A stretch of 64,000 nucleotides of DNA from Stigmatella aurantiaca DW4/3-1 (GTDB lineage: Bacteria; Myxococcota; Myxococcia; Myxococcales; Myxococcaceae). This document shows, in pieces, positions 1 to 64,000 of the stretch. How positions within the stretch are numbered: the first letter of the stretch is position 1; each line of letters begins with the position of its first letter. The position numbers and the translations under genes are program-made. The stretch is taken from contig NC_014623.1 of NCBI RefSeq assembly GCF_000165485.1, forward strand, positions 62,001 through 126,000, written 5' to 3'. Under the pieces are notes generated by a model. The model searched no databases and was not told where the DNA came from. It saw nothing but the letters and a program-made list of their open reading frames with translations.

Positions 1-1126
1 GCCCATTCCCTTCATCGTCATGGATTGGGTGGACGGCTCCTCCCTCTACTCCTGGGGCCACTCACGCACGCTCACCTCTCGCCAGGTGCTGCGCGTGTTG
101 GCACAAGCCGCTCACGCCTTGGCGGCCACCCACTCGGCCGACGGCCTTCATCGGGACGTCAAGGGCCACAACCTCCTCGTGCGCTCCGAGGATACCTTCG
201 CGGTGCTCATCGACTTCGGCTCGGCCAGCTTTCTCGGCGCTCCTCCCCTCACCGATGAAGTGCTTCCTCCGGGCACTCCTCCCTACCGCAGCCCAGAAGC
301 CGTGCTGTTCCAGTGGCGCTTCTGGCAGCAACGCGGCGTCCACTACACCCCAGGGCCCGCGGATGACGTGTATGCCTTGGGCGTGACCGCCTACCGCCTT
401 GTCACCGGCGTCTACCCACCCGCACAGGTGAAGTTGAAAGCTGCTCCTGGAGCGGCACCCCTCCCCACTCCTGCCCAGGTCCCCGCCGAGCACCTGGTGA
501 CGATTTCTCCTCGGCTGGCCAAGCTCATCCGACAGATGCTCTCGAAGAAGCCCTCGGCACGGGGCAGCGCGGCGCATCTCGCCCGGGCGCTCGAGCAAGC
601 AGCGGAGTCCGCAGGCCCTGAGGCGGATCAGCCCATCACCCTCCGGCCCACGCCAGCGTCTGTTCCACGAGCCCCTCCTTCTGCCGTTTCGTTGTCCGCT
701 CACCGCCAGAGACTGGGACTGGCCGCCGCCGCCGGGCTCGCGGCCTCACTGCTCCTGCAAGGGGCGTGGTCTCTGTGGTGGCTTCCCAGTCCTGAGCCCC
801 CGGACAGCCCTCCTGGGCTGGCACGTGACGGCGCCGAGGCAGACGCGGGGACTTCAGGGCTTGCCAAGGACGCACTCCCCTCCAGTGACTCCACGCCAGC
901 CCCGGAGTCTGGACCGATGCGCATCGGCCTCGACGTGCCGAAGAAACCCCTGCCAGGACAAGCAAAGCCCCCGTGCAAGAAACGCGAAGTCGAACTCAAT
1001 GGCGGATGCTGGGTTCTCCCCCGCGAAGCCTCTCCTCCCTGTGGAGAGCGGAACTATGAGTGGAAAGGGGCTTGTTATTACCCCGTCCTCGCACCCGTCC
1101 GCTCGGGAACTTCCGAGCAACCCTGA
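1..1126 (+). CDS. Ser/Thr protein kinase, membrane-anchored, 5' end cut by window edge
   Basis: The reading frame is already open at base 2 and matches the intact paralogue at 9951-11357 from its PIPFIVMDWVDG segment on, so about 90 N-terminal residues, including the glycine loop, lie outside the window. Visible kinase elements are HRDVKGHN, the DFG metal-binding motif, and a GTPPYRSPEA activation/APE segment. After the kinase domain comes a Pro/Ala-rich linker, one transmembrane stretch (LGLAAAAGLAASLLLQGAW) and a short Cys-containing tail (PPCKKREVELNGGCW...). The layout predicts a cytoplasmic kinase with a periplasmic or exported tail. The gene is convergent with the next one. The target is unknown. 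Kinase identity is certain; the true start cannot be seen. Confidence 0.93.
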   Translation, partial: PIPFIVMDWVDGSSLYSWGHSRTLTSRQVLRVLAQAAHALAATHSADGLHRDVKGHNLLVRSEDTFAVLIDFGSASFLGAPPLTDEVLPPGTPPYRSPEAVLFQWRFWQQRGVHYTPGPADDVYALGVTAYRLVTGVYPPAQVKLKAAPGAAPLPTPAQVPAEHLVTISPRLAKLIRQMLSKKPSARGSAAHLARALEQAAESAGPEADQPITLRPTPASVPRAPPSAVSLSAHRQRLGLAAAAGLAASLLLQGAWSLWWLPSPEPPDSPPGLARDGAEADAGTSGLAKDALPSSDSTPAPESGPMRIGLDVPKKPLPGQAKPPCKKREVELNGGCWVLPREASPPCGERNYEWKGACYYPVLAPVRSGTSEQP

Positions 1127-1196
1127 GCTTCGGCCGACCCTGAGAATCACGCGCCAGGGGCAGACTCGGATGCGCAGGTGAACGGACGGCTCGGAG

Positions 1197-1802
1197 TCAG
1201 GGCAGATTCTCCAAGTGGTCGGAGAGCAAAGCCGTGAGCAGTGTGGGCTGAGTCCTGTGGAGATAAGTCACGCGAATCTCCGGCAAAGGCACCTCCGCCA
1301 GTTGAAGAGGAAAGGGCTCGTAGCCAAGCACCCGCTCAAGAAGCCCTGCGAGTGTGGCGGATTGCTGCCGCACCTCGCTCAAGGGTTCGAAAAAGAGCTG
1401 CGGGAGCGTCGCGCGCCTGCGATCCCAGAGCGTCTGGGTAGTAGCATATACAAGATACAGCGGCGTCAGCACGCTGACCGCACCAGCAACCCGGGTGATG
1501 AACCGTCCCCCTTCTGGAAGGGGTTTCTCGAAATACACGCAGCAGCGAAGGCAGGATGCCATTCTCGGCTGAGTCACATCTCCTGCTTTGTGATGGGGAA
1601 ACGCCCCTTGGAGTTCCTCTAGCAACGCATCCCACTTTTTCCAGGCCAGGGCTTTATCCCACGCCTCTGTCCATCGCTGGAATTCTGGCGTACCTTGATA
1701 AGGATGAAGAGGTTGAGAAGGGTCGTCAGTCTCTACGGGGAATCCCACTGGAAAATAAGTATGGGCAATACGGATATACTTTCTTGAGGTGAAGTCATTC
1801 AT
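1197..1802 (-). CDS. Conserved hypothetical protein, second gene of a duplicated two-gene cassette
   Basis: This is a soluble 201-residue protein with no signal peptide. I do not recognise the family. Its start codon overlaps the stop of the upstream lipoprotein gene (ATGA), so the two are translationally coupled. A clear paralogue begins at 63476 in the window: both share a GFP(V/I)E-DD N-terminus, a TPE..RW..AW.KAL.W..WD block, a CxRCC cysteine cluster near the middle, an ITRV.(G/A)A(V/I)SVL.PLYL.Y.TT hydrophobic segment and a late (E/Y)PFPL.(L/F)AEV block. The pairing with a lipoprotein, near kinases and toxin cassettes, would suit an immunity or accessory role, but that is inference. Confidence 0.85.
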   Translation of the reverse strand: MNDFTSRKYIRIAHTYFPVGFPVETDDPSQPLHPYQGTPEFQRWTEAWDKALAWKKWDALLEELQGAFPHHKAGDVTQPRMASCLRCCVYFEKPLPEGGRFITRVAGAVSVLTPLYLVYATTQTLWDRRRATLPQLFFEPLSEVRQQSATLAGLLERVLGYEPFPLQLAEVPLPEIRVTYLHRTQPTLLTALLSDHLENLP

Positions 1803-2311
1803 GGCTTCACGCCTTCCGGAAGATCAAAGTACACGGTCTCGATACCCGCTGTGACACATTCCGACACCCTGGAACCAGAGACCTGCTCTCCCAACGCCCG
1901 TCTGTACTCTTCCTTGAAGTCGATACACAGCACGGCCAGCATTTCTCCTGAATGCGCTTCGGACAAGACGGCGTAGGCGGCACGATTCGCCGTCTGAGCC
2001 GAAACCTGCTGAGCGTACTTCAATGAGATGGTCCCCTGTTGCTCATTCTGGATGGGCACGCCCACTTCGAACTTGCACACAGTGGTCGCTCCTGAGTCTC
2101 CATGCGTGATTCGAGCGTGGATGCAGACAGCCCGCCATCCACTGGGCTTTCTGGGGGAGGCCTCGGTGACGACCTTGAATCGAAAGTGCTGGGGCGTGAT
2201 GCGGCCGGTAACAGGGTTGTGGCCATAGGCACACCCCTCCACACTTCCCATGGCCAACACGCCCACGAAGAACACCCTCAAGTACCCCCTGCTGATGGTG
2301 GCTGGCCGCAT
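1799..2311 (-). CDS. Lipoprotein, first gene of a duplicated two-gene cassette
   Basis: This 170-residue protein has an N-terminal hydrophobic segment and a lipobox-like VEGC, so it is probably a lipoprotein of about 145 mature residues. The paralogue at 62991-63479 shares NPVTGRITP.HFRF, GWRAVCIHARIT.G..GAT..C(K/R)FEVG, and a C-terminal (V/P)VYFD(L/I)P segment. Several conserved Cys residues could form disulfides. It overlaps the following gene by ATGA. I cannot name the family. Myxobacterial SitB-type accessory lipoproteins are of similar size, but I have no direct evidence for that assignment. Confidence 0.85.
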   Translation of the reverse strand: MRPATISRGYLRVFFVGVLAMGSVEGCAYGHNPVTGRITPQHFRFKVVTEASPRKPSGWRAVCIHARITHGDSGATTVCKFEVGVPIQNEQQGTISLKYAQQVSAQTANRAAYAVLSEAHSGEMLAVLCIDFKEEYRRALGEQVSGSRVSECVTAGIETVYFDLPEGVKP

Positions 2312-2633
2312 CCTCTTTATTTATCTCCTGACGAGGTCAGAAACCACCGAGCTTGAGCAGGCCAAGAGGAGGGCTCCGTGCCCTGCGGGTTACTGCACCT
2401 CGTTTACCAGCAGCACTTCCGCCTGCGCCACCTGTGGCAATGTGCAGCGCGGGCTTCACCGGTGAGCGCGCCGCTTGCTTCGCCCCTCGGCCGACAGAAG
2501 CCTGGACAGGCGTGTGCCCCATCCTGGCCCCACGGCCTTTCTCGCTCCGCCCTGGATGGAAAGACCCAGCCCATGAGCAGATTCATCCATGGCTTCCCTG
2601 CACGGGGGAGCCATGCGAGGAAGGAGAAACGCC
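2312..2633. other. Intergenic region between divergent genes, no gene seen
   Basis: This 322-base stretch separates the lipoprotein cassette from the DUF1428 gene. Reading frames here are short and have no recognisable protein similarity. It must hold both divergent promoters. The only clear element is the AAGGAG ribosome binding site at 2621-2626 for the next gene. Confidence 0.5.
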
Positions 2634-2984
2634 ATGAGCTACATCGATGGATTCGTGATCCCGGTTCCCGTCACCAACAAGGATGCTTACCGGGAGATGG
2701 CCTCCAAGGCCCTGACGCTGTTCAAGGAATATGGCGCGCTTCGCGTCGTCGAGTGCTGGGGCAATGATGTGCCCAACGGCAAGGTCACCGATTTCAAGGG
2801 CGCGGTGAAGGCCGAGCCCACGGAGACCGTGGTCTTCTCGTGGGTGGAGTGGCCATCCAAGGCCGCCCGCGACGCGGGCAATCAGAAGATGATGGAAGAC
2901 CCCCGTATGAAGTCCATCGAGGGCATGCCTTTCGACGGCCAGCGCATGATCTTCGGGGGGTTCGAAGTCCTACTCGACTCCTGA
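2634..2984 (+). CDS. DUF1428 family protein (YbaA-like)
   Basis: The 116-residue protein begins MSYIDGFVIPVP and ends IFGGFEVLLD, a typical full-length DUF1428 protein with the conserved C-terminal RM(I/F).GGF motif and a central WG-DVP...TDF segment. The fold is a dimeric alpha/beta barrel and the enzymatic role is not established. The start at 2634 is chosen because AAGGAG (2621-2626) sits at good spacing and family members begin this way; an in-frame ATG 45 bases upstream would add a non-conserved extension. The 3' end overlaps the convergent FAD oxidoreductase by 15 bases. Confidence 0.9.
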   Translation: MSYIDGFVIPVPVTNKDAYREMASKALTLFKEYGALRVVECWGNDVPNGKVTDFKGAVKAEPTETVVFSWVEWPSKAARDAGNQKMMEDPRMKSIEGMPFDGQRMIFGGFEVLLDS

Positions 2985-4013
2985 GGAAGCCCCGCGGGCA
3001 TACCGCGCCCGGAGCTTCGAGGCGGAGCGGTGGTACAGGTCCTTCACCCACCGCCGATAGGCACTTGCCGCTTCGGGCTCATCGCTCGTTCCCAGGACAC
3101 AGGGGGTGATGAAGTGCGCGGCCATCATCCCCTGCATCAGGGCACGCAAGACCCCCTGCGAGGACGCGGGGTCCAACACCACCGCCGCGTCACCCGCGAT
3201 GAAATAGCCCTCGCCCGCGCAATCTTCCACCCAACTCCAGGTCACCTCAGCCCCCCGTGACGGGCCGAGCGCTCGTCCCGTGGCCAGGGCGCGAGGGGGT
3301 TGCGCGGACGTTTGCCGGGAGGGATCGAGCGACAGCCTTGCCCATGCCCAATGCCCTGGACGCACCCGGGCCATCCATTCCCATCCACCCGGCTCCAGCC
3401 GGAGCACGGGTTGCTCCAGCGCCTCCCCCCATTCGCCCTGGACATAGCCATACCGCGCGAGCAGCGGCGGCGAACCCACGTGTCGCGAGACGCCGTGCTT
3501 GCGCACCAACCAGCGCCCCCCACCACTGGCATCCACCACGAACCGGCTGTTCAACGGCCCCATCGACGTCTCCAGCCCCACCACCCGTCCGTGCTCGACG
3601 AGCGGCCGGAGGGCCCGGCAGGGTTGCAGCACGCCCGCGCCCCGTGAGACCGCGCGCCGCAACAGCAGCGCATCGAACGTGGCACGCCACGCCTGGAAGC
3701 CGCGCCAGGGGCCCTTTCCATCCGATCCGTACGGGGTGAACATCCGTCCCTCGGGAGCGTGCGTCCAGACGCCCTCGTGACGGAGGAAACCCGCGTTCCG
3801 CACGGCGTCGGCCACACCCAACCGCTCCAGCAGGGGCTCCACCCCCGGGTGCAGGGTCTCGCCCGGAAGCGCCCTCGGGAAGCGGGCCGCCTCCACGATC
3901 AGAACCTTCAGCCCCGCCTCCGCACACCCGATGCCCGCCGCGCATCCGGCCGGGCCCGCGCCCACGATCACCACGTCCCAGGGAGCGTGCGTCCTGGCGG
4001 CCTCCCCGGACAC
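2970..4013 (-). CDS. FAD-dependent oxidoreductase, LodB-like / tryptophan-halogenase-type fold
   Basis: This 347-residue flavoprotein has an N-terminal Rossmann motif VVIVGAGPAGCAAG (about residues 15-28), an E-A-RFPR ADP-ribose-binding edge, GETLHPG (flavin-proximal, as in halogenase-like proteins) and a second FAD motif ending GYFIAGDAAVVLDPASSQG. Its length fits LodB/GoxB proteins (about 370), which help make the cysteine tryptophylquinone cofactor of LodA-type oxidases. The start directly abuts the stop of the LodA-like gene upstream, which supports joint expression and function. Without that neighbour the safe call is a halogenase-type FAD oxidoreductase. The maturation role is inferred from context. 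Confidence 0.8.
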   Translation of the reverse strand: MSGEAARTHAPWDVVIVGAGPAGCAAGIGCAEAGLKVLIVEAARFPRALPGETLHPGVEPLLERLGVADAVRNAGFLRHEGVWTHAPEGRMFTPYGSDGKGPWRGFQAWRATFDALLLRRAVSRGAGVLQPCRALRPLVEHGRVVGLETSMGPLNSRFVVDASGGGRWLVRKHGVSRHVGSPPLLARYGYVQGEWGEALEQPVLRLEPGGWEWMARVRPGHWAWARLSLDPSRQTSAQPPRALATGRALGPSRGAEVTWSWVEDCAGEGYFIAGDAAVVLDPASSQGVLRALMQGMMAAHFITPCVLGTSDEPEAASAYRRWVKDLYHRSASKLRARYARGASSGVE

Positions 4014-6362
4014 TCAGACGACTCCCGGTGGGCGCGCCACGCGCGTGAAGGGCCCGTCATCCTCCTGGACGCGGACCGCCGTCTGGGAGACGTGGCAGGT
4101 CCAACGCTTCAGGACCTCCACCCGACGGCGGGATGTCCCGGCCAGGGCCTCCTCCTGCCCCGCCGTGTCCACGAAGACAAAGTGGTAACCCCCTCCACTC
4201 AACGCCGTGTCACGGAAGGGGCCCGAGCCCCAGTCGGCCACCCGTTCCAACGTCACCACGACGAGCGTGCTGTTGGGCACCGTGTCCCCCGCGGGAGGCA
4301 ACACCCGCCGGATGCAGAAGCGCAGCGCCTCCATTCGCGCGATGAGTTCCTGACTTGTCACCCGCGCGAGCGGACCCAACCGAAGCCGTCCCGCGAGTGC
4401 CTGGGACACGTAGTCGGCGCGGAACCGGTTGGCGAAGTTCATGAACAGCCGCCCCCCCTCCTGGACGAGGAAGGGGCCGTGCTCGCCATCCCACCCCGGG
4501 GCGGAGGCCACCTCGTTCGCCTTCACCCGGGGGTGCTCCGGGTGGTAGCCCAGCTCCGCATCGAGCAACGGCTGGCCCATGGGCGTCTCGTTGAACGTCC
4601 GCGAGGCATCCGGGGCCACGGCCGGCCAGAAGGAATTGAGCGCCGCGCACAGCTTGGCGTCCTCGGGGAAGGGACTGCCCAGCCCGAAGGATGCCGTGAA
4701 GCTGCCCACGTCGTCGTTGCCGAGCGCCACGTCCCAGCCCGGGGCGAAGACACCCGAGGCTCCATCCGGCAGCCAGGTGACGCTCACCGGGGGCCGCGCG
4801 TCCGCCTGTGCGCTGCCCACCGCCCCCGCGCCCACCACGGCCGTCAGGCCCTGGTCGTTCCGGACAAACGCCTTCACGTCCGGCTGACCTGGACGCGGCA
4901 AGTCCGGGTTGACGCTGTCCCGTCCCTGGCTCAGGGGCTTGGGCCCTCCCTGGCGGAAGTGCACGTCCGGGAGCGTCTCCACCCAGGCGGCGATGTCCGC
5001 CTGATCCGCCAGGGGGAAGAAGTCGGGGGCCGTCACCAGCGAGTACGCCGGACGCGGCGTCCCCAGGGCGCGGCTCAACCCACTCACCCGCACGGACACA
5101 CATCCGTCACAGGTGTCATCCGTGAAGTGGGCCGCCTCGTAGCCCCCCCGGTCCACCAGCGCCAGGAAGTCCGCCTCCCCCAGGAAGCGGCCATTGGCGA
5201 GCGGCCCGTTCACGTCCTCCACCACGAAGGTGTTCCCAGGCCCTCGCGTCACCCGGTGGCGGATGTTGACGTATTCCGGCGCCCGCCGGCCTTGCGGGCC
5301 TCCCGCGATGGTGTCGAACGTCGTCCAGAAGCGCGTCTCGCGCGAGTCGGTGCCGAAGGTGAGCCGCTGCTTGCGCGGCACGGCGAAGCGCACCAGTTCC
5401 TCACGGCCCGCCACCGTCTGCGTCACCGTGCGCACCAGCGTCGGGTGGTGCAGCGGCACGAGCAGCACGCTGGCGCCCACCCGCTGCCGGCCCACCAGCG
5501 CATCCGCGCCTCCGGACTCGCGCACGAAGGGCGCCCGGTCCAGGTCGAACCCCGGCAGCACGGGGATGCGCCCGTGGGTGTGCACGCGGCGCAGCTTCTC
5601 GTTGCGGTGGTACTCGTCGAAGTCCAACCCGGCCTCGGTGAGCGTCTCTCCCACGAGGCACTCGTCTCCCGCGAAGAGCTTGTGCACGGGGAAGAGGAAG
5701 GCGCGCTGGGTGTCTCCCTGCTGCGGCGCGAGCACGGCGCGCTGGGTGCCCGGCCGGGAAGAGACGCAGAGGAAGGCCGCGTAGCGGGCGGGCAGCACGG
5801 CGATCCCGTCTCCCCCATCCTCCGGCTCCACCCAGAAGCTCCGCCGCGCGGCATCGTAGCGGGGCGGACGGGTCCCCACCCGGGCCACGCCCGTGCGCGA
5901 GAAGGCCATGTCCGCGTGCAGGCCATGCGGGCTGCGCTCGCCGGACCGGTACTGGTAGGCGAACACGGCGAGAACGGCCCCGGGAAAGTCCGCCAGACGC
6001 TTCCGCGCCACGCTGTAGAGGTAGTTCTCGACGGTGTCGAGCTCCTCGAGCGTGGGGTACGCCTCCGGCGTGGAGACGGGGACATTGCCGGGGGTGGGGT
6101 GGACGAAGGGGCTGGCCAGGGCGTGGTACAGCAGGCTCTTGCCAGGGGCCGAGGGTTGGATGCCCGCGGCGGACGTGAAGGCGAAGTCCTCGAACCCCGC
6201 CAGCGCGGCCCCCGCGGGTCTGCGCACCGTCCTGGCCAGTTGCGTGGCCAGCGCCGCGGCCGAGGCGGCCGTGAGCTCCAACCCGAAGGGCCTCAACCGC
6301 TCCGCCCAGCCATGGCTGGCCAGGCGGTCACACAGCACTTTGACTCGATCGATCAACGCCAT
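4014..6362 (-). CDS. Large LodA-like protein, candidate quinone-cofactor amino acid oxidase
   Basis: This 782-residue protein has no signal peptide or membrane segment. Its C-terminal third (about residues 560-780) resembles LodA/GoxA amine oxidases as I remember them: a KLCAALNSFWPAVAPD block with Cys572 and, 52 residues on, a PGWDGEHGP block with Trp624. These are candidate partners for a cysteine tryptophylquinone crosslink (LodA itself uses a Cys and a Trp about 65 residues apart). The N-terminal half is not recognisably LodA. A LodB-like flavoprotein follows without a gap and a heme peroxidase gene lies 12 bases upstream. The coding call is secure; the LodA call is a hypothesis from memory of the family and its gene neighbour. 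Confidence 0.6.
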   Translation of the reverse strand: MALIDRVKVLCDRLASHGWAERLRPFGLELTAASAAALATQLARTVRRPAGAALAGFEDFAFTSAAGIQPSAPGKSLLYHALASPFVHPTPGNVPVSTPEAYPTLEELDTVENYLYSVARKRLADFPGAVLAVFAYQYRSGERSPHGLHADMAFSRTGVARVGTRPPRYDAARRSFWVEPEDGGDGIAVLPARYAAFLCVSSRPGTQRAVLAPQQGDTQRAFLFPVHKLFAGDECLVGETLTEAGLDFDEYHRNEKLRRVHTHGRIPVLPGFDLDRAPFVRESGGADALVGRQRVGASVLLVPLHHPTLVRTVTQTVAGREELVRFAVPRKQRLTFGTDSRETRFWTTFDTIAGGPQGRRAPEYVNIRHRVTRGPGNTFVVEDVNGPLANGRFLGEADFLALVDRGGYEAAHFTDDTCDGCVSVRVSGLSRALGTPRPAYSLVTAPDFFPLADQADIAAWVETLPDVHFRQGGPKPLSQGRDSVNPDLPRPGQPDVKAFVRNDQGLTAVVGAGAVGSAQADARPPVSVTWLPDGASGVFAPGWDVALGNDDVGSFTASFGLGSPFPEDAKLCAALNSFWPAVAPDASRTFNETPMGQPLLDAELGYHPEHPRVKANEVASAPGWDGEHGPFLVQEGGRLFMNFANRFRADYVSQALAGRLRLGPLARVTSQELIARMEALRFCIRRVLPPAGDTVPNSTLVVVTLERVADWGSGPFRDTALSGGGYHFVFVDTAGQEEALAGTSRRRVEVLKRWTCHVSQTAVRVQEDDGPFTRVARPPGVV

Positions 6363-6374
6363 GTCCCAGGCTCC

Positions 6375-7922
6375 TCACGGCCCGGCGGCAGCCGGCTGCG
6401 CGTCACGGACCGAGGCCGCTTCGCGCAGCAGGTTGTTCGGGTCGTTGATGGGTGCCAGGTCCCCCGCGAAGGTGAGCAGATCCGCCATGGTGAAGTCGCC
6501 GGGCCGGGCCGAGGGCAGGGTGGGCGTCCACTGGGGATTGCTGGCGAGGAACGAGCTCGCATCCTGCTCGAGCAGACCCACGAAGACCTCGGACAGAATG
6601 CGGCTGCCCACGGGACCGAGCCGCTTGCCGCCCCCTCGCTGCTCGGCCTCCTTGAGGATGTAGTACCAGAGGGGAGTCTCCCCATGCAGGTTGTGCTTCG
6701 CCGCGACCTCGCCATCGGGCCCCTGGGCGATCTGGCTGGGCTTGAGGGGTTCGATGCGCATGCGCCGGGCCACGTTCTGCCCCGAGGGCAGGCCCAGGCT
6801 GCGCCCGCGTTTGAGGTTGGCGACGGCCAGGTTGATGCCTGGCCTGACGCCGTGGTTTGGGATGTCCGCGAGCGTGGGCACGAGGAACGGATCCAACCTG
6901 CGGCTGAGACCGGGCCCACTCCCGTTTCCCGGGGAGAGCTGGAAGAAGCGCTGGAAATCGATGATCCAGTCACTGGGGATGGGCACGCTGGTGCCCGAGC
7001 GCCCGGAGAAGCGGAACAGCAGATCGAGGGAGGCCGGCACCACCTTGCGCGGGGTGTTCCGGAAGGTGAAGACATCGTTGTAGTCGTAGGCCTCGCGCAC
7101 CATGCTGTGACCCAGGCGGTACGCGGCGGCGGAGAACTCCACCGGGATGAACGCATCCGTGAGCGGGAGGTAGAACGAGCGGCCCTTCGTCCGCACACCG
7201 TCGAGCACGTCCTTGTCCGTCACCCGCCGCAGGAAGTCGTTCAGGACGATCCATTGGTAATGCCAGATGACGAGCTTGCGGGCCTGCTCGAACACGGTGG
7301 CCTGGGTGGCCGACGGCGGAGGGGCGACGGTGCCAGCCCTCAGCCCCTCGACCACCTTGTTGTGGAAGCGCATGAGGGCCAGGTGCACCTGCGCGACGAT
7401 GAGGTTCTCGTCGTTGCGCGGGTCTCCGATGATGGCCAGTCCCTGCTCGCCCCGCGGGAGATCGAACGGGAGGGAGGTCTTGACCTTCGGGTCCCCCGCG
7501 GGCGTGGCCGAGCTGGTGTGCCCGATGACGAAGAGCGCGTCGTCGGGAGGGAGCCGGTAGAGGTAGGGTTGGTCGTCCGGGCCCCGGCCATAGACGCAGT
7601 CCAGGTCCAGCGCGGGCGTGCGGAAATTGTGGAGCGCCAGCGGGTCTACCAGCACCTCTTGGATGGGGGTGGTGTCGAAGGTGATGTCGTGGTCGATGAA
7701 CTGCCCCAGATACGTGAAGCCCGCGGGAATGTTCTCGTTGTCTCCCCGGAGGGCTCCGGGAGCACTGTCGCGCATCGCGGCCCCCAGCTCCTCCAGCGCC
7801 GCGATGGGCGGCAGGAGCGGCTGAAGCGACGGGAAGAGCCTCCCGAACTTCCCCGATGGGACATACTGCCCCAAGGGCGTTCCCTCACCATTGCGTGGCA
7901 GAAAGCCATGAATCGCTGGCAT
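6375..7922 (-). CDS. Animal-type heme peroxidase family protein
   Basis: This 515-residue protein has the heme peroxidase (An_peroxidase) signature. A distal His lies in YLGQFIDHDITFD, with the Asp expected to link to heme, and a proximal His in YRLGHSMVREAYDYN. No secretion signal is evident. The start at 7922 (MPAIHGFLPRNG) is preferred because GAAGAGGGAAAG precedes it. A longer frame to 8024 would run into the kinase remnant and is not homologous to the family. It is the first gene of an apparent three-gene operon with the LodA-like and LodB-like genes. LodA-type oxidases make H2O2, which a peroxidase could use; that link is inference. Confidence 0.88.
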   Translation of the reverse strand: MPAIHGFLPRNGEGTPLGQYVPSGKFGRLFPSLQPLLPPIAALEELGAAMRDSAPGALRGDNENIPAGFTYLGQFIDHDITFDTTPIQEVLVDPLALHNFRTPALDLDCVYGRGPDDQPYLYRLPPDDALFVIGHTSSATPAGDPKVKTSLPFDLPRGEQGLAIIGDPRNDENLIVAQVHLALMRFHNKVVEGLRAGTVAPPPSATQATVFEQARKLVIWHYQWIVLNDFLRRVTDKDVLDGVRTKGRSFYLPLTDAFIPVEFSAAAYRLGHSMVREAYDYNDVFTFRNTPRKVVPASLDLLFRFSGRSGTSVPIPSDWIIDFQRFFQLSPGNGSGPGLSRRLDPFLVPTLADIPNHGVRPGINLAVANLKRGRSLGLPSGQNVARRMRIEPLKPSQIAQGPDGEVAAKHNLHGETPLWYYILKEAEQRGGGKRLGPVGSRILSEVFVGLLEQDASSFLASNPQWTPTLPSARPGDFTMADLLTFAGDLAPINDPNNLLREAASVRDAQPAAAGP

Positions 7923-7975
7923 CGTCTTTCCCTCTTCAGAAACCTGCAACTCAGACAGAGTGGGGAGGACGCGTT

Positions 7976-8053
7976 GTGACGACGCAAGGAAGCGCTCAAG
8001 CGGCAGATCGGCTCCTGGTAGCACCCGTCCGCTCAGAAACTTCCGAGAAACCC
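7976..8053 (+). pseudogene. Collapsed remnant of a Ser/Thr kinase gene (both ends kept, middle lost)
   Basis: Bases 7976-7990 repeat the first codons of the kinase at 9951 (GTGACGACGCAAGGA). Bases from about 8003 repeat its CAGATCGGCTCCTGG segment. From 8021 the sequence jumps to the kinase 3' end (GCACCCGTCCGCTC then ACTTCCGAGAAACC), the same tail found at about 1096-1123 and 11324-11353. In the frame of the GTG it reads MTTQGSAQAAD then APVRSETSEKP, matching the kinase N- and C-termini. About 1.3 kb of kinase sequence is missing. This shows a third kinase locus once stood here, next to the toxin gene. Confidence 0.8.
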
Positions 8054-8087
8054 TCGCCGAGCTTGAGTACTATTCCATTCGAACCCC

Positions 8088-8963
8088 ATGTACACCCTAC
8101 AGACAAGACGCCCAACCACAAAGCGCTGGTGGAGCATGGGCCCCTGTGGAGTGGCCCTGCTGCTCATGGCGTGTGGTGCGAACCGAACCGCAACGCCGCG
8201 CCAGTACAACCAAGCCACTCTCGATTCTGCTTCCAATTCCTGCCGCCAGGCTCCATCGCTCTGTCGGCCATCGGTAGGAGAAAAGCTGCAGGTTGTTCCA
8301 CCGCCACCTGCCCAGCCTCCTCCACCGATCAGCGCTGCGGTCTCCATGGCCATCGCAGGTGGAGCCTTGATTCAGCCCAGCCGCCATTTGGACGATGAGC
8401 TGCGAAGACACATCGAGAAATCGCTCTCTGAATGTGCCGACGAGGCACGATCCCAGGCGATGCTTCAGCACTTCAAGACACGAGGCCCTACACAACAGGA
8501 GTGTGAGGAGGAAATCGGAAAGGACAGTCAGGGACGCACGATCACGCGCGCAATGCAGTTGGGTCTGGAACAGCACAAGATCGCCATGGACTGTACGGCA
8601 AGAATACTGGACAAGTTGAGTCCTGGAGGCTTCAGCATCCAACCCCGCTACCGGTATGACCCGCAGACTCGAACAACGGAGTATTTACCCGACGAGGTGG
8701 TGAAGAAGCTCTTGAAGCAGGGACGAGGCACCGAGCTGCGAGGAACGCTGGAGCCTGACATCGTCATTCACGAGGCCGATGCGCGCCGTGTCCAAGCCGT
8801 TTATGATTATAAATTTCCTTGTGTGAGCACAGACAAGCGCTCCCGATGGCGGGAATACCCGGATGGGCATCCGTACGAAGGCCGTCACCAAGGAAGTATG
8901 TACAAACAAGCATTGGGAGTCGATCCTGCAATGGTTCAGCCCCGGATAGGTGTGTTCCGATGA
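8088..8963 (+). CDS. Lipoprotein with C-terminal nuclease-like domain, putative polymorphic toxin
   Basis: The 291-residue protein begins with a basic n-region and hydrophobic core ending in the lipobox LLMAC (about residues 26-30), then a Pro-rich linker (VVPPPPAQPPPP). The C-terminal 75 residues hold EPDIVIH...VQAVYDYKFPC followed by Q and Y-x-x-ALG. That is the layout of a PD-(D/E)XK restriction-type fold (Asp in PDIVI, D-x-K in YDYKF). Its stop overlaps the start of a DUF3396 immunity-type gene (ATGA), the usual toxin-immunity arrangement. In myxobacteria, lipoprotein toxins of the SitA kind move between cells by outer-membrane exchange; that route is an inference here. Confidence 0.75.
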   Translation: MYTLQTRRPTTKRWWSMGPCGVALLLMACGANRTATPRQYNQATLDSASNSCRQAPSLCRPSVGEKLQVVPPPPAQPPPPISAAVSMAIAGGALIQPSRHLDDELRRHIEKSLSECADEARSQAMLQHFKTRGPTQQECEEEIGKDSQGRTITRAMQLGLEQHKIAMDCTARILDKLSPGGFSIQPRYRYDPQTRTTEYLPDEVVKKLLKQGRGTELRGTLEPDIVIHEADARRVQAVYDYKFPCVSTDKRSRWREYPDGHPYEGRHQGSMYKQALGVDPAMVQPRIGVFR

Positions 8964-9868
8964 CAGCACACTCCCCACGGTTCCGTATCCAGGCGGACAA
9001 CGGACACATCCGTGTGCAAGAGGGCTTGCGCTTGACGTTCTACATGAAGCCTCCCCACCAAGAACTCGTGAGCGGAGTACTGGGTGCCCTGGAGGCTTAC
9101 CAGCGAGCGGTAGGCTTTCAATCGCTGGGCCTGTTTGCGACCGAGGAAGGAGATTGGAAGGCCCTTGATCATGCTGGCTGGAATCAAATCCAGCGAAAGC
9201 TTCTTGAAAAACGCAGCCCGCTCATCACCCTGCAAGAATCATCTGAAACCGAGTGCCGTTATGCCTTCTTCTACTTCGGCAAGGACGCGACGTATGCCGA
9301 CAGAATGAATGAGCCCGGCGCGATGAGCGAGGCCACGTTCTGGTTGCCCACCGAACTCCTAGACGCTCAAGGACCCGAGCGTGTCCGCAGCTTGGCGCAG
9401 GAGGTGGCCTCGCTGCTGCCTTGGCACTCTGGATACTGCGGTCTCTCGTTCAACGGAGACCTCGACGTATCGAGCGATTTGCATGCTCTGACTCAGTACG
9501 GAATGCGCCATCCGGGCATCGACATTCCCAGCCCAGACGGGCACTCCTGGGATATCGGAAACCAACTGGGAGGACCCTATTGGATGAACTTCCTTGGTCC
9601 TTCCGTCATGGCAAGCCTGGGCGGAGAATGGGGCTTACGAACTCGACTTCAAAACCCCGCCACCCTTGTCCAAGCGTGGGAGGGAGGCAAGGCCATCGTC
9701 ACGCTAGGAGCACAGCCCGAAGCTGGAGACACCACACACGGCGAGACACTGCCTGCCTATCGGGAACTCGCCCGGTTGCTAGAACCGTGGCGCTATCGTC
9801 GGAAGTGGAGCATTCCCTCCTCAGCAGAGCAGGAACTCCGCCACTGGGAACGCCGCTTCCTCGATTGA
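8960..9868 (+). CDS. DUF3396 (type VI immunity) family protein, likely immunity partner
   Basis: The predicted 302-residue protein from ATG 8960 spans the whole DUF3396 family: an N-terminal VQEGLRLTFYM strand, a central SEATFWLPTELL, LPWHSGYCGLSFN, a YGMRHPGID block, G-YWMNFLGP, LGG....LR.RL, then ETLPAYRELARLLEPW and the C-terminal HWERRFLD. The family is known as type VI-associated immunity, and in myxobacteria it often follows lipoprotein toxins. The frame stays open upstream to 8819, but 8960 overlaps the toxin stop and gives the usual N-terminus. No signal peptide is present, so it should act in the cytoplasm. Confidence 0.87.
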   Translation: MTAHSPRFRIQADNGHIRVQEGLRLTFYMKPPHQELVSGVLGALEAYQRAVGFQSLGLFATEEGDWKALDHAGWNQIQRKLLEKRSPLITLQESSETECRYAFFYFGKDATYADRMNEPGAMSEATFWLPTELLDAQGPERVRSLAQEVASLLPWHSGYCGLSFNGDLDVSSDLHALTQYGMRHPGIDIPSPDGHSWDIGNQLGGPYWMNFLGPSVMASLGGEWGLRTRLQNPATLVQAWEGGKAIVTLGAQPEAGDTTHGETLPAYRELARLLEPWRYRRKWSIPSSAEQELRHWERRFLD

Positions 9869-9950
9869 TGCGGTCCAGGAGCATGGACTGGGGGTAATGG
9901 GGACAAGAACACCTGAAGGCGAGAGCGCTGCCCTCGCGTAGAATCTCCCT

Positions 9951-11357
9951 GTGACGACGCAAGGAATCTCTCAAGCGCTGGAACTGTCCAGCCTTCCGCC
10001 CGGCACGCAGATCGGCTCCTGGTGCGTGCGGGAGCTGCGGGGACTGGGCACCTATGGGGCCGTCTACCGCGCCGAGCGGGTCGGCGCGCAGGGCAGCGAC
10101 TCCTTCGCGCTGAAACTGGCACGCCACCCCTTGGACCCTCGCTTCGAACGGGAGGCAGAGCTGCTCTCTCGGCTGTCTCATCCAAACGTGCCCAGGCTCC
10201 AAGACCGGGGCCTGTGGGCCCATCCCTCCGGGCCCATTCCCTTCATCGTCATGGACTGGGTGGACGGCTCCTCCCTCTACTCCTGGGGCCACTCTCGCAC
10301 CCTCACCTCTCGCCAGGTGCTGCGCGTTCTGGCACAGGCCGCTCACGCTTTGGCGGCCACCCACGCCGCTCACGGCCTTCACCGCGACTTCAAAGGCCAC
10401 AACCTCCTCGTTCGCTCCGGCGACTTCCATCTGGCTCTCATCGACTTCGGCTCGGCCAGCTTTCTCGGCGCTCCTCCTCTCACCGACGAGGTGCTCCCTC
10501 CCGGAACCCCTCCCTACCGCAGCCCAGAGGCCGTGCTGTTCCAGTGGCGCTTCTGGCAGCAACGCGGCGTCCACTACACCCCGGGGCCCGCGGATGACGT
10601 GTATGCCTTGGGCGTGACCGCCTACCGCCTCGTCACAGGGGTCTATCCTCCCGCTCAGGTGAAGTTGAAAGCTGCTCCCGGAGAGGCGCCCCTCCCCACT
10701 CCTGCCCAGGTCCCCGCCGAGCACCTGGTGACGATTTCTCCTCGGCTGGCCAAGCTCATCCGCCAGATGCTCTCGAAGAAGCCCTCCTCCCGAGGCAGCG
10801 CGGCGCAGCTCGCCCGGGCGCTCGAACAGGCCGCGGAGTCCGCGGGCCCTGAGGCGGATCAGCCCATCACCCTCCGGCCTAGGCCAGCCTCCGTCCCACA
10901 GGCCCAACCTCCTTCTCTCTCTTTGTCCTCGCACCGCCAGGGAATGGGGTTGGCTGCTGCTGCTGGGCTCGCGGCCTCTTTGCTCCTTCAGGGCGCGTGG
11001 TTTCTGTGGCGGCAGCCGAGTCACGGGCGCGGGGACAGCCCTCCTGGGCTGGCGCGTGACGGCACCGAAGCAGACGCGGGGACGTCAGGGCTCGCCAAGG
11101 ACGCACTCCCCTCCAACGACTCCACGCCAAACCCGGAGGCTGGAACGACACGCATCGGCCTCGACGTGCCGAAGAAACCCCTGCCAGGACAAGCAAAACC
11201 TCCCTGCATGAAACGTGAGGTCGAACTCAATGGCGGATGTTGGGGCCTTCTCCGGGACGCCCTGCCTCCGTGTGAAGGACGGAACTACGAGTGGCGGGGT
11301 GCTTGCTATTACCCCGTCCTCGCACCGGTCCGTCCAGAAACTTCCGAGAAACCTTAG
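9951..11357 (+). CDS. Ser/Thr protein kinase, single-pass membrane protein
   Basis: The 468-residue kinase is complete. It has a glycine loop GLGTYG (31-36), ATP-binding Lys55 in FALKLA, HRDFK with catalytic Asp146, and DFG at Asp165. A GTPPYRSPEA segment follows, then a Pro-rich linker, one transmembrane segment near residue 345 (GMGLAAAAGLAASLLLQGAW) and a Cys-containing tail. A GTG start is used; the same start sequence survives in the remnant at 7976. It is closely similar in DNA to the kinase at the left edge over the kinase core and the tail, with divergence in the linker. It lies 82 bases after the toxin/immunity pair. The substrate is unknown. Confidence 0.94.
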   Translation: MTTQGISQALELSSLPPGTQIGSWCVRELRGLGTYGAVYRAERVGAQGSDSFALKLARHPLDPRFEREAELLSRLSHPNVPRLQDRGLWAHPSGPIPFIVMDWVDGSSLYSWGHSRTLTSRQVLRVLAQAAHALAATHAAHGLHRDFKGHNLLVRSGDFHLALIDFGSASFLGAPPLTDEVLPPGTPPYRSPEAVLFQWRFWQQRGVHYTPGPADDVYALGVTAYRLVTGVYPPAQVKLKAAPGEAPLPTPAQVPAEHLVTISPRLAKLIRQMLSKKPSSRGSAAQLARALEQAAESAGPEADQPITLRPRPASVPQAQPPSLSLSSHRQGMGLAAAAGLAASLLLQGAWFLWRQPSHGRGDSPPGLARDGTEADAGTSGLAKDALPSNDSTPNPEAGTTRIGLDVPKKPLPGQAKPPCMKREVELNGGCWGLLRDALPPCEGRNYEWRGACYYPVLAPVRPETSEKP

Positions 11358-11698
11358 CCGAGAGTGTGACTACAGCCTCCCCATCGCCGACATCACCCAT
11401 GTGGAGAGCATCCACACCCGCATCTTGGCCTCTAAGGCAGGGGTGGCGCTCCCGCAGGTGTGTGTCGGCCCGCCAGGAGCCTGCGCGCCGCCCCTGCTGA
11501 CGGGGAAGGCACGAACCTGTCCGGCAAGCAGACAGGTTCCGCGAGGCTGCGACTGGCACGACGCCCTTGTGCACTCCTCAGAACGCGCTCCACCCGCAGT
11601 GCGGACAGCCGCCTGCATCCCATCACAGGTGCTGCTCGTCATCCTCGGCAGGCTCCGGCCTCTTCACCAGACGTTCTTTTTCCCTGCGTTCCGAAGGA
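11358..11698. other. Intergenic region between convergent genes, no gene supported
   Basis: This 341-base region sits between the kinase stop and the CapA-like stop. Short frames on both strands are Cys/Arg-rich with no recognisable family. The first 15 bases after the kinase stop resemble the sequence after the kinase remnant at 8053, so the duplicated unit extends slightly past the gene. Confidence 0.45.
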
Positions 11699-13207
11699 CT
11701 ACGGCGCGGCCCCGCGGGCGGACGCCCGTGCCTTTCCTCGCGGCGTCACCGTTCCATCCTCGTCCACACGGGCGCCTGAGTCCGGGAAGTCCTCCGCGGA
11801 CAACTTGCGCACCAGGTTCAGCACGGCCCCCTTCGGATCCGGCACCGCCAACCCCTCGCCCACCTGACGCGTGGGAAGAATCTTCCCGGAGAGGAAGCCT
11901 CCCTCCCGGTCCAGCTCCACCTCCAGCACCATGCCCAGCCCCTGCGGGCCCTGGAGGTTGAAGCGCCCGTAGGTGGCGAAGTTCCCCATGGAGTACGCAA
12001 TGAGCCGGCCCTTGTAGAACTCCATCGCCCGCGCCACGTGCGGCCCATGGCCCAGCACCAGGTGCGCCCCCGCGTCCACCACGGCCCGGGTGAACGTGCG
12101 CAGGTCGCCCCGATCCTCCCCCATGAACTTCTCCTTGCCGTGGGGCACATGCAGCGCCTTGCCGCCTTCGGCCCCTCCGTGGAAGGAGACCACGACCAGG
12201 TCGTGTTCGGCCGCCACCGACCGCACCAGCGCCGTGGCTGTGGGCAAGTTGTTGAGATGATTGCCCGTAGGCGAGGAGTGGAACGCCACCAGCCCGATGC
12301 GCAGGCCATTGCGCTCCACCGTGGCCACCGTCCCCGGCGGCCCACTCCAGGCAATGCCCAGCGCGTCCAGCGTCGCCTCCGTCTGCCGGCGGCACTCCTC
12401 GCCAAAGTCCCCCGCGTGGTTGTTCGCCGTGGAGGCCACATCCACCCCGGCCTCCCGGAGCGCCTGGCCGTACTCCGTGGGCGAACGGAACGCGTAGCAG
12501 TTCCGGTCCGAGCGGCACTTGTTCGTCTTGCCCCCGTCACACAGCGGGCCCTCGAGGTTCACGAAGGTGAGGTCCGCATCCTCCAGGAGCCCCTTCACGG
12601 CGCCGATGACGCTCGCGGGCCCTTCGGGCGGCAGGGAGCCCTCCGGCACCGTCGTGCCCAGCATCACATCCCCCACGGCGCGCAGGCGCAGCCGGGCATC
12701 CACGGGCGGGGGGGGCCGCTGGGAGGGCTCGGGAGGCCTCGCCAGCCGCTCCTGGAGCGCGACCTGGGCCCAGGCCTGGGCGAGCACATCCTCCAACTCG
12801 GGCTGGTCCGGCTTGAGCTTGCCCACCTCCGTCCACTCCGCGAGCGCCTCGTTCCACCGGTTCTCCAGCGAGTAGGCCCAGCCCAGCTCCCAGCGGCACG
12901 CCACGCTCTCGGGCCGGAGCGCCACACATTGGGACAGCTCGCTGATGGCCACCGCCGCGTCCTTGGTCTTCAAGGCCTCGACGCCCCGGGAGAAGTGCGC
13001 ATCCGCTGAAGCGGCGTGTTCTTGAATGAGGCTGTCCCGCGCCTCGGCGGCAAGCTCCACGGCGAGCCGGTGCATCACGGCGGCACCCCGGCGGCTGGCC
13101 TCCTGGACCGCCTCCTCCGAGGTGGGGGGCACGGGGGACGAGGCAGGAGGCGGGGGGGTGGCGGGCGCCACGGAGAGCACCCACAACAAGAGGACGGACG
13201 AGGACAT
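11699..13207 (-). CDS. CapA-family (PGA_cap) metallophosphatase-like protein with N-terminal TPR-like region
   Basis: The 502-residue protein starts with a signal peptide (MSSSVLLLWVLSVAPA) and then a helical TPR-like region (about 60-150: AHFSRGVEALK..., WNEALAEWTEVGKL). A CapA/PgsA domain follows from about residue 170, with GDVMLG, VNLEGPL, ANNHAGD, VVVSFHGG and LGHGPHV, the metal-ligand motifs of this calcineurin-like family, and then SMGNF. Family members act in poly-gamma-glutamate or capsule metabolism, usually outside the cytoplasm. No capsule operon is visible here, so the substrate is open. The TPR extension before a CapA domain is the unusual point. Confidence 0.9.
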   Translation of the reverse strand: MSSSVLLLWVLSVAPATPPPPASSPVPPTSEEAVQEASRRGAAVMHRLAVELAAEARDSLIQEHAASADAHFSRGVEALKTKDAAVAISELSQCVALRPESVACRWELGWAYSLENRWNEALAEWTEVGKLKPDQPELEDVLAQAWAQVALQERLARPPEPSQRPPPPVDARLRLRAVGDVMLGTTVPEGSLPPEGPASVIGAVKGLLEDADLTFVNLEGPLCDGGKTNKCRSDRNCYAFRSPTEYGQALREAGVDVASTANNHAGDFGEECRRQTEATLDALGIAWSGPPGTVATVERNGLRIGLVAFHSSPTGNHLNNLPTATALVRSVAAEHDLVVVSFHGGAEGGKALHVPHGKEKFMGEDRGDLRTFTRAVVDAGAHLVLGHGPHVARAMEFYKGRLIAYSMGNFATYGRFNLQGPQGLGMVLEVELDREGGFLSGKILPTRQVGEGLAVPDPKGAVLNLVRKLSAEDFPDSGARVDEDGTVTPRGKARASARGAAP

Positions 13208-13318
13208 GGCGGGCGCATCTTACGGACCGCGGTCCTCCTTCGAGAGAAACATGACGCCCCCCGGAAACGATTGCCGGTGTACCAGGCAGGCAACCGCGAT
13301 GGCAGACCCACCCCTGGC

Positions 13319-14212
13319 TCACTCCCTGGCAAGCGTGACGGTTTCGTGCGCGATCATGCGGAAGTGCGCCGCCGCAGGCATGAGGTGCGGACCTCGGAAG
13401 GCGACCACCAGCTCCGCCCATCCGGAGGCGCCGTTCAGCTCCCTGAACACCACCCCTGTCGGCCGCAGTGCCTGGGCCGACATCGGAGCAACGGTGATCC
13501 CGAGCCCCGCTTGCACCATGCCGACGACCGAGGGCCAGGAGCTGGCTTCCTGACGGATGAGCGGCGAGAAGCCCGCGCCAAGACACATGCTCGTGATCGT
13601 GTCGTGCAGGCCTGGAGCCGAGTGCCGGGGAAATAAGACGAAGGGCTCACTCGCCAGGGACGCCAGGGCGACGGCCTTCTGGCGCGCCCTGGGGTGCCGC
13701 GCCGGAAGCGCCAGCACGAAACGTTCCCGGAGCAGCTGTTCCACCGTCACCCCGTCATGCCGAAACGGCGCCCGGACGATGGCGAGGTCCAGGTCGCCGG
13801 TGCTGAGCGCGACGCCGACGTCCAGCTTCTCGCGATCGTCGAGTTCGAGCTTGACGTCCGGAAACCGTGACCGGAACCGGTGCACGATGCGAGGGAGAAT
13901 TCCGAAGGCCGACGACGCACCGAAGCCGACCCTCAGGGTCCCGGTCTCTCCCTGGGCCGCCCGCCGGACTGTGGAGATCACCTCCGCGCGCCTCGCCAAC
14001 AGCTCCCGGGCATCGTCCAGGAAGCGGCTCCCCGCGGAGGTCAGGGCCACGCGGCGACTCGTCCGAGCGAGCAATTCCACCCCCAGCCCAGCCTCGAGCT
14101 TGCGGATCTGCTGGCTGAACAGCGGCTGGGCCATCCCTACCCGGGCGGCGGCCCGGCCGAAGTGCAGCTCCTCCGCGACGGCAACGAAGAGCTGAAGCTG
14201 GCGGAATTCCAT
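13319..14212 (-). CDS. LysR family transcriptional regulator
   Basis: This is a full-length 297-residue LysR protein. The winged helix-turn-helix is in residues 1-60 (MEFRQLQLFVAVAEELHFGRAA..MAQPLFSQQIRKLEAGLGVELLAR). A linker helix and a periplasmic-binding-protein-like effector domain follow (GTLRVGFGASSAFGILPRIV..., GLGITVAP). It is divergent from the S9 peptidase gene, with a short shared control region holding a T-N11-A dyad that overlaps its own start, so autoregulation and control of the peptidase are likely. The effector is unknown. Confidence 0.93.
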   Translation of the reverse strand: MEFRQLQLFVAVAEELHFGRAAARVGMAQPLFSQQIRKLEAGLGVELLARTSRRVALTSAGSRFLDDARELLARRAEVISTVRRAAQGETGTLRVGFGASSAFGILPRIVHRFRSRFPDVKLELDDREKLDVGVALSTGDLDLAIVRAPFRHDGVTVEQLLRERFVLALPARHPRARQKAVALASLASEPFVLFPRHSAPGLHDTITSMCLGAGFSPLIRQEASSWPSVVGMVQAGLGITVAPMSAQALRPTGVVFRELNGASGWAELVVAFRGPHLMPAAAHFRMIAHETVTLARE

Positions 14213-14225
14213 ATCCAGACGATAT
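14211..14225. promoter_or_regulatory. Candidate LysR operator (T-N11-A dyad)
   Basis: The sequence ATATC-CAGAC-GATAT is a perfect 5-base dyad around a 5-base spacer and includes a T-N11-A core. It overlaps the lysR start codon and faces the peptidase promoter. The position fits autoregulation. No binding is shown. Confidence 0.4.
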
Positions 14226-14288
14226 CCGTCTCAATCCGGGGTGAAAGATATATTGGTCGTGCATGACGCCGTTTCCTACCTTGCGGTC

Positions 14289-16520
14289 ATGCGGCGCTTC
14301 CTCTTCCACTTCGGCATCCTGCTCACCACCCTCGCCGGCACACCCACGCGGGCGCTCGAGCCCGGTGTTCCAACCTCCGCCACGCCGGACAAGCAGGTGC
14401 AGGCGCGGCTGGATCTCTCCTATCGGTACATACGGCTCCCGGAGCTCATTCGCGACAGCCTGATCCCGCCGCAATGGCTCCGTGAAGGAGACCGGCTGAT
14501 CTTCTGGTCGGCGGTGGGGCCGGACGCGGGCACCTGGATGCTGATCCATGCTCGGACGGGAGCCATGAAGCCGCTGCTGTCCAGCGCCGAGCTGCGGACC
14601 CAGCTCTCGCGGCTGATGGGGAAGCCGGTCCAGCTGTCAGACCCGTTGGACTTCGCCATCGCTCCGGACCAGCGGGGGATTGTCTTCCAGGTCGAGGACC
14701 GTTTCTTCGGCCTGGGCCTGTCGGATGGCCGCGTCACGGCGCTGGCTCCGGCCGACCTGGCCGCCCTGGCATTGCCCCGAGACAATCTCTTGGCTCCCAA
14801 CGGTCAAGCCATCGCAGTGCAGCGCGACGGCGGCTTCGCGGTGCTGGGGAGCGACGGACGCACGCGGATCGAGCGCAGTGGCGAGGAGAACCACGGCTGG
14901 CAGATTCCCGAAAAGGCCTGGTCTCCCGACAACCGCTTCTTGGTGGTCTGGCGCAACGATCTGCGCGGCGTCCACAAGATCCCCATCGTGGACTACTCGA
15001 GTGCACTCGAGCGGGTGACCCTGGTCCCCTACGTCAAGACGGGGACGCCCCTGGGGCGGGCGGAGTTCTCCGTGGTCGAACCGGCCACCGGCCGCGTGAC
15101 ACGCATCCCTCCCATGGAAGAAGAGACCTATGACTGGTTCGCTGGCTGGCGCCCCGGCAGCGGCGAGGCGCTGATCCTTCACCTGTCCCGCGACGGCAAA
15201 CGGCTGGACCTCTCCGCGGTGGAGCCTGTGTCGGGGAAGCGTCGGCAGGTGCTCCGCGAGGAGCGGCCGGAGAGCTTCGTGGCCGGGTTGGACTTCGCCA
15301 CGGAGGGCTGGGCACGCCAGGTCACACCACTGCCGGACGACACCGGCTTCCTCTGGATGTCCGAGCGCGACGGATGGCGGCACGTCTATCTGTACGATTT
15401 CGCGGGCAAGCTCGTGCGCCAACTCACCCGGGGTGCCTTTCCCATCCATCAGGTGGCCGGCGTCGCGCCAAAGGGCGACGCGCTCTTCCTGCTGGCCTCC
15501 GCCGACAGCACCGCGCCGTACGAGCACCTGCTCTACCGGGGAAGCCTCAAGGGCGGCGCGCTGAAGCGGATGTCGTCAGGCTCTGGCATGCACAGGATCG
15601 CCTTCTCCCCTTCGGGCGGCTACTACGTGGACGCATGGTCCTCGCGGACGCAGGCGCGGCTGCGGGACATGGTCTCCACGGACGGCAAGACACGCTTTCG
15701 TCTCACGGCGGCCGATGCGAGCGCCCTCGATGAGTTGGGCTACACGCCTCCGGAGGCGCTCACCGCCCTGGCCGCCGATGGCACCACGCCCCTGCACGGC
15801 GTGCTCTACAAGCCGCGCGATTTCGACCCGGCCAAGCGCTACCCGGTCATCGCCTATGTCTATGCGGGACCATTCATCACGGTCGTGCCCTGGAACTTCA
15901 TCGGCACCGCCGCGTCGCTCCAAGCCAATGGCATCGCGCAGATGGGCTTCATCGTCATGGTGCTCGATCCCCGGGGCACTCCGGGCCGGAGCAAAGCCTT
16001 TCAGGACGCGACCTATGGCCGGGTCGGCCAGACCGAGATTCCCGACTACGTCGCGGGCCTTCAGCAGGTCGCCGCCAGCCGTCCGTGGATGGACCTGGAG
16101 CGTGTCGGGATCTTCGGCCACTCGTGGGGCGGCTACTTCGCCCTGCGCGGCATGCTGATGGCTCCGGAGGTCTTCAAGGCGGGCTACGCGGGGGCCCCGG
16201 GCGCGTTGGAGGAGGAGGCGATCATCAACGAGCCCTACCTCGGCCTCCCAAGCGTGAATCCCGAAGGCTACCAAGCCGGGTCCAACCTGGCCCTGGCCGG
16301 GAACCTTCAGGGGACGCTCAAGATGATGCATGGCTCCAGCGACGTGAACGCCTCCCTCTCCACGACGATGCGCATGGCCGACGCACTGATCCGCGCGGGC
16401 AAGCACTTCGAGATGCTCATCATGCCGGGACAGCCCCACGGTCCCCGGCCGCCCGCGGACCGCTACTACTTCGACGACATCCAGCTGTTCTTCGTCCGAA
16501 CTCTCGGCGGCCCACGCTGA
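14289..16520 (+). CDS. S9 family (prolyl oligopeptidase / DPP-IV-like) serine peptidase, secreted
   Basis: The predicted 743-residue enzyme has a signal peptide (MRRFLFHFGILLTTLAGTPTRA), an N-terminal beta-propeller-like region with repeated W/DN...VVW and G..WMSERDGWRH blocks, and a C-terminal alpha/beta hydrolase. The catalytic serine lies in GHSWGGYFALRG, the Asp in a GSSDVNAS segment and the His in PGQPHGPRP. The start at 14289 is chosen for the signal peptide; a GTG at 14241 would place a non-hydrophobic extension before it. It probably degrades peptides in the periplasm or outside. It is divergent from the LysR gene and followed by a terminator-like hairpin. Confidence 0.9.
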   Translation: MRRFLFHFGILLTTLAGTPTRALEPGVPTSATPDKQVQARLDLSYRYIRLPELIRDSLIPPQWLREGDRLIFWSAVGPDAGTWMLIHARTGAMKPLLSSAELRTQLSRLMGKPVQLSDPLDFAIAPDQRGIVFQVEDRFFGLGLSDGRVTALAPADLAALALPRDNLLAPNGQAIAVQRDGGFAVLGSDGRTRIERSGEENHGWQIPEKAWSPDNRFLVVWRNDLRGVHKIPIVDYSSALERVTLVPYVKTGTPLGRAEFSVVEPATGRVTRIPPMEEETYDWFAGWRPGSGEALILHLSRDGKRLDLSAVEPVSGKRRQVLREERPESFVAGLDFATEGWARQVTPLPDDTGFLWMSERDGWRHVYLYDFAGKLVRQLTRGAFPIHQVAGVAPKGDALFLLASADSTAPYEHLLYRGSLKGGALKRMSSGSGMHRIAFSPSGGYYVDAWSSRTQARLRDMVSTDGKTRFRLTAADASALDELGYTPPEALTALAADGTTPLHGVLYKPRDFDPAKRYPVIAYVYAGPFITVVPWNFIGTAASLQANGIAQMGFIVMVLDPRGTPGRSKAFQDATYGRVGQTEIPDYVAGLQQVAASRPWMDLERVGIFGHSWGGYFALRGMLMAPEVFKAGYAGAPGALEEEAIINEPYLGLPSVNPEGYQAGSNLALAGNLQGTLKMMHGSSDVNASLSTTMRMADALIRAGKHFEMLIMPGQPHGPRPPADRYYFDDIQLFFVRTLGGPR

Positions 16521-16534
16521 GCCGTACGAGAACC

Positions 16535-16569
16535 GGGCCCGCTCAACCCTCGGCACTCGCAGCGGGCCC
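16535..16569 (+). terminator. GC-rich hairpin after the S9 peptidase
   Basis: GGGCCCGCT pairs perfectly with AGCGGGCCC across a 17-base loop, 15 bases past the stop. There is no clear T run, so it may be a transcript-stabilising hairpin or a weak intrinsic terminator. Confidence 0.5.
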
Positions 16570-16694
16570 TAACGAACCGGGCCGCGAATATTCCCGGCGA
16601 ATTTCAGCGCGGTGATTGTTTTAGAAAGCGGTTGACGTCATGCCATGTTTGGCCAACCATGCATTCGGGGCCGGATCGCATCGAGAGACATTCC

Positions 16695-17408
16695 ATGAAG
16701 CGTCTTCACGTCTTGTTCCCCGTATCCCCTCCACGCCCATCCCTCTGGAAAACAGGAGCCCTGCTGCTCCTCGCCGCGCAGGTGACTGCCTGCGCGCCAG
16801 AACCCGGCCCTCCGCTGGAGCCGGGTTCTGACACGCCTCAGGTCACCGCCACCTTGACCCTCTCCGCCGTGAGCGAGGATCCGGGGACAGGGACAGAGCC
16901 GTCACCCGACCGCCACGTGTACTGCGAAGAGCTCACCTCCCAATCGGCCCTGGGCATCCTCGACTTCCGGTATGACGCCTACGTCGTCACCGCGCTGGCT
17001 TCGCAAGAGGTGCAGCTCCGGTCCGATGTGCGCCACTCCGCCTACACCAGCTACCCCCATGGGTACGGGTATCCGTTGAGCCTGACGGGCATCCGAGAGG
17101 ACGGCACCCTCACGGACCTCATCACTCTCTCCTACCAGAACGCGCTCGACACCGGGACGGCGGCCGCCGGGTACCAGGTCAAGGAAGGACGGCAGTACAT
17201 CCTGGTGTACAAGACGTTCAGCCAATTCACGCCCCTCACCTACTGCCTGACGCTGCCTCCCGCGCTGGCCCTCGAGGGCCGGATTGACGTGCCGCTCAAG
17301 CCGATCCTCTTTCCCGACGAAGAGGGGCCCATCACCCTTCAGAATCCGCGTCCGGACGTGTTGAGCACGTTCGTGCCATGGCTGAATGAGCGGGTGAAGA
17401 ATCCCTAG
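16695..17408 (+). CDS. Lipoprotein of unknown function
   Basis: The predicted 237-residue protein begins MKRLHVLFPVSPP with a hydrophobic core ending at the lipobox VTACAPE, then an acidic, Pro-rich linker. The mature part has YCEELTSQSALGILDFRYDAYVVT and a YILVYKTFSQFTPLTYCL strand-like region and looks beta-rich. The start at 16695 is chosen for the signal sequence; the frame is open about 60 bases further upstream. I do not recognise the family. It stands alone on its strand between the peptidase and a pseudogene on the other strand. Confidence 0.8.
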   Translation: MKRLHVLFPVSPPRPSLWKTGALLLLAAQVTACAPEPGPPLEPGSDTPQVTATLTLSAVSEDPGTGTEPSPDRHVYCEELTSQSALGILDFRYDAYVVTALASQEVQLRSDVRHSAYTSYPHGYGYPLSLTGIREDGTLTDLITLSYQNALDTGTAAAGYQVKEGRQYILVYKTFSQFTPLTYCLTLPPALALEGRIDVPLKPILFPDEEGPITLQNPRPDVLSTFVPWLNERVKNP

Positions 17409-17636
17409 AAAGACCGGGGCAGACGGACACTGTTCCGGCTTCTCCCCATGTCCCTCTGGCTCCTCGATCTCCCGGATGACGCCACCGGGGGACGGGGTCA
17501 GAGCGGTGTCCACGATTTGCTTGTGATGAATCAAAGGGCCAAGTCGTGCCAAGAGTCCGGCTGACATGAAAAGGGCCTGCTCTCCGTCCGTCGGCCGCAG
17601 TCATCAGCCCAGCGGCACAGAGCGGGTAACCCGCAC

Positions 17637-18040
17637 CACACCGCGAGCTACATGCCATCCACACCTTCCCGGGGTACTGATTTGAAGGACACCCTCGAGC
17701 CTCGCACGTGGGCAGGCACACAGGCTGGAGGGGGTGTCCGCGCAGAAAAAACCCTCGGGACACCCGGCCCCCTCGCCAGGTTGACACGGCCGTGAGCACC
17801 AGCCGTCCTGCCCACCGCACAGCAATCCAGGAGCGCACGCATGCTCTTGATCGCCCGGGACCTGGGTACAGCGTTCGCCTTCCTGACGTTCTGCCGCACT
17901 TGCGACATTCCACCGGGTCCTTTTGGGGTCCCTCGCACAGGGCCTTGCGTTCATCCTCTGAGCAAATCCTGCGGCTGATCCCCAACGTATCCTTGTGCAC
18001 AGCCTTGGAAATGCGGCCTTCCTTGCCAAATGACGCTACC
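17637..18040 (-). pseudogene. Frameshifted secreted Cys-rich protein gene
   Basis: Read on the minus strand, Cys-rich coding similarity passes through two frames. First comes CSEDERKALCEGPQKDPVEC (to about 17889), then in another frame CTQVPGDQEHACAPGLLC, WCSRPCQPGEGAGCPEGFFC (about 17879-17735), then back in the first frame PTCEARGC (about 17724-17640). This spacing matches myxobacterial secreted Cys-rich proteins I recall, where the same blocks run in one frame. Two frameshifts and no clear signal peptide mark it as decayed. It occupies most of the otherwise gene-free 17409-18369; I see nothing else supportable in the rest of that gap. Confidence 0.6.
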
Positions 18041-18369
18041 AGAGCGAATCCTGGGGCGTCTACCCGACTCCGTATACGCTGCGCCGGACGCGAGGTAGAA
18101 GGGCTGCTGCATCCAGAGCAACAGGACCCCTCGAAGGGTTTGCGGATGCTCTGGGCTCCCGCTGTAGCCTGGGGCGTCACAGTCCCCGAGGCTTCGTGAC
18201 AGGGAATGTCTCACGCCATGGGAAATCCTCTCCTCGCCGGAGGAGAGGGGCTTCAGGCATGGCGATTGCTTATTGCTCCCACGCATCCCAGACATCACCC
18301 GTGCTCAACCCCTATCGCCACCGGTCCCGCTCCTGGGAATGCCAGGACTGGTTTCACCTCGAGGCTTGA

Positions 18370-19872
18370 ATGGTTCCCACCCTTCACCGGCTCCCATTTC
18401 GCGCCACACTCAGGCTGTTGGCATTGCTCATCGTCTCGTGGACAGGGCTGGCCCACGCGCAAGCCACCTTCGTTGGCGGAACCGCTGACAACTTCGCCCT
18501 GCCCACCGAGCCCGTCAGCCCGAGCGCGGGCCTGCTCACATGGATTGCCAACAACTATGCCTATGCAGGCTCGCGGCCGTATGACCAGACGGGAATCGAC
18601 CGGTACTTCGCCACGACGCTCGCCGGCTTGAAGCGCGCCGGAACCACCTGTGGTGGCACCCTGCGCATCACGGTGCGCAATGGTGATTCCAACGATTCGC
18701 TCAACCTGTGGTTCACCGACGGCAATGGCAACCGCCTGGGCAGCCCCAATCCCATCGCCTGGAGCAATTACTTGAGCAGCCTGGGCGTTCCCCTCAATAC
18801 CACGGGCACCATCGTGCTCGACCTGGCATCGCTCCCCGGCATCATCGACGGGATCAACACCTACGGCTTCCTGGACATCCTCGTTCAGGATGACAGCGCG
18901 GTGGACTCCCTCTCTCTGTCCCTCACGCGTTGCAAGTCGGATGTCTATATCAAGGACAACTTGGCAGACGTGGGGGCAGAGCCCGGCACCTATGGCCCTT
19001 CCGGCATCTGGTCCAGCCCTGACATCCGCGTGTGCCAGACGGCAGGGTGCTCGGGAACGCAGAACCCCCTGTTCGGACAGACCAACTACATCTACGTGAA
19101 GCTGCGCAACACCGGCCCGAACGCGCCGCTGCCCAGCAGCCCCGTCACGGGAACCCTGCACCTGTACCGGACCCTGTCAGGCGGCGGCTCGACCTGGAAT
19201 GGTGACTGGGTTTACATTGGAAGCACCACCGTCACCGTGCCGGGCGCCACGAATGTGAATGACTTCCTGGAAGTCGTGGTGCCATGGAGCAGTGTCCCCG
19301 CCCCGGGCCATTACTGCCTGCTGGCCCGCTGGGATTCACCCACCTCGGACCCCATGACGTTCCCCGAGCTGGTCCCCTCGAACACGGTCGACAACACCAT
19401 CCGCAACAACAACATCGCCTGGCGCAATGTGAACGTGGTGAGACTCACGCCCACGCGCCCCACCGAGGCGTTCGACTTCCGCGTGCGCAACCTCTTGAAG
19501 GACCGGACCAGCCTGGCGGACCTTCAGGTCCGCATCCCCGGCGGGGCTTCCTTCATCAGCCGCGGCCAGGTGCTCCTCCAGTTGGAGCCGGGGCTCTGGC
19601 AGAGCTGGGGCAAGAGGGGGGAGGGCTTCGAGATCATCGGGGAGGGCGTGGTGCGCATCGTGAATCCCAGTGGCGCGCGGCTCGCGGGCCTGCAACTGAC
19701 CCCCGACGGCTCCCAGATCGTGAAGGTCTCCTTCAGCGCCAATGCTGGCGCGGCCCCCGAGCCATTCGAAGTGCAGGTGGTTCAGTACTCCGAGGCCCCA
19801 GCGGCCCCGGGCCGGGTCACCGACGTGGGCGGCGTCACCTACCAGATCACCGTCGGCCCGGACGACAAGTAG
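18370..19872 (+). CDS. Secreted protein of unknown function
   Basis: The 500-residue protein has a signal peptide (RLLALLIVSWTGLAHAQA) and a beta-rich, Gly/Asn/Thr-rich mature region without membrane segments. A Cys-containing N-terminal part (CGGTLRITVRNGDSND) resembles a lectin-like or jelly-roll domain, and the middle (YIYVKLRNTGPNAP...VTGTLHLYRT) resembles extracellular immunoglobulin-like repeats. The start has GAGG at 18361-18364, five bases before the ATG. No catalytic motif is visible. It is likely exported or surface-associated. It could be a structural or adhesion protein. Confidence 0.85.
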   Translation: MVPTLHRLPFRATLRLLALLIVSWTGLAHAQATFVGGTADNFALPTEPVSPSAGLLTWIANNYAYAGSRPYDQTGIDRYFATTLAGLKRAGTTCGGTLRITVRNGDSNDSLNLWFTDGNGNRLGSPNPIAWSNYLSSLGVPLNTTGTIVLDLASLPGIIDGINTYGFLDILVQDDSAVDSLSLSLTRCKSDVYIKDNLADVGAEPGTYGPSGIWSSPDIRVCQTAGCSGTQNPLFGQTNYIYVKLRNTGPNAPLPSSPVTGTLHLYRTLSGGGSTWNGDWVYIGSTTVTVPGATNVNDFLEVVVPWSSVPAPGHYCLLARWDSPTSDPMTFPELVPSNTVDNTIRNNNIAWRNVNVVRLTPTRPTEAFDFRVRNLLKDRTSLADLQVRIPGGASFISRGQVLLQLEPGLWQSWGKRGEGFEIIGEGVVRIVNPSGARLAGLQLTPDGSQIVKVSFSANAGAAPEPFEVQVVQYSEAPAAPGRVTDVGGVTYQITVGPDDK

Positions 19873-19935
19873 GCTGACGGCCCGGCAGGACAAGGGGGGG
19901 AACGGGCTTCCAAGCCTGTTGCCCCCTTCGGCTGT

Positions 19936-20208
19936 TCAGCGCCCCGAGGCGGCCGAGGCCGCGAACTCCTCGGACATGACCGGGTGCACGGGGGGCAGCT
20001 TCCAGCGGTCGACGCTTGGACGCTCCTCCTTCGTTCGGGCAAGCCCTCGCAGTCTTACCCCGAGCACCCCCAGCGCGCCCGCGATCAAGACGGAGGAGAT
20101 GGCCCCGCCCAACCTTCTCCTGCCCAGGAACGCGGGAATGGCCAGAAGGCCCACGAGACTCAGCCAGGGCCTCCTGCCGGACACATCCAATGCAGTCGAA
20201 AGAGCCAT
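19936..20208 (-). CDS. Small membrane protein, hypothetical
   Basis: A possible 90-residue protein with two hydrophobic stretches (WLSLVGLLAIPAFL and GGAISSVLIAGALGVLGV) and a basic RLRGLARTKEERPSVDRW tail. The frame extends upstream to 20271 without a better start. There is no strong ribosome binding site. Coding is plausible because the hydrophobic pattern is coherent, but it could be a chance frame in high-GC DNA. It sits between a convergent secreted-protein gene and the transketolase operon. Confidence 0.45.
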   Translation of the reverse strand: MALSTALDVSGRRPWLSLVGLLAIPAFLGRRRLGGAISSVLIAGALGVLGVRLRGLARTKEERPSVDRWKLPPVHPVMSEEFAASAASGR

Positions 20209-20295
20209 GATGGCCCAAGATGCGAGCGGCCGTGGCGCCCGGGAAGGGGAGCCCTCCCGGGCCGCATGCACGCTCGCTGAGCAGCTTCCGTCCCG

Positions 20296-21186
20296 TCAGG
20301 CGTTGAGGAACGAGGTGATGCGCTCGCGCAAGCCCCGGGCATCCAGGCCATGCGCGGCCTCGTGCTCCTGGGCCGTCCCGTAGCGGCGCAGCTCCGCCCG
20401 GCCCACCCCCACGGACAGGAGGCGATGGGGCAGGTGCGTCAGCGCGGACGTGACGGCATGCGCCGAGGTGCCCTCCAGGAAGGGTTCGACCAGGATGATG
20501 CTGGGCTCGCTCAGGGTGGCCAGCAGGGTCTTGGCGTCGAAGGGGCGCACGGTCGCGGCGTACAGCACGGTGAGGTCCTGCCCCGCCACCGCGCTCAGGA
20601 CGCCATCGAGCATCGGCCCCACGGCGAGGACGGTTCCCCGGCGGCCCCGGCGCACCACCTCGAACCGCCCGGGCACGAGGGAGTGGGGGGCCGCGTTCGT
20701 CTGGAGCGACAACCGCAGGTACACCCGGTCCCGGCCCGGGAGGGCGGCGCGCAGCAGCGTCTCCACTTCCTCGGGGTGACCAGGCACATGCACGGTCCAG
20801 CCGGGCAGTGCGTCCAGCAAGGCGACGTCGCCCGGAGCCTGGTGGGTACGGCCTCCCGCCGCCCAGTCATAGGACGCCCCGATGCTTACCAGCACCGCGC
20901 CCACATCCTGGTGGCACAGGTCGAGTTTGATCTGCTCGTAGGGCCTCTCGATGAGAAACGGCGTGTAGGAATGGACGACCGGCCGCAGCCCCTCGAGGGC
21001 GAGGCCCGCGGCGACGCTGATCATGAGCTGCTCGCGGATGCCCACGTTGATGACGCGACGAGGGTACTGGCGCCGGGCCGGCTCGAAGGCATCGGCGGAG
21101 ATGTCCGCCAGCACGACGGCGAGGCGTGGATCACTCCCGAGCAGGCTCTGGGTGGTGGAGACAAAACGCTCACGCATGGTTTCCAT
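20296..21186 (-). CDS. Transketolase C-terminal (pyrimidine-binding) subunit
   Basis: The 296-residue protein has the transketolase central and C-terminal domains: RFVSTTQSLLGSDPRLAVVLADIS, a NVGIREQLMISVAAGLALEG block (the usual IGI-EQ segment with the glutamate that activates thiamine diphosphate), and a C-terminal Rossmann-like TVLYAATVRPFDAKTLL / IILVEPFLEGT region. It follows the N-terminal subunit by three bases, so the pair makes a split transketolase, as is common in bacteria. It may serve the pentose phosphate pathway or a dedicated sugar pathway. A SoxR-type site upstream suggests redox control. Confidence 0.9.
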   Translation of the reverse strand: METMRERFVSTTQSLLGSDPRLAVVLADISADAFEPARRQYPRRVINVGIREQLMISVAAGLALEGLRPVVHSYTPFLIERPYEQIKLDLCHQDVGAVLVSIGASYDWAAGGRTHQAPGDVALLDALPGWTVHVPGHPEEVETLLRAALPGRDRVYLRLSLQTNAAPHSLVPGRFEVVRRGRRGTVLAVGPMLDGVLSAVAGQDLTVLYAATVRPFDAKTLLATLSEPSIILVEPFLEGTSAHAVTSALTHLPHRLLSVGVGRAELRRYGTAQEHEAAHGLDARGLRERITSFLNA

Positions 21187-21189
21187 GGA

Positions 21190-21885
21190 TCACCCTTTGG
21201 GTTCGACGGTGGCGATAACGGCCTGGGGCCGGCCCCTGCGGGGAAGGCTCAGGGCGCGCGCCAGGGCGGCGTGGTCCCGGCCGCTCACCGTCTCCGCGTG
21301 CCAGCCCTCGGAGGCGAAGCGGCCCGCGAGGCCCCCGGGCCACCCGTGGGAGGCCGACTGGTTGTCGATGACGATGGCGGTGAGCGCGTCCAAACCCATG
21401 CGGCCCGCGACGGCGATCGCCTCGTGGTTGCTGCCCTCGTCCATCTCCGCGTCGCCCAGCAACACGGCCACCCGGGGACGGAAGCGTTCCTGGATGCGCA
21501 AGCCGAGCGCCATGCCCACCGCGATGGGCAGTCCGTGGCCCAGCGAGCCACTCCCCACCTCGACCCCTGGCACCAGCACCCGGTCGGGGTGGTGTCCGAG
21601 CAGGGCGTCATAGGCGCCAAAGCGCGCCAGCTCCTGGAGGGGGAGAAACCCCTTGGCGGCGAGGACGGCGTAATACGCCATCGGCCCGTGCCCTTTCGAG
21701 AGGACGAAGCGGTCCCGCTCGGGGTCATCGAGGCAAGTGGGGGACACCCGCAGAATCTGGTCGTACAGCACCCAGAGCACATCGAGGGTCGAGGTCGCGC
21801 TGGGGGCATGCTTCTCGGCCCCCGTCATCCGCGACAGCAGCCGGCCCAGTTCTTCATAGGGAAGAGACGGTGTGGGAGTTGGCAT
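21190..21885 (-). CDS. Transketolase N-terminal (thiamine diphosphate-binding) subunit
   Basis: The predicted 231-residue protein carries FVLSKGHGPMAYYAVLAAKG, GSLGHGLPIAVGMALG and the diphosphate/Mg motif GDAEMDEGSNHEAIAVAGRMGLDALTAIVIDN, all standard for the N-terminal half of split transketolases. The start at 21885 (MPTPTPSLPYEEL) is preferred; the frame is open to 21900 but the extra residues look like leader DNA. It is divergent from soxR with 52 bases between starts, containing a SoxR-box-like palindrome. Transketolase supports NADPH supply through the pentose phosphate pathway, so a redox regulator would make sense. Confidence 0.92.
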   Translation of the reverse strand: MPTPTPSLPYEELGRLLSRMTGAEKHAPSATSTLDVLWVLYDQILRVSPTCLDDPERDRFVLSKGHGPMAYYAVLAAKGFLPLQELARFGAYDALLGHHPDRVLVPGVEVGSGSLGHGLPIAVGMALGLRIQERFRPRVAVLLGDAEMDEGSNHEAIAVAGRMGLDALTAIVIDNQSASHGWPGGLAGRFASEGWHAETVSGRDHAALARALSLPRRGRPQAVIATVEPKG

Positions 21886-21901
21886 GCCGCAAACATGCAA
21901 G

Positions 21902-21917
21902 TTGAAGTGAACTTCAA
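21902..21917. promoter_or_regulatory. SoxR-box-like palindrome between soxR and transketolase genes
   Basis: TTGAAGT-GA-ACTTCAA is a perfect 7-2-7 dyad in the 52-base divergent control region. SoxR sites are close in layout (a CTCAAGT/ACTTGAG dyad). Since soxR starts 21 bases away, this is very likely its operator. Confidence 0.7.
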
Positions 21918-21937
21918 GTCAACCCATATTCGTGGAA

Positions 21938-22402
21938 ATGAGCACACTGCCCGCGATGATCACCATTGGAGAGCTGGCGGCCCGCAGCGGCATGGCCACC
22001 TCCGCGTTGCGGTTCTACGAGAAGGAGGGCCTCATCCGCGCCGAGCGGACAGGCGGCAACCAGCGCCGGTTTCCTCGCAGCGAGCTGCGGCGTGTCTCGT
22101 TTATCCGCGCGGCGCAGCAGGTGGGGCTGACCCTGGAGGAGATCCGGGAAGCCCTCGCCTCGCTGCCCGGCTCCCGCACGCCGACACAGGCGGACTGGGA
22201 GAAGCTGTCCCACGCCTGGCGCCACCGGCTGGACGATCGGATTGCTCAGTTGGAGCGGCTGCGGGACAAGCTCACCTCGTGCATCGGCTGCGGGTGCCTG
22301 TCCCTGAAGAAGTGCCACCTGTACAACCCGGATGATCAGGCCGCGCTGGGCGGCCCCGGGGCGCGCTATCTCCTGGGGGACACGTCCACGCCGAAGACGT
22401 GA
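21938..22402 (+). CDS. soxR: Redox-sensitive MerR-family activator SoxR
   Basis: The 154-residue protein has a MerR winged helix (ITIGELAARSGMATSALRFYEKEGLI), a dimer helix and the SoxR iron-sulfur motif C-x2-C-x-C-x5-C in SCIGCGCLSLKKCHLYNPDD. These four Cys bind the [2Fe-2S] cluster that senses redox-cycling compounds. The ATG at 21938 is used; a GTG at 21932 and an ATG at 21956 are alternatives. In non-enteric bacteria SoxR often controls redox-drug export or modification genes directly rather than soxS. Here the divergent target is a split transketolase, which is unusual. Confidence 0.95.
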   Translation: MSTLPAMITIGELAARSGMATSALRFYEKEGLIRAERTGGNQRRFPRSELRRVSFIRAAQQVGLTLEEIREALASLPGSRTPTQADWEKLSHAWRHRLDDRIAQLERLRDKLTSCIGCGCLSLKKCHLYNPDDQAALGGPGARYLLGDTSTPKT

Positions 22403-22474
22403 GACGCGGCATCCGTGTACTCCTTGAGGGGTACAGACGCCGGCACGCTCCGGACGCATTCTGTGCTCCGGCCC

Positions 22475-24103
22475 ATGAAAAAGCGTACCGCTCGGATACC
22501 CCCCAAGCCTCCCACCCGGAACTTGACCTTCTTGTTGATCAAAAAGGAGTTCAAGACCTTCGAAGAAGCGCTCAAGGTGCCTTCCCAGTCAGGAGAACCA
22601 ATCCCCGCGGATTGGGGCTTCGAGGGAACGCTCTACACGTTCGAATCACCCGCCAAGAAACCGCGGTGGGTGTCCTTCGTGGAGGAGGGATTCCCAGGGG
22701 GCATTTCCATCTCCCCAGGATCCACCCCGGGCGCGGTCTTGTTCCTCAAGGCGGACTCCCGCCTGTTCGCGCTGACCTTTGGCCAGGGACGGCACCTCCT
22801 CAAAGCCGACGCCCATGAGGTGGACTTCGGTTTGAAGGCCACCCTCAACATGGTCGACGCCGCCAAGCTGCGCAGCCTCGACGTGCGGACGTTCGAAGAT
22901 CTGCCCGTCCACACGCGCAGGCAGGTCAGCCGCAACTCGTCCCTGGACGCATTCACCGTCGACGTCGTCCGGGATCTCCTGGGGGCTGTCACGGGAGAAC
23001 CCCCGGATGAGACCTTCGCCAAGCGGCTCACGGGCCGGGACGCCTTGACCCTGACGGGGCAGGTGGTCTTCTCCGAGCTGGTCAACACGTGCAAAACCCT
23101 CCTCAAGGCCTACAAGAAAGACACCTACAAGGAGCACTTCGCCTGGGTGGACAACATCCGCCTCGTCAAGGACGGTATCCTCCGGAATGAACTCAACACG
23201 GAGCTGCTGAAAACCCTCAACGCACGGGATTTTCATAAAATCCACCTCGCCCCCCCTGAGGTCATCGACTGGACTCAAGCGGGCTTCCGCTATCCGGGGG
23301 AGCGGGAGGGCGTCAGCGAGCCTCACAATGATCTGGACATCGAGGAGTGCATCGAAGCCCTTGCCAAGCGTGAAGGCGTCCCAGCTTCGTCCTTGAAGCT
23401 GACGGTGGATGATCTCAAGAAGGACAAGATCCGCATCGTCTACGAGGATTCCTCCTTCGAGCCCGATCAATGGTCTCTGTACAACTGTCTGGTGGCGGAG
23501 CTGAGCAACAGGGACTCGCTGCACATCCTGTCCGCGGGACAGTGGTTCAAGGTCGAAAAAACCTTTGCCGCCCGGACGCTCGAAGATGCCAAGGGCTTCG
23601 TCAAGGAGCTCAAGGGCTTCCCCAGCGCCCGTCCGGACGAAACAGAGGGGCATTACAATGAGAAGGTGGCCCAGGGCTCCAAGACCTTGGCGCTGCTCGA
23701 CAAGGAACTGCTCAAGAGCAAGGGCGCTCGAACCACGATCGAGCCTTGCGATCTCTTCTCCCACAGTGGCCAGTTCATCCACATCAAGCGGAAGCTCCGC
23801 TCATCTGCCCTCAGCCACCTGTTCGCACAGGGCGCCGTCGCGGCCGAGACCTTCCTCCAGGATGACAGCTTCCGGAAGAAGCTGAAGGCGGTCATTGCCA
23901 AGAAGAGCCCCTCCCTGGCCCCTCTCTTGGACAACCCAATCCCTGGCAACTACGAGATTGTCTTTGCCATCATCACCGCCTCCAAGCGCGAGTGGCCCGA
24001 GGCACTTCCATTCTTCAGCCAGCTCAACTTCGTCCGGAACGCCAAGCGCCTCTCCGGCTACGGCTTCAAGGTCAGCCTTTGCCGGATCGAAGAGAAGCCG
24101 TGA
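22475..24103 (+). CDS. TIGR04141-like (DUF6119) sporadically distributed protein
   Basis: The predicted 542-residue soluble protein resembles the TIGR04141/DUF6119 family as I recall it: an N-terminal NLTFLLIKKEFKTFEEALK strand-helix, GAVLFLKADSRLFALTFGQGRHLL, F.H...LHILSAGQWFKVE and a C-terminal YEIVFAIITA........LPFFSQLNF block. The family occurs patchily, often in mobile or defence-type loci, and its function is not established to my knowledge. The start at 22475 (MKKRTARIPPK) fits the family; a longer frame starts at 22415. No partner gene is apparent: soxR lies upstream and a metallo-hydrolase is convergent. Confidence 0.75.
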   Translation: MKKRTARIPPKPPTRNLTFLLIKKEFKTFEEALKVPSQSGEPIPADWGFEGTLYTFESPAKKPRWVSFVEEGFPGGISISPGSTPGAVLFLKADSRLFALTFGQGRHLLKADAHEVDFGLKATLNMVDAAKLRSLDVRTFEDLPVHTRRQVSRNSSLDAFTVDVVRDLLGAVTGEPPDETFAKRLTGRDALTLTGQVVFSELVNTCKTLLKAYKKDTYKEHFAWVDNIRLVKDGILRNELNTELLKTLNARDFHKIHLAPPEVIDWTQAGFRYPGEREGVSEPHNDLDIEECIEALAKREGVPASSLKLTVDDLKKDKIRIVYEDSSFEPDQWSLYNCLVAELSNRDSLHILSAGQWFKVEKTFAARTLEDAKGFVKELKGFPSARPDETEGHYNEKVAQGSKTLALLDKELLKSKGARTTIEPCDLFSHSGQFIHIKRKLRSSALSHLFAQGAVAAETFLQDDSFRKKLKAVIAKKSPSLAPLLDNPIPGNYEIVFAIITASKREWPEALPFFSQLNFVRNAKRLSGYGFKVSLCRIEEKP

Positions 24104-24110
24104 GCGCCCG

Positions 24111-24884
24111 TCAGTACCAGTTGCGCACACGCACTTCGACCCCCACGTCCGTGCCAACGAGCCGGGTGAACTCCGCCAGATCGCTGCCACGGAAGTGATA
24201 GGGATAGACCACCTTGGGTTTGAACTCGCGCACCGCGTCCGCGGCCTGCGCCACCGTCATGGTGTAGGGCAGGTTCATCGGAATGAACGCCACGCCGATA
24301 TCGCGCAGCGCCCTCATCTCGGGGATGTCCTCCGTATCCCCCGCGATATAGACCCGCGTCTGCCCGAAGGTCAGCACGTAGCCATTGCCACGGCCCTTCT
24401 CGTGGAACTGGAGCCGCTCGGCCGTGAGGTTGTACATCGGGAGCGCCTCGATGGGGATCTCCGCCACGGTTTGCTTCGCGCCGTTCGCGATCACCTGGAC
24501 CGATCCCTGGAGGGAGGCGGGCAGGGCGTCCCGCACCGCTTGGGGCGCCACGATGACCGTCTCCGGCCGTACCAGGGCTGTCAGGGTGGCGGCGCTCAGG
24601 TGATCTCCATGGATGTCGGTCACGAAGATGACATCCGGTGCCGGCAGATCCTGATACAGCGAGGCCTCTCCCACCGGATCAACGTAGAGCGTCTTGCCCG
24701 CCCAATACATGACGAAGGTGGCGTGGTTGACCGGGTGGATGATCAGGTCTCCCCGGGACGTGGAGACGGCATCTCCTGAAATGGGCGCCTCGGGAGGCGG
24801 CGTCTCCTCTTCATCGGACGAGCACGCGGCCATCCACACCGTGAGCGCCACCGCCGTGGCGACGAGCAACCGGATCTGACGCAT
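24111..24884 (-). CDS. Metallo-beta-lactamase-fold lipoprotein hydrolase (UlaG-like)
   Basis: The predicted 257-residue protein starts MRQIRLLVATAVALTVWMAAC, ending in a lipobox, then an acidic Pro linker. The metallo-hydrolase domain has NHATFVMYWAGKTLYVDPV, the metal motif DIHGDHLS (a variant of HxHxDH that keeps HGDH), IAGDTEDIPEM and a C-terminal YPYHFRG His. This layout is that of UlaG-type beta-lactamase-fold proteins. It is probably anchored to a membrane and acts in the periplasm. The substrate is unknown. The start is set 21 bases inside the longest frame to give a clean signal peptide. Confidence 0.88.
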   Translation of the reverse strand: MRQIRLLVATAVALTVWMAACSSDEEETPPPEAPISGDAVSTSRGDLIIHPVNHATFVMYWAGKTLYVDPVGEASLYQDLPAPDVIFVTDIHGDHLSAATLTALVRPETVIVAPQAVRDALPASLQGSVQVIANGAKQTVAEIPIEALPMYNLTAERLQFHEKGRGNGYVLTFGQTRVYIAGDTEDIPEMRALRDIGVAFIPMNLPYTMTVAQAADAVREFKPKVVYPYHFRGSDLAEFTRLVGTDVGVEVRVRNWY

Positions 24885-24917
24885 CTGTTTCTCTCCTTGT
24901 CGCAAACCCTGCCTTGA

Positions 24918-26102
24918 TTACCGCACCGGCACGCGAGGGCGGGAAGGCGCCTCACCGTGGACTTCTTCCAGCGCCTCGGCCACGGCGTCCATCTCCAGGC
25001 CCAGTTGATCCACGCTCTGGCGCAAGCTCGCGCTCGCCACGTCCGCGTTCGCCACGTCCGCCGAGCGCACCCGCAGCACCTGCGTGTAGAGGTGCTCCAG
25101 CGTGTAGTACAGGCGCGTGTGTTCGGCTTCCAGGCGGGCGGCCGAGGTGGCCAACTCCGAACGCTGTTTCCGCTGCTCGTCCACCAGCCGCAGCGCCTTC
25201 TCCAGCCGCTCTTTCACCACGGCGTCCTGCTCGGACGCCACCCGGGCCGCCAGGCCCGTGCGGTCCTGCTCCAGCCGGCGTTCATCCTCGGGAGAGTTCA
25301 GCGAGCGCAACTCGGCCTCGCGGCGCGCCAGCTCGTGGCAGCTCTTGCGCAGCCCCTCCACCGTCTGCTCCGGCTGGTGCACCACGTCCCGCAGCACCCC
25401 TGGGCCCGAGCGCAGCTCCGCCAGCAGCTTGTCGCACAAGGTGTTCACCCGCGCCGTGCGGGGATCCTCGGCCTTTTGGGCGGCCTCGGCCTTGCCGGGC
25501 ACCTTCGGCATCTCCCCGGAGACCTGCTCCGGCAAGGCCTCGGCCGCGCCCTGTCCGAGCCGGGCGCGCTCGCGCTCCCAGACACGGCCCAGGATGCCCG
25601 CCGACCCGCAGGCGATTCCAAAGGCCACGAAGATGAGCCACCACTCTCCCGAGACGAAGGCGGCCCCCGTCAGCACCAGGGCCGTGATCGCGAAGACCCA
25701 TCCCATCACGGGATTGGCCTCCTCCAACTGCCGCTGCCGTTTCAGGGCCCGCGCCCGCTGGCGCTGCTGCTCCCGCTGCATCCGCTTCAGGTCCCTGCGG
25801 CGCAGCCTCTTCTCCGGGTACGAATGGAGCTGGGCTTTCGTCTTCTCCGCCCATTTCTGCTCCACCCCCTTCAACTGCTCCTGCGCCCACCTTTCCACGC
25901 CCGCTGCGTGCCGCTCCGCCCAGGCTTCCCATCCGTGGGTTTGCTGGCGGGCCCATTGTTCCTGCCCCTTTTTCTCCATCTGCTCCCACATCCGCATCCA
26001 CTCGGCGTGGCGCTTCTGGCCCTCGGCCAGGGCCTCCAGCATGCGGCGCAGATGCCTCTGGAGGGGATGTTCAGGCGGTGGGAATGGAGGTTGCGAGGCC
26101 AT
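24918..26102 (-). CDS. Coiled-coil membrane protein with two transmembrane segments
   Basis: The 394-residue protein has a long charged N-terminal helix (about 20-125: W/E/Q/R-rich, e.g. KRHAEWMRMWEQMEKKGQEQW) and two adjacent membrane segments (about 132-172: VMGWVFAITALVLTGAAFVS and WWLIFVAFGIACGSAGIL). A C-terminal coiled coil follows (about 220-380), with repeated E/A/L/R heptads. Both termini should lie on the same side of the membrane. No enzyme motif is visible. A scaffolding or shape role is possible, but I cannot name the family. Confidence 0.82.
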   Translation of the reverse strand: MASQPPFPPPEHPLQRHLRRMLEALAEGQKRHAEWMRMWEQMEKKGQEQWARQQTHGWEAWAERHAAGVERWAQEQLKGVEQKWAEKTKAQLHSYPEKRLRRRDLKRMQREQQRQRARALKRQRQLEEANPVMGWVFAITALVLTGAAFVSGEWWLIFVAFGIACGSAGILGRVWERERARLGQGAAEALPEQVSGEMPKVPGKAEAAQKAEDPRTARVNTLCDKLLAELRSGPGVLRDVVHQPEQTVEGLRKSCHELARREAELRSLNSPEDERRLEQDRTGLAARVASEQDAVVKERLEKALRLVDEQRKQRSELATSAARLEAEHTRLYYTLEHLYTQVLRVRSADVANADVASASLRQSVDQLGLEMDAVAEALEEVHGEAPSRPRVPVR

Positions 26103-26233
26103 GGCAGGGTCCAGGTACAGGCGTCAGCGAGGTACATCCTGCCCACGATTCCGCCTTTCTACCAGCACGCACGGCAAGCCAGGGGCCAAGGGAGGGCCCC
26201 CAACCACGGGCCCCTGCGATGACGCTCTGCACG

Positions 26234-26722
26234 TCATGGTCCCATGCTCCTCAGCCAGTAGGCGGGCTCACGCGTACGCAAAGCTCTCTCCAAGAACTCA
26301 GCGAATGAAGAGGCGATCTGCCGACAATATGCAGGATCCGGCCACGCCTCGTGGTAGCCGTCGATCAGCGGATAGTGCCCGTTCTGCTGCCGACTCACGT
26401 CCATCAAAACAAAATTGCCATCTTGAACGTCGCAGATGGCATAGACCGATGCGGGCCCGTGCTGGTCATCGTCCTTGCGCTTGCCAAAAATAGCGACCCG
26501 CGCACGGACAATTTCGCCCAACGGAAGGATCAAGTAGGGCGAGTTCGGTAAGCGCTCGATCAGCTCAGCTCCATTGCAATGAAGGTAGAATGCACGCAGA
26601 TCTGGATCCAACTTCCAGCCCATGCGCCGCTCGAAGTCCGCGAGCTCGTCCGGATGTGCCGGCGCGTAGGGGAAGTGCTCGCGCGAAATCTCTTGAAGTA
26701 GATTTTCTATTTTCGCCACCAT
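26234..26722 (-). CDS. SMI1/KNR4 family protein, likely immunity protein
   Basis: The predicted 162-residue protein matches SMI1/KNR4 (SUKH) proteins. It has a helical N-terminus (VAKIENLLQEISREHFPYAPA), the signature DELADFERRMGWKLDPDLRAFYLHCNGAEL, a middle LGEIVRARV segment, a VYAICDVQDGNFVLMDV core and a SSFAEFLERAL helix. SUKH proteins are widespread immunity proteins against nuclease-type polymorphic toxins. It starts six bases after the stop of the lipoprotein toxin gene upstream, on the same strand. The start at 26722 is used; an in-frame TTG at 26731 is less likely. Confidence 0.88.
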   Translation of the reverse strand: MVAKIENLLQEISREHFPYAPAHPDELADFERRMGWKLDPDLRAFYLHCNGAELIERLPNSPYLILPLGEIVRARVAIFGKRKDDDQHGPASVYAICDVQDGNFVLMDVSRQQNGHYPLIDGYHEAWPDPAYCRQIASSFAEFLERALRTREPAYWLRSMGP

Positions 26723-26727
26723 GACAG

Positions 26728-27351
26728 TCAATCCGTGTAAGGCAAATCAGGCCCTATCCTGTCCCATGGAGCACGTCCGTCATAGCAGGCGGGATACTCA
26801 TCATTGAGAATCTCGTGAAGCTCCGGAGGGTATGGAAGGATGTTATTGGGATTTACCGGATCTCCACCATGCTTGAGATCGTGGACATGGTGCCCAGGCC
26901 AAGCGCGCCCTCTCTCGGTGGGCCAGCTTCCAAACTTCTTGCTCCAGTCCTCGCGAAAGGCGTTCCTGATTTTCTCCCACCGCTTACGCTGGGCCTCGTT
27001 TGCCTCTGGCGTCAGGATGGGATAACTGCAGCAGCAGTGTGCAATTGCATATCGGCCCCCGGATTTGACATATAACATCCCCTCCCAATCCAATTTCAGA
27101 TCCGCCAACCACATGCAACCTTTGAGCTTTCGCCCTTCGGTTGCACACTGCTGCTCGCAGTAAGTCCACCAGCGCTTGTTACACTGCCATGGACCGTAAT
27201 AAAATGTTGCCTTGAAGCTGCCAGCGGGAACACTCACGCGGGGGCCCTCCAATTTTCGTGCAGGCTGCGTGCTTGGGGATGGAATCACTCCCCCAGGCGT
27301 CCCGCACCCGCTGAGTAAAACCAGGCAAGCCACCTTCATTCTCAAGCCCAT
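26728..27351 (-). CDS. Lipoprotein with C-terminal HNH-like nuclease domain, putative polymorphic toxin
   Basis: The predicted 207-residue protein has a short lipoprotein signal (KVACLVLLSGCGT), a Cys-rich central part (WTYCEQQCATEGRKLKGC...AHCCCSYP) and a C-terminal WPGHHVHDLKHGGDP..PNNILPYPPELHEILNDEYPACYDG module. The GHH, DL-HGG and N-N-LP-P-x-x-H pattern is typical of HNH/GHH-type toxin nucleases. It ends LPYTD and is followed by a SUKH immunity gene. Cell-to-cell lipoprotein transfer is plausible in myxobacteria. The start could also be the ATG at 27339. Nuclease activity is inferred from motif shape only. Confidence 0.75.
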   Translation of the reverse strand: MGLRMKVACLVLLSGCGTPGGVIPSPSTQPARKLEGPRVSVPAGSFKATFYYGPWQCNKRWWTYCEQQCATEGRKLKGCMWLADLKLDWEGMLYVKSGGRYAIAHCCCSYPILTPEANEAQRKRWEKIRNAFREDWSKKFGSWPTERGRAWPGHHVHDLKHGGDPVNPNNILPYPPELHEILNDEYPACYDGRAPWDRIGPDLPYTD

Positions 27352-27356
27352 GATGC

Positions 27357-28214
27357 TCAGGCCACTTGTTCCACCGTGAAACGCTGAGTGGGAGACACCA
27401 GTTCGTCTTGCGCGGCGATGAGTTGCAACTCCCGGGAGCCCGCCGCATGGGTCGCGGCCAGGATGCCGAAGATGGAGGCGGCCGTCTCCCCGAGGGCTTC
27501 GCCCGCGGAACGCCCGCGCAGCAGGTGCGCCAGGAAGAGCGCCGCCACGGCATCCCCCGCGCCGTTGGGCGGGGGTTGGATGGGCAGAAGAGGGGTGTGC
27601 ACTCGCCAAGCCCCCGCCTCGGTGGCCGCCAGCATCTCGACGGTCCCGGACGGGGCACCCTCCCGCTGCAAGCTCGTGACCAGCACCACCTTGGGGCCTC
27701 GCTCGCGCAAGGCCGCCGTGGCCTCCAGCGCGTCTTCCAGGGTCCTCACGGTCCGCCCCGTCAGGTGCTCCAGCTCGAACTGGTTTGGGGTGGTGATGTC
27801 CGCCGCGGGGACTGCCCGCTCTCGCATGAACTCCGGAATCCCCGGCCGCACGAAGACCCCTCGGCCCACGTCTCCGATGACGGGATCGCAGCAGTACAGG
27901 GCCCGGGGATTGGCCGCCCGTGCCTGGGCCACCGCCTCCAGAATCACCTCGCCGGTTGCCGCATCGCCCATGTAGCCCGACAGCACCGCCTGGCACTGCG
28001 CCATTGCCCCGCGCTCGGCGATGCCCGCGATGACCTCCGCCACGTGGGACGCCTCGAAGATCTGCCCTCGCCAGCGGCCATAGCCCGAGTGGTTGCTGAA
28101 CTGCACCGTGTTCACCGGCCACACTTCATGGCCAAGCCGCTGAAGGGGAAAGGCCGCGGACCGGTTGCCGACATACCCGTAGGCAACGTGAGACTGAATG
28201 GAGAGAATGGCCAC
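27357..28214 (-). CDS. pdxY: Pyridoxal kinase PdxY
   Basis: The 285-residue protein matches PdxY-type pyridoxal kinases throughout: an N-terminal [44 protein letters not shown] (substrate and start motif), [34 protein letters not shown] and the ribokinase-type [15 protein letters not shown] with the catalytic Asp. It phosphorylates pyridoxal to pyridoxal 5'-phosphate in B6 salvage. It lies directly before the toxin lipoprotein on the same strand (6 bases), probably by chance insertion of the toxin cassette. Confidence 0.95.
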
Positions 28215-28290
28215 GGCACCATCCCTCTCACACCCTCGCCCATACGTCCATCTCTGAAGGCAGCAATCGAGTCACTGCTACCCGCATACC

Positions 28291-28839
28291 TTACTGGACA
28301 TCGAAGGTGTCAATCTTCCACCCCCCTCGAGGACGCGGCCGCAGCAAAGGAGGAATCACTTGCTCTGCGATTGCCACTGAATCCGTCCCTTTCAAGAGAA
28401 AAAGAATAGGGCCTGGGGCATGCGGAAGCGGATCTTCAGCCAGTAGGGTATTGAGCGTCTCAACAATGGCACCCGAACTAAGACTGGCATCTCTGTGGGA
28501 CGAAATTCCAGCAAGCCCTGCGATATCGCTGTACCGGATATGAAGCCGCTCGAAAAGTTCGAAGAACAACCTCCGATTCATGACGCCGAAATCGAAGCGA
28601 GGAACAACTCGCAGGTCCATCACCCATCGGGGCCGGACATCCTCAAGCAACGCCACGAACGCGCTGGTATTAGCGCGTGACATGTTGACCAATCCGAGCT
28701 GTGCGGGATCCGGAAAAAGAGAACGTTGGAGCCTGGGCTCAGAACGCTTTTCTCCAGCCTTGGAGTCCACCTGCTTGGCCTCTTCTGTGACGAGACGAAG
28801 ATGGGAGAGCGTACCCCTAGCCACGTGAAACCTCTGCAT
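28291..28839 (-). CDS. DUF488-like protein, overlapping partner of the dCTP deaminase
   Basis: The predicted 182-residue protein is translationally coupled to avcD: its ATG at 28839 lies inside the last 23 bases of the deaminase gene. The core reads SRANTSAFVALL....RWVMDLRVVPRFDFGVMNRRLFFELFERLHIRYSDIAGLAG. This follows DUF488 proteins (a HSN...F...L....VDVR..P.....FN...L...L...I.Y.....LGG pattern). The second DUF488 motif with Cys and His (CAE...CHR) is not present; that region reads PILFLLKGTDSVAIAEQVIPPLL. It may be an accessory or regulator in the phage defence system, or a diverged nucleic-acid-related protein. The role is unknown. Confidence 0.7.
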   Translation of the reverse strand: MQRFHVARGTLSHLRLVTEEAKQVDSKAGEKRSEPRLQRSLFPDPAQLGLVNMSRANTSAFVALLEDVRPRWVMDLRVVPRFDFGVMNRRLFFELFERLHIRYSDIAGLAGISSHRDASLSSGAIVETLNTLLAEDPLPHAPGPILFLLKGTDSVAIAEQVIPPLLRPRPRGGWKIDTFDVQ

Positions 28840-30631
28840 TTTGAAGGAGTTTGGCCTCCAACTCTGCATGGCTTCCTTTGCTAATATTCCAAGCGGTCTC
28901 CCATTCGGGCTCACCCATCATCATCTCTCCCGTCGCGCTGTCCTTGAGGTCGCGATCCTTCAGGAAAGCGCGCGCATACATTCTAGGGGCCACACCCGTA
29001 AATGGCCGAAAGAGCACCTTGCGCACGGCACTCTCCTTCTCTGAATCCTTTCTTACTGGAGCACTCGGAGGAATCCAGTTTTTTGCCACGGTCGTGATAG
29101 AGTCATCATGGAGATCCAAGGCTCGGCTCTTCGGGTAAGGCTCAATGAACTGAACCTCATCCACTCCAGCACCCACGATATGGCGCGCACAGTAGTGACA
29201 CGGGAAAGTCGTCACAAAAAGGCGGCAACCTTGAGTCGAAGCTCCCTGCCGCGCGGCGCTCAGGAGCACATCCATTTCGGCGTGCACTGCACGGCTGAAT
29301 TCCAACAAGCTTCCGATTCGGGATTTCTTCAAAGCTTTGCGAAGGGAGTCTTGCTGCGCATTGGAAAGCTTTGTCTGTTTTTCGATGCTCTCAAGCACCG
29401 TCCGGGCTTCACCGATTTTTTCTGGAACCTCATTGCCCTCGAAAGGCTGATGCTCGACCTCCGCAAGCACAGCCACAGCCCGTTTGAGAATTTCCCGCTG
29501 CTCGTCCTGTAACCGGGTATGCTGTTCGATGTCGGTCAACAACTGCTGAATAATCTCGTTTTGTTCTTGGGTATTGCTGCACCCTGGTTTCTTGCCTTTG
29601 GAGGGCTTGCGGTATGCACAGCGTTCATCTCCGCCGCTCTCCGAGAATCCCTGCCCGTAAACACCCCCGCCTGCGCGGGGAACTTCGTTGGCACCGGTCG
29701 ACACAATGTTACCGGCGGCGTCCGTCAGCGCAGCTCCCACCTGCCGGGACAAACAGGCGCTCCCCATCTGCGCACCGTAAGCAGCATGCATGGCCATCTC
29801 CTTTGTTTCAGGGCGGACCACGTCAGAGTGCGTGATGATCTTCACAAGCCGCGAGAGTTGCCCTGGGATGTCCCAATCTTTGTTTGAAGTACGCCCGTCT
29901 GACAGAAATTGCTCTTCGCTGTTATCTAAAAAATAGTCTGCCAAATGGAAGGTATCAGAGACTTTCTGACCGTGCTTTTCTTCCGCTTTCTCATCACGTT
30001 TCATGAAGCGTTGCGCATCTTGCCGCCCCGCATTCCTGAACTTGCTGATGAGCCGCTGACATCGCACTTCTTCATCGCAGACGACACCAATGAGGGCGAA
30101 GGCATTCCGATAAAGGCTTCGAAGCAGATGTGCCTCCGCCGGATGGCGAAGCGCATCAAGAATGTACGCCCTGCGCGCCCCATCGGGCGGCACAGGTGCA
30201 TCTGTTACAGGCAAGCCCTGTTTAAGAGCTCGCGTTTCTTTGATTTTTCCGATCAGTGAGGTCGCGACTGCGGTGTGATCGCCGTGTTCCTCCCGCATTT
30301 CATCGCCCCAGTTTTGCAACCACTTCGCGTGCTCCAGATTGTCGCGCTCGAGTGATTCGACTTTTTTTCCCCGGCGACGAGCCCACTCCGTGATTTCGCT
30401 CCGTGCTTTCAAGAGGACGACGTCAAACGCTCCACCGGATAGCTCCTCATCCCTGAGGATCTCTTCCAGCTTCTTTGCAACCGTGCTTGTCCCTGATCCA
30501 ACGTGCCCCACAACCGCGAAGAACAGCTCGTTGGATGCCTGCCGCTTGAGAAGCTCTTGTGCCCCGGACGCTGGACGCTCCGAAGCCTTCTTGGCCGTGA
30601 TGGGAACGACGGATTTTGCGGACATGGTCAT
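28817..30631 (-). CDS. avcD: Anti-phage dCTP deaminase (AvcD-like), P-loop plus deaminase domains
   Basis: The predicted 604-residue protein has an N-terminal nucleotide-binding domain with VVGHVGSGTSTVAKKLEEIL; the Walker Lys is replaced, as I recall for this family. A C-terminal zinc-dependent deaminase domain begins at CLSRQVGAALTDAAGNIVSTGANEVP. Catalytic HAE is in SRAVHAEMDVLL (about 450) and the zinc Cys pair in TTFPCHYCARHIVGAG, followed by EPYPKSRALDLHDD. This architecture is that of phage-defence dCTP deaminases, which deplete deoxycytidine nucleotides on infection. A Cys/Lys-rich and coiled insertion (about 335-445) separates the first strands from HAE. The start is 30631 or 30625; no clear ribosome site is visible. 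Confidence 0.88.
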   Translation of the reverse strand: MTMSAKSVVPITAKKASERPASGAQELLKRQASNELFFAVVGHVGSGTSTVAKKLEEILRDEELSGGAFDVVLLKARSEITEWARRRGKKVESLERDNLEHAKWLQNWGDEMREEHGDHTAVATSLIGKIKETRALKQGLPVTDAPVPPDGARRAYILDALRHPAEAHLLRSLYRNAFALIGVVCDEEVRCQRLISKFRNAGRQDAQRFMKRDEKAEEKHGQKVSDTFHLADYFLDNSEEQFLSDGRTSNKDWDIPGQLSRLVKIITHSDVVRPETKEMAMHAAYGAQMGSACLSRQVGAALTDAAGNIVSTGANEVPRAGGGVYGQGFSESGGDERCAYRKPSKGKKPGCSNTQEQNEIIQQLLTDIEQHTRLQDEQREILKRAVAVLAEVEHQPFEGNEVPEKIGEARTVLESIEKQTKLSNAQQDSLRKALKKSRIGSLLEFSRAVHAEMDVLLSAARQGASTQGCRLFVTTFPCHYCARHIVGAGVDEVQFIEPYPKSRALDLHDDSITTVAKNWIPPSAPVRKDSEKESAVRKVLFRPFTGVAPRMYARAFLKDRDLKDSATGEMMMGEPEWETAWNISKGSHAELEAKLLQNAEVSRG

Positions 30632-30848
30632 TGGGGTCAACGAATGTAGGTTGATGCACCGACATTTCGCCAGAGTGGGTTGGACCCAGCAGCCATGCGT
30701 GTATTTCACCTTCCACACGCATCGGCCTCAAGGACCTCTGAGTGCACTTCGCTCTACAATGTGCCTGTAGGAAGTAGGGTACGAATGTAGGGAAATCGAC
30801 CCATCGTCTTCCCCAGCAGGTCAATGGAGGATAGCACAACCTGATAGG
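30632..30848 (-). ncRNA. Leader of the dCTP deaminase gene, candidate AvcI-like regulatory RNA
   Basis: This 217-base region between trmN6 and the avcD start contains no convincing gene. In the characterised AvcID system a small RNA made from just upstream of avcD inhibits the deaminase. Here the region is the right size and place. It carries a direct repeat ACGAATGTAGG at 30640-30650 and 30781-30791 (plus-strand reading) and a hairpin CTACA-N7-TGTAG at 30754-30770. Sequence alone does not show an RNA; it could simply be promoter and 5' UTR. Confidence 0.35.
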
Positions 30849-31652
30849 TCAAGTCTCAGGTTGAACTGCATCGGAAGATTGACCGGAAGGCGGGTCCATC
30901 AGCGCGGCCACCTCGGGTCCGTATCCACCTGGGCCCTCTCCGTGGACGATGAGCGGCGGGCGGACCTCCAATCCCCGGTCCTGGTCCCGGAGCGCATGCA
31001 CCAGAAAGCGCGTCGCGGGCGCTTCCACCCGCGCGTGGATGAGCCGCAACGCCCGGGGAAAGAGCCGCGCCGCCGTGAGCTCGCCAAGAATCTCCGCCAG
31101 CCGGGCCGCCGGGTACACCAAGCTGACCCCTCCTCCCGGCGCCAAGGCATGGCGCGCCGCCGCCACCACCGCCGCCGCGTCACAGGCCAGCTCCTGCTTG
31201 GACAGGGCCCGCTCCTCGTCTGGGCTGCGCACCCCCGCGCTCGCCCGGCGGTAGGGAGGATTCGAGACCACGAGGGCATGGCCTCCCGGCGGCAGCAGGG
31301 TCCGCGCCTCGCGCAAATCTCCGAGCAGCGGGCGGACCTGTCCCTCCAACGCGTTGAGCTTCACGCCCCGCTCCAGCCGGGCGTGCACCGTGGGTTGCAG
31401 TTCCAGCGCGTCCACGGGACCCCGGTGGAACTGCCGGGCCAGCAGGAACGACACCACGCCGCTGCCCGCCCCCAGCTCCAGCACGGGCCCCTCCTGGGCT
31501 CCCTCCGCCGCGGCGAACGCCGCGAGCAACACCGCGTCCAGGTTGAAGCGGTACCCCTGCCGGCGCTGCACCACCCGGATTCCCGCCGTGCCAATGGCAT
31601 CCAGCGTCTCGTCCGGTCCGAGGGCCTCCAGCATGGGCGTGAGCGGGTTCAC
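30849..31652 (-). CDS. trmN6: tRNA1(Val) (adenine-N6) methyltransferase-like protein
   Basis: The 267-residue protein is a class I methyltransferase. It has YRFNLDAVLLAAFA, the SAM motif VLELGAGSGVVSFLLA, an acidic VDALELQ strand end and the N6-adenine catalytic motif VVSNPPYRR, followed by the S.(D/E)E.ALSK.E.....A block typical of the TrmN6/YfiC family. It should methylate A37 of tRNA-Val. Its GTG start overlaps the gshB stop (GTGA), so the two form an operon. The exact position specificity is by family resemblance. Confidence 0.88.
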   Translation of the reverse strand: MNPLTPMLEALGPDETLDAIGTAGIRVVQRRQGYRFNLDAVLLAAFAAAEGAQEGPVLELGAGSGVVSFLLARQFHRGPVDALELQPTVHARLERGVKLNALEGQVRPLLGDLREARTLLPPGGHALVVSNPPYRRASAGVRSPDEERALSKQELACDAAAVVAAARHALAPGGGVSLVYPAARLAEILGELTAARLFPRALRLIHARVEAPATRFLVHALRDQDRGLEVRPPLIVHGEGPGGYGPEVAALMDPPSGQSSDAVQPET

Positions 31653-32605
31653 CGGTTCGCGGCCAGGCGCTCCGCGAGATCGATGACGTGGGACTCGATG
31701 CTCACGCCATCCAGCCGGTCGATCTCCACCAGCCCCGTGGGGCTCGTCACGTTCACCTCCGTGAGGTAATCGCCCAGCACGTCGATGCCCACCAGGTACA
31801 GCCCCCGCTCCAGCAGCCGTGGCTTGAGCCGGGCGCAGATCTCCCGCTCGCGCGCCGTGAGGTGTGTCTTCACCGGCTTGCCCCCCGCGGCCATGTTCCC
31901 CCGGTGGTCATCGTCCGAGGGCACCCGGAGCACCGCGCCCAGAGGCTCTCCGTTCACCAGGATGATGCGCTTGTCGCCCAGCCGGGCCTGCGGCACGTAG
32001 GCCTGGGCCATGATGGGCTCCTGGCCCCCCCGGGTGAGCAGCTCCAGCATCGAGCGCGTGTTGCGATCCTTCTGATCCAGGAAGACGATCCCCTTGCCCC
32101 CAAAGCCATCGATGGGCTTGAGGATGGTCCCCCCCGGGTGCCGGGCGATGAAGTCCGCCAGCGCCGGCAGCTCCCTCGCCACGAACGTCTCCGGCATCAG
32201 GTCCGGGAAGTGCAGCGTGAAGAGCTTCTCGTTCGCCTCGCGCAGCGCCGAGGGGCTGTTGATGTAGACCGGCTGTTTGCCCGCGCACAGCTCCACCAGC
32301 TGCGTGGCGTGCAGGAAGTCCACGTCCACTGGCGGATCCTTGCGCAGGAAGAGCACATCCAGGCTGGAGATGGGGTGCACCGCCTCTTGCCGCACCTCGA
32401 AGTGCCGGCCCGTCTCGGCCTGCACGGACACCGTGCGCATGCGCGCCTCGGCACACCGGCCGCTGAAGCGCAGCCAGCCCTGCTCGAAGTAGCGCACCGT
32501 GTGGCCCCGCCGGTGCGCCTCCACCATCATCGCGAACGTGGAGTCGTGGTCCACCCGCACGTGCTCCAGCGGGTCCATCAAGAATCCCAGGGTGAGGGGC
32601 GCCAT
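31649..32605 (-). CDS. gshB: Glutathione synthase
   Basis: The predicted 318-residue ATP-grasp enzyme begins MAPLTLGFLMDPLEHVRVDHDSTFAMM. It has LRKDPPVDVDFLHATQLVEL, NSPSALREANEKLF, ILKPIDGFGGKGIVFL (ATP-grasp loop), AQAYVPQARLGDKRIILVNGEP, RVPSDDDHRGNMAAGG and the metal-site VGIDVLGDYLTEVNVTSPTGLVEID. It joins gamma-glutamylcysteine and glycine. The start at 32605 is chosen by family alignment; the frame is open 48 bases upstream. It is translationally coupled to trmN6. The enzyme assignment is very secure. Confidence 0.96.
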   Translation of the reverse strand: MAPLTLGFLMDPLEHVRVDHDSTFAMMVEAHRRGHTVRYFEQGWLRFSGRCAEARMRTVSVQAETGRHFEVRQEAVHPISSLDVLFLRKDPPVDVDFLHATQLVELCAGKQPVYINSPSALREANEKLFTLHFPDLMPETFVARELPALADFIARHPGGTILKPIDGFGGKGIVFLDQKDRNTRSMLELLTRGGQEPIMAQAYVPQARLGDKRIILVNGEPLGAVLRVPSDDDHRGNMAAGGKPVKTHLTAREREICARLKPRLLERGLYLVGIDVLGDYLTEVNVTSPTGLVEIDRLDGVSIESHVIDLAERLAANR

Positions 32606-32723
32606 CGCGTGAACCCGTATCGAGGTGGGGGCCCCGAGGTTTCTGGGGCACACAGAGGTGGAAAGGGGCCCCGAGGCTAGACCAGGACCCCCCCCTGCCG
32701 CACCGCCTGTCTCCAGGAGGGGC

Positions 32724-34433
32724 TCAGCGCAGGGGAATCTCGTCCAACGACAGCTTCAAGACGACGGGTTTGCCCGCCTTGATGGGAACCGAGAGCCGGC
32801 GCTTCTGCCCATCCGGTCCCAAGATGAGCAGGTAGTGCGTGCCCGTGCGCAGTGTTTTGTTGAACATCGGCGTCCGGCCCAGCAGCTCATTGTCCAGGAA
32901 GACACTCGCCTCCGGGGTGATGACCAGCGTCAGCAGGCCCGTCTGGACCGGCGCCCCGCGCTTCGGGGGTTTACCGGTCTCCTTTTTCCCGGGGGTGTTC
33001 TCCCTCGACCCGGCCTGCTCCCCGGGCTCGGTCCCCTCCGCGCTCCCCGCATCGGGGGCCTGTGCCGTCGGCGGGATGGGCTGGCCAGGCCCGGGGAACT
33101 GCTTGAGCCGGGGATCGACATATGCGGGAACGGTGGGCGTGGGCTCCACCTGCTCGTCCAAGGTCGGCACGAGCTTCCAGACCAGGAAACCAGCTCCCAC
33201 CACGAGGAGCAGCAGGAGGATGGCCCAGGGTCCCCGCGTCGCGTCCCGGGTGGCGGGATCCTCCTCGGGCATCGTCGCCGCGCGCGCGCTCAGGGAAGCG
33301 GCCTTCGCCGCCAGCTCCTCGTCCTCCTCCAGGGGCAGGGGGACAGGGGGTTCCCAGTGCTCGGAGTCGCCCGCATCCGGGGATACGATCACCGCGGGCT
33401 CCGGCTCGGCGGGGGAGGGTTCCTTCTTGCCCCCATCCGCGCTGTCCAGCAGCGCGCGTGTCGAGGCCATCTTGCTCTGGAACAGCGAGCGCATGAGCGC
33501 CGCGCGCCGGTCCGCGTCGAACATCATCCGGCCGGCGGCATCCTCCAGTGCGCGCGCCATCTCCCGGCCGTTCTGCCAGCGATCCCCCGCGTTGCGCTCC
33601 AGGGCCTTGAGGATGACCGCGGACACGTCCTCGGACACCTGGCCTGCCCGATGGCGGGGCGAGGGAATGGGCGCCTCGAGGATGTTCACCATCTCGTCGC
33701 GCTCCGTCTTCCCCTCGAACAGGCGCTGGCCGGTGACGAGCTCCCAGAGCACCACCCCCAGCGAGAACAGATCGCTGCGCCCGTCGATCTTATCGCCACG
33801 CACCTGCTCGGGCGACATGTACCCGGCCGTGCCCTTCACCGTGCCCACGTGCGTGCGCTCCAGACTGCCGCGCGCCTTGGCGATGCCGAAGTCCAGCAGC
33901 TTCACCACCCCGTCGTACGTCACCATGATGTTCTTCTGGGCGACGTCCCGGTGGATGACGGGGCTGGGCCGGCCCGAGGGCCCGGCGAACGTGTGCGCGT
34001 AGTGCAGCGCCAGGCACACGTCCCGGCCCACCGCCAGGCTCATCCCCAGCGGCAGGGGTTGCCGGCGGCGCCGGCACGCGTCGGTGAGCTGGTCCAGGTT
34101 CTGGCCGGCGATGAACTCCATCGCCAGGAAGAGCCCGTCGTCTTCCTGCCCCAGCTCATACACCTGGGCGATGTTCGGGTGGTTGAAGGCCGCGGTGATG
34201 CGCGCCTCGTCCAGGAACATGCGCTCGAACTGCTCGTTGCTGCGCACATCCGGCAGGATGCGCTTGATGGCCACGTACTTGCGGAAACCCCCGGGCCCCG
34301 AGGTGAAGCCCAGGAACAGCTCCGCCATGCCGCCCACCGAGAGCTGGGTGATGACCTCGTACTTCCCAATCAATTCGCCCCGGTAGAGGTCCATGGACAG
34401 CTTCCCCAACGCCCGGTCTTCCGGTGAAGCCAT
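32724..34433 (-). CDS. Ser/Thr protein kinase with transmembrane segment and PEGA-like C-terminus
   Basis: The predicted 569-residue kinase starts [17 protein letters not shown]. It has the glycine-loop region [28 protein letters not shown] (ATP Lys), [17 protein letters not shown] (catalytic Asp), LLDFGIAK, and [12 protein letters not shown] linker follows, then one membrane segment ([22 protein letters not shown]), a Pro/Glu-rich periplasmic region and a C-terminal PEGA-like module ([37 protein letters not shown]). HRDVAxKN is typical of the large myxobacterial kinase group. The substrate is unknown. The start excludes an upstream extension lacking kinase similarity. Confidence 0.93.
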
Positions 34434-34644
34434 GGCCACAGAATACCTGTGGATGGCCTGTGGAGGAGGCACGGTTGCCTGTGGAAAACTCGCTCCCGTG
34501 AGGGGGGGCTGTGGAAGCCGGGGGAAAAACGCCAACTTGCCCACATGTAGCATTCCCGAAATTCGTCAGTCTCTTCGGGCGCTTACTGACTTTTCCCCAA
34601 GTCTGAGCCGCCTACTGTCACTGCTATTTAGATCCTCTCTTCTA

Positions 34645-34962
34645 TTACCCTCTAGAGGAAGAGGTCGGCCGCTCGAGTTGGTCCAGCCGATCCAGCAGGG
34701 GGGGCAGCTCCCTCAACAGTTGGGCGTCGAGCCGCTCGATGACGGTGCGAATCGCGTCAGCACGCTCCAGGGAGTCGCAGTTGCGCGTCATTCGCTGCAG
34801 CACCCGGAGCCGCTGGTTGCGCATCAGGAGCCGCGCCAGCACCGTTTCCAGCTCCTCGGTGAAGTCCATCGCCATCAGGCCTTCCGAATCCAACCGCTCC
34901 CGAAGCTGCTCGATGAGCCGGGTCAGTTCTCCGGATTCGCTGTAGCCCGCGGCTCGCTGCAT
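34645..34962 (-). CDS. Small helical hypothetical protein
   Basis: The 105-residue protein is almost wholly helical and charged (ELTRLIEQLRERLDSEG..., LETVLARLLMRNQRLRVLQRMTRNCDSLERADAIRTVIERLDAQLLRELPPLLDRL). It has no signal peptide. I do not recognise the family. It lies 41 bases downstream of another small gene on the same strand, and the two may be expressed together. GC3 is high and the helix pattern is regular, which supports coding. Confidence 0.7.
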   Translation of the reverse strand: MQRAAGYSESGELTRLIEQLRERLDSEGLMAMDFTEELETVLARLLMRNQRLRVLQRMTRNCDSLERADAIRTVIERLDAQLLRELPPLLDRLDQLERPTSSSRG

Positions 34963-35003
34963 GACATTTCAGGAGGGAAAATGAGTAATTTGGTAAAAAT
35001 CCA

Positions 35004-35306
35004 CTAAGAACGGAACTTCTGCCACACGAGCTGGGTGAGCATGAGCCGCGAGCGGGCGACATCCATCTCCACGCGGATGACGCAGTCGGCGACCTCCATG
35101 CGCAGCGCGGAGGTGAAGCTCCCGTTGTCCCCCGAGAGGCGGTAGCTGGTCTGCGCGGCCAGGCGGAAGAGCTCCGCCATCACGCGCTGGCGCGTCTCGG
35201 AGGGGAGCCGGTCCACGAAGGGCTGCAACGCCCGGGGAATGAGCACGGTAAAGGCCCTCGGCCGGGGCTCGAAGCCAAGCGAATCAATGGAGTCGACACT
35301 GTCCAT
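35004..35306 (-). CDS. Small conserved hypothetical protein
   Basis: The 100-residue soluble protein reads FTVLIPRALQPFVDRLPSETRQRVMAELFRLAA, then a beta-like SFTSALRMEVADCVIRVEMDVARSRLMLTQLVW. The helix-then-strands shape resembles small toxin-antitoxin or regulator partners, but I cannot place it. It starts 41 bases upstream of the 105-residue helical gene on the same strand. No catalytic motif is visible. Confidence 0.68.
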   Translation of the reverse strand: MDSVDSIDSLGFEPRPRAFTVLIPRALQPFVDRLPSETRQRVMAELFRLAAQTSYRLSGDNGSFTSALRMEVADCVIRVEMDVARSRLMLTQLVWQKFRS

Positions 35307-35559
35307 GGCTGCTCACTATTGCTAGAAACGTACCTTCCCCGTGTTCAAGGATTTCGGGTACTTGGCGGATGTATGTGTCGGCAGTCAGTAGAAATGACAG
35401 TCCTGGGAAGGACGCCGGACGGGACCCGGGGCGCGGGTTCCGGCAACAGTCCCAGGGGGAGGACCGGTGTCTGGCCAACAGGCATGCAAGGAAGAGGGCC
35501 CGGTGTTCCCTCGCGCTGAGAAGAACCGGGGGCTATAGGCCAGCGGACGAGGGTCACGG

Positions 35560-37746
35560 ATGGGACGCAGGACGATGCAGGGCGGGACAGGCCGGGCGCT
35601 GCTCTTGATGGGGTTCCTGGTGGGGCTGCTGGGCGTGGGCTGCCGCGAGAGCCCTCCCCTGACTGGGGCCTCGGGCCGGCTGCGGCTGTCCGCGGAGTCG
35701 GTGACGTTCCCCTCCACCTATATCGGCCAGACGCGCGAGGACACCGTGCGGGTGCTCAACGCGGGCCGCGCGCCGCTGGACGTGCGGTGGACCCAAGTCG
35801 ACGCCCCCTTCACCGTGGAAGGGTTTCCGGAGCGGTTGAGCACGGGGGAGGCCGTGGGCCGGATCCGGTTCTCGCCCGTGACGCCGGGCACCTACTCGGC
35901 CACGCTCGTGGGCACATCGTCCGAAGGGGGCACGGTGTCCCTGACGCTGGCGGGGGAGGCCCGGGTCCTGCCCGAGTGCGCTCTTCCCGGGACGTGCTAC
36001 CGCGCCACCTTTGATGTGGCCACGGAGCGGTGCGTGGCGGTGCCCCTGGAGGACGGGACGCCGTGCGATCCGGGCAACGAGTGCGTGCTGGAGGCCCGCT
36101 GCGTGTCCGCCCAGTGCAAGGGGCGCGAGCGGGTGTGTGACGACGGCAACGCGTGCACCTCGGACGTGTGCAACCCGCTGGATGGCTGCACCGCCGTGCC
36201 CGCGCCGCCGTGCCCCGGGGATGGGAAGTGCCAGGTGGGCGTGTGCGATCCGGCCAGGGGGTGTGGGCTCGTCAAGGCTCCGGATGGCACCTTCTGCGGG
36301 AGCCGGCGAGGGTGTGATGGGGCGGACGTGTGCGTGGATGGAGCGTGCGCGCTGAGAGATCTGCCGGATGGCTTCGTCTGCGCGCCGGGCACGCCGTGTC
36401 AGGGCGAGGGCCGCTGCCAGGGTCCGGACTGTGCGCGTCCGCCCGCCACCGCGCTGGTGCCCAACTGGACGTTCGACGCGGCCGAGAGATCCCGCGATCT
36501 GCACGACATCATGGTGTGGCCCGATGGCAGCGTGACGCTGGCGGGCTTCTTCTCCAGCCCGATGCTGGACGCCACCGGGGAGCGGCCGGTGAGCGCGTCG
36601 GGGACGGGCCGGCGCTGCATGCTGTGGAACGAGCGGCTGCTGTGCATGGACTACCCGCTGCAGGGCACGGTGTCCCTGCTGGACCGCCGGACGGGGGAGC
36701 CGCGGTGGACCTTCACCCTGACCTCGGCGCGGCCGGACCTGGGGGCGCAGGCGAAGACGATGTTCATGGCCCGGCTGGCGGTGATGGCGCCGGACCGGCT
36801 GGCGGCGCTCTTCGAGGCATACCCGGCGACTTCCGAGGAGGGCACGCTGTGCCGGGTGTACTTCCTGGTGGTGTTGGACGCGAAGGGAGGGCTCATCTCG
36901 GGGCAGTTGCTGGAGGACCCCCTGCTGTCCGAGTGCAACCATCCCCACCCGTTCGGCTTGGTGTCGAACACGGCGGGAGACCTGTTCGTGGCCTTCTCAC
37001 CCACGGTGAACTCCGGGGCACCTTTGCAAGCGGGCGCCCCCACGCTGCTGCTGGCGTACTCGGCGGATGGCGTGGAGCGCTGGCGGCGGACGTTGCCCAT
37101 GCCGGGCGGCGAGCTGGGCACGGTGCGGGGGCTCCTGCTGCCCGAGTATGGCACCGCGGCGCTGAGCACGGTGGATGGGACGGAGCAGGGCCCGATGGAG
37201 GAGCTGGGCCGAGCGGTGGCCACGCGGGACGTGGTGGTGCCCAGCCCCGCGGGGACGACGGTGAACCCCATGGGAGGAGAGGCGGCCGCCTCCGAGCTGA
37301 AGGGCTACACGGTGCCGGGGCTTGCGCCCTTGTGGACGTACTCCCTGTCGGCCGGGCAGCGCTTCACGTCGAAGGAGCTGCGGCTGGCGGACACGCTGCC
37401 TTGGGGCGCCCAGGGCGCGGAGACGCTGGCGCTGGGCTTCGCGTCAGATGGCGCCACGCCCACGCTCGTGGGGGTGCGGACGCGGGATGGCTCGGAGGCC
37501 TTCCAGTGTGCGCTGGCCTATGAGCCGCTCTCGGTGCAGCAGCTCTTCGAGCTGGGGCCGGAGAGCCTCGTATTGATGGATGGCTCGAACGAGTGTGGGC
37601 AGTGCGATCCGCCGTTCGCCTACAGCCGGGCCCGCTTCCAGCGCTTCCCCCTGCTGGGAATGCAGCCCACGGTGGCTCCCTGGCCGGGCACCTTCGGGGG
37701 TCCTGGGCACGGACACCACGAGCTGCCGGTGCGCGCGGAGCCTTGA
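35560..37746 (+). CDS. Large Cys-rich lipoprotein, outer surface type
   Basis: The 728-residue protein has a signal sequence ending in the lipobox GVGCRES. An ASH/Ig-like domain follows (about 40-135: LRLSAESVTFPSTYIGQTREDTVRVLNAGRAPLDV), then a Cys-rich repeat region (about 140-300) with multiple C-x-D/G-G-x-x-C units (CDDGNACTSDVCNPLDGC, CQVGVCDPARGC). A C-terminal region of about 430 residues is probably a beta-propeller (LVPNWTFDAAERSRDLHDIMVWPDG, TLLLAYSADGVERW). Similar multi-domain lipoproteins are common in myxobacteria. Function is unknown. An ATG at 35575 with AGGA before it is an alternative start. Confidence 0.88.
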   Translation: MGRRTMQGGTGRALLLMGFLVGLLGVGCRESPPLTGASGRLRLSAESVTFPSTYIGQTREDTVRVLNAGRAPLDVRWTQVDAPFTVEGFPERLSTGEAVGRIRFSPVTPGTYSATLVGTSSEGGTVSLTLAGEARVLPECALPGTCYRATFDVATERCVAVPLEDGTPCDPGNECVLEARCVSAQCKGRERVCDDGNACTSDVCNPLDGCTAVPAPPCPGDGKCQVGVCDPARGCGLVKAPDGTFCGSRRGCDGADVCVDGACALRDLPDGFVCAPGTPCQGEGRCQGPDCARPPATALVPNWTFDAAERSRDLHDIMVWPDGSVTLAGFFSSPMLDATGERPVSASGTGRRCMLWNERLLCMDYPLQGTVSLLDRRTGEPRWTFTLTSARPDLGAQAKTMFMARLAVMAPDRLAALFEAYPATSEEGTLCRVYFLVVLDAKGGLISGQLLEDPLLSECNHPHPFGLVSNTAGDLFVAFSPTVNSGAPLQAGAPTLLLAYSADGVERWRRTLPMPGGELGTVRGLLLPEYGTAALSTVDGTEQGPMEELGRAVATRDVVVPSPAGTTVNPMGGEAAASELKGYTVPGLAPLWTYSLSAGQRFTSKELRLADTLPWGAQGAETLALGFASDGATPTLVGVRTRDGSEAFQCALAYEPLSVQQLFELGPESLVLMDGSNECGQCDPPFAYSRARFQRFPLLGMQPTVAPWPGTFGGPGHGHHELPVRAEP

Positions 37747-37990
37747 CAGGGCCTGGAGGCGCTCCGGGCCAGTCCGGGTGAGCTTGCCCAGCAGGGCGCA
37801 CAGCGCCGCATCGAGTGGATCGTGCGTGGGCAGTGTCCCTGGGGCAAAGCGCAGCCCCTCCGCTTCGAGCAGCTCGCGCCGCTGGGCCTGTCCCCCAGGT
37901 GAACCTTAGCCTGCGGTCAAAGAGCCCTGCGCCGGGGCAAAGAGCGCGTTACATCCCGCGCCGCTTTTCCACATGGGTTGGGAGCCGCAC

Positions 37991-39013
37991 ATGAACTACC
38001 GGCTGTTGGGACGCACGGGCTTGTACGTATCGGAGTTGTGCTTTGGGGCGATGACGTTCGGGGGAGAGGGCATCTGGAAGGCAATTGGCACCTCGGGCCA
38101 GAAGGAGGCCGACACGCTGGTGGGCCGCTGCCTGGAGGCGGGCATCAACTTCTTCGATACCGCGGATGTCTACTCCCATGGTGCCAGCGAGCAACTTCTC
38201 GGCAAGGCTTTGGGGGCGCGGCGCAAGGACATCGTCCTCGCCACGAAGGTGCGGGGACGCGTGGGCCCGGGCGTCAACGAATTGGGCCTGTCGCGCGGCC
38301 ACATCCTGGACTCGGTGCACGCGAGCCTGAAGCGGTTGGGCACGGACTACATCGACCTGTACCAAATCCACGGCTTCGATGCCGTCACCCCACTGGACGA
38401 GACGCTGCGCGCGCTCGATGATCTCGTGCGCCAGGGCAAGGTGCGCTACCTGGGTGCCTCGAACCTGGCGGCGTGGCAGCTCATGAAGGCGCTGGGCATC
38501 AGCGAGCACCGGGGCCTGTCCCGCTTCGAGTCGCTCCAGGCCTACTACAGCATCGCGGGCCGGGACCTGGAGCGCGAGGTGGTGCCTTTGATGAAGGACC
38601 AGCAGGTGGGGCTCATGGTGTGGAGCCCGCTGGCCGGTGGCTTCCTGAGCGGCAAGTACCGCCGAGGGCAGCAAGGCCCCGAGGGTTCGCGGCGCGCCAC
38701 CTTCGACTTCCCGCCCGTGGACCGGGAGCGGGCGTACAACGTCATCGACGTCATGGATGGCATTGCCCGGGAACACCAGAGCTCCGTGGCGCGCGTGGCC
38801 CTGGCGTGGCTGCTGCACCAGCCCCACGTGACGACGATCGTCATCGGCGCGAAGACGGCGGAGCAGCTCGAGGACAACCTCGAGACCCCCAAGCTGAAGC
38901 TGACCGCCGAGCAGCTCACCGCGCTGAACACCGCCTCCGCGCTGACGCCCGAGTACCCAGGCTGGATGGTGGCCCGCCAGGGCGAGGACCGCAGCCCCAA
39001 GCCTCAGTCCTGA
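37991..39013 (+). CDS. Aldo/keto reductase
   Basis: The predicted 340-residue protein begins MNYRLLGRTGLYVSELCFGAMTFG. It has the catalytic set of the family: NFFDTADVYSHGASEQLLG (Asp and Tyr), VLATKVRG (Lys) and DYIDLYQIHGFD (His). The C-terminal NADPH-binding part is VTTIVIGAKTAEQLEDNL. It is a TIM-barrel oxidoreductase of the AKR type found in YakC/Tas-like groups. The start is moved 18 bases inside the longest frame to the conserved MNYR. The substrate is unknown. It is convergent with a small-protein gene four bases away. Confidence 0.94.
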   Translation: MNYRLLGRTGLYVSELCFGAMTFGGEGIWKAIGTSGQKEADTLVGRCLEAGINFFDTADVYSHGASEQLLGKALGARRKDIVLATKVRGRVGPGVNELGLSRGHILDSVHASLKRLGTDYIDLYQIHGFDAVTPLDETLRALDDLVRQGKVRYLGASNLAAWQLMKALGISEHRGLSRFESLQAYYSIAGRDLEREVVPLMKDQQVGLMVWSPLAGGFLSGKYRRGQQGPEGSRRATFDFPPVDRERAYNVIDVMDGIAREHQSSVARVALAWLLHQPHVTTIVIGAKTAEQLEDNLETPKLKLTAEQLTALNTASALTPEYPGWMVARQGEDRSPKPQS

Positions 39014-39017
39014 GGCT

Positions 39018-39461
39018 TCAGAGCACCAGGCCCCGGTCGCGGGCCTCCTGGATGAGCGGTGCGGCGTCCCGCTGCAACCGCTCGGACAGATCGGCGGTGG
39101 TGGACGCCACGTTCTTGTGCACCGCCAGCCCATCGTCATACGTGCGGGTGACGATGAGCATGCCGGAGATGATGACGCGCTGAAGGCTGTTCTGGAGCTC
39201 CGAGCCCTCGATGACGAGGTGAATCACCTCGCAGTACTTGCGCACGGTGGCCAGCAAGTTGTTGAGGTTGGAGCGCTCGTCCAGGTTGGGCACCTTCACC
39301 GTCGCCTCAATGGAGGCGACATAGATGAGGGGCTGGCCGAGGCTTTCCCGGGCCGCGGCCAACTGGGCGTGCACCTGCGCGACATCGTCCCGGGTCGGTG
39401 GCCGGAGGTATCGCGCAAAGAAGATGCGATCGATGATGCCTGCCTTGAACCCCACGCCCAT
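39018..39461 (-). CDS. Hypothetical protein, paralogue of 41377-41817
   Basis: The predicted 147-residue protein shares its whole length with the gene at 41377: FK..(I/V)IDRIFFARY..PP..D.VA, GQPLIYV.SI...KVPN..ER.NLN.LLA, IEGSELQNSLQRV(I/V)ISGM and a C-terminal ARDRGLVL. The (I/V)YV.SI ... EGSELQNSL pattern suggests an alpha/beta fold such as STAS or a thiamine/flavin-type partner fold, but I cannot assign it. It follows the FAD monooxygenase by 35 bases on the same strand. The start is set at MGVGFKAG to match the paralogue's length. Confidence 0.78.
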   Translation of the reverse strand: MGVGFKAGIIDRIFFARYLRPPTRDDVAQVHAQLAAARESLGQPLIYVASIEATVKVPNLDERSNLNNLLATVRKYCEVIHLVIEGSELQNSLQRVIISGMLIVTRTYDDGLAVHKNVASTTADLSERLQRDAAPLIQEARDRGLVL

Positions 39462-39496
39462 GGCACCCTCCCTAGGCCACGCTGCGGATTGCGGAC

Positions 39497-41137
39497 TCAC
39501 GCGATGGAAGACATGCGAGAGGGCGCGGGCACTTCCTCGAGACTTTCCATGGGGAGCGGCCGGATGAAGGCCCTCACCTGTTCCCTCAGCTTTTCGATCT
39601 GGTCACCCAACGAGGCACCGTAGACGAAACGGTCGGGACGTACCACCACCGTGTCGGCCTGGTGCGTGGAGAACCACGCGGAGAGGTAACCCCCTTCGTC
39701 CACTACGTCTCCGGTCCGGGCCTCCCCGGCCCGCGCGGCGGGCAGCACGCGCAGCAGCACCCCGCCCAGGTCCCTCGCCAGGGCCTCGGCCGAGCGCCGC
39801 ACCGGCTCGGCCGTGTCCGCCATGCACAGCAGCGCGAAGCGGTTGCCAAACAGGGAGTCCAGCGGCACCCGAGCGCCCCCGGCGAGGCCCACCGTGGGCT
39901 GGGGAAAATACGTCCCCCCGGGCAGGCCGGCCTTGTGCTTGCCGCCGGCCATGAAGCCCTGGTTGAGGACGATGGGCTGTTTGACCTTCCAGTCGCGCAG
40001 CAGGTACTGGGTCTTGGGGTTGCGCCAGATCCACTGCATGATCTTGTTGCGCAGCGCCGCCACGAACTTCGAGCGCGACAGGAACACGCGCCCCATCTTC
40101 ACGGTGGCGTTGATCATGTTCACCGCGTGGGGCCGCCGCTCGCGCTCGTAGGTGTCGAGCAGCTCGTCGCCCGCGACGCCCTTCACGGCCAGGGCCAGCT
40201 TCCAGGTGAGGTTGACGGCATCCCGGACGCCGGAGCACATGCCCTGTCCCAGGAAGGGGGGCATCAGGTGGGCGGCATCGCCGAGCAGGAAGACGCGGCC
40301 GCTGCGCCAGCGCTGCGCCACCTTGCTGTGGAAGGTGAACACGGCGGCCCGGACAATGGTCACCAGGCTCGGGTCCATGAACGCGCCGATGATGCGCTGG
40401 ACGACTTCCTTCTTCTCCACCACCTCCGTGCGCTCGTTGCCGCGCAGCAGCAGGTCCATGCGGATCTCGTTCATCGCGCCGCGGGTGGCAAAGCCAGGCC
40501 GCTGCGGATCACACACGTAATAGGTGTAGACGGGCTCGGGCGTGGGGGTGGTGGCGGTGATGGTGATCCACGGCACGCCGTAGGAGGTGCCCTTCATGGG
40601 CACGTTGATCATCTCCCGGATGCTGCTGTGCGCGCCATCACACCCCAGCAGGTAGCGCGCGCGCACCGTCCGCTTGCGGCCCGTGAGCCGCTCGGTCATG
40701 TAGACCGTGACGCCATCCGCGTCCTGGGTGAAGGAATCCACCTCGTGGCCCATGCGCAATTCCACGTGCGGAAAGCGGCGCAGCCCCTGGCGCAGCATGC
40801 CCTCCAGCTGGGGCTGGCTGAAGAAGGCCAGGGCCGTGTGGCCAAACCCGAAGTCGAGCCCCTTGAAGATGGCCGAGGCGAGCACGTTCCGTTGCCCGTC
40901 GATGTAGTCCATCTTCGGGCAGTGATAGAGGTTGACGGCGAGTTCATTGGCCAGCCCCGCCGCCTGGAAGTTGCGCTGGGTCTCGTCGTCGCAGGAGAAG
41001 GCGCGAGGCTGGGTGTGGGCGTGGAGCTCCCGGTCGATGATGAGCGTCCGCACTCCATCCTGTCCCAGGTAGTTGGCGGTGATGCCCCCGACGGGACCAC
41101 ACCCCACGATGATTACGTCGACAGTCTCAGCGGACAT
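39497..41137 (-). CDS. FAD-dependent monooxygenase (MhpA-like aromatic hydroxylase family)
   Basis: The predicted 546-residue flavoprotein has VDVIIVGCGPVGGITANYL (dinucleotide fold), RAFSCDDETQRNFQAAGL, a YLLGCDGAHSSIREM (DG motif) and RVFLLGDAAHLMPPFLGQGMCSGVRDAVNL (GD motif). Its C-terminal thioredoxin-like part ends with a typical VVRPDRFVYG. This matches 3-(3-hydroxyphenyl)propionate hydroxylase and related polyketide-type hydroxylases. The ATG at 41137 has GGAG before it; a GTG at 41140 is next to it. It is flanked by two paralogous small genes on the same strand, so it may be part of a four-gene group. The substrate is unknown. Confidence 0.93.
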   Translation of the reverse strand: MSAETVDVIIVGCGPVGGITANYLGQDGVRTLIIDRELHAHTQPRAFSCDDETQRNFQAAGLANELAVNLYHCPKMDYIDGQRNVLASAIFKGLDFGFGHTALAFFSQPQLEGMLRQGLRRFPHVELRMGHEVDSFTQDADGVTVYMTERLTGRKRTVRARYLLGCDGAHSSIREMINVPMKGTSYGVPWITITATTPTPEPVYTYYVCDPQRPGFATRGAMNEIRMDLLLRGNERTEVVEKKEVVQRIIGAFMDPSLVTIVRAAVFTFHSKVAQRWRSGRVFLLGDAAHLMPPFLGQGMCSGVRDAVNLTWKLALAVKGVAGDELLDTYERERRPHAVNMINATVKMGRVFLSRSKFVAALRNKIMQWIWRNPKTQYLLRDWKVKQPIVLNQGFMAGGKHKAGLPGGTYFPQPTVGLAGGARVPLDSLFGNRFALLCMADTAEPVRRSAEALARDLGGVLLRVLPAARAGEARTGDVVDEGGYLSAWFSTHQADTVVVRPDRFVYGASLGDQIEKLREQVRAFIRPLPMESLEEVPAPSRMSSIA

Positions 41138-41376
41138 CACATCTCCGGGAAGAGGAGTCCCGTCTCACGGCGGGAAACAGGCTCGGAAGTCTAACGGATG
41201 TCCGGAATTCTTCGCGTCTCACGCCCTGGCCGGTGGGCAGACAACATGGGTCTTCGCTCGCTGGCTCCCTCCATGGGCACGCGGTGGAGCGTCCGGGGGT
41301 GCCGGGGCGCGCTCGCACGCCCGGCTGAACCCTCGATCCATGGCGGGAATCTCCCGAAAAACAGGATAGGCCGTGT

Positions 41377-41817
41377 TTACAGCACCAGGCCCCGGTCCCG
41401 GGCCAGTTTGATGAGCGGGCTGACATCCTTCTTGAGCCGCTCGGCCAGGTCGGCCGTCACCCCGTCGATGCTCTTGTGCACCGCGAAGTTGTCGTAGGTG
41501 CGCGTGAAGATGATCATCCCCGAGATGACGACGCGCTGGAGGCTGTTCTGCAGCTCCGAGCCCTCGATGATGAGGTTGATGGCCTCGCAGTAGGGCCGCA
41601 GCTCCGCCAAGAGCGTGTTGAGGTTGTTGCGCTCCTCGGCGTTGGGGACCTTCGACTTCGAGTCGATGGAGCCGACGTAGATGAGCGGCTGGCCAATCCG
41701 CTGCTGGGCGGCGGCGACGAGCGACACCACCGCGGCGACGGTGTCCTTGGATGGCGGCTGGGGATACCGGGCGAAGAAGATCCGGTCGATCACATCTGAT
41801 TTGAATGCAGTAGTCAC
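41377..41817 (-). CDS. Hypothetical protein, paralogue of 39018-39461
   Basis: The predicted 146-residue protein begins at a GTG (MTTAFKSDVIDRIFFARY) with a purine-rich GGAGTGAGGG just upstream. It aligns end to end with its paralogue on the other side of the monooxygenase: GQPLIYVGSID, KVPNAEERNNLN, IEGSELQNSLQRVVISGMIIFTRTYD, and ARDRGLVL. The longer frame to 42030 has an unlikely extension. Keeping both copies around one enzyme suggests they act together, perhaps as a heterodimer. The fold and function are not known to me. Confidence 0.8.
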   Translation of the reverse strand: MTTAFKSDVIDRIFFARYPQPPSKDTVAAVVSLVAAAQQRIGQPLIYVGSIDSKSKVPNAEERNNLNTLLAELRPYCEAINLIIEGSELQNSLQRVVISGMIIFTRTYDNFAVHKSIDGVTADLAERLKKDVSPLIKLARDRGLVL

Positions 41818-41983
41818 AACGCCCTCACTCCTCGACAAGTAACGAGGGCCTGGGGCCGCCGGAGAGGGTACGGGCGGTAGAAGGCAAGCCCTCTTCGAGG
41901 GCTTCATCCTGCACCAAGGCGAGGGAAGGTGGAAAGGAAACTCCCCACCCTCCGGGAATGCAGGTTCTACATGGTTGATGTGC

Positions 41984-43312
41984 TTACTGGGCCGGCGGGC
42001 GAGCCGTCCACAACTCCACATCTCCGACATAGCTGTCCCACTGGCGCAGGGTGCCGTCGGCGGCCACGCGCAGCAGGGTCAGGAAGCGGCGCAGCAGCGT
42101 CTCGTTGTGAAGGTGCTTGGACAGCAGGTCCAGGTTGCCTTGCCAGTGTCCGTCCTCGCCGCCGTCGTACTCGATGTGCGAGCTGAGGAAGCGGGTAGCC
42201 TTTTGTGGGTCCTTGACGCCCCAAGAGGCCACGCACGCGTTGAGCTTCTCCATGAAGCCGGGGGCCAGGTGCCCCGTGACGCCCTCGGCGGCCAGGGGCG
42301 CCACCAGCAGCAGCAGCGGGTCCTGGTAGAAGCCGATGGCGCTCTCCTGCGAGGCCATGAACTGGCGCGAGGGCAGGTTGGGCTGGGCAATCTCCTTCAC
42401 GTACGTGGGGTTCTCGCCCAGGTGCTCCAGGTCGCGCTCGATGATGATTTCATGGTTCACCTCGCCGGTGAGGTGGCTGATGAAGTGCGTGCGCAGCTCC
42501 GTGGTGGGGGAATAGCCCACGCAGCGGCCCAGCAGCCGCGTGGTGAAGCGCACGAACAGGTGAAGTTGGGTGAGCGCGTAGATGTACTGCTCGCGGGTGA
42601 GGGTGCCGGCGTCCACCGCGGTGAAGAAGCGCGCGCTCGTCACCGGGGTGAAGAGCTGGTGTTGCAGGGTGTCGAGAATCTCGTGCACCAGGAACGACGG
42701 GGCCAGGGGCTGTCCGGCCTGGGCGGCCTCCTCGGAGGTCTGGTGCAGAAGAAGGTCCAGGCGCTGCGACTTGGCCCGGAAGGCGCCCTTGCCGGGCACG
42801 TCCACGCGCGCCACGTTCGCCAGGCTCACCAGGCCATAGCGGCGCGCGGTGGGGGTGTCATCGTCCGTCATCAGGAAGGCGGCCACGTCGCGGCCCCACG
42901 AGCGGGCCGTGCGCAGCGCGGCGTACATCAGAACGGCCTGGGTGCCCGCCGGCGCATCCGGCGCCACGTGCACGCGGGTGAAGTAGGCGGCGCGCTCCAG
43001 CGCGCTCGGGGCCAGGCGGGTGCGCGTCTGGAAGTCCGTGCCTTCCGCGGCCAGCACGCTGGCGAAGGCCAGGGCACGCCCCGAGGCGCGGTCCACCACC
43101 GCCACATCCTGACCCAGGGTGTGGGCCAGGCTCTCGGGGGCCAGGAACTCCGCGGCCGCGGACGTCGCCAGCGTCGCCAGCAGGGACGGTTGCGCTTGCG
43201 GTACCCGATCGATGACCACGTCCAGCTTGTCGGTGGCCTTGTACGTCACCACTTGGGGCCTTGCCCGGGTCTGCCAGAGTGGGGAAGACTTCGACGTTTG
43301 GGTAGCGGTCAT
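41984..43312 (-). CDS. Heme-oxygenase-like (iron-containing redox) protein with N-terminal acyltransferase-like domain
   Basis: The predicted 442-residue protein appears to have two domains. Residues about 20-200 resemble N-acyl amino acid synthase/GNAT folds (FTRVHVAPDAPAGTQAVLMYAALRTARSWGRDVAAFLMTDDDTPTARRYG). Residues about 215-440 are helical like TenA/PqqC and heme-oxygenase-like diiron oxidases, with candidate metal ligands in HEILDTLQHQLF, TGEVNHEIIIERDLEHLG and SSHIEYDGGEDGHW. The start is MTATQTSK at 43312. It is upstream of the small-protein/monooxygenase group on the same strand. It probably makes or modifies a fatty-acyl or amino acid-derived product. The domain reading is from pattern. 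Confidence 0.78.
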   Translation of the reverse strand: MTATQTSKSSPLWQTRARPQVVTYKATDKLDVVIDRVPQAQPSLLATLATSAAAEFLAPESLAHTLGQDVAVVDRASGRALAFASVLAAEGTDFQTRTRLAPSALERAAYFTRVHVAPDAPAGTQAVLMYAALRTARSWGRDVAAFLMTDDDTPTARRYGLVSLANVARVDVPGKGAFRAKSQRLDLLLHQTSEEAAQAGQPLAPSFLVHEILDTLQHQLFTPVTSARFFTAVDAGTLTREQYIYALTQLHLFVRFTTRLLGRCVGYSPTTELRTHFISHLTGEVNHEIIIERDLEHLGENPTYVKEIAQPNLPSRQFMASQESAIGFYQDPLLLLVAPLAAEGVTGHLAPGFMEKLNACVASWGVKDPQKATRFLSSHIEYDGGEDGHWQGNLDLLSKHLHNETLLRRFLTLLRVAADGTLRQWDSYVGDVELWTARPPAQ

Positions 43313-43479
43313 GGGGAGCACTCCTGAGAAGCAGCGAGAAGGGGAGGACTGGAGGGCCCCATTATCGCCGACATCCCGGATCAGATTTCAATAGAGGCGT
43401 GAAATTTTCACATCCCCACTATTCTGATCCCACCGACGGACGGTGAGTGAAGGTAGGTTTTTCTCCCCGTTGTTCCCCC

Positions 43480-44157
43480 TCAGGGCCGGGGGAAGACGAC
43501 CTTGGAGCCCCCCGACGTCGAGACGTGGCGCTGGGAGGGCTGGGTCTCCACGTGGATGCTGCTGCCGCCGCTGGCCTCGGCCTCGACGCGGTCGGTGGGG
43601 TTGGCCTTCACGCGGGTGCCGCCGCTGGCCTCGGCCTCCAGGGCCTTGAGGCGCAGCGCCTGGCCGTGGACCTCGGAGCCGCCGCTGGCCTCCACCTGGA
43701 GCACGTCCGCGCGTCCCTTCAGCGTCACCTCGGCCCCGCCGCTGGCCTCCACCTCGACCTTCGCCGAGTCCAGGCCGTCCACGGACACCTCGCCCCCGCC
43801 GCTGGCCTCGATGGTGAAGGTGGGGGTGGCGGCGAGGTGGGCCTCCACCGAAGCGCCGCTCGAGGCCTCCAGGTGCGTCACCGACGGGCTGGAGAGGGTG
43901 AGGAGCACCCCACCCCCCCGGCCCTTGGCCATCGTCACCACCAGGTTGCCGTCGTCCACCGTGGTCCGCACCCGCGCCACCGCGTCCTCGTCCCCGGAGA
44001 TGCGCACGGACTTGGGGCCCACGCTCACGCGGGCCTTGATGCCGCTGCTCACCGAGACGCCCTGGAAGTCATCGACCTCGCGCGTCTGCTCCTGAGCGAA
44101 GGCGCTGAAGGACAGGCACAGGGAGGGAAGCAGCAGGGCGGCATGGAGGGACTTCAT
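43480..44157 (-). CDS. GIN-domain (DUF2807) secreted protein with repeated ASGG motifs
   Basis: The 225-residue protein has a signal peptide (LLLPSLCLSFSAFAQE) and the GIN/DUF2807 opening EVDDFQGVSVSSGIKARVSVGPK..VRISGDED. Regularly spaced (V/L)EASGG-type turns follow (about every 19 residues), as expected for a right-handed beta-helix. The DNA shows the same repeats, with GCCGCCGCTGGCCTC recurring. It should be exported to the periplasm. Function is not established for the family. It is on the same strand as, and downstream of, the kinase at 44263, with a 105-base gap. Confidence 0.9.
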   Translation of the reverse strand: MKSLHAALLLPSLCLSFSAFAQEQTREVDDFQGVSVSSGIKARVSVGPKSVRISGDEDAVARVRTTVDDGNLVVTMAKGRGGGVLLTLSSPSVTHLEASSGASVEAHLAATPTFTIEASGGGEVSVDGLDSAKVEVEASGGAEVTLKGRADVLQVEASGGSEVHGQALRLKALEAEASGGTRVKANPTDRVEAEASGGSSIHVETQPSQRHVSTSGGSKVVFPRP

Positions 44158-44262
44158 GAGGACTCCCGGGAGGAAGGGGCCCTTGTGGGCCCGGGTGCCC
44201 GGCGGTACGCACGGGCCGGGGAGCCATTGCCTCGAGGTCCGGGGCTGGGCCGGCGGGGGCGG

Positions 44263-46680
44263 CTAGTCCGGGGCGAGCTGGTCCAGGTTCACCCGGACCG
44301 AGCTGGTCTCCCCGCGCTTCACTTCCACCGCGAGCCGCAGGTTCTTGCCGTTGGGGTGGACGAGCCGCAGGGAGTGCCGGCCGGACTGGAAGTCCAGGTT
44401 GAAGAAGGGGGTCTCCCCCAGGAAGCGTTTGCCCAGGTAGACCTTCGCATACGGGTCGGTGACGAGGGTGAGCCAGCCCATCCCGGTGTCGGCCGGAGCG
44501 GGCGCGGGCTGCGCGGCCGTCTTCGTTTCCTTGCGAGTCCGCTGCTTGGAGGGGCGCGGCGTCTCCTGAGCGGGGGGCAACCCGGAGGGCTTGGCGGCCT
44601 CCTCCTCGTCGGCGGGGCTGTCCTCGGGGGCACTGTCCGGGGAGGGAGCGGTGGGCGCGGACCCCTGGGCCTCGGACGGAAGGGGCGCTGCCGGAGAGGG
44701 CGCTGCCGGAGGGGGCTTGGGGGCCACCCCCAGTGCCTCGGGGGCTGGGGCCACGGGAGGTTCCGCGGGAGGGGGTTGGGCGGGCGCCGGTTCGGCCGCG
44801 GGCTTGGCCATGGGCTTGAGTGGCTCCAGCAAGCCGCGCGGTGGATGGGCCTCCTCGGCCCAGAAGGCCTCCAGGGGGTGCACCTCCCACCCGAGCGCCA
44901 CCGCGACCGCGAGGCCACCGCCCACCAGCAGCAGCAGGGCCCCTCCCGCGATGAGCCCCCAGCGGCCTTTCCGCTTCGAGCCGACCCCGGCGTACGAGCT
45001 CGTGGCGGCGTTCGCATCCTCCTCGTCGGGGATGAGCGTCTCGTTGGTGTCAGCGGTTGGCTCGTCGCCCCCCATCATGGGCAGGACTTGGTGGGGACGG
45101 GTGACGAGCTCCTCCGTGTTGGACTCCTCCTCGACGGGCGGAGCCGAGGGCCGGGACGGGGAAGGCCGGGCCTGGAAGTTGCCCGAGGCGCGGGGAACGC
45201 GTTCGCTGGAGGCCGAGCGCGGCCGGGACGGCGGCCCCTTGCGGAGGGTCTCTTCGGTGGGGGGAGGCGTGGGCTCCGGGGAAGGCGCCGGGGGTGCTGG
45301 GCGCCTCGGGGCCACCGGCTCCGGGGTCGAGCGGCGGGAGGCTTCCGGCGCCGTCACGGAGGGGAGCGCGCCATTGGTGCGCCGGCGCGCAGGGGCCTCT
45401 GGCGCCGTCACGGAGGGGAGCGCGCCCTGCGTGGGCCGGCGCGGAGAAGGCGGCGAGGGCGGCCGAACCTGGGTCTCTTGAGCGGGCGACTGGGAGGCGA
45501 CCTGGGTCTCCTCGGACATGGAGGGCCGGGTCGCGGCGGGCAGCGTCAACGCGGAGGCCGAGGCCATCCGGGGAGGGCTGGGCAGCGCGGGGGTGATCTG
45601 CGGCAGGCCGGAGGGGACGGGGGGCTCGGGGATCGACGGAAGGGCGAAGATCTGCGACAGGTGCACCTCGCCGGTGGTGTCGCCGCTCAGGTCCTGGCCG
45701 GACATCAGCAACTGCCGGGTCTGCTCGCGCCGCTCGGAGAACAGGCGCTGCATCAGCTCGCCGATCTGCTCCGGGTGCCAGATGAGGGGGCCCACGGCCC
45801 GCTCCAGCGCGCGCGCGAACTCCAGCGTCGTGGCGTAGCGGTCCTCGCGCCTGCGGGCCAGGGCCTTGAGCACGATGGCATCCAGCTCCGGGGGCACCGC
45901 CTTGTTGGCGCGCGAAGGGGGAGGCACCTGGCCGTGCAGCACCGCGCCCGCGCCCGCCTCGGGCGTCTTCGCATGGAACAGGCGCAGGCCGGTGAGGCAC
46001 TCGTGCAGCACCACGCCCAGGCTGAACAAGTCGCTCCGGGCATCCAGCGGCTCGCCGAGCAACTGCTCCGGGGACATGTACCCGCTGGTGCCCTTCACCA
46101 TGCCCACCTGGGTGCGGCCCCGCCGCGCCAGGCTCTTGGCGATGCCGAAGTCCAGGAGCTTGGTGACGCCCTCGTACGTCACCATGATGTTCTTCTCGGC
46201 CACGTCCCGGTGGACGACGGGCGAGGGCCTGCCCAGCGGATCCGTGAAGGTATGGGCGTAGTGCAGCGCCAGCGCCGTGTCGCGGGCGGACGCCAGGGAC
46301 AGCCCCATGGGAATGGCCTGCTGGGCGAGCCGGCACGCCTTGGCCACCTCCACCAGCGTGGCGCCCGGCACGAACTCCAGCGCCAGGAACAGCTCCCCCT
46401 CGGCCACATCCAGATCGAACACCTGGGCGATGTGCGGGTGGTTGAAGGCGGCCGTCACCTTCGCCTCGTCCAGGAACATCCGGACGAATTCCTCCTCCCC
46501 CTTGATGTCCGGGAGGATCTGCTTGAGCACCACCAGCTTGCGAAAACCCGCCAGGCCCCGCTGGGAAGCGAGGAAAATCTCCGCCATTCCGCCCGTGGAC
46601 AGGCGGCAGAGCACCTCGTATTTGCCCAGTTTCCGGCCGCTGAAAGCGTCCGGTGTGAGCGGCAGCGTGGACCCGGCCAT
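44263..46680 (-). CDS. Ser/Thr protein kinase with long Pro-rich linker and PEGA-like C-terminus
   Basis: The 805-residue kinase has YEVLCRLSTGGMAEIFLA, LVVLKQILPD (ATP Lys), [26 protein letters not shown] and VKGTSGYMSPEQ. After the catalytic domain comes a very long Pro/Ser/Ala-rich linker (about 350-570) containing a local tandem repeat (GALPSVTAPEA twice, 17 residues apart). A membrane segment near 585 (GLIAGGALLLLVGGGLAVAVALG) and another Pro/Ala-rich stretch follow. The PEGA-like end is LTLVTDPYAKVYLGKRFLGETPFFNLDFQSGRHSLRL. It resembles the kinase at 32724. It is divergent from the PilZ gene. Substrate and ligand are unknown. Confidence 0.93.
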   Translation of the reverse strand: MAGSTLPLTPDAFSGRKLGKYEVLCRLSTGGMAEIFLASQRGLAGFRKLVVLKQILPDIKGEEEFVRMFLDEAKVTAAFNHPHIAQVFDLDVAEGELFLALEFVPGATLVEVAKACRLAQQAIPMGLSLASARDTALALHYAHTFTDPLGRPSPVVHRDVAEKNIMVTYEGVTKLLDFGIAKSLARRGRTQVGMVKGTSGYMSPEQLLGEPLDARSDLFSLGVVLHECLTGLRLFHAKTPEAGAGAVLHGQVPPPSRANKAVPPELDAIVLKALARRREDRYATTLEFARALERAVGPLIWHPEQIGELMQRLFSERREQTRQLLMSGQDLSGDTTGEVHLSQIFALPSIPEPPVPSGLPQITPALPSPPRMASASALTLPAATRPSMSEETQVASQSPAQETQVRPPSPPSPRRPTQGALPSVTAPEAPARRRTNGALPSVTAPEASRRSTPEPVAPRRPAPPAPSPEPTPPPTEETLRKGPPSRPRSASSERVPRASGNFQARPSPSRPSAPPVEEESNTEELVTRPHQVLPMMGGDEPTADTNETLIPDEEDANAATSSYAGVGSKRKGRWGLIAGGALLLLVGGGLAVAVALGWEVHPLEAFWAEEAHPPRGLLEPLKPMAKPAAEPAPAQPPPAEPPVAPAPEALGVAPKPPPAAPSPAAPLPSEAQGSAPTAPSPDSAPEDSPADEEEAAKPSGLPPAQETPRPSKQRTRKETKTAAQPAPAPADTGMGWLTLVTDPYAKVYLGKRFLGETPFFNLDFQSGRHSLRLVHPNGKNLRLAVEVKRGETSSVRVNLDQLAPD

Positions 46681-47081
46681 GTGAGGAAGAGGAGTCTATA
46701 CCGCAAGATCGCCCCTTTTCGGAGGGACGCGGTGCGGCATTCCCACCCCTCCCCGCGAGACCAGATCCAGCCCCGGCGGTCTTCTTCAATTGGATCTGAA
46801 CCTTCTGAAACCGTAACCCCTGGATTTTTCGTGGGGTAGACAGCGACCCCGCAATGACCCAGAATTCCAGGAACAGATCGCATCCGCTGAGTCCCCGGGG
46901 GGGGTCCTTCACGGACGGGGCGATCCAAAAAGGCCGGAAAGTGAACATTTCAAGGGCCTCAAAGGCCGAACGCCGTGCGGACCATGTGCGGAGTACCGCA
47001 CACCCAAAAAGCAGTGGACCTTGCCCTTGGGTCCGAGGCAGATGCGCCCCTGAGAAAAGCTGCTAACCCTGAGAGAGAAAA

Positions 47082-47097
47082 ATTCCCTTAGGGGAAT
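47082..47097. promoter_or_regulatory. Palindrome upstream of the PilZ gene
   Basis: ATTCCC-TTAG-GGGAAT is a perfect 6-base dyad around a 4-base centre, 71 bases before the ATG at 47168. It could be an operator or a small leader hairpin. Confidence 0.35.
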
Positions 47098-47100
47098 ATT

Positions 47101-47128
47101 GCAGAACCGTGATATGAAATTGTTCTGC
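47101..47128. promoter_or_regulatory. Inverted repeat in the PilZ gene leader
   Basis: GCAGAAC and GTTCTGC are perfect 7-base arms separated by 14 bases, just after the first palindrome. As RNA this would form a hairpin in the 5' UTR; as DNA it could bind a dimeric regulator. Confidence 0.35.
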
Positions 47129-47167
47129 TATAACGAAAAAGTTTCTTCCATCGGTCACGGAGCTCCC

Positions 47168-49231
47168 ATGCAGGCGGACAACCGGATGTCGACCCGTGAG
47201 GCTATCCTGGGCTACCGGATGGGAACGGCATTGTCGGCGGTCGCGTCCTTCGGCGATGAGCAAGGTTCCGAGGGCCGGTTGGTGCAACTGTCGCTGGAGC
47301 ATCTGACACTGCACATGGCCTCGTGCACCTCGCTGCGCCCGGGCCAGGCGGCCTCGGTGGTGCTGGGGCTGGGCAACCGGTGCACCCCGTCGCTCCAGGC
47401 CGAGGTGATGGACGTCTCCATGGGCGGCCCGGAGATGTCGCCCGAGCTGAGCCTGCGCTTTGTGGCGCCCCCCTTGGACACGGGCCGTCAGATCGTCTCC
47501 GCGCTGGAGATGCTGCGCGAGAACGGCCACCTGGTGGTGCCCGAGGCGCGGCCGGTGTGGAAGGAAGTCATCACCCGCCAGGAGCGCATCCTGCGCATCA
47601 GCGAGGCGCTGGCGGCGCGCCGCACGCGCGGCGTGGCGCGGCTGGAGGATGGCACCCGCGTGGAGGTCCGCGCGGCCCTGTTCGACAAGTACGATGGGAC
47701 CATTGGCTGGGCGGCCGAGGTGCCCCTGCCCGCGCGCCCCTTCACCATGGAGGCCTTCGGCTACAGCTCGGTGCTGCACTTCCGGGTGGATCAGGCCCGC
47801 GAGGAGGATGGGCTGTGGGTGATGCCGCTGCCGGTGGAGCTGACGCGCTTCCGCCACCGCTGGCTGCGCCGGGCCCCCATCACCATCGACTGCTTCCTGT
47901 CCTTCAGCCACCCGCTCTGGCCGCAGGTGAGCGTGCGCCGCTCGCTGATGGACATCTCCTACGAGGGCCTGTCCTTCATGACGGAGCCCGGCGAGGACCT
48001 GCTCTACCCGGGCATGCGCGTGCCGGTGATGGAGGTGGAGATGCCCAACCGCGCCCCGGTGAAGCTTCTCGCCGAGGTGCGCAACATCTCCACCACCCCC
48101 AAGGGCCGCCGCTGTGGCATGTGGGTGTGTCCCATCAACGAGGAGCAAGGCGTGGCCTGGCGCGCCATGGTGGAGGAGCAGATCCACCCGCGCACCCGCA
48201 CCTCCGGCGACTGGAACGACGCGGTGTGGGACATGTACGAGAAGTCCGGGTACTTCCGGCTCTCGGGCAAGGATCCGACGAAGTTCGACGCCTTCAAGCG
48301 CGAGTTCTACGAGACGCAGAACAAGCTGGTGGGCCGCCCGCGCCTGGGCTTCCGCATCGTCAAGCCCCTGGATGGCTCCAAGGTGGAGGCCTCCATCTCG
48401 GTGGCCAAGCCCTACGGCACCAGCTGGATGACGCACATGGTGGCGCGCCAGCACCCGACCGGGCCCGAGGGCAAGAAGGCCTCGGCGCGCGAGGCGCTGC
48501 GCGACATCTACCTGCGGGGCTACGAGCCGGCGCAGCTCGACCCGGAGGTGAAGTGGTTCTTCGGGTACTTCGAGGCGCGCGTGCGCTGGTCGCGCTACGC
48601 GATGTTCGACTTCGCCCAGTGGTACGAGCACACCGGGCAGTCGGCCGCCATCGACTTCCGGCTGATGGAAGGCGAGACGGACCGCGAGTGGGGCCCCATC
48701 CCGGACGGTGTGGACGTCGGCGCGCCCACGCAGGACGAGCTGGCGGTGTTCTTCAAGCACGTGGAGCAGACCAAGCCCCTGGCGTTCCGCGAGGCGCTGG
48801 ACCTGGTGCCCGAGCGCTTCGACATGCAGGCCACGCGCGCGCTGTGGGACAGCGCCAAGCTGTCGCGTGAGCGCGAGGTATTCGTCGCGCGCATCGACGG
48901 CAAGCCGGTGGCGGTTGGCATCGCCGAGACGGCCACCCCGGGCTTCAACCTGTTCCAGATCCTCGACAGCGTGCGCATCATCCCGCTCATCGAGGACACG
49001 CGGCCCGAGGCCCAGCAGGGCATGTTCGGGTTGCTCACGCGCGCCGCCCAGTGGTTCCGCGAGCGCAACCGCCGCCTCTTCATCCACTACGTGGAGTGCA
49101 CCAACGTGGAGTACGCCGAGCGCGCCGCGCTGGCGGACCTGGGCGAGGGCGTGCTGTGGATCATCTCCTCCGGGCTGCTGCCGGAGTTCCTCGAGCACCT
49201 GTGCGAGGCCACCACGCCGCGCGCGGAGTAG
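47168..49231 (+). CDS. Large PilZ-domain protein with C-terminal acetyltransferase-like region
   Basis: The predicted 687-residue soluble protein has PilZ-like elements near 220-270: an Arg-rich RFRHRWLRRAP, then RRSLMDISYEGLSF (the D-x-S-x-x-G cyclic-di-GMP signature). An earlier PilZ-like repeat is near the N-terminus (VMDVSMGGPEM). The C-terminal 330 residues (WFFGYFEARVRWSRYAMFDFAQWYEHTGQ..., REVFVARIDGKPVAVGIAETATPGFNLFQILDSVR) resemble a GNAT fold. The ATG at 47168 is chosen for GGAG five bases upstream; an ATG at 47099 lies before the hairpin. It may link cyclic-di-GMP to motility or surface behaviour. The GNAT call is tentative. Confidence 0.85.
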   Translation: MQADNRMSTREAILGYRMGTALSAVASFGDEQGSEGRLVQLSLEHLTLHMASCTSLRPGQAASVVLGLGNRCTPSLQAEVMDVSMGGPEMSPELSLRFVAPPLDTGRQIVSALEMLRENGHLVVPEARPVWKEVITRQERILRISEALAARRTRGVARLEDGTRVEVRAALFDKYDGTIGWAAEVPLPARPFTMEAFGYSSVLHFRVDQAREEDGLWVMPLPVELTRFRHRWLRRAPITIDCFLSFSHPLWPQVSVRRSLMDISYEGLSFMTEPGEDLLYPGMRVPVMEVEMPNRAPVKLLAEVRNISTTPKGRRCGMWVCPINEEQGVAWRAMVEEQIHPRTRTSGDWNDAVWDMYEKSGYFRLSGKDPTKFDAFKREFYETQNKLVGRPRLGFRIVKPLDGSKVEASISVAKPYGTSWMTHMVARQHPTGPEGKKASAREALRDIYLRGYEPAQLDPEVKWFFGYFEARVRWSRYAMFDFAQWYEHTGQSAAIDFRLMEGETDREWGPIPDGVDVGAPTQDELAVFFKHVEQTKPLAFREALDLVPERFDMQATRALWDSAKLSREREVFVARIDGKPVAVGIAETATPGFNLFQILDSVRIIPLIEDTRPEAQQGMFGLLTRAAQWFRERNRRLFIHYVECTNVEYAERAALADLGEGVLWIISSGLLPEFLEHLCEATTPRAE

Positions 49232-49249
49232 GGCCCTTTCCCGCGAGCC

Positions 49250-50248
49250 TCAGCGGGCTGGGGTGCGGACCTCGTCGAGCAGGCTGAGGTCGACCAACCC
49301 CGAGATGTCATCGCTGGTGAGGTAGTTGAGCGCCCGGGCATGTTGAGCCGCGGTGGCCAGGGCGGCCTCGCCGGGCTCCAGCGCGGGCTCCAGCCGGGAG
49401 AAGGCGGCCTGCAGCAGCTCCGGAGCCAAGGGTTTGCGGGTGAGCTGGCCGAAGGCGGTGTTGACCGCGTTCTGGAAGCCTTGCGGATCCGTGCGCCAGC
49501 GCTCGGTCAGCCGCACGTGCGCGCGCAGCAGGGCCATCAGCTGGGGCCTGCGCGTCTCCAGCACGCGCTTCGTCGTCACCACCACGGTGGTGGGGAAGCG
49601 GCGATCCGGCCACAGGTCCCGCTCATCCACCAGGATGTGTCCTCCTCCCTCGGCCACCATGCGCGAGCCCCAGGGCTCGGGCACCCAGGCGCCCTCGATT
49701 CCACCTTGGAGGTACTGGCCGAGGATGTCCGGGTTGCTCAGGGGGATGATCTGCACATCCCCGGGGACGCCGGTGGAGGCCTGGAGGCCCTGCTGCTTCA
49801 GCCAGTACCGGAGCGAGATGTCCTGCGTGTTGCCGAGCTGAGGGGACGCCAGCTTCTTGCCCTTGAGCTCGGCGGCGGACTTGGCCGTCCGGGTGACGAG
49901 CACCGCGCCGCCATCCACCGCGCCGGCGATGATGCGCAGCTCCCGGCCCGCCTTGAGGAACGTGTTGATGGCCGGACCGGTGCCCACGTAGGAGACGTCC
50001 AGGGAGCCGGCCACCAGGGCCTCCATGGCGGCGGGCCCCGCGTTGAACTGCTTCACCTCCAAGGGCCCCATGCCCGGCTCGGCGGCGAAGGTGCCCTCCG
50101 CGTGGCCCACGAGCGCTTGGGCATGGGTGATGTTGGGAAAGAAGCCCAGGCGCAGCGGGGCGTCCGCACCGGCCTTCTTGCAGCTGAGCCCGGCGGTGGC
50201 GAAGAGGGCCAGGAGGCCCACGAGACTGCGGGAGCGGAGCGCGTGCAT
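49250..50248 (-). CDS. ABC transporter substrate-binding lipoprotein (aliphatic sulfonate/nitrate type)
   Basis: The 332-residue protein has a lipoprotein signal ending ATAGLSC, then a SsuA/TauA/NrtA-type binding protein: LRLGFFPNITHAQALVGHAEG, FNAGPAAMEALVAGSLDVSYVGTGPAINTF, GKKLASPQLGNTQD, and EGAWVPEPWGSRM. It should capture a sulfonate, taurine, nitrate or similar oxyanion and deliver it to the permease encoded just upstream on the same strand. The ligand cannot be set from sequence alone. It is the last gene of a three-gene ABC operon (ATPase, permease, binding protein). Confidence 0.93.
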   Translation of the reverse strand: MHALRSRSLVGLLALFATAGLSCKKAGADAPLRLGFFPNITHAQALVGHAEGTFAAEPGMGPLEVKQFNAGPAAMEALVAGSLDVSYVGTGPAINTFLKAGRELRIIAGAVDGGAVLVTRTAKSAAELKGKKLASPQLGNTQDISLRYWLKQQGLQASTGVPGDVQIIPLSNPDILGQYLQGGIEGAWVPEPWGSRMVAEGGGHILVDERDLWPDRRFPTTVVVTTKRVLETRRPQLMALLRAHVRLTERWRTDPQGFQNAVNTAFGQLTRKPLAPELLQAAFSRLEPALEPGEAALATAAQHARALNYLTSDDISGLVDLSLLDEVRTPAR

Positions 50249-50312
50249 TCATGAGCACATGAACTTGCCGGGGGCGGAAGGCAACGCCCTCGAAGGCATG
50301 GCGTCCGCCAGC

Positions 50313-51074
50313 TCACAGCAAGGGTTGCAGGCCCCAGCGCCGCCGCACCCGCGTCTCCACGGTCTGGAACACGACGCGGTCCACGAGGATGCCCAGGGCG
50401 ATGATGGCCAGCATCACCGCCATCACCTGGGGCACGTCCATGAGCTCCCGGCCCAGCGTGAGCAACTGCCCCAACCCCCCGGAGACGAAGAGCAGCTCGC
50501 CGGCCAGCAGGGCGCGCCAGGCGAAGCTCCACCCCAGCTTCAGCCCGGTGACGATGCCGGGCAGGGCCGCGGGCAGCAGCACGCCAAAAGCGAAGCGTGC
50601 CCCGCGCGCCCCCAGCGTGTGGGCCACGCGGATGAGCTGGGGATCGATGCTCCTCACCCCGTCCTCGACGGCGATGGCGATGGCGAGCACGCTGCCCATC
50701 ACCACCACGAAGAGGATGGCCGAGTCATTGAGGCCAAACCACAGCAGCGCCAGCGGCAACCAGCAGATGGAGGGCAGCGCCTGCAACCCCATCACCACCG
50801 GCTTCACCGCCTCGCGGAAGAACGCCAGCCGGGCGATGGCCAGGCCCAGGGGCACGCCAATCCCCACCGAGACGACATACGCGCGCCCCAGCCGCCCCAG
50901 GGACCGCAGCACCGCGGTGCCCAGCTGTCCGCTCGCCACCAGGTGGGAGAGGCTCCGGGCGACCGTCACCGGCCCCGGGAAGAGGTGCGGGGACCAGAGG
51001 CCGGACCTCGCCAGCAGCTCCCAGACGCCCAGCAGCAGCACCAGCACTCCCAGCTTCTGCCCCCAGCGCTTCAT
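50313..51074 (-). CDS. ABC transporter permease (aliphatic sulfonate/nitrate type)
   Basis: The predicted 253-residue membrane protein has about six transmembrane helices and the permease EAA-type loop in LIRVAHTLGARGARFAFGVLLPAALPGIVTGLKLGWSFAWRALLAGELL. It begins MKRWGQKLGVLVLLLGVWELLARSG. It matches SsuC/TauC/NrtB permeases. It lies between the ATPase and the binding-protein genes with 41 and 64-base gaps. The start at 51074 is preferred; the frame stays open far upstream across the repeat tract. Import of a sulfur or nitrogen oxyanion is likely. Confidence 0.92.
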   Translation of the reverse strand: MKRWGQKLGVLVLLLGVWELLARSGLWSPHLFPGPVTVARSLSHLVASGQLGTAVLRSLGRLGRAYVVSVGIGVPLGLAIARLAFFREAVKPVVMGLQALPSICWLPLALLWFGLNDSAILFVVVMGSVLAIAIAVEDGVRSIDPQLIRVAHTLGARGARFAFGVLLPAALPGIVTGLKLGWSFAWRALLAGELLFVSGGLGQLLTLGRELMDVPQVMAVMLAIIALGILVDRVVFQTVETRVRRRWGLQPLL

Positions 51075-51090
51075 GTGCGCCTCCCTCTCG

Positions 51091-51126
51091 AATGATGCAT
51101 CTTCTAATGATGCATCTAATGATGCA
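51091..51126. repeat. Tandem AATGATGCA repeat at the ATPase gene end
   Basis: AATGATGCA occurs three times with 12-15 base spacing. Read on the minus strand these are CAT-CAT-TAG units in the ATPase frame, so the gene ends in the first of them and two more copies (one with TAG, one with TCG) follow before the permease start. Confidence 0.7.
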
Positions 51127-51991
51127 GGCCCACGGCTTCGTCCATGGGCACGCCCACGGCTTCGGACGCCTGCAAGGGCTCCTCCACCTGGCGCATCAGC
51201 ACGCGCAGGTACCGGGCCATCTCGTTGAGCTTGCGGTCCTCCAGCGAGCGGGGCATGGGCAGGTGGACTTCCAGATCCCTCACGATGCGGCCCGGGCGCG
51301 GCGCCATGAGCACCACCCGGGTGCCGAGCATCAGCGCCTCGTGGACATCGTGGGTGACGAACACCACCGTCTTCCGGGTGCGCATCCAGATGGACTGGAG
51401 CAGCTCCTGCATGTGGATGCGCGTCTGGGCATCCAATGCGGCGAAGGGCTCGTCCATCAGCAGCACGGCCGGATCCGCGGCCAGCGCGCGCGCGAGGCTG
51501 ACGCGCATCTTCATGCCCCCCGAGAGCTGGTGGGGCAGGGTGTCCTCGAAGCCGGACAGGTGCACGCGCTGAATGAACTCGAGCGCGCGGGGCGTGCGCG
51601 CGGCGCGAGGCACCCCCCGGGCGGCCAGGGCGAACTTGAGGTTGCCCAGCACCGTCAGCCAAGGGAACAGGGCGGCTTCCTGGAACATGAGCAGCCGATC
51701 GGGTCCCGGCCCGCGAATCCGCTGGTCATCAAGGGAGACGGTGCCCCCGGTCGGCACCAGTTGTCCCGCGAGGGCGTACAGGAGCGTGGACTTGCCACAG
51801 CCCGAGGGGCCGAGCAGGCAGACGAACTCTCCCGAGTGGACGTTGAGGTTCACGTCCTTCAGCGCCACCACCTTGTTGGCATAGCAGTGGTCCACCTGCG
51901 CCACGGCGAGCTTCGCGCGCTGTGTCTGCGCCTGCGTGGGCCGCAGGAGCGGCAGGGACCTCTTCCATCGGGCCAACAGGGCTCGGAGCAT
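51116..51991 (-). CDS. ABC transporter ATP-binding protein (aliphatic sulfonate/nitrate type)
   Basis: The 291-residue ATPase is complete. It has Walker A GPSGCGKSTLL, a Q-loop FQEAALFPWLTV, signature LSGGMKMRVSLARAL, Walker B AVLLMDEPFAALD and switch His FVTHDVHEA. It groups with SsuB/TauB/NrtD ATPases. It is the first gene of the operon, followed by permease and binding protein on the same strand. Its last codons (GLHH) fall in a small tandem repeat. A dyad nine bases before the start may be an operator. Confidence 0.94.
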   Translation of the reverse strand: MLRALLARWKRSLPLLRPTQAQTQRAKLAVAQVDHCYANKVVALKDVNLNVHSGEFVCLLGPSGCGKSTLLYALAGQLVPTGGTVSLDDQRIRGPGPDRLLMFQEAALFPWLTVLGNLKFALAARGVPRAARTPRALEFIQRVHLSGFEDTLPHQLSGGMKMRVSLARALAADPAVLLMDEPFAALDAQTRIHMQELLQSIWMRTRKTVVFVTHDVHEALMLGTRVVLMAPRPGRIVRDLEVHLPMPRSLEDRKLNEMARYLRVLMRQVEEPLQASEAVGVPMDEAVGLHH

Positions 51992-51999
51992 CGGCTACA

Positions 52000-52020
52000 A
52001 CGTAGGAATTGTCCTTACGT
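52000..52020. promoter_or_regulatory. Imperfect dyad just upstream of the ABC operon
   Basis: ACGTA-GGA and TCC-TTACGT flank a short ATTG centre nine bases before the ATPase start (minus strand); one extra T breaks perfect symmetry. A second GGACAAT lies close by at 52034-52040. It may be a repressor site over the ribosome binding region. Confidence 0.35.
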
Positions 52021-52097
52021 CGCGCTGGACGAATGGACAATGCCAGGGGGCCTGCTTGCCCGGCTGCTGGGGGCAAGCAGGAAGGGGTGGGGCCGCC

Positions 52098-53288
52098 TTA
52101 CCAGGGGCAGTTGGCGACTTCCACGGTGCGAGTGAGGGCGGGGGCGGAGTTGCCACCGCTGTCCGTGGCCACGTAGGTGACCGTATAGGTGCCGGGGACC
52201 CAGCCGTTCACGTAGCCAGTCACCTGCACCGACTGCGAGATGTCGCCATAGCAGGCGTCCTGAGCGATGAAGCCGGGATCCACCCACTGGCTGCCGCACG
52301 TGTGCGCCACCTGCGTGCCCCCGTTCAACTGAAACACGGGGGGCAGGGTGTCCTCCACGGTGACGGTGCGGACGGCACTCGCCTCTCCATGGTGGTTCCG
52401 GGCGATGTACTGCACGGAGTAGGTGCCCTCGGCGTTCGCGTTGGGGCCAGGGCCATATGCGTCCTCACCCGAGTTGTAGCGCTCCACCGTCACGGGGCCG
52501 CAGGCATCCGTGGCCGTGGCGCCCGGGTCTTGCCAGGCGTCCACGCCGCACTCCAGCGTCAGCTCGAGGCTGCCCTGGACGGTGAGGGTGGGCGCGGGGG
52601 TCGTCTCCTCGCAGGAGAGTTCTTCGTAGCGGATCTCCAGCTTGGGCCGCCGGTTGGGATCGGTGGCCCATGTCGAGTAATACACCGTCGCATACCCACC
52701 CGAACTCAGCCGCACGCTGAGAACCTTGTCGCCCTCCACCTCGGTTTGCACGCGGGCTGCGAGTTCGGGTGTCTCGGTACGGCCCACCTGCTCCGGACGC
52801 GGCGTGACCCAGGGGAAGTCATACCAGATCCACCAGCCACCCAGGGGGTCCCCCGAGGGACTCGGCCGGTTGTCCCAGGTGAGCGTCCGGGAAATCCAGG
52901 CGTCGTTCGCCACGAAATGCGCGTAGGTGTTGCCATTGCCGCCGTAGGCCATGCCATCGTACGCCGTGGCCTGAAGCGTGGCGGACGTCACCTGCGCGCC
53001 CTCGGGAATGCTGCTGAGATCAAACTTCAGGAAGGACTCCTGGGCTGAGGCGCTCCAGCCGGCCCAGACAGGCGAGACCTTCAGGTCTTTGACGACACTG
53101 GAAGGGGCGTCGTGCCTCACGGAATCCACTGCCCCATTATCGACGGGCTCCAGCACGACGGTGGTCTCCGTGGCGCTCGCGGCCAGGGGGCCGCAAAGGC
53201 TCACAGCCAATAACAGACGGGAAAGTCTGTCTTTCAAACGGAGGGAATGGTGAGAGGGGAAGCCACAGGACAAAGGAAGTGAAGTCAT
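52098..53288 (-). CDS. Secreted DNRLRE-domain protein with two DUF5011-type Ig-like domains
   Basis: The predicted 396-residue protein starts MTSLPLSCGFPSHHSLRLKDRLSRLLLAVSLCGPLAASATE, a signal peptide. The next 190 residues are a DNRLRE-type module (AQESFLKFDLSSIPEGAQVTSATLQATAYDGMAYGGNGNTYAHFVAND..W...LTWDNRPS, PKLEIRYEE). Two repeats follow: LTVQGSLELTLECGVDAWQDPGATATDACGPVTV and a similar VFQLNGGTQVAHTCGSQWVDPGFIAQDACYGDIS. It is likely an extracellular or surface protein. The role is unknown; such modules occur in enzymes and adhesins, but no catalytic domain is visible here. Confidence 0.88.
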   Translation of the reverse strand: MTSLPLSCGFPSHHSLRLKDRLSRLLLAVSLCGPLAASATETTVVLEPVDNGAVDSVRHDAPSSVVKDLKVSPVWAGWSASAQESFLKFDLSSIPEGAQVTSATLQATAYDGMAYGGNGNTYAHFVANDAWISRTLTWDNRPSPSGDPLGGWWIWYDFPWVTPRPEQVGRTETPELAARVQTEVEGDKVLSVRLSSGGYATVYYSTWATDPNRRPKLEIRYEELSCEETTPAPTLTVQGSLELTLECGVDAWQDPGATATDACGPVTVERYNSGEDAYGPGPNANAEGTYSVQYIARNHHGEASAVRTVTVEDTLPPVFQLNGGTQVAHTCGSQWVDPGFIAQDACYGDISQSVQVTGYVNGWVPGTYTVTYVATDSGGNSAPALTRTVEVANCPW

Positions 53289-53697
53289 AGATGAGAGGGC
53301 TCCTGTCGGTCCGGCGGATGGGGATGATACATATCTGGGGCGCCAATCAACAGCCTCTTCAGGGTTGCGATGCAAATTGTTTCAAAGCCTCGCGGCCAAA
53401 GCGTGGCGAGTCGCAACTGGCAACAGGCGGGTCTTAATGCTCTGTTGCACCTGGAAAAAACACATCGTCTCGTGGTGGTTGTTTGACCGACCCCAGCGTG
53501 CCGCATCGTGTCGCACGGGTGCGTTTTGAGACACGGAAACGGCCCCCTGCGAAACGGACACCCTCAGTGAAATCAGTTGCCCGCCTGCTGGCCTTTCCGC
53601 CCTCCGAGCCCTCGGAACGAGGGGCCGCCCGAGTCGATGAGGCCGCCCGGGCTGCCTACTTTGGGGTGGGGCCGGGGCTCGACAGGAGGCGTACCCA
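53289..53697. other. Divergent intergenic region, no gene seen
   Basis: This 409-base region separates the DNRLRE protein gene from the zinc peptidase gene. It has an AT-richer pocket near 53335-53375 and several GAAACGG / GTTTC-type short repeats between 53520 and 53575. No frame resembles a protein. It should contain both promoters. Confidence 0.45.
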
Positions 53698-54546
53698 ATG
53701 AAGTGGCAAGGAGGCCGTCGCAGCTCGAACATCGAGGATCGCCGGGGCATGGGGGTGGGGCGTCCCCTGGCGGTGGGAGGCGGGGCCACGACGCTGGTCA
53801 TCGCGCTGCTGGTGTACCTGCTGGGCGGCGACCCGGGAGAGATCGTGTCCCAGGCCCCCCGGAGCCCTCCGTCCCAGGTGGGCACGGGAGGCTCGGGGGA
53901 TCCGGCGCAGGAGCCGCTCGCGGACTTCGTCTCCGTCATCCTCGCGGACACGGAGGACACCTGGCCCGCGTTGCTCTCGGGTGTGGGCGCCACCTACGTC
54001 GAGCCGCGCCTCGTCCTCTTCTCGGACGCGGTGGAGTCGGCCTGTGGCTTCCAGGAGAGCGCGGTGGGCCCCTTCTATTGTCCGCGGGACCAGCGTGTGT
54101 ACCTGGACCTGGGCTTCTTCCGGGAGCTGGACCAGCGGCTGGGCGCCTCGGGGGACTTCGCCCAGGCCTATGTGGTGGCGCATGAGGTGGGACACCACGT
54201 GCAGAACCTGCTCGGGACGTCCGAGCGGGTCCAGGAGCTGAGGGGCCGGAACCGGGCCAACGCCAACGCCCTGTCCGTGCTCCAGGAGCTTCAGGCGGAC
54301 TGCTTCGCGGGCATCTGGGCGCACCATGCCCAGCAGCAGCGCCAGGTGCTGGAGCCGGGCGATGTGGAGGAGGGCTTGAACGCGGCCTCGGCCATCGGGG
54401 ACGACACCCTTCAGCGCCGGGCGGGCGGACACGTGGTGCCCGAGTCCTTCACCCATGGTTCCTCGGCGCAGCGGGTGTTCTGGTTCCGCCGGGGCCTGGA
54501 GCAGGGCACGCTCGAGGCGTGCGACACCTTCCGGGAGGGGCGCTGA
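53698..54546 (+). CDS. ypfJ: Neutral zinc metallopeptidase, YpfJ family
   Basis: The 282-residue protein has a short cytoplasmic N-terminus (MKWQGGRRSSNIEDRRG), one membrane segment (TTLVIALLVYLLGG), then a metallopeptidase domain. The active site is in AQAYVVAHEVGHHVQNLLG (HExxH), with the family block LQELQADCFAGIWAHH downstream (Glu/Asp ligand) and an upstream FYCPRDQRVYLDLGFF. All family hallmarks are present and the length is standard. It should be anchored with its active site outside the cytoplasm. The substrate is unknown. Confidence 0.95.
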   Translation: MKWQGGRRSSNIEDRRGMGVGRPLAVGGGATTLVIALLVYLLGGDPGEIVSQAPRSPPSQVGTGGSGDPAQEPLADFVSVILADTEDTWPALLSGVGATYVEPRLVLFSDAVESACGFQESAVGPFYCPRDQRVYLDLGFFRELDQRLGASGDFAQAYVVAHEVGHHVQNLLGTSERVQELRGRNRANANALSVLQELQADCFAGIWAHHAQQQRQVLEPGDVEEGLNAASAIGDDTLQRRAGGHVVPESFTHGSSAQRVFWFRRGLEQGTLEACDTFREGR

Positions 54547-54550
54547 AGCG

Positions 54551-54868
54551 CTAGCGCGGCGGGCCGGCCGGCGCCAGGAGCTTCAGGACCTGGCGGTAGA
54601 AGTCCTCTCCCTCCTCTTCGGGCTCCACCACGAAGCAGCCGCCGCCTGCGTGGCCTGGGAGCGGCTGCACCACCGCGGTCACCCGCCCCTTGGGGCAGAT
54701 GTCGAGGCAGCCCACCCGGAGGACCTGGATGTGGTCCTGATGACCTTCCTTCTTGAGCCGCCGTTTGAGCCAGCGGCGCAGGTCCAGCGCCTTGTTGCCT
54801 GAACATTTCCGGCACACCAGCACGGCGCCCGACTTCCAGGGGGGGCGGATGGGTCGAGCAGGGCTCAT
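54551..54868 (-). CDS. Thioredoxin-like [2Fe-2S] ferredoxin
   Basis: The predicted 105-residue protein has the four-Cys pattern of thioredoxin-like ferredoxins: LVCRKCSGNKA near the start and VGCLDICPKGRVTAVVQP in the middle, with a C-terminal HAGGGCFVVEPEEEGEDFYRQVL that adds another Cys. It binds one [2Fe-2S] cluster. The start at 54868 (MSPARPIRPPW) is preferred over an upstream frame opening. It is convergent with the zinc peptidase, four bases apart. The electron partner is unknown. Confidence 0.87.
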   Translation of the reverse strand: MSPARPIRPPWKSGAVLVCRKCSGNKALDLRRWLKRRLKKEGHQDHIQVLRVGCLDICPKGRVTAVVQPLPGHAGGGCFVVEPEEEGEDFYRQVLKLLAPAGPPR

Positions 54869-54970
54869 GGGCGCACCATAATGGCCGGACCGGACCGCTG
54901 CCGCGCAGCGGGGGGATGCCTGGCTGCTGGCTCCCACCCGGAGTGTTTCCTGGCGCGGCCTCCCCCCGGG

Positions 54971-55180
54971 TCAGCGCCGGGGCGGTTTGAGGGAGTCCGG
55001 CAGGCCCGTCCCCGTCAGGAAGGACGAGGGTTTCAGCTCGGCGTCGAGCTGCGACGAAGGGGGGACGTCAAAGAGATGCTCGGGTGCGACGGGCGTCTCA
55101 TCCTCGGGAGGAGGGGTGGGGGTGTCGCTGGAGCACGCGCAAAGCAACGACAGGGCAGTCAAGACAAGGAAAGGGCGCAT
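54971..55180 (-). CDS. Small lipoprotein downstream of the YcnI-like gene
   Basis: The 69-residue protein has a signal peptide with lipobox SLLCACSS, then a Pro/Glu-rich stretch (PTPPPEDETPVAPEHLF) and a PSSFLTGTGLPDSL tail. It follows the YcnI-like gene by 15 bases on the same strand, so it is probably co-transcribed and may assist it. No family recognised. Confidence 0.75.
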   Translation of the reverse strand: MRPFLVLTALSLLCACSSDTPTPPPEDETPVAPEHLFDVPPSSQLDAELKPSSFLTGTGLPDSLKPPRR

Positions 55181-55195
55181 GGAAGTCTTTCCCTT

Positions 55196-55903
55196 TCAGT
55201 ATTTGACCCAGATCTCGGTCCCTGGATGAATCTCCTTGAGCACCTGGGTGCCCTGCTCCTTCTCAATCAAGCTCAGGACGAGGGGGTTGGCGCTGTAGGC
55301 GGTGTTTCCCGCCCAGACAATCTGGGCGTCCTTGAAGACGCTCAGGTCATGGACGTGCTGATCCACGGTGTACTTGTTCCAGCCGGGCGAGCGCGCGGGG
55401 AGCAGGAAGACGAAGGGGGCGGGGTTCGTCGTGGGTGCGGTGCCCCCGCCATGGCCATGGTCCGTGGAGGCGGCGGTCCACTCGACCGTCGTCTCGGTGC
55501 CATCGGCGGCCCGGCAGGACTGAATCGTCGGGAAGAACAGGGTGGTGAAGGGCGTGTTCGGCAGCAGCGCGCTCAGGCTGACCCGGTACAGGTGGGTGTC
55601 GCCGGGGAGCACGTCGGCGGCGGGCTTGGTCCAGACAACGGACTTCAAGACGCCTTCCGCGTCCTTGGACAGGACGGCCTTGCCGAGCATCGAGTCCAGG
55701 GGGCGGACCGACGTCACCCCGTCCGGGATGCGGACTTCGATGCGAAAGGTGTCCGCACCCGAGCAACCATGGCTGATGTTGAAGGTGAGTTCTTGGTTGT
55801 TTCCGGCAATCGCGGGCCCGGAGATCACGGAGATGTGGGCCTCGGCGGCGGTGCACAGCAGGACGGCCACGGCAGCCAACAGCAGACGCGGTGATGCGCT
55901 CAT
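55196..55903 (-). CDS. YcnI-like copper-binding protein (DUF1775)
   Basis: The 235-residue protein has a signal peptide ending AEAHISVIS, which would leave an N-terminal His at the copper site, as in YcnI/DUF1775. The core has LTFNISHGCSGADTFRIEVRIPDGVTSVRPL, VVWTKPAADVLPGDTHLYRVSLSALLP and FFPTIQSC..ADGTE...EW. The His-rich DHGHGGGTAP segment may add metal ligands. It lacks the usual C-terminal membrane helix, instead ending WAGNTAYSANPLVL...GTEIWVKY. It likely handles copper in the periplasm. The small lipoprotein gene follows. Confidence 0.85.
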   Translation of the reverse strand: MSASPRLLLAAVAVLLCTAAEAHISVISGPAIAGNNQELTFNISHGCSGADTFRIEVRIPDGVTSVRPLDSMLGKAVLSKDAEGVLKSVVWTKPAADVLPGDTHLYRVSLSALLPNTPFTTLFFPTIQSCRAADGTETTVEWTAASTDHGHGGGTAPTTNPAPFVFLLPARSPGWNKYTVDQHVHDLSVFKDAQIVWAGNTAYSANPLVLSLIEKEQGTQVLKEIHPGTEIWVKY

Positions 55904-56431
55904 TCAGGTTCCCCAGCGGAAAAGAAGGTGCGGGAGCCTTGTAGGGCCCGGGCGTGAGCCAGGGGATGGGACATGTTGTCGCAGGGCCGTGAACGGACAG
56001 AAGAGGACACTCCCCTCCGCCCAAAGGGCAGTGTCCTGGGTGGGATGGCACGTCGCGAGGGGAGTGTGCTCGACGTACCCTCCTTCACCCAACTGGGCTT
56101 CATCCTGCCTTCATGGCTCGCTCAATCATCTGTCGCGCCAATTCAGGCTTGGTTCGGAACCTGATCTCTTCCCCTATCCAGGCCTCATCGCAGCGGGCCC
56201 TGTCTTTTATCCGCAGTCGGCATGGTTGCCCCGCGAGCGTCTTCCTTCGGCTCGCCGCGCCCGCGGCTCCGCACGCTTCTGTGGCGGCCTGCTGAGCGAG
56301 CCAAGGGCAATAATAGATTGCATTTCCGCCAAAGGCGTAGCCAATCAGGCTAGCGCTACCGTCGCAGGTATGTCTGACCATGGCTCGGCCCCGGGTGGCG
56401 CACCGGGGCTGCTGCTCGATTTGGAGGCATC
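55904..56431. other. Intergenic region with an IS701 transposase remnant
   Basis: This 528-base region contains only a decayed transposase piece (listed separately) and the presumed promoters of the YcnI-like and beta-helix genes. Two near-copies of a C-rich GAGTGTCCTCTT/AGTGTCCTGGG-type sequence occur at about 56000-56040, of no clear meaning. Confidence 0.45.
56100..56222 (-). pseudogene. IS701-family transposase fragment
   Basis: The minus-strand frame reads KDRARCDEAWIGEEIRFRTKPELARQMIERAMKAG and then stops. This matches the internal DRAR...A.IPEE..F.TKPELA..M..RA..AG segment of IS701-type transposases, where a VTGDEVYG block normally follows. Only about 40 residues survive, with no terminal repeats visible. 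It marks an old insertion upstream of the beta-helix gene. Confidence 0.65.
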
Positions 56432-57793
56432 ATGTTAGAGTGGAACCTTGCATCTTATCTCAACCGCGGCGTCGAAGTCCTCCTCAGGCGGGCGTTCGGA
56501 CTGTCATTCGCCGCCGCCGCTGGCCTCCTGCTGGCAACCGTCGCCGTCGCGCCCCAGCAAGCGCTGGCCGCGGTGACGATCTGCCCCGGTCAAATCGCGG
56601 ACAACACCGGCACGGCCAATGCGGCCGACGCGATCAACGCCTGCATCGTCTCCACGCCCACGAACGGCACGCTCTCCCTTCCCGTGGGCACATACCGCCT
56701 CGATGTCCCTGTCGTGGTCGCACGCAGCAACATCACCATCAAGACGAGCGGGACCACCACCGCAAGCGGCATCTGCGAGGTTAGCACGGCCTGCGCCGTG
56801 CTGAAGGCGAGCGACACCTTCTACAACGCCACGACGTTCCCGTCTGTGAGCGAGCACAACGGAATGTTCGTGATCAACGGCAACAACGTGACGATCGATC
56901 ACCTGGTCTTCGACGGCAACAGGAGTGGAAGGATCGCGTCGCAGGGGGCCCCTGCCTACAGGGCGCTCTGCAGGGCCACATTCCCGGGCCTGGAGGGCTA
57001 CACGTTCGGGCGCAACGTGCTCGCGGTCGGCGAGAACGGCTCGAACCGGACCATCCAGTACTCCGTCTCCAAGAACGCCATGTGCGGGACGGCCTTGGGC
57101 TGGGGCGGCGCCAACGCGAAGGTGGTCTCGAACTACGTCTACAACAACGGCTCGCCGTTCCCGATCGATTCGGCGCTGATCTCCGACGGCATCACGATCG
57201 GCACTGTCAGCAACGGCGACATCTCGAGCAACATCGTCGCCGACAGCACGGACGTCGACATCATCATCGGAGGCGCCACGAACAACTCGCGCATGCAGAA
57301 CAACCAGATCATCCATAACGGTTACCCTGCCTTCGCGGGCATCATGCTCACCAACTGGCAAGCCCTCGCCGCGACGCCCACAAAGGCCGACTTCCGAGGC
57401 TTCGATGTCTCGGGCAACTCCATCAACTGCTACTCCTTCTGCGACATCGGCATGCAACTGGGCGTGCTGACCTGGGTCTACAACAGCAATTGGCAGAACG
57501 CTGTGTTCATGGGCGGCAACGTCCATCACAACACCATCAACACGGCCAAGCAGGGCATCAACGTGTCGGGCGCCGGCGATGGGAACTACGCGATGCGGCT
57601 GGCGGACAACACCATCAACACCACTTACAATCCCTCGACCCCTCTGATCGTCGTCCCAGGGTCGCTCTGCCCGAATCCGCGGCCGACCGGGAAACTCAAC
57701 GTCTATGGACTTTGGACGGAGAACGTCATCTGGTTCCAGAACAACCAAGACATGGACATGGACATGATCACCGCATGGCATAAGTGCTACTGA
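56432..57793 (+). CDS. Secreted right-handed beta-helix protein
   Basis: The 453-residue protein has a long signal peptide (AFGLSFAAAAGLLLATVAVAPQQALAA), then a pectate-lyase-like parallel beta-helix. It begins with a DAINACIVSTPTNGTLSLPVGTYRLDVPVVVARSNITIKTSG turn set, followed by Asn-rich coils (NGNNVTIDHLVFDGN, GENGSNRTIQYS, ISSNIVADSTDVDIIIGGATNNS, GGNVHHNTINTAKQGINVSG). The helix is typical of polysaccharide-binding or cleaving proteins. Catalytic residues cannot be assigned. It is followed by a strong terminator hairpin. An IS701 remnant upstream hints at an acquired segment. Confidence 0.88.
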   Translation: MLEWNLASYLNRGVEVLLRRAFGLSFAAAAGLLLATVAVAPQQALAAVTICPGQIADNTGTANAADAINACIVSTPTNGTLSLPVGTYRLDVPVVVARSNITIKTSGTTTASGICEVSTACAVLKASDTFYNATTFPSVSEHNGMFVINGNNVTIDHLVFDGNRSGRIASQGAPAYRALCRATFPGLEGYTFGRNVLAVGENGSNRTIQYSVSKNAMCGTALGWGGANAKVVSNYVYNNGSPFPIDSALISDGITIGTVSNGDISSNIVADSTDVDIIIGGATNNSRMQNNQIIHNGYPAFAGIMLTNWQALAATPTKADFRGFDVSGNSINCYSFCDIGMQLGVLTWVYNSNWQNAVFMGGNVHHNTINTAKQGINVSGAGDGNYAMRLADNTINTTYNPSTPLIVVPGSLCPNPRPTGKLNVYGLWTENVIWFQNNQDMDMDMITAWHKCY

Positions 57794-58163
57794 AGCGTGT
57801 TCTCTCCCCGCAGCGGTCGCGGCCCGGCCCGCTGCGGGGTCCTTGAATGGACGGCCCTTGTCGGGTACGCAGCGGAGCACCTTCACGCGCCTCGAGGGAA
57901 ACGGAACGCACCAGTTGCAGGTCTGCCCCAATCATCGCTTCCAGCCGGGCGTTTTGGGCCAGGCTGTGTTTAGAACTCCTAACAAAAATAAGGTTTGAGG
58001 TTCCGGAAGAAGATGAGGCAGCCGCTCAAAACAAGGTCCAGGCGCGCCAGCGTTGATGGGCTGAGGCGTCGAGTGCTTCTGGCTGCGTCATCCAGGAGAA
58101 GAGAGGGAGAGTCTCCCAAGCGGGGCAAGCTCCCCACCCACCCTGTCAGCCCCAGGTGGTGTC
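57794..58163. other. Intergenic region before the GntR gene
   Basis: Apart from the terminator hairpin at its start, this 370-base stretch holds nothing I can support. An AT-richer patch near 57965-58015 is the likely promoter area for the GntR gene. Confidence 0.45.
57806..57839 (+). terminator. Rho-independent-type hairpin after the beta-helix gene
   Basis: CCCCGCAGCGG pairs perfectly with CCGCTGCGGGG (11 bp stem, 12-base loop), 13 bases after the stop, followed by TCCTT. Confidence 0.75.
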
Positions 58164-59327
58164 ATGGCCCAGGCGGAAACAAGCAGGGGGGCGGACATGG
58201 AATGGGTGGGGCTTGTCGGACGAGTGGAGCAGGACCTGGAGCGGATGATTTCGCAAGGCCTGCTGCCCCAGGATGGATTGCTTCCCTCAGAAAACACTCT
58301 GGCCAAGCACTACGGACTTTCACGGAGCACCGTCCGGGAAGCACTGAAGCGCCTGGCCGCCAGAGCGTTGATTGAGCAGCACCCGGGCCGCCGCAGCCGA
58401 GCCCTCCCCTTGGAGGGGGCGGTGACCCTGGAGAACCTGGGAGTGGTGCTGGAGGGCCCGGGCGCCGCTCACCCGGAGAGACGCAAGCTGCTGGAGGGTT
58501 TTCTGGCCCTCAAGCGAGAGACGGCAGTGGAACTGCTGGCGGCGTGTTGCCAGCAGGCCTCCGCCAGGGACTTGGACACGTTGGCAGGCCTGTGCTTCGA
58601 GTTGGCGGAGGCGGCCCGCTGGGGCGAGTGCCCCGATAGGTGGGCAGAGCTGGAGTTCGAGTTGCTGAGGCAAGCAGCCCGCGCGGTGGACCGTCCCGGA
58701 CAGGCGCTGCTGCTGCAATCACTGGAGCGCTCGTACCGGGGACTGGCTCGGCGGCTGAGGCCGCACCTGAATGCGCAGGCCACTCGGCAGTGGGCACTCT
58801 GTGCGCTGCACGCCTTGGCCGCCAAGGACGTGCAGCCCCTGCGCCGGGAACTGCCCGCCTTGCTCCAGGCGAGCGATGCGCACCTACTTGCAGGCCTTCC
58901 ACCCCCGCAGGAGCCCAGGGAGTCGTCACGGTCCCCACTCTGCGCAGAGGCCACCCCCTCTCACCCCACCCCGGAGCATGAAGAGGCCCCGGAGAGGGTG
59001 TCGGAGGCGAACGGTCCCAACCAGTCTGCTTGTCCTACAGGTTTGAGCCAACGGCCGCCCACGGGGGGCCCCCCACCCGAGGCTCCCTTCTCTGACTCAC
59101 ACGACCCTCTGGTAGGCGGGGCGCCCAGCGCGGAGGTGCCTCAGGGCCAGGAAGCGCCGCGAAGGGTTCCGCTTGGCCTCCAGGAGCGCCCGACCCAGGC
59201 TCTGAGTGGCTCGGGCACTGGGGGTGAGTTCTTGGGCAGGCAGAGCGGACACCTCCTCCTGGATGGAACGAAGGAGAACGAACCTGGTGGAGCGTGTACG
59301 ACTGTCTTTGGAGACGCGGACACTTGA
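58164..59327 (+). CDS. GntR family transcriptional regulator (FadR-like)
   Basis: The 387-residue frame begins with a GntR winged helix (RVEQDLERMISQGLLPQDGLLPSENTLAKHYGLSRSTVREALKRLAARALIEQHPGRRSRALPL). A helical FCD-like domain follows to about residue 245 (FLALKRETAVELLAACCQQASARDLDTLAGLCFELAEAARWGECPDRWAELEFELLRQAARAV). From there the sequence is low-complexity Pro/Ser/Glu-rich without family similarity, and its last part overlaps a minus-strand frame. The regulator proper probably ends near 58950, with a read-through tail. An IS4 element lies 100 bases beyond. Its target is unknown. Confidence 0.8.
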   Translation: MAQAETSRGADMEWVGLVGRVEQDLERMISQGLLPQDGLLPSENTLAKHYGLSRSTVREALKRLAARALIEQHPGRRSRALPLEGAVTLENLGVVLEGPGAAHPERRKLLEGFLALKRETAVELLAACCQQASARDLDTLAGLCFELAEAARWGECPDRWAELEFELLRQAARAVDRPGQALLLQSLERSYRGLARRLRPHLNAQATRQWALCALHALAAKDVQPLRRELPALLQASDAHLLAGLPPPQEPRESSRSPLCAEATPSHPTPEHEEAPERVSEANGPNQSACPTGLSQRPPTGGPPPEAPFSDSHDPLVGGAPSAEVPQGQEAPRRVPLGLQERPTQALSGSGTGGEFLGRQSGHLLLDGTKENEPGGACTTVFGDADT

Positions 59328-59405
59328 CTCTCTCTCCCACAACGTGTCCGGTACGAGGTCGCGAGCTACGAGGCTCAGGTGTTCATGGCCCTCCCGTCCG
59401 TCCAT
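59097..59405 (-). CDS. Possible small protein antisense to the GntR tail, beside the IS end
   Basis: A minus-strand frame of 102 codons from ATG 59405 (MDGREGHEHLSLVARDLVPDTLW...) has a GAGGGG about 12 bases upstream and good GC3. It overlaps the low-complexity tail of the GntR frame tail to tail. I do not recognise the family. Its start lies 22 bases from the IS4 left end, so it may also be a fragment of a gene broken by the insertion. Which of the two overlapping frames is real cannot be settled here. Confidence 0.4.
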   Translation of the reverse strand: MDGREGHEHLSLVARDLVPDTLWERESSVRVSKDSRTRSTRFVLLRSIQEEVSALPAQELTPSARATQSLGRALLEAKRNPSRRFLALRHLRAGRPAYQRVV

Positions 59406-59427
59406 CCCTGATTCCACCCCTCAAACC

Positions 59428-59444
59428 CACCCCTTTCAAGGTGT
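59428..59444 (+). repeat. IS4 element left inverted repeat
   Basis: CACCCCTTTCAAGGTGT; matches the right end in 16 of 17 positions. Confidence 0.8.
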
Positions 59445-59547
59445 CTATAAACCAAGAGAAAGCAGGAAATGAGCGCCCTGCGCGCGCCCGAGGGAATAGA
59501 GGACTGCTGCGGCGAATCAAGGAGGCCTCTGCGACTGGAGAGGTGTG

Positions 59548-60933
59548 ATGGCCTTCGATGCAATCCTTGAGCGGTTCGTGAAAAACAGCCCGGTCAGTGT
59601 CATGGCCCGGCTGGTGCTGCAGCGTGCCGTCAGCGCGGAGTGGATGGACTCACTGTTCGAGGCGCATCGGAAGAGGCAGTACACCCGGGAGTTGCTGTTC
59701 TCCACCGTGGTGGAGTTGATGTCCGTGGTGGCCATGGGGCTGCGACCCTCGCTGCATGCGGCCGCCAAGGCCACAGAGGGAGGCACCTCGATCGCTGCGC
59801 TCTACGAGAAGGTGAATCGAATGGAGCCGGACTTGGTGCGAGCTCTGGTCCGTGGCAGCGCCCAACGACTGGAGCCTGTAGTCCAGCCGCTGAGGACAGG
59901 GGAGAAGCCCTGGGCAGAGGGCTATCGCGTCCGAGTCATGGACGGCAATCATCTGCCTGCCAGCGAGAAAAGGCTCAAGCCGCTGCGTGAGTTTCGAGGC
60001 GCCGCCCTGCCCGGACACTCGCTGGTAGTGTACGCCCCGGAGCAGGGCTTGGTGGTGGACGTGGTGCCGTGTGAGGACGCACACGCTCAGGAGCGGACGC
60101 TGGTGGCTGCTGTGCTGGAGCACGCCCAGCAGGGCGACTTGTGGATAGCCGATAGGAACTTCTCCACGACTCGGATTGTCTTTGGCCTGGAGGACAGGCA
60201 CGCCGCCTTCATCATCCGAGAGCATGGACGCACGCCCAGCCCTACAGAGGTGGGGAAGCGAAAGAGGGTGGGCCGTGTGGAAACGGGCGTTGTCTTCGAG
60301 CAGCCCGTCCAGGTGGAGGACGACGGTGGGCGCCTGCTCACGCTGCGTCGCATCGAACTTCAGCTGGATGAGCCCACCGAGGAGGGGGAGCCCCTCATTC
60401 GTCTGCTCACCAACGCTCCCAAAGAAAAGCTCTCCGCCGAGAAGGTAGCGTGTTTGTACCGCAAACGGTGGAGCATCGAAGGCATGTTTCAGAGCTTGGA
60501 GTCTGCGCTCCATAGTGAGGTGCGGACGCTGGGTCATCCACGAGCGGCGCTGCTCGCATTCGGGACTGCCGTGGTGGCCTACAACATCCTGGCGGTCATC
60601 CAGGCGGCAGTCGAGGCAGCGCACCCCGAGGCCAAGGCCGAGGGCATTGAACTTTCCCCCTTCTTCGTTGCTACCGAAGTGCAGGCCACCTATGGCGGGA
60701 GGATGATTGCTGTGGGGGATGACGTTTGGACCGCCTTCGACGAGCAGTCTCCTCTCCAACTCAGTCGAACCCTCATCCGCATTGCGCAGCACGCTCAGCC
60801 CAAGCGTCTGCGCAAGCACCCGCGGGGGCCCAAAAAGAAAACGAAGAAGGGCTACGTCTCAGGACGCACTGCACGTCAGCACGTCGCCACGGCTCGAGTC
60901 CTCGCCTCCGGGCGCATTGATTCAACATCTTGA
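59548..60933 (+). CDS. IS4-family transposase
   Basis: The 461-residue protein from ATG 59548 has a helical N-terminal domain and the IS4 DDE core. The first Asp is in VRVMDGNHLPASEKRL (about 134), the second in GDLWIADRNFSTTRIV, and the C-terminal Glu in VACLYRKRWSIEGMFQSLES (the YREK-type motif of IS4). A basic tail (RKHPRGPKKKTKKGYVSGRTARQH) follows. All three catalytic residues are present and the frame is uninterrupted, so it may be active. A GTG codon lies directly before the ATG. The gene fills the element from repeat to repeat. Confidence 0.94.
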   Translation: MAFDAILERFVKNSPVSVMARLVLQRAVSAEWMDSLFEAHRKRQYTRELLFSTVVELMSVVAMGLRPSLHAAAKATEGGTSIAALYEKVNRMEPDLVRALVRGSAQRLEPVVQPLRTGEKPWAEGYRVRVMDGNHLPASEKRLKPLREFRGAALPGHSLVVYAPEQGLVVDVVPCEDAHAQERTLVAAVLEHAQQGDLWIADRNFSTTRIVFGLEDRHAAFIIREHGRTPSPTEVGKRKRVGRVETGVVFEQPVQVEDDGGRLLTLRRIELQLDEPTEEGEPLIRLLTNAPKEKLSAEKVACLYRKRWSIEGMFQSLESALHSEVRTLGHPRAALLAFGTAVVAYNILAVIQAAVEAAHPEAKAEGIELSPFFVATEVQATYGGRMIAVGDDVWTAFDEQSPLQLSRTLIRIAQHAQPKRLRKHPRGPKKKTKKGYVSGRTARQHVATARVLASGRIDSTS

Positions 60934-60941
60934 AAGGGGTG
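60925..60941 (-). repeat. IS4 element right inverted repeat
   Basis: On the minus strand this reads CACCCCTTTCAAGATGT, the partner of the left repeat. Confidence 0.8.
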
Positions 60942-61766
60942 CGTCTGAGCACCTATCCAGAGAATGAGCCCCGCGGTTGCCCATGCGGCGATGAACTTCG
61001 TGACCGGTTCGGGCATGGCGAGCAAGACGAGCAGCGTGACGACCGTCGCGGTCGCAGCCTGTACGACTGCCTGCATGCTGACAATGTGCCCGAGGGCATT
61101 CTCGAACTCCTCCAGAAGGGGACTCTTGCTCAGGGCCATTGCCCACATGTAGCGGCCTTGTAAATCCAAGTACTGCCCAGCAACCAGGGCGCCGCCCAGA
61201 CAATCACCCTGAAAATTCTGTGCGCTCCGGCACCACGCCTTGTACCGGCTGACCAGTTGCTGCTCATCGTCGGTCAAAGCATTTTCCAGGGGAACTCCTG
61301 GAGCCAATGGGATGAGCCTTCTGGGCAGGAGGGCTTGGCCGGGCTTGGAGCCGTCGTCCTTGGTGGTGAGTCCCGACCGGTCGCCCAGCCCAAAGCAGAC
61401 GGGAATGCGGCGCCCATCTGGAAACAACGCCTCGGTGTAGCGGCCATACACGGCGTCTTCCCCCTCCTTGTTCAGACCTTCCGTCCAGAGCTGCCCATAG
61501 CCGGGCTGGCTGGCGTTGGCCATGAGGGTGGCGGCTTCGTGGCGCATGCGCCCATCGACTTGCCTTGCCTCCTGGAGCGTTTCTTGTGTTTCCCCGCTCA
61601 GTCCGGGGGCGGGGCGCACCGCCATCTTCAGGGTGAAGAAATCCCCGTCCCGCTCGGCCTTGAAGGCGTGGCCGAAGTTGCCACTGCCCAGAGATTCCAG
61701 GATGCGCCAGGGGCCCACCATGTTCCCCGGTTGGAGGTGGTCGGGGTGAAAGGCGTCCGTCGTCAT
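60942..61766 (-). pseudogene. Chimeric ORF: kinase N-terminus fused to SitA-like toxin N-terminal region, cut by IS4
   Basis: The frame starts MTTDAFHPDHLQPGNMVGPWRILESLGSGNFGHAFKAERDGDFFTLKMAV, a kinase glycine loop and ATP lysine. By about residue 80 kinase similarity stops before any HRD or DFG. A middle piece, YGRYTEALFPDGRRIPVCFGL, resembles the C-terminal module of other myxobacterial kinase-linked proteins. The end (RLIPLAPGVPL...LVSRYKAWCRS...GDCLGGAL...DLQGRYMWAMALS...LAMPEPVTKFIAAWATAGLILWIG) resembles the N-terminal region of SitA/AHH-type lipoprotein toxins. After 275 codons it runs into the IS4 right end, which adds 21 codons to a stop at 60876. It lies 13 bases after the DUF2381 gene. 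Confidence 0.65.
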
Positions 61767-61779
61767 GAGCAGCGGCTCC

Positions 61780-62670
61780 CTACTTCGTCCTGAGGTTCAA
61801 GAAGAGGAGCCGCTGACCACTGGTGTCCGCCAGCTCCACGGAGAAAGCCCTGCCTTGGGTCCATGGGGCTGTGGTCGCTTCCACCACAACGACCCCCTCT
61901 TCTCCGGGTGCCAATGGCTGAGGCCGCATCTGTGCCGAGAGGATCGTCGTCGCACCTCCCCCTGCTTCGATGAGGCGCGCTTGCCCCAAAGCCCAGGGGG
62001 TTTGGCCTGGGAGGTTGAGCAGATGAAAGGTCACCAATGCGGAGTGGCCGCCTCGGAAACCCATGCTTCTCTGAAACTGGAGGCCGCGGGTCTCCGCCGA
62101 AGGCCGTTGCTCGATGAAGATAATCGGATAGGTGTTTCCGGTGAGCCATCCGGAGAACGCAAGCCCCATCGGACCGTTCTCCTCGCACCGGGCCTTGAGG
62201 TCCTCCAACTCGGTCGTCTTGAGTGTCAGTGCATTCAGGAGCGCCTCGGGGGTGTTCGCTCGCCGATCCACCTCCACCTTGCCATCCACCTCGGTGGGGT
62301 GGGCAACGAGTCCCAGGACGGCCTGGGCGGGCAAGGCCCTGTCCTTGAAACGGACCTTCACCACGAGCCGCTCGCTGGCACCCAGTTCCGCGGCGGGCTC
62401 CAGGTTGAGGGTGCGCTCGCCCAGGTCCACCCACTTGAAACGCGTCCGATCCACCTCCAGGGAATCCCGTTCCACCGGGGCGTTGAACAACATGAGGACC
62501 GTGATGGACCCCGGGGCCACGTGTACCTCGGGAGGGGGTTCTCCTGGCTGGGTGGGCAAGGAGACGCGCCGGTCCTGGCGCTGTCGGGTGAGTGGCTGGG
62601 GCTGAGCAAAGGCCGGGCCTGCCACCAGCAGGCAGAGGGCCAGGGTCAGCCAGGGGGTAGGTTGGACCAG
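61780..62670 (-). CDS. DUF2381 family protein (TIGR02268), myxobacterial kinase-associated
   Basis: The protein matches the myxobacterial DUF2381 family: signal peptide VQPTPWLTLALCLLVAGPAFAQ, then RRVSLPTQPGEPPPEVHVAPGSITVLMLFNAPVERDSLEVDRTRFKWVDLGERTLNLEPA, VVKVRFKDRALPAQAVLGLVAHPTEVDGKVEV, and a C-terminal GEEGVVVVEATTAPWTQGRAFSVELADTSGQRLLFLNL. It is typically encoded next to a Ser/Thr kinase. The first ATG (62793) adds 41 unlike residues. A CTG at 62670 with GGAGG ten bases upstream gives a clean signal peptide and usual length (296), so I use it. The protein should be periplasmic. Its kinase partner here is the broken frame downstream. Confidence 0.85.
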   Translation of the reverse strand: MVQPTPWLTLALCLLVAGPAFAQPQPLTRQRQDRRVSLPTQPGEPPPEVHVAPGSITVLMLFNAPVERDSLEVDRTRFKWVDLGERTLNLEPAAELGASERLVVKVRFKDRALPAQAVLGLVAHPTEVDGKVEVDRRANTPEALLNALTLKTTELEDLKARCEENGPMGLAFSGWLTGNTYPIIFIEQRPSAETRGLQFQRSMGFRGGHSALVTFHLLNLPGQTPWALGQARLIEAGGGATTILSAQMRPQPLAPGEEGVVVVEATTAPWTQGRAFSVELADTSGQRLLFLNLRTK

Positions 62671-62990
62671 GGTCGTAGAACCTCCGAGGTTGGCAACCCT
62701 AGCAAACTCAGGACAATCCAGGTGGGACGATGCGGAGGCCACGAGAGCAGGCACGGCACGAGCGGGCCGTTCGAGCAGTGCGTCGAAGAGCACGGGCGGG
62801 GTGCAGGTCAGCTCTCAGGCGATGCCCCTGATGGCGAGGCGTCTGGTGACGGAAAAGCGGGAGGGACAACTGCGCTTCCTGTGGAGGGGCTCGTGGGGAG
62901 AGCCGGAGGACCGCTCGGATGTAGCATGACGCAGTCTCGTCCAGTACCATCGGGGAATCGGACGCCGCTCATGCCACACAGGAGTCCTCC

Positions 62991-63479
62991 ATGCGCAGAG
63001 AGAGGCTTGCTCTTTTCTTTGTGGTATGGGCTGTTGGATGTGCTCAAGGGCTCAATCCCGTTACAGGGAGGATCACGCCATCACATTTCAGGTTCCAGAC
63101 AGTGGTTGAGATATCCCGGAATTCGCATCAGCCCGATGGGTGGCGTGCTGTCTGTATTCATGCCCGGATCACCGAGGGAAATACAGGGGCAACGGACCTC
63201 TGCCGGTTCGAGGTGGGACTTCCGCTCCGCAATGAAGAACAAGGAAACATCCCGTTGGACTGGGCCCAGCGGACAGCCGCGCGCACGGCCAACCGGGCGG
63301 CGCACAGGGTTTTGGCTGAAGTCCGTCCGGGGGAAATGATAGCGGTGGTATGCCTGCAATTCAAAGATCTCTACGGGCGCATGTTGAAGAAGGAGATCGA
63401 TGGCGCCAGGGTGTCGCAGTGCGATGCCTCGAGTGGAGCACCCGTCTATTTCGATATTCCGGGTGAGTTGACGCCATGA
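62991..63479 (+). CDS. Lipoprotein, second copy of the two-gene cassette
   Basis: The 162-residue protein has a lipoprotein signal (MRRERLALFFVVWAVGCAQG) and aligns along its length with 1799-2311: LNPVTGRITPSHFRFQ, GWRAVCIHARITEGNTGATDLCRFEVG, TANRAAHRVLAEV.PGEMIAVVCLQFKDLY, VSQCD, PVYFDIPGE. Conserved Cys pairs suggest disulfides. It overlaps the next gene by ATGA, as in the first copy. The cassette is here divergent from the DUF2381 gene, with 320 bases between its start and the DUF2381 start. I cannot name a function. Confidence 0.85.
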   Translation: MRRERLALFFVVWAVGCAQGLNPVTGRITPSHFRFQTVVEISRNSHQPDGWRAVCIHARITEGNTGATDLCRFEVGLPLRNEEQGNIPLDWAQRTAARTANRAAHRVLAEVRPGEMIAVVCLQFKDLYGRMLKKEIDGARVSQCDASSGAPVYFDIPGELTP

Positions 63480-64000
63480 GTGGATTCACACGGGAGTCCC
63501 TCATTGACATTGCTCGGCACTACTATCCAGCGGGGTTTCCCATTGAGGAAGATGATTACCGGCAGCCGCTTCTCGCGCACCAGCGGACACCGGAGCATGA
63601 GCGATGGCGAAGTGCCTGGGGAAAAGCCTTGAAGTGGGAGCGCTGGGACAGCCTGCTCGCCGCCGGACAATCTGCCTTTTCTTGGGGAGACATCCGGGAT
63701 GCCACCCAAGCATGGCATTCGGCATGCCGTCGTTGCTGCGTCTGCATCAAAGAGCTGCTTCCAGAGGGGGTCGAAGTCATCACCCGGGTCTCTGCCGCCA
63801 TCAGCGTCTTGGCTCCGCTCTACCTGACCTACACAACCACACGGACACGCAAGCTGGGTGCTCGGGCGGGCGCTCCCTTGGTGACCTTCATCCCTTCCGG
63901 AAAAGAGATAGCTCACGTCCGAGAGCTATCGAGCCTCATTGAGCGCGAGCTGGAATACAGCCCCTTTCCATTGGAATTCGCGGAAGTTGTTATTCCTGGG
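63476..64000 (+). CDS. Conserved hypothetical protein, second copy of the cassette partner, 3' end outside window
   Basis: From ATG 63476, overlapping the lipoprotein stop, the frame is open to the window end (175 codons seen). It reads MSGFTRESLIDIARHYYPAG and continues with TPEHERWRSAWGKALKWERWD, a CRRCCVC cluster, VITRVSAAISVLAPLYLTYTTT and YSPFPLEFAEVVIPG. This aligns with the 201-residue protein at 1197-1802; only about 25 residues should be missing. The middle of the protein differs more than the two ends. No signal peptide is present. The function is unknown; it may be an immunity or partner protein of the lipoprotein. Confidence 0.82.
   Translation, partial: MSGFTRESLIDIARHYYPAGFPIEEDDYRQPLLAHQRTPEHERWRSAWGKALKWERWDSLLAAGQSAFSWGDIRDATQAWHSACRRCCVCIKELLPEGVEVITRVSAAISVLAPLYLTYTTTRTRKLGARAGAPLVTFIPSGKEIAHVRELSSLIERELEYSPFPLEFAEVVIPG

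Follow-up and report, generated by a model that had tools for sequence, protein, structure and literature searches.

An AvcD-type deaminase gene and its overlapping, DUF488-derived partner gene: a probable two-gene anti-phage cassette in Stigmatella aurantiaca

The locus described here lies on the minus strand of the 10.26-Mb chromosome of the myxobacterium Stigmatella aurantiaca DW4/3-1, within a stretch of 64,000 nucleotides that we call the window. It consists of two overlapping genes and a leader (Table 1). The upstream gene, avcD, encodes an AvcD-type protein with a P-loop and a deaminase domain, as the first-pass annotation had proposed. The protein scores 423.5 bits against the model NF041025, 'anti-phage dCTP deaminase' (cut-off 400), and matches the PADLOC dCTPase profile at 6.7e-150 and the Pfam family dCMP_cyt_deam_1 at 2.7e-13. 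The N-terminal P-loop domain and both zinc motifs, HAE and PCxxC, are all present. Judged by these features, the protein would deaminate dCTP or dCMP and protect its host against phage. When AvcD proteins of the two branches discussed below were compared, no branch-specific extension stood out as a site for binding the partner.

The second gene, which we call the partner, was first read as an open reading frame at 28291-28839 (minus strand, 182 aa) that overlaps avcD by 23 bases. This overlap is correct for the open reading frame, but a different gene start is favoured. In the three closest relatives the partner starts at position -8 with respect to the end of avcD, with ATG in two of them (L003 and L004) and GTG in the third (L002). 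The window has a GTG at the same position, with AGAGGT as its ribosome site; no such site accompanies the ATG at -23. The reading frame at 28291-28824 is thus the better gene, and the overlap is probably 8 bases rather than 23. Across the family most partners start 4 or 8 bases inside the end of avcD, and stop-start overlaps of this kind couple the amounts of the two proteins. The second gene is not a chance reading frame, because dozens of genera have retained it in this position.

Table 1. Features of the avcD-partner locus, in window coordinates
Feature	Position	Strand	Basis
Insertion of 2.66 kb, flanked by a methyltransferase gene and pdxY, with the AvcD-partner operon and its leader as the only content	28227..30888		Comparison with congeners
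avcD, anti-phage dCTP/dCMP deaminase (P-loop domain and zinc deaminase domain), 604 aa	28817..30631	-	NF041025, PADLOC dCTPase, Pfam
Walker A-type P-loop GHVGSGTS of AvcD	30485..30508	-	Sequence; column conservation in partner-branch AvcD
HAE zinc/catalytic motif of the deaminase	29276..29284	-	Invariant in alignment A1, retained in both AvcD branches
PCHYC zinc motif of the deaminase	29189..29203	-	Invariant in alignment A1, retained in both AvcD branches
Leader of 217 nt upstream of avcD, long enough for a promoter and perhaps an RNA	30632..30848	-	Rfam, fold z-score
Partner gene, derived from DUF488, 177 aa; probable start at GTG 28824, with ATG 28839 as alternative	28291..28824	-	Start at -8, AGAGGT, family alignment A3
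Overlap of avcD and partner, 8 bases (23 with ATG 28839)	28817..28824	-	Family offsets typically -4 or -8
LSHLRLV motif at the partner N-terminus, predicted disordered; candidate docking strand	28789..28809	-	Conservation, pLDDT about 60
QRSLF motif (Q33, L36, F37), entry to the folded domain	28714..28728	-	Q in 95%, L in 73%, F in 80% of 55 partners
Folded alpha/beta DUF488-like domain, residues 41-177	28294..28704	-	AlphaFold2, conservation

An AlphaFold2 model of the partner built on 55 sequences (mean pLDDT 85.7) has a confident alpha/beta domain at residues 41-177, mostly above 90. Confidence is low for the first 40 residues, which are probably disordered. This N-terminal segment carries two motifs, LRLV and Q-x-x-LF, and looks like a docking arm. 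Residues L9, L11 and V12 of the first motif are conserved in 71-76% of the 55 partners, and the motif recurs in the TIR fusions described below. Elsewhere in the protein, D70, R72 and Y98 are conserved in 91-100% of the same set. Searches with the model returned no significant Foldseek match (best E 0.075 in the PDB and 0.012 in a viral set), and the best VIA-align match, at Z 7.5, was precorrin-6A synthase, with dual-specificity phosphatases at Z 6-7, values that lie within the usual background. These fold matches point to no ligand or function.

The first-pass annotation had called this gene DUF488-like and noted that the usual C-terminal Cys/His motif is missing. The likeness does not emerge from the window protein by itself, which as a single sequence yields nothing useful in NCBIfam, PADLOC, the PDB or Pfam (no family up to E 10), but it is clear for the family. 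Three basal partners that adjoin AvcD (L069, L071 and L076) reach 39-42 bits against PF04343 (cut-off 22.2) and match nearly the whole domain. In profile-profile comparison, the profile of 55 partners aligns with genuine DUF488 proteins at a probability of 93% (P 2.5e-7), and at 90-95% when random halves of the family are used. The negative controls gave less than 1% for reversed DUF488, AvcD domains and TIR, and 19% for the reversed partner alignment. Furthermore, five stray matches of the partner profile in whole genomes are genuine DUF488 proteins with the CHR motif. The remark on the missing motif holds well beyond the window: the C-terminal Cys and the Cys-His-Arg motif are absent from the window partner and from all partners aligned with genuine DUF488 proteins, basal ones included. 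The change is stepwise, from LC-E and CHR in DUF488, through LLG and DR or GR in the basal partners, to neither in the rest. Since the window protein alone falls below the Pfam test and the motif is absent, we call it DUF488-derived rather than a DUF488 protein.

Some further observations concern this ancestry. A partner adjoining AvcD at 1378-2058 of locus L177 (genome G085) matches the partner profile (8e-13) and the DUF488 profile (1.5e-12) about equally well, and represents a present-day intermediate linking the two families. In the genome of the window (G000) the DUF488 family model finds nothing, whereas it finds one to three genes in relatives of the same genus. A sequence search for a PDB structure of DUF488 found none.

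How often do the two genes occur together? A first search of the phylum with the window partner returned three clear homologues, each directly behind AvcD, and a search of plasmids returned one, in Rhizobium gallicum, in the same position. The overlapping pair is also present on two more plasmids from Alphaproteobacteria. Two weak first-pass partner matches (L005 and L006) proved unrelated, and an apparent AvcD-partner fusion (L031) is an out-of-frame open reading frame. We then gathered AvcD loci irrespective of their neighbours, 80 of them in bacterial genomes and 20 on viral contigs, and scored the neighbouring genes with a profile of seven partners and later of 55. The AvcD query alignment held only partner-bearing proteins, so the sample leans towards the partner branch; the contrast between branches is independent of this lean. 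A partner homologue lies directly downstream on the same strand in 63 of the 65 database loci of one AvcD branch, and in none of the 34 more distant loci outside it. Of the two exceptions, one ends at a contig end (L066) and the other has a truncated AvcD (L079). Adjacency is therefore not peculiar to this genome. The first-pass annotation had named such a restriction, or the lack of a DUF488 link, as grounds for refuting its reading, and on both points the results favour it.

The partner branch spans Pseudomonadota, Myxococcota, Acidobacteriota, Nitrospirota and Bdellovibrionota, and on a tree of 104 AvcD proteins the presence of the partner requires a single change, with a branch support of 94. 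The reverse search, from the partner side, covered 193 Myxococcota, 385 Alphaproteobacteria, 347 Acidobacteriota and 369 Gammaproteobacteria genomes. Without exception the true partners adjoin AvcD, including 10 of 10 in unselected genomes. The pairwise distances of AvcD and partner are correlated (r = 0.755, reached in 0 of 2000 shuffles). No phage in the phage collection has a detectable partner. On two alphaproteobacterial plasmids, pairs of multiubiquitin and ThiF genes lie within a few kb of the AvcD-partner genes (6504-8797 of L008 and 1-1381 of L009), possibly as parts of a shared defence island.

A comparison with congeners illustrates how the pair came to its present position. In two of them (G096 and G097) the methyltransferase and pdxY genes are joined, 14 bp apart, and in the window they are separated by 2,662 bp. 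The two genes thus came in together as one insertion and form a mobile unit. In another myxobacterium a tyrosine integrase-like reading frame (2200-3394 of L002) lies just downstream of the pair and fits a mobile element. A separate region of the window, 26234-27309, looks like a second insertion, because in the same two congeners the gene at 24918-26102 directly follows pdxY. This region holds a SUKH (SMI1/KNR4) immunity-like gene (Pfam 9.3e-21) by a lipoprotein-like gene of no known family, an arrangement reminiscent of a toxin-immunity pair.

In eight loci the partner is not free-standing. Its domain forms the N-terminus of a TIR-APAZ protein that is followed by a class I short prokaryotic Argonaute (pAgo), the arrangement of the SPARTA defence system (L007, L013 from Bradyrhizobium, L014, L015, L017, L023, L042 and L048; PADLOC profiles were run on the first two and the other six were recognised by their similarity to these). 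The AvcD gene overlaps or abuts the fusion gene in all eight, and TIR-APAZ with pAgo was found in no locus with a free-standing partner. On the AvcD tree the fusion needs two changes. The loci of a Rhizobium gallicum plasmid (4360-9383 of L007) and a Neorhizobium contig (6001-10964 of L023) are nearly identical, which is a sign of recent transfer; a frameshift splits AvcD in the former, and TIR-APAZ and pAgo form a single long frame in the latter. In Hyphomicrobium a separate Argonaute-like gene (2604-4184 of L051, minus strand), which matches the short pAgo of L007 with E 1e-26, lies upstream of a non-fused pair.

In the AvcD systems described so far control is exerted by RNA (PMC9455884). 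The labile RNA AvcI inhibits AvcD, which is released when phage shuts off transcription (PMC10511110). An Rfam search for an RNA upstream of avcD in the window gave no match, and the fold z-score of the leader is an unremarkable -1.5. Across 94 AvcD loci such scores do not differ between the partner and partner-less branches. Given the length of the leader and a fold test that does not separate the branches, an AvcI-like RNA could coexist with the partner.

Taken together, we consider it fairly probable that the locus is a two-gene anti-phage cassette, in which AvcD is served by a dedicated, translationally coupled, DUF488-derived control or docking partner that lacks the Cys/His site. The partner is made in step with AvcD, has been stripped of its motif, is co-inherited and is sometimes attached to a sensor-effector, and a control or docking subunit is the best explanation of this combination. 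It would bind AvcD about one to one, as a stoichiometric subunit, and so control or dock it. We suggest that it keeps the deaminase ready and senses or relays a signal of infection, upon which AvcD would turn dCTP and dCMP into dUTP and dUMP and starve phage replication. In the Vibrio and E. coli systems this role belongs to the small RNA AvcI, which the partner would replace here. The TIR-APAZ fusions would link the sensing of nucleic acid to the depletion of both NAD and dCTP. That said, sequence alone does not distinguish an inhibitor from an activator or a stabiliser. Counterpoints to this model are that the partner is encoded second, whereas antitoxins are often encoded first and in excess, that an AvcI-like RNA could act as well, and that the fold matches give no hint of a function.

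A narrower version of the control model holds that the partner is a protein antitoxin, which inhibits AvcD until its loss during infection frees the deaminase, much as in a type II system with the toxin gene first. This is possible, although we would not expect it to prove right. Known AvcD proteins are toxic and are restrained by an inhibitor, AvcI (PMC10511110, PMC9455884), and the small, coupled pair entered the genome in one piece. However, a coupled downstream position would not yield the usual excess of antitoxin, and the existence of TIR-APAZ fusions suggests that the partner serves as a port for a sensor and is more than a simple inhibitor. The same fusions would make little sense if the partner were a factor that helps AvcD to fold, assemble or remain stable and has no signalling role. 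Coupled translation and strict co-inheritance would suit such a factor, but related AvcD proteins outside the branch manage without it, and we regard this as unlikely.

We give still less credence to the idea that the partner is a second effector with an enzymatic activity of its own on nucleotides or nucleic acid, such as DUF488 proteins may have. It does derive from a family with conserved Cys/His residues, and D70, R72 and Y98 are nearly invariant. Nevertheless, the Cys/His motif is gone even from the basal partners, and the loci that do have a second effector have it as a TIR domain joined to the partner. With this motif lost and D70, R72, Y98 and LRLV kept, binding fits better than catalysis. 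The first-pass annotation had suggested control or a second effector; of these, a control or docking subunit is more likely than a second enzyme or effector. Finally, that the two genes are functionally unrelated neighbours, brought together by chance or local circumstance, has next to no probability: the window protein alone matches no family, but the conserved neighbourhood in 63 of 65 loci, the reverse search and the single change on the tree refute it.

If the control or docking model is taken further, one may speculate that one AvcD branch dropped or supplemented RNA control in favour of a DUF488-derived 'plug-in port'. Alone, this port would sense infection; fused to TIR-APAZ, it would let Argonaute recognition of invader nucleic acid trigger the depletion of dCTP and NAD together. 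We offer this tentatively, as an idea with less than even prospects.

In the papers that our literature search covered, the two founding ones on AvcD and the dCTP deaminases not among them, we found no description of the AvcD-partner pair or of the AvcD-SPARTA fusion. Papers that mention DUF488 together with a deaminase did so only incidentally, and those on SPARTA and deaminases were reviews or dealt with other subjects. The window partner is itself unannotated, as no PADLOC, NCBIfam or Pfam model catches it. This branch of AvcD probably has a previously undescribed protein control subunit. AvcD systems are known as RNA-controlled; with a coupled protein partner throughout a large branch, it becomes directly testable how such deaminases are silenced and triggered. 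Furthermore, the uncharacterised DUF488 family gains a context in immunity, and two nucleotide-depleting defences, the dCTP deaminases and SPARTA, are joined via one shared domain.

In comparison with known systems, the locus is closest in its enzyme to AvcID, the type III toxin-antitoxin system of the deoxycytidylate deaminase AvcD and the RNA AvcI. Both have a P-loop and a zinc deaminase with HAE and PCxxC motifs, but the window AvcD belongs to a separate branch and has a protein gene overlapping the 3' end of its own. The partner shares with DUF488 (PF04343) the N-terminal half of the domain, including the D-x-R motif; it differs in lacking the Cys and the Cys-His-Arg of the C-terminal motif, in its extra disordered N-terminus with LRLV and Q-x-x-LF, and in being tied to AvcD. 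Like a type II toxin-antitoxin system, the locus is a small operon of two overlapping genes, co-inherited and inserted as a unit, but here the toxin-like gene comes first and no DNA-binding domain is recognised in the partner. The likeness to SPARTA, which pairs TIR-APAZ with a short prokaryotic Argonaute, lies in the eight related loci, where the partner domain heads TIR-APAZ and a class I short pAgo comes next, whereas TIR and pAgo are both absent from the window locus, which is followed by pdxY.
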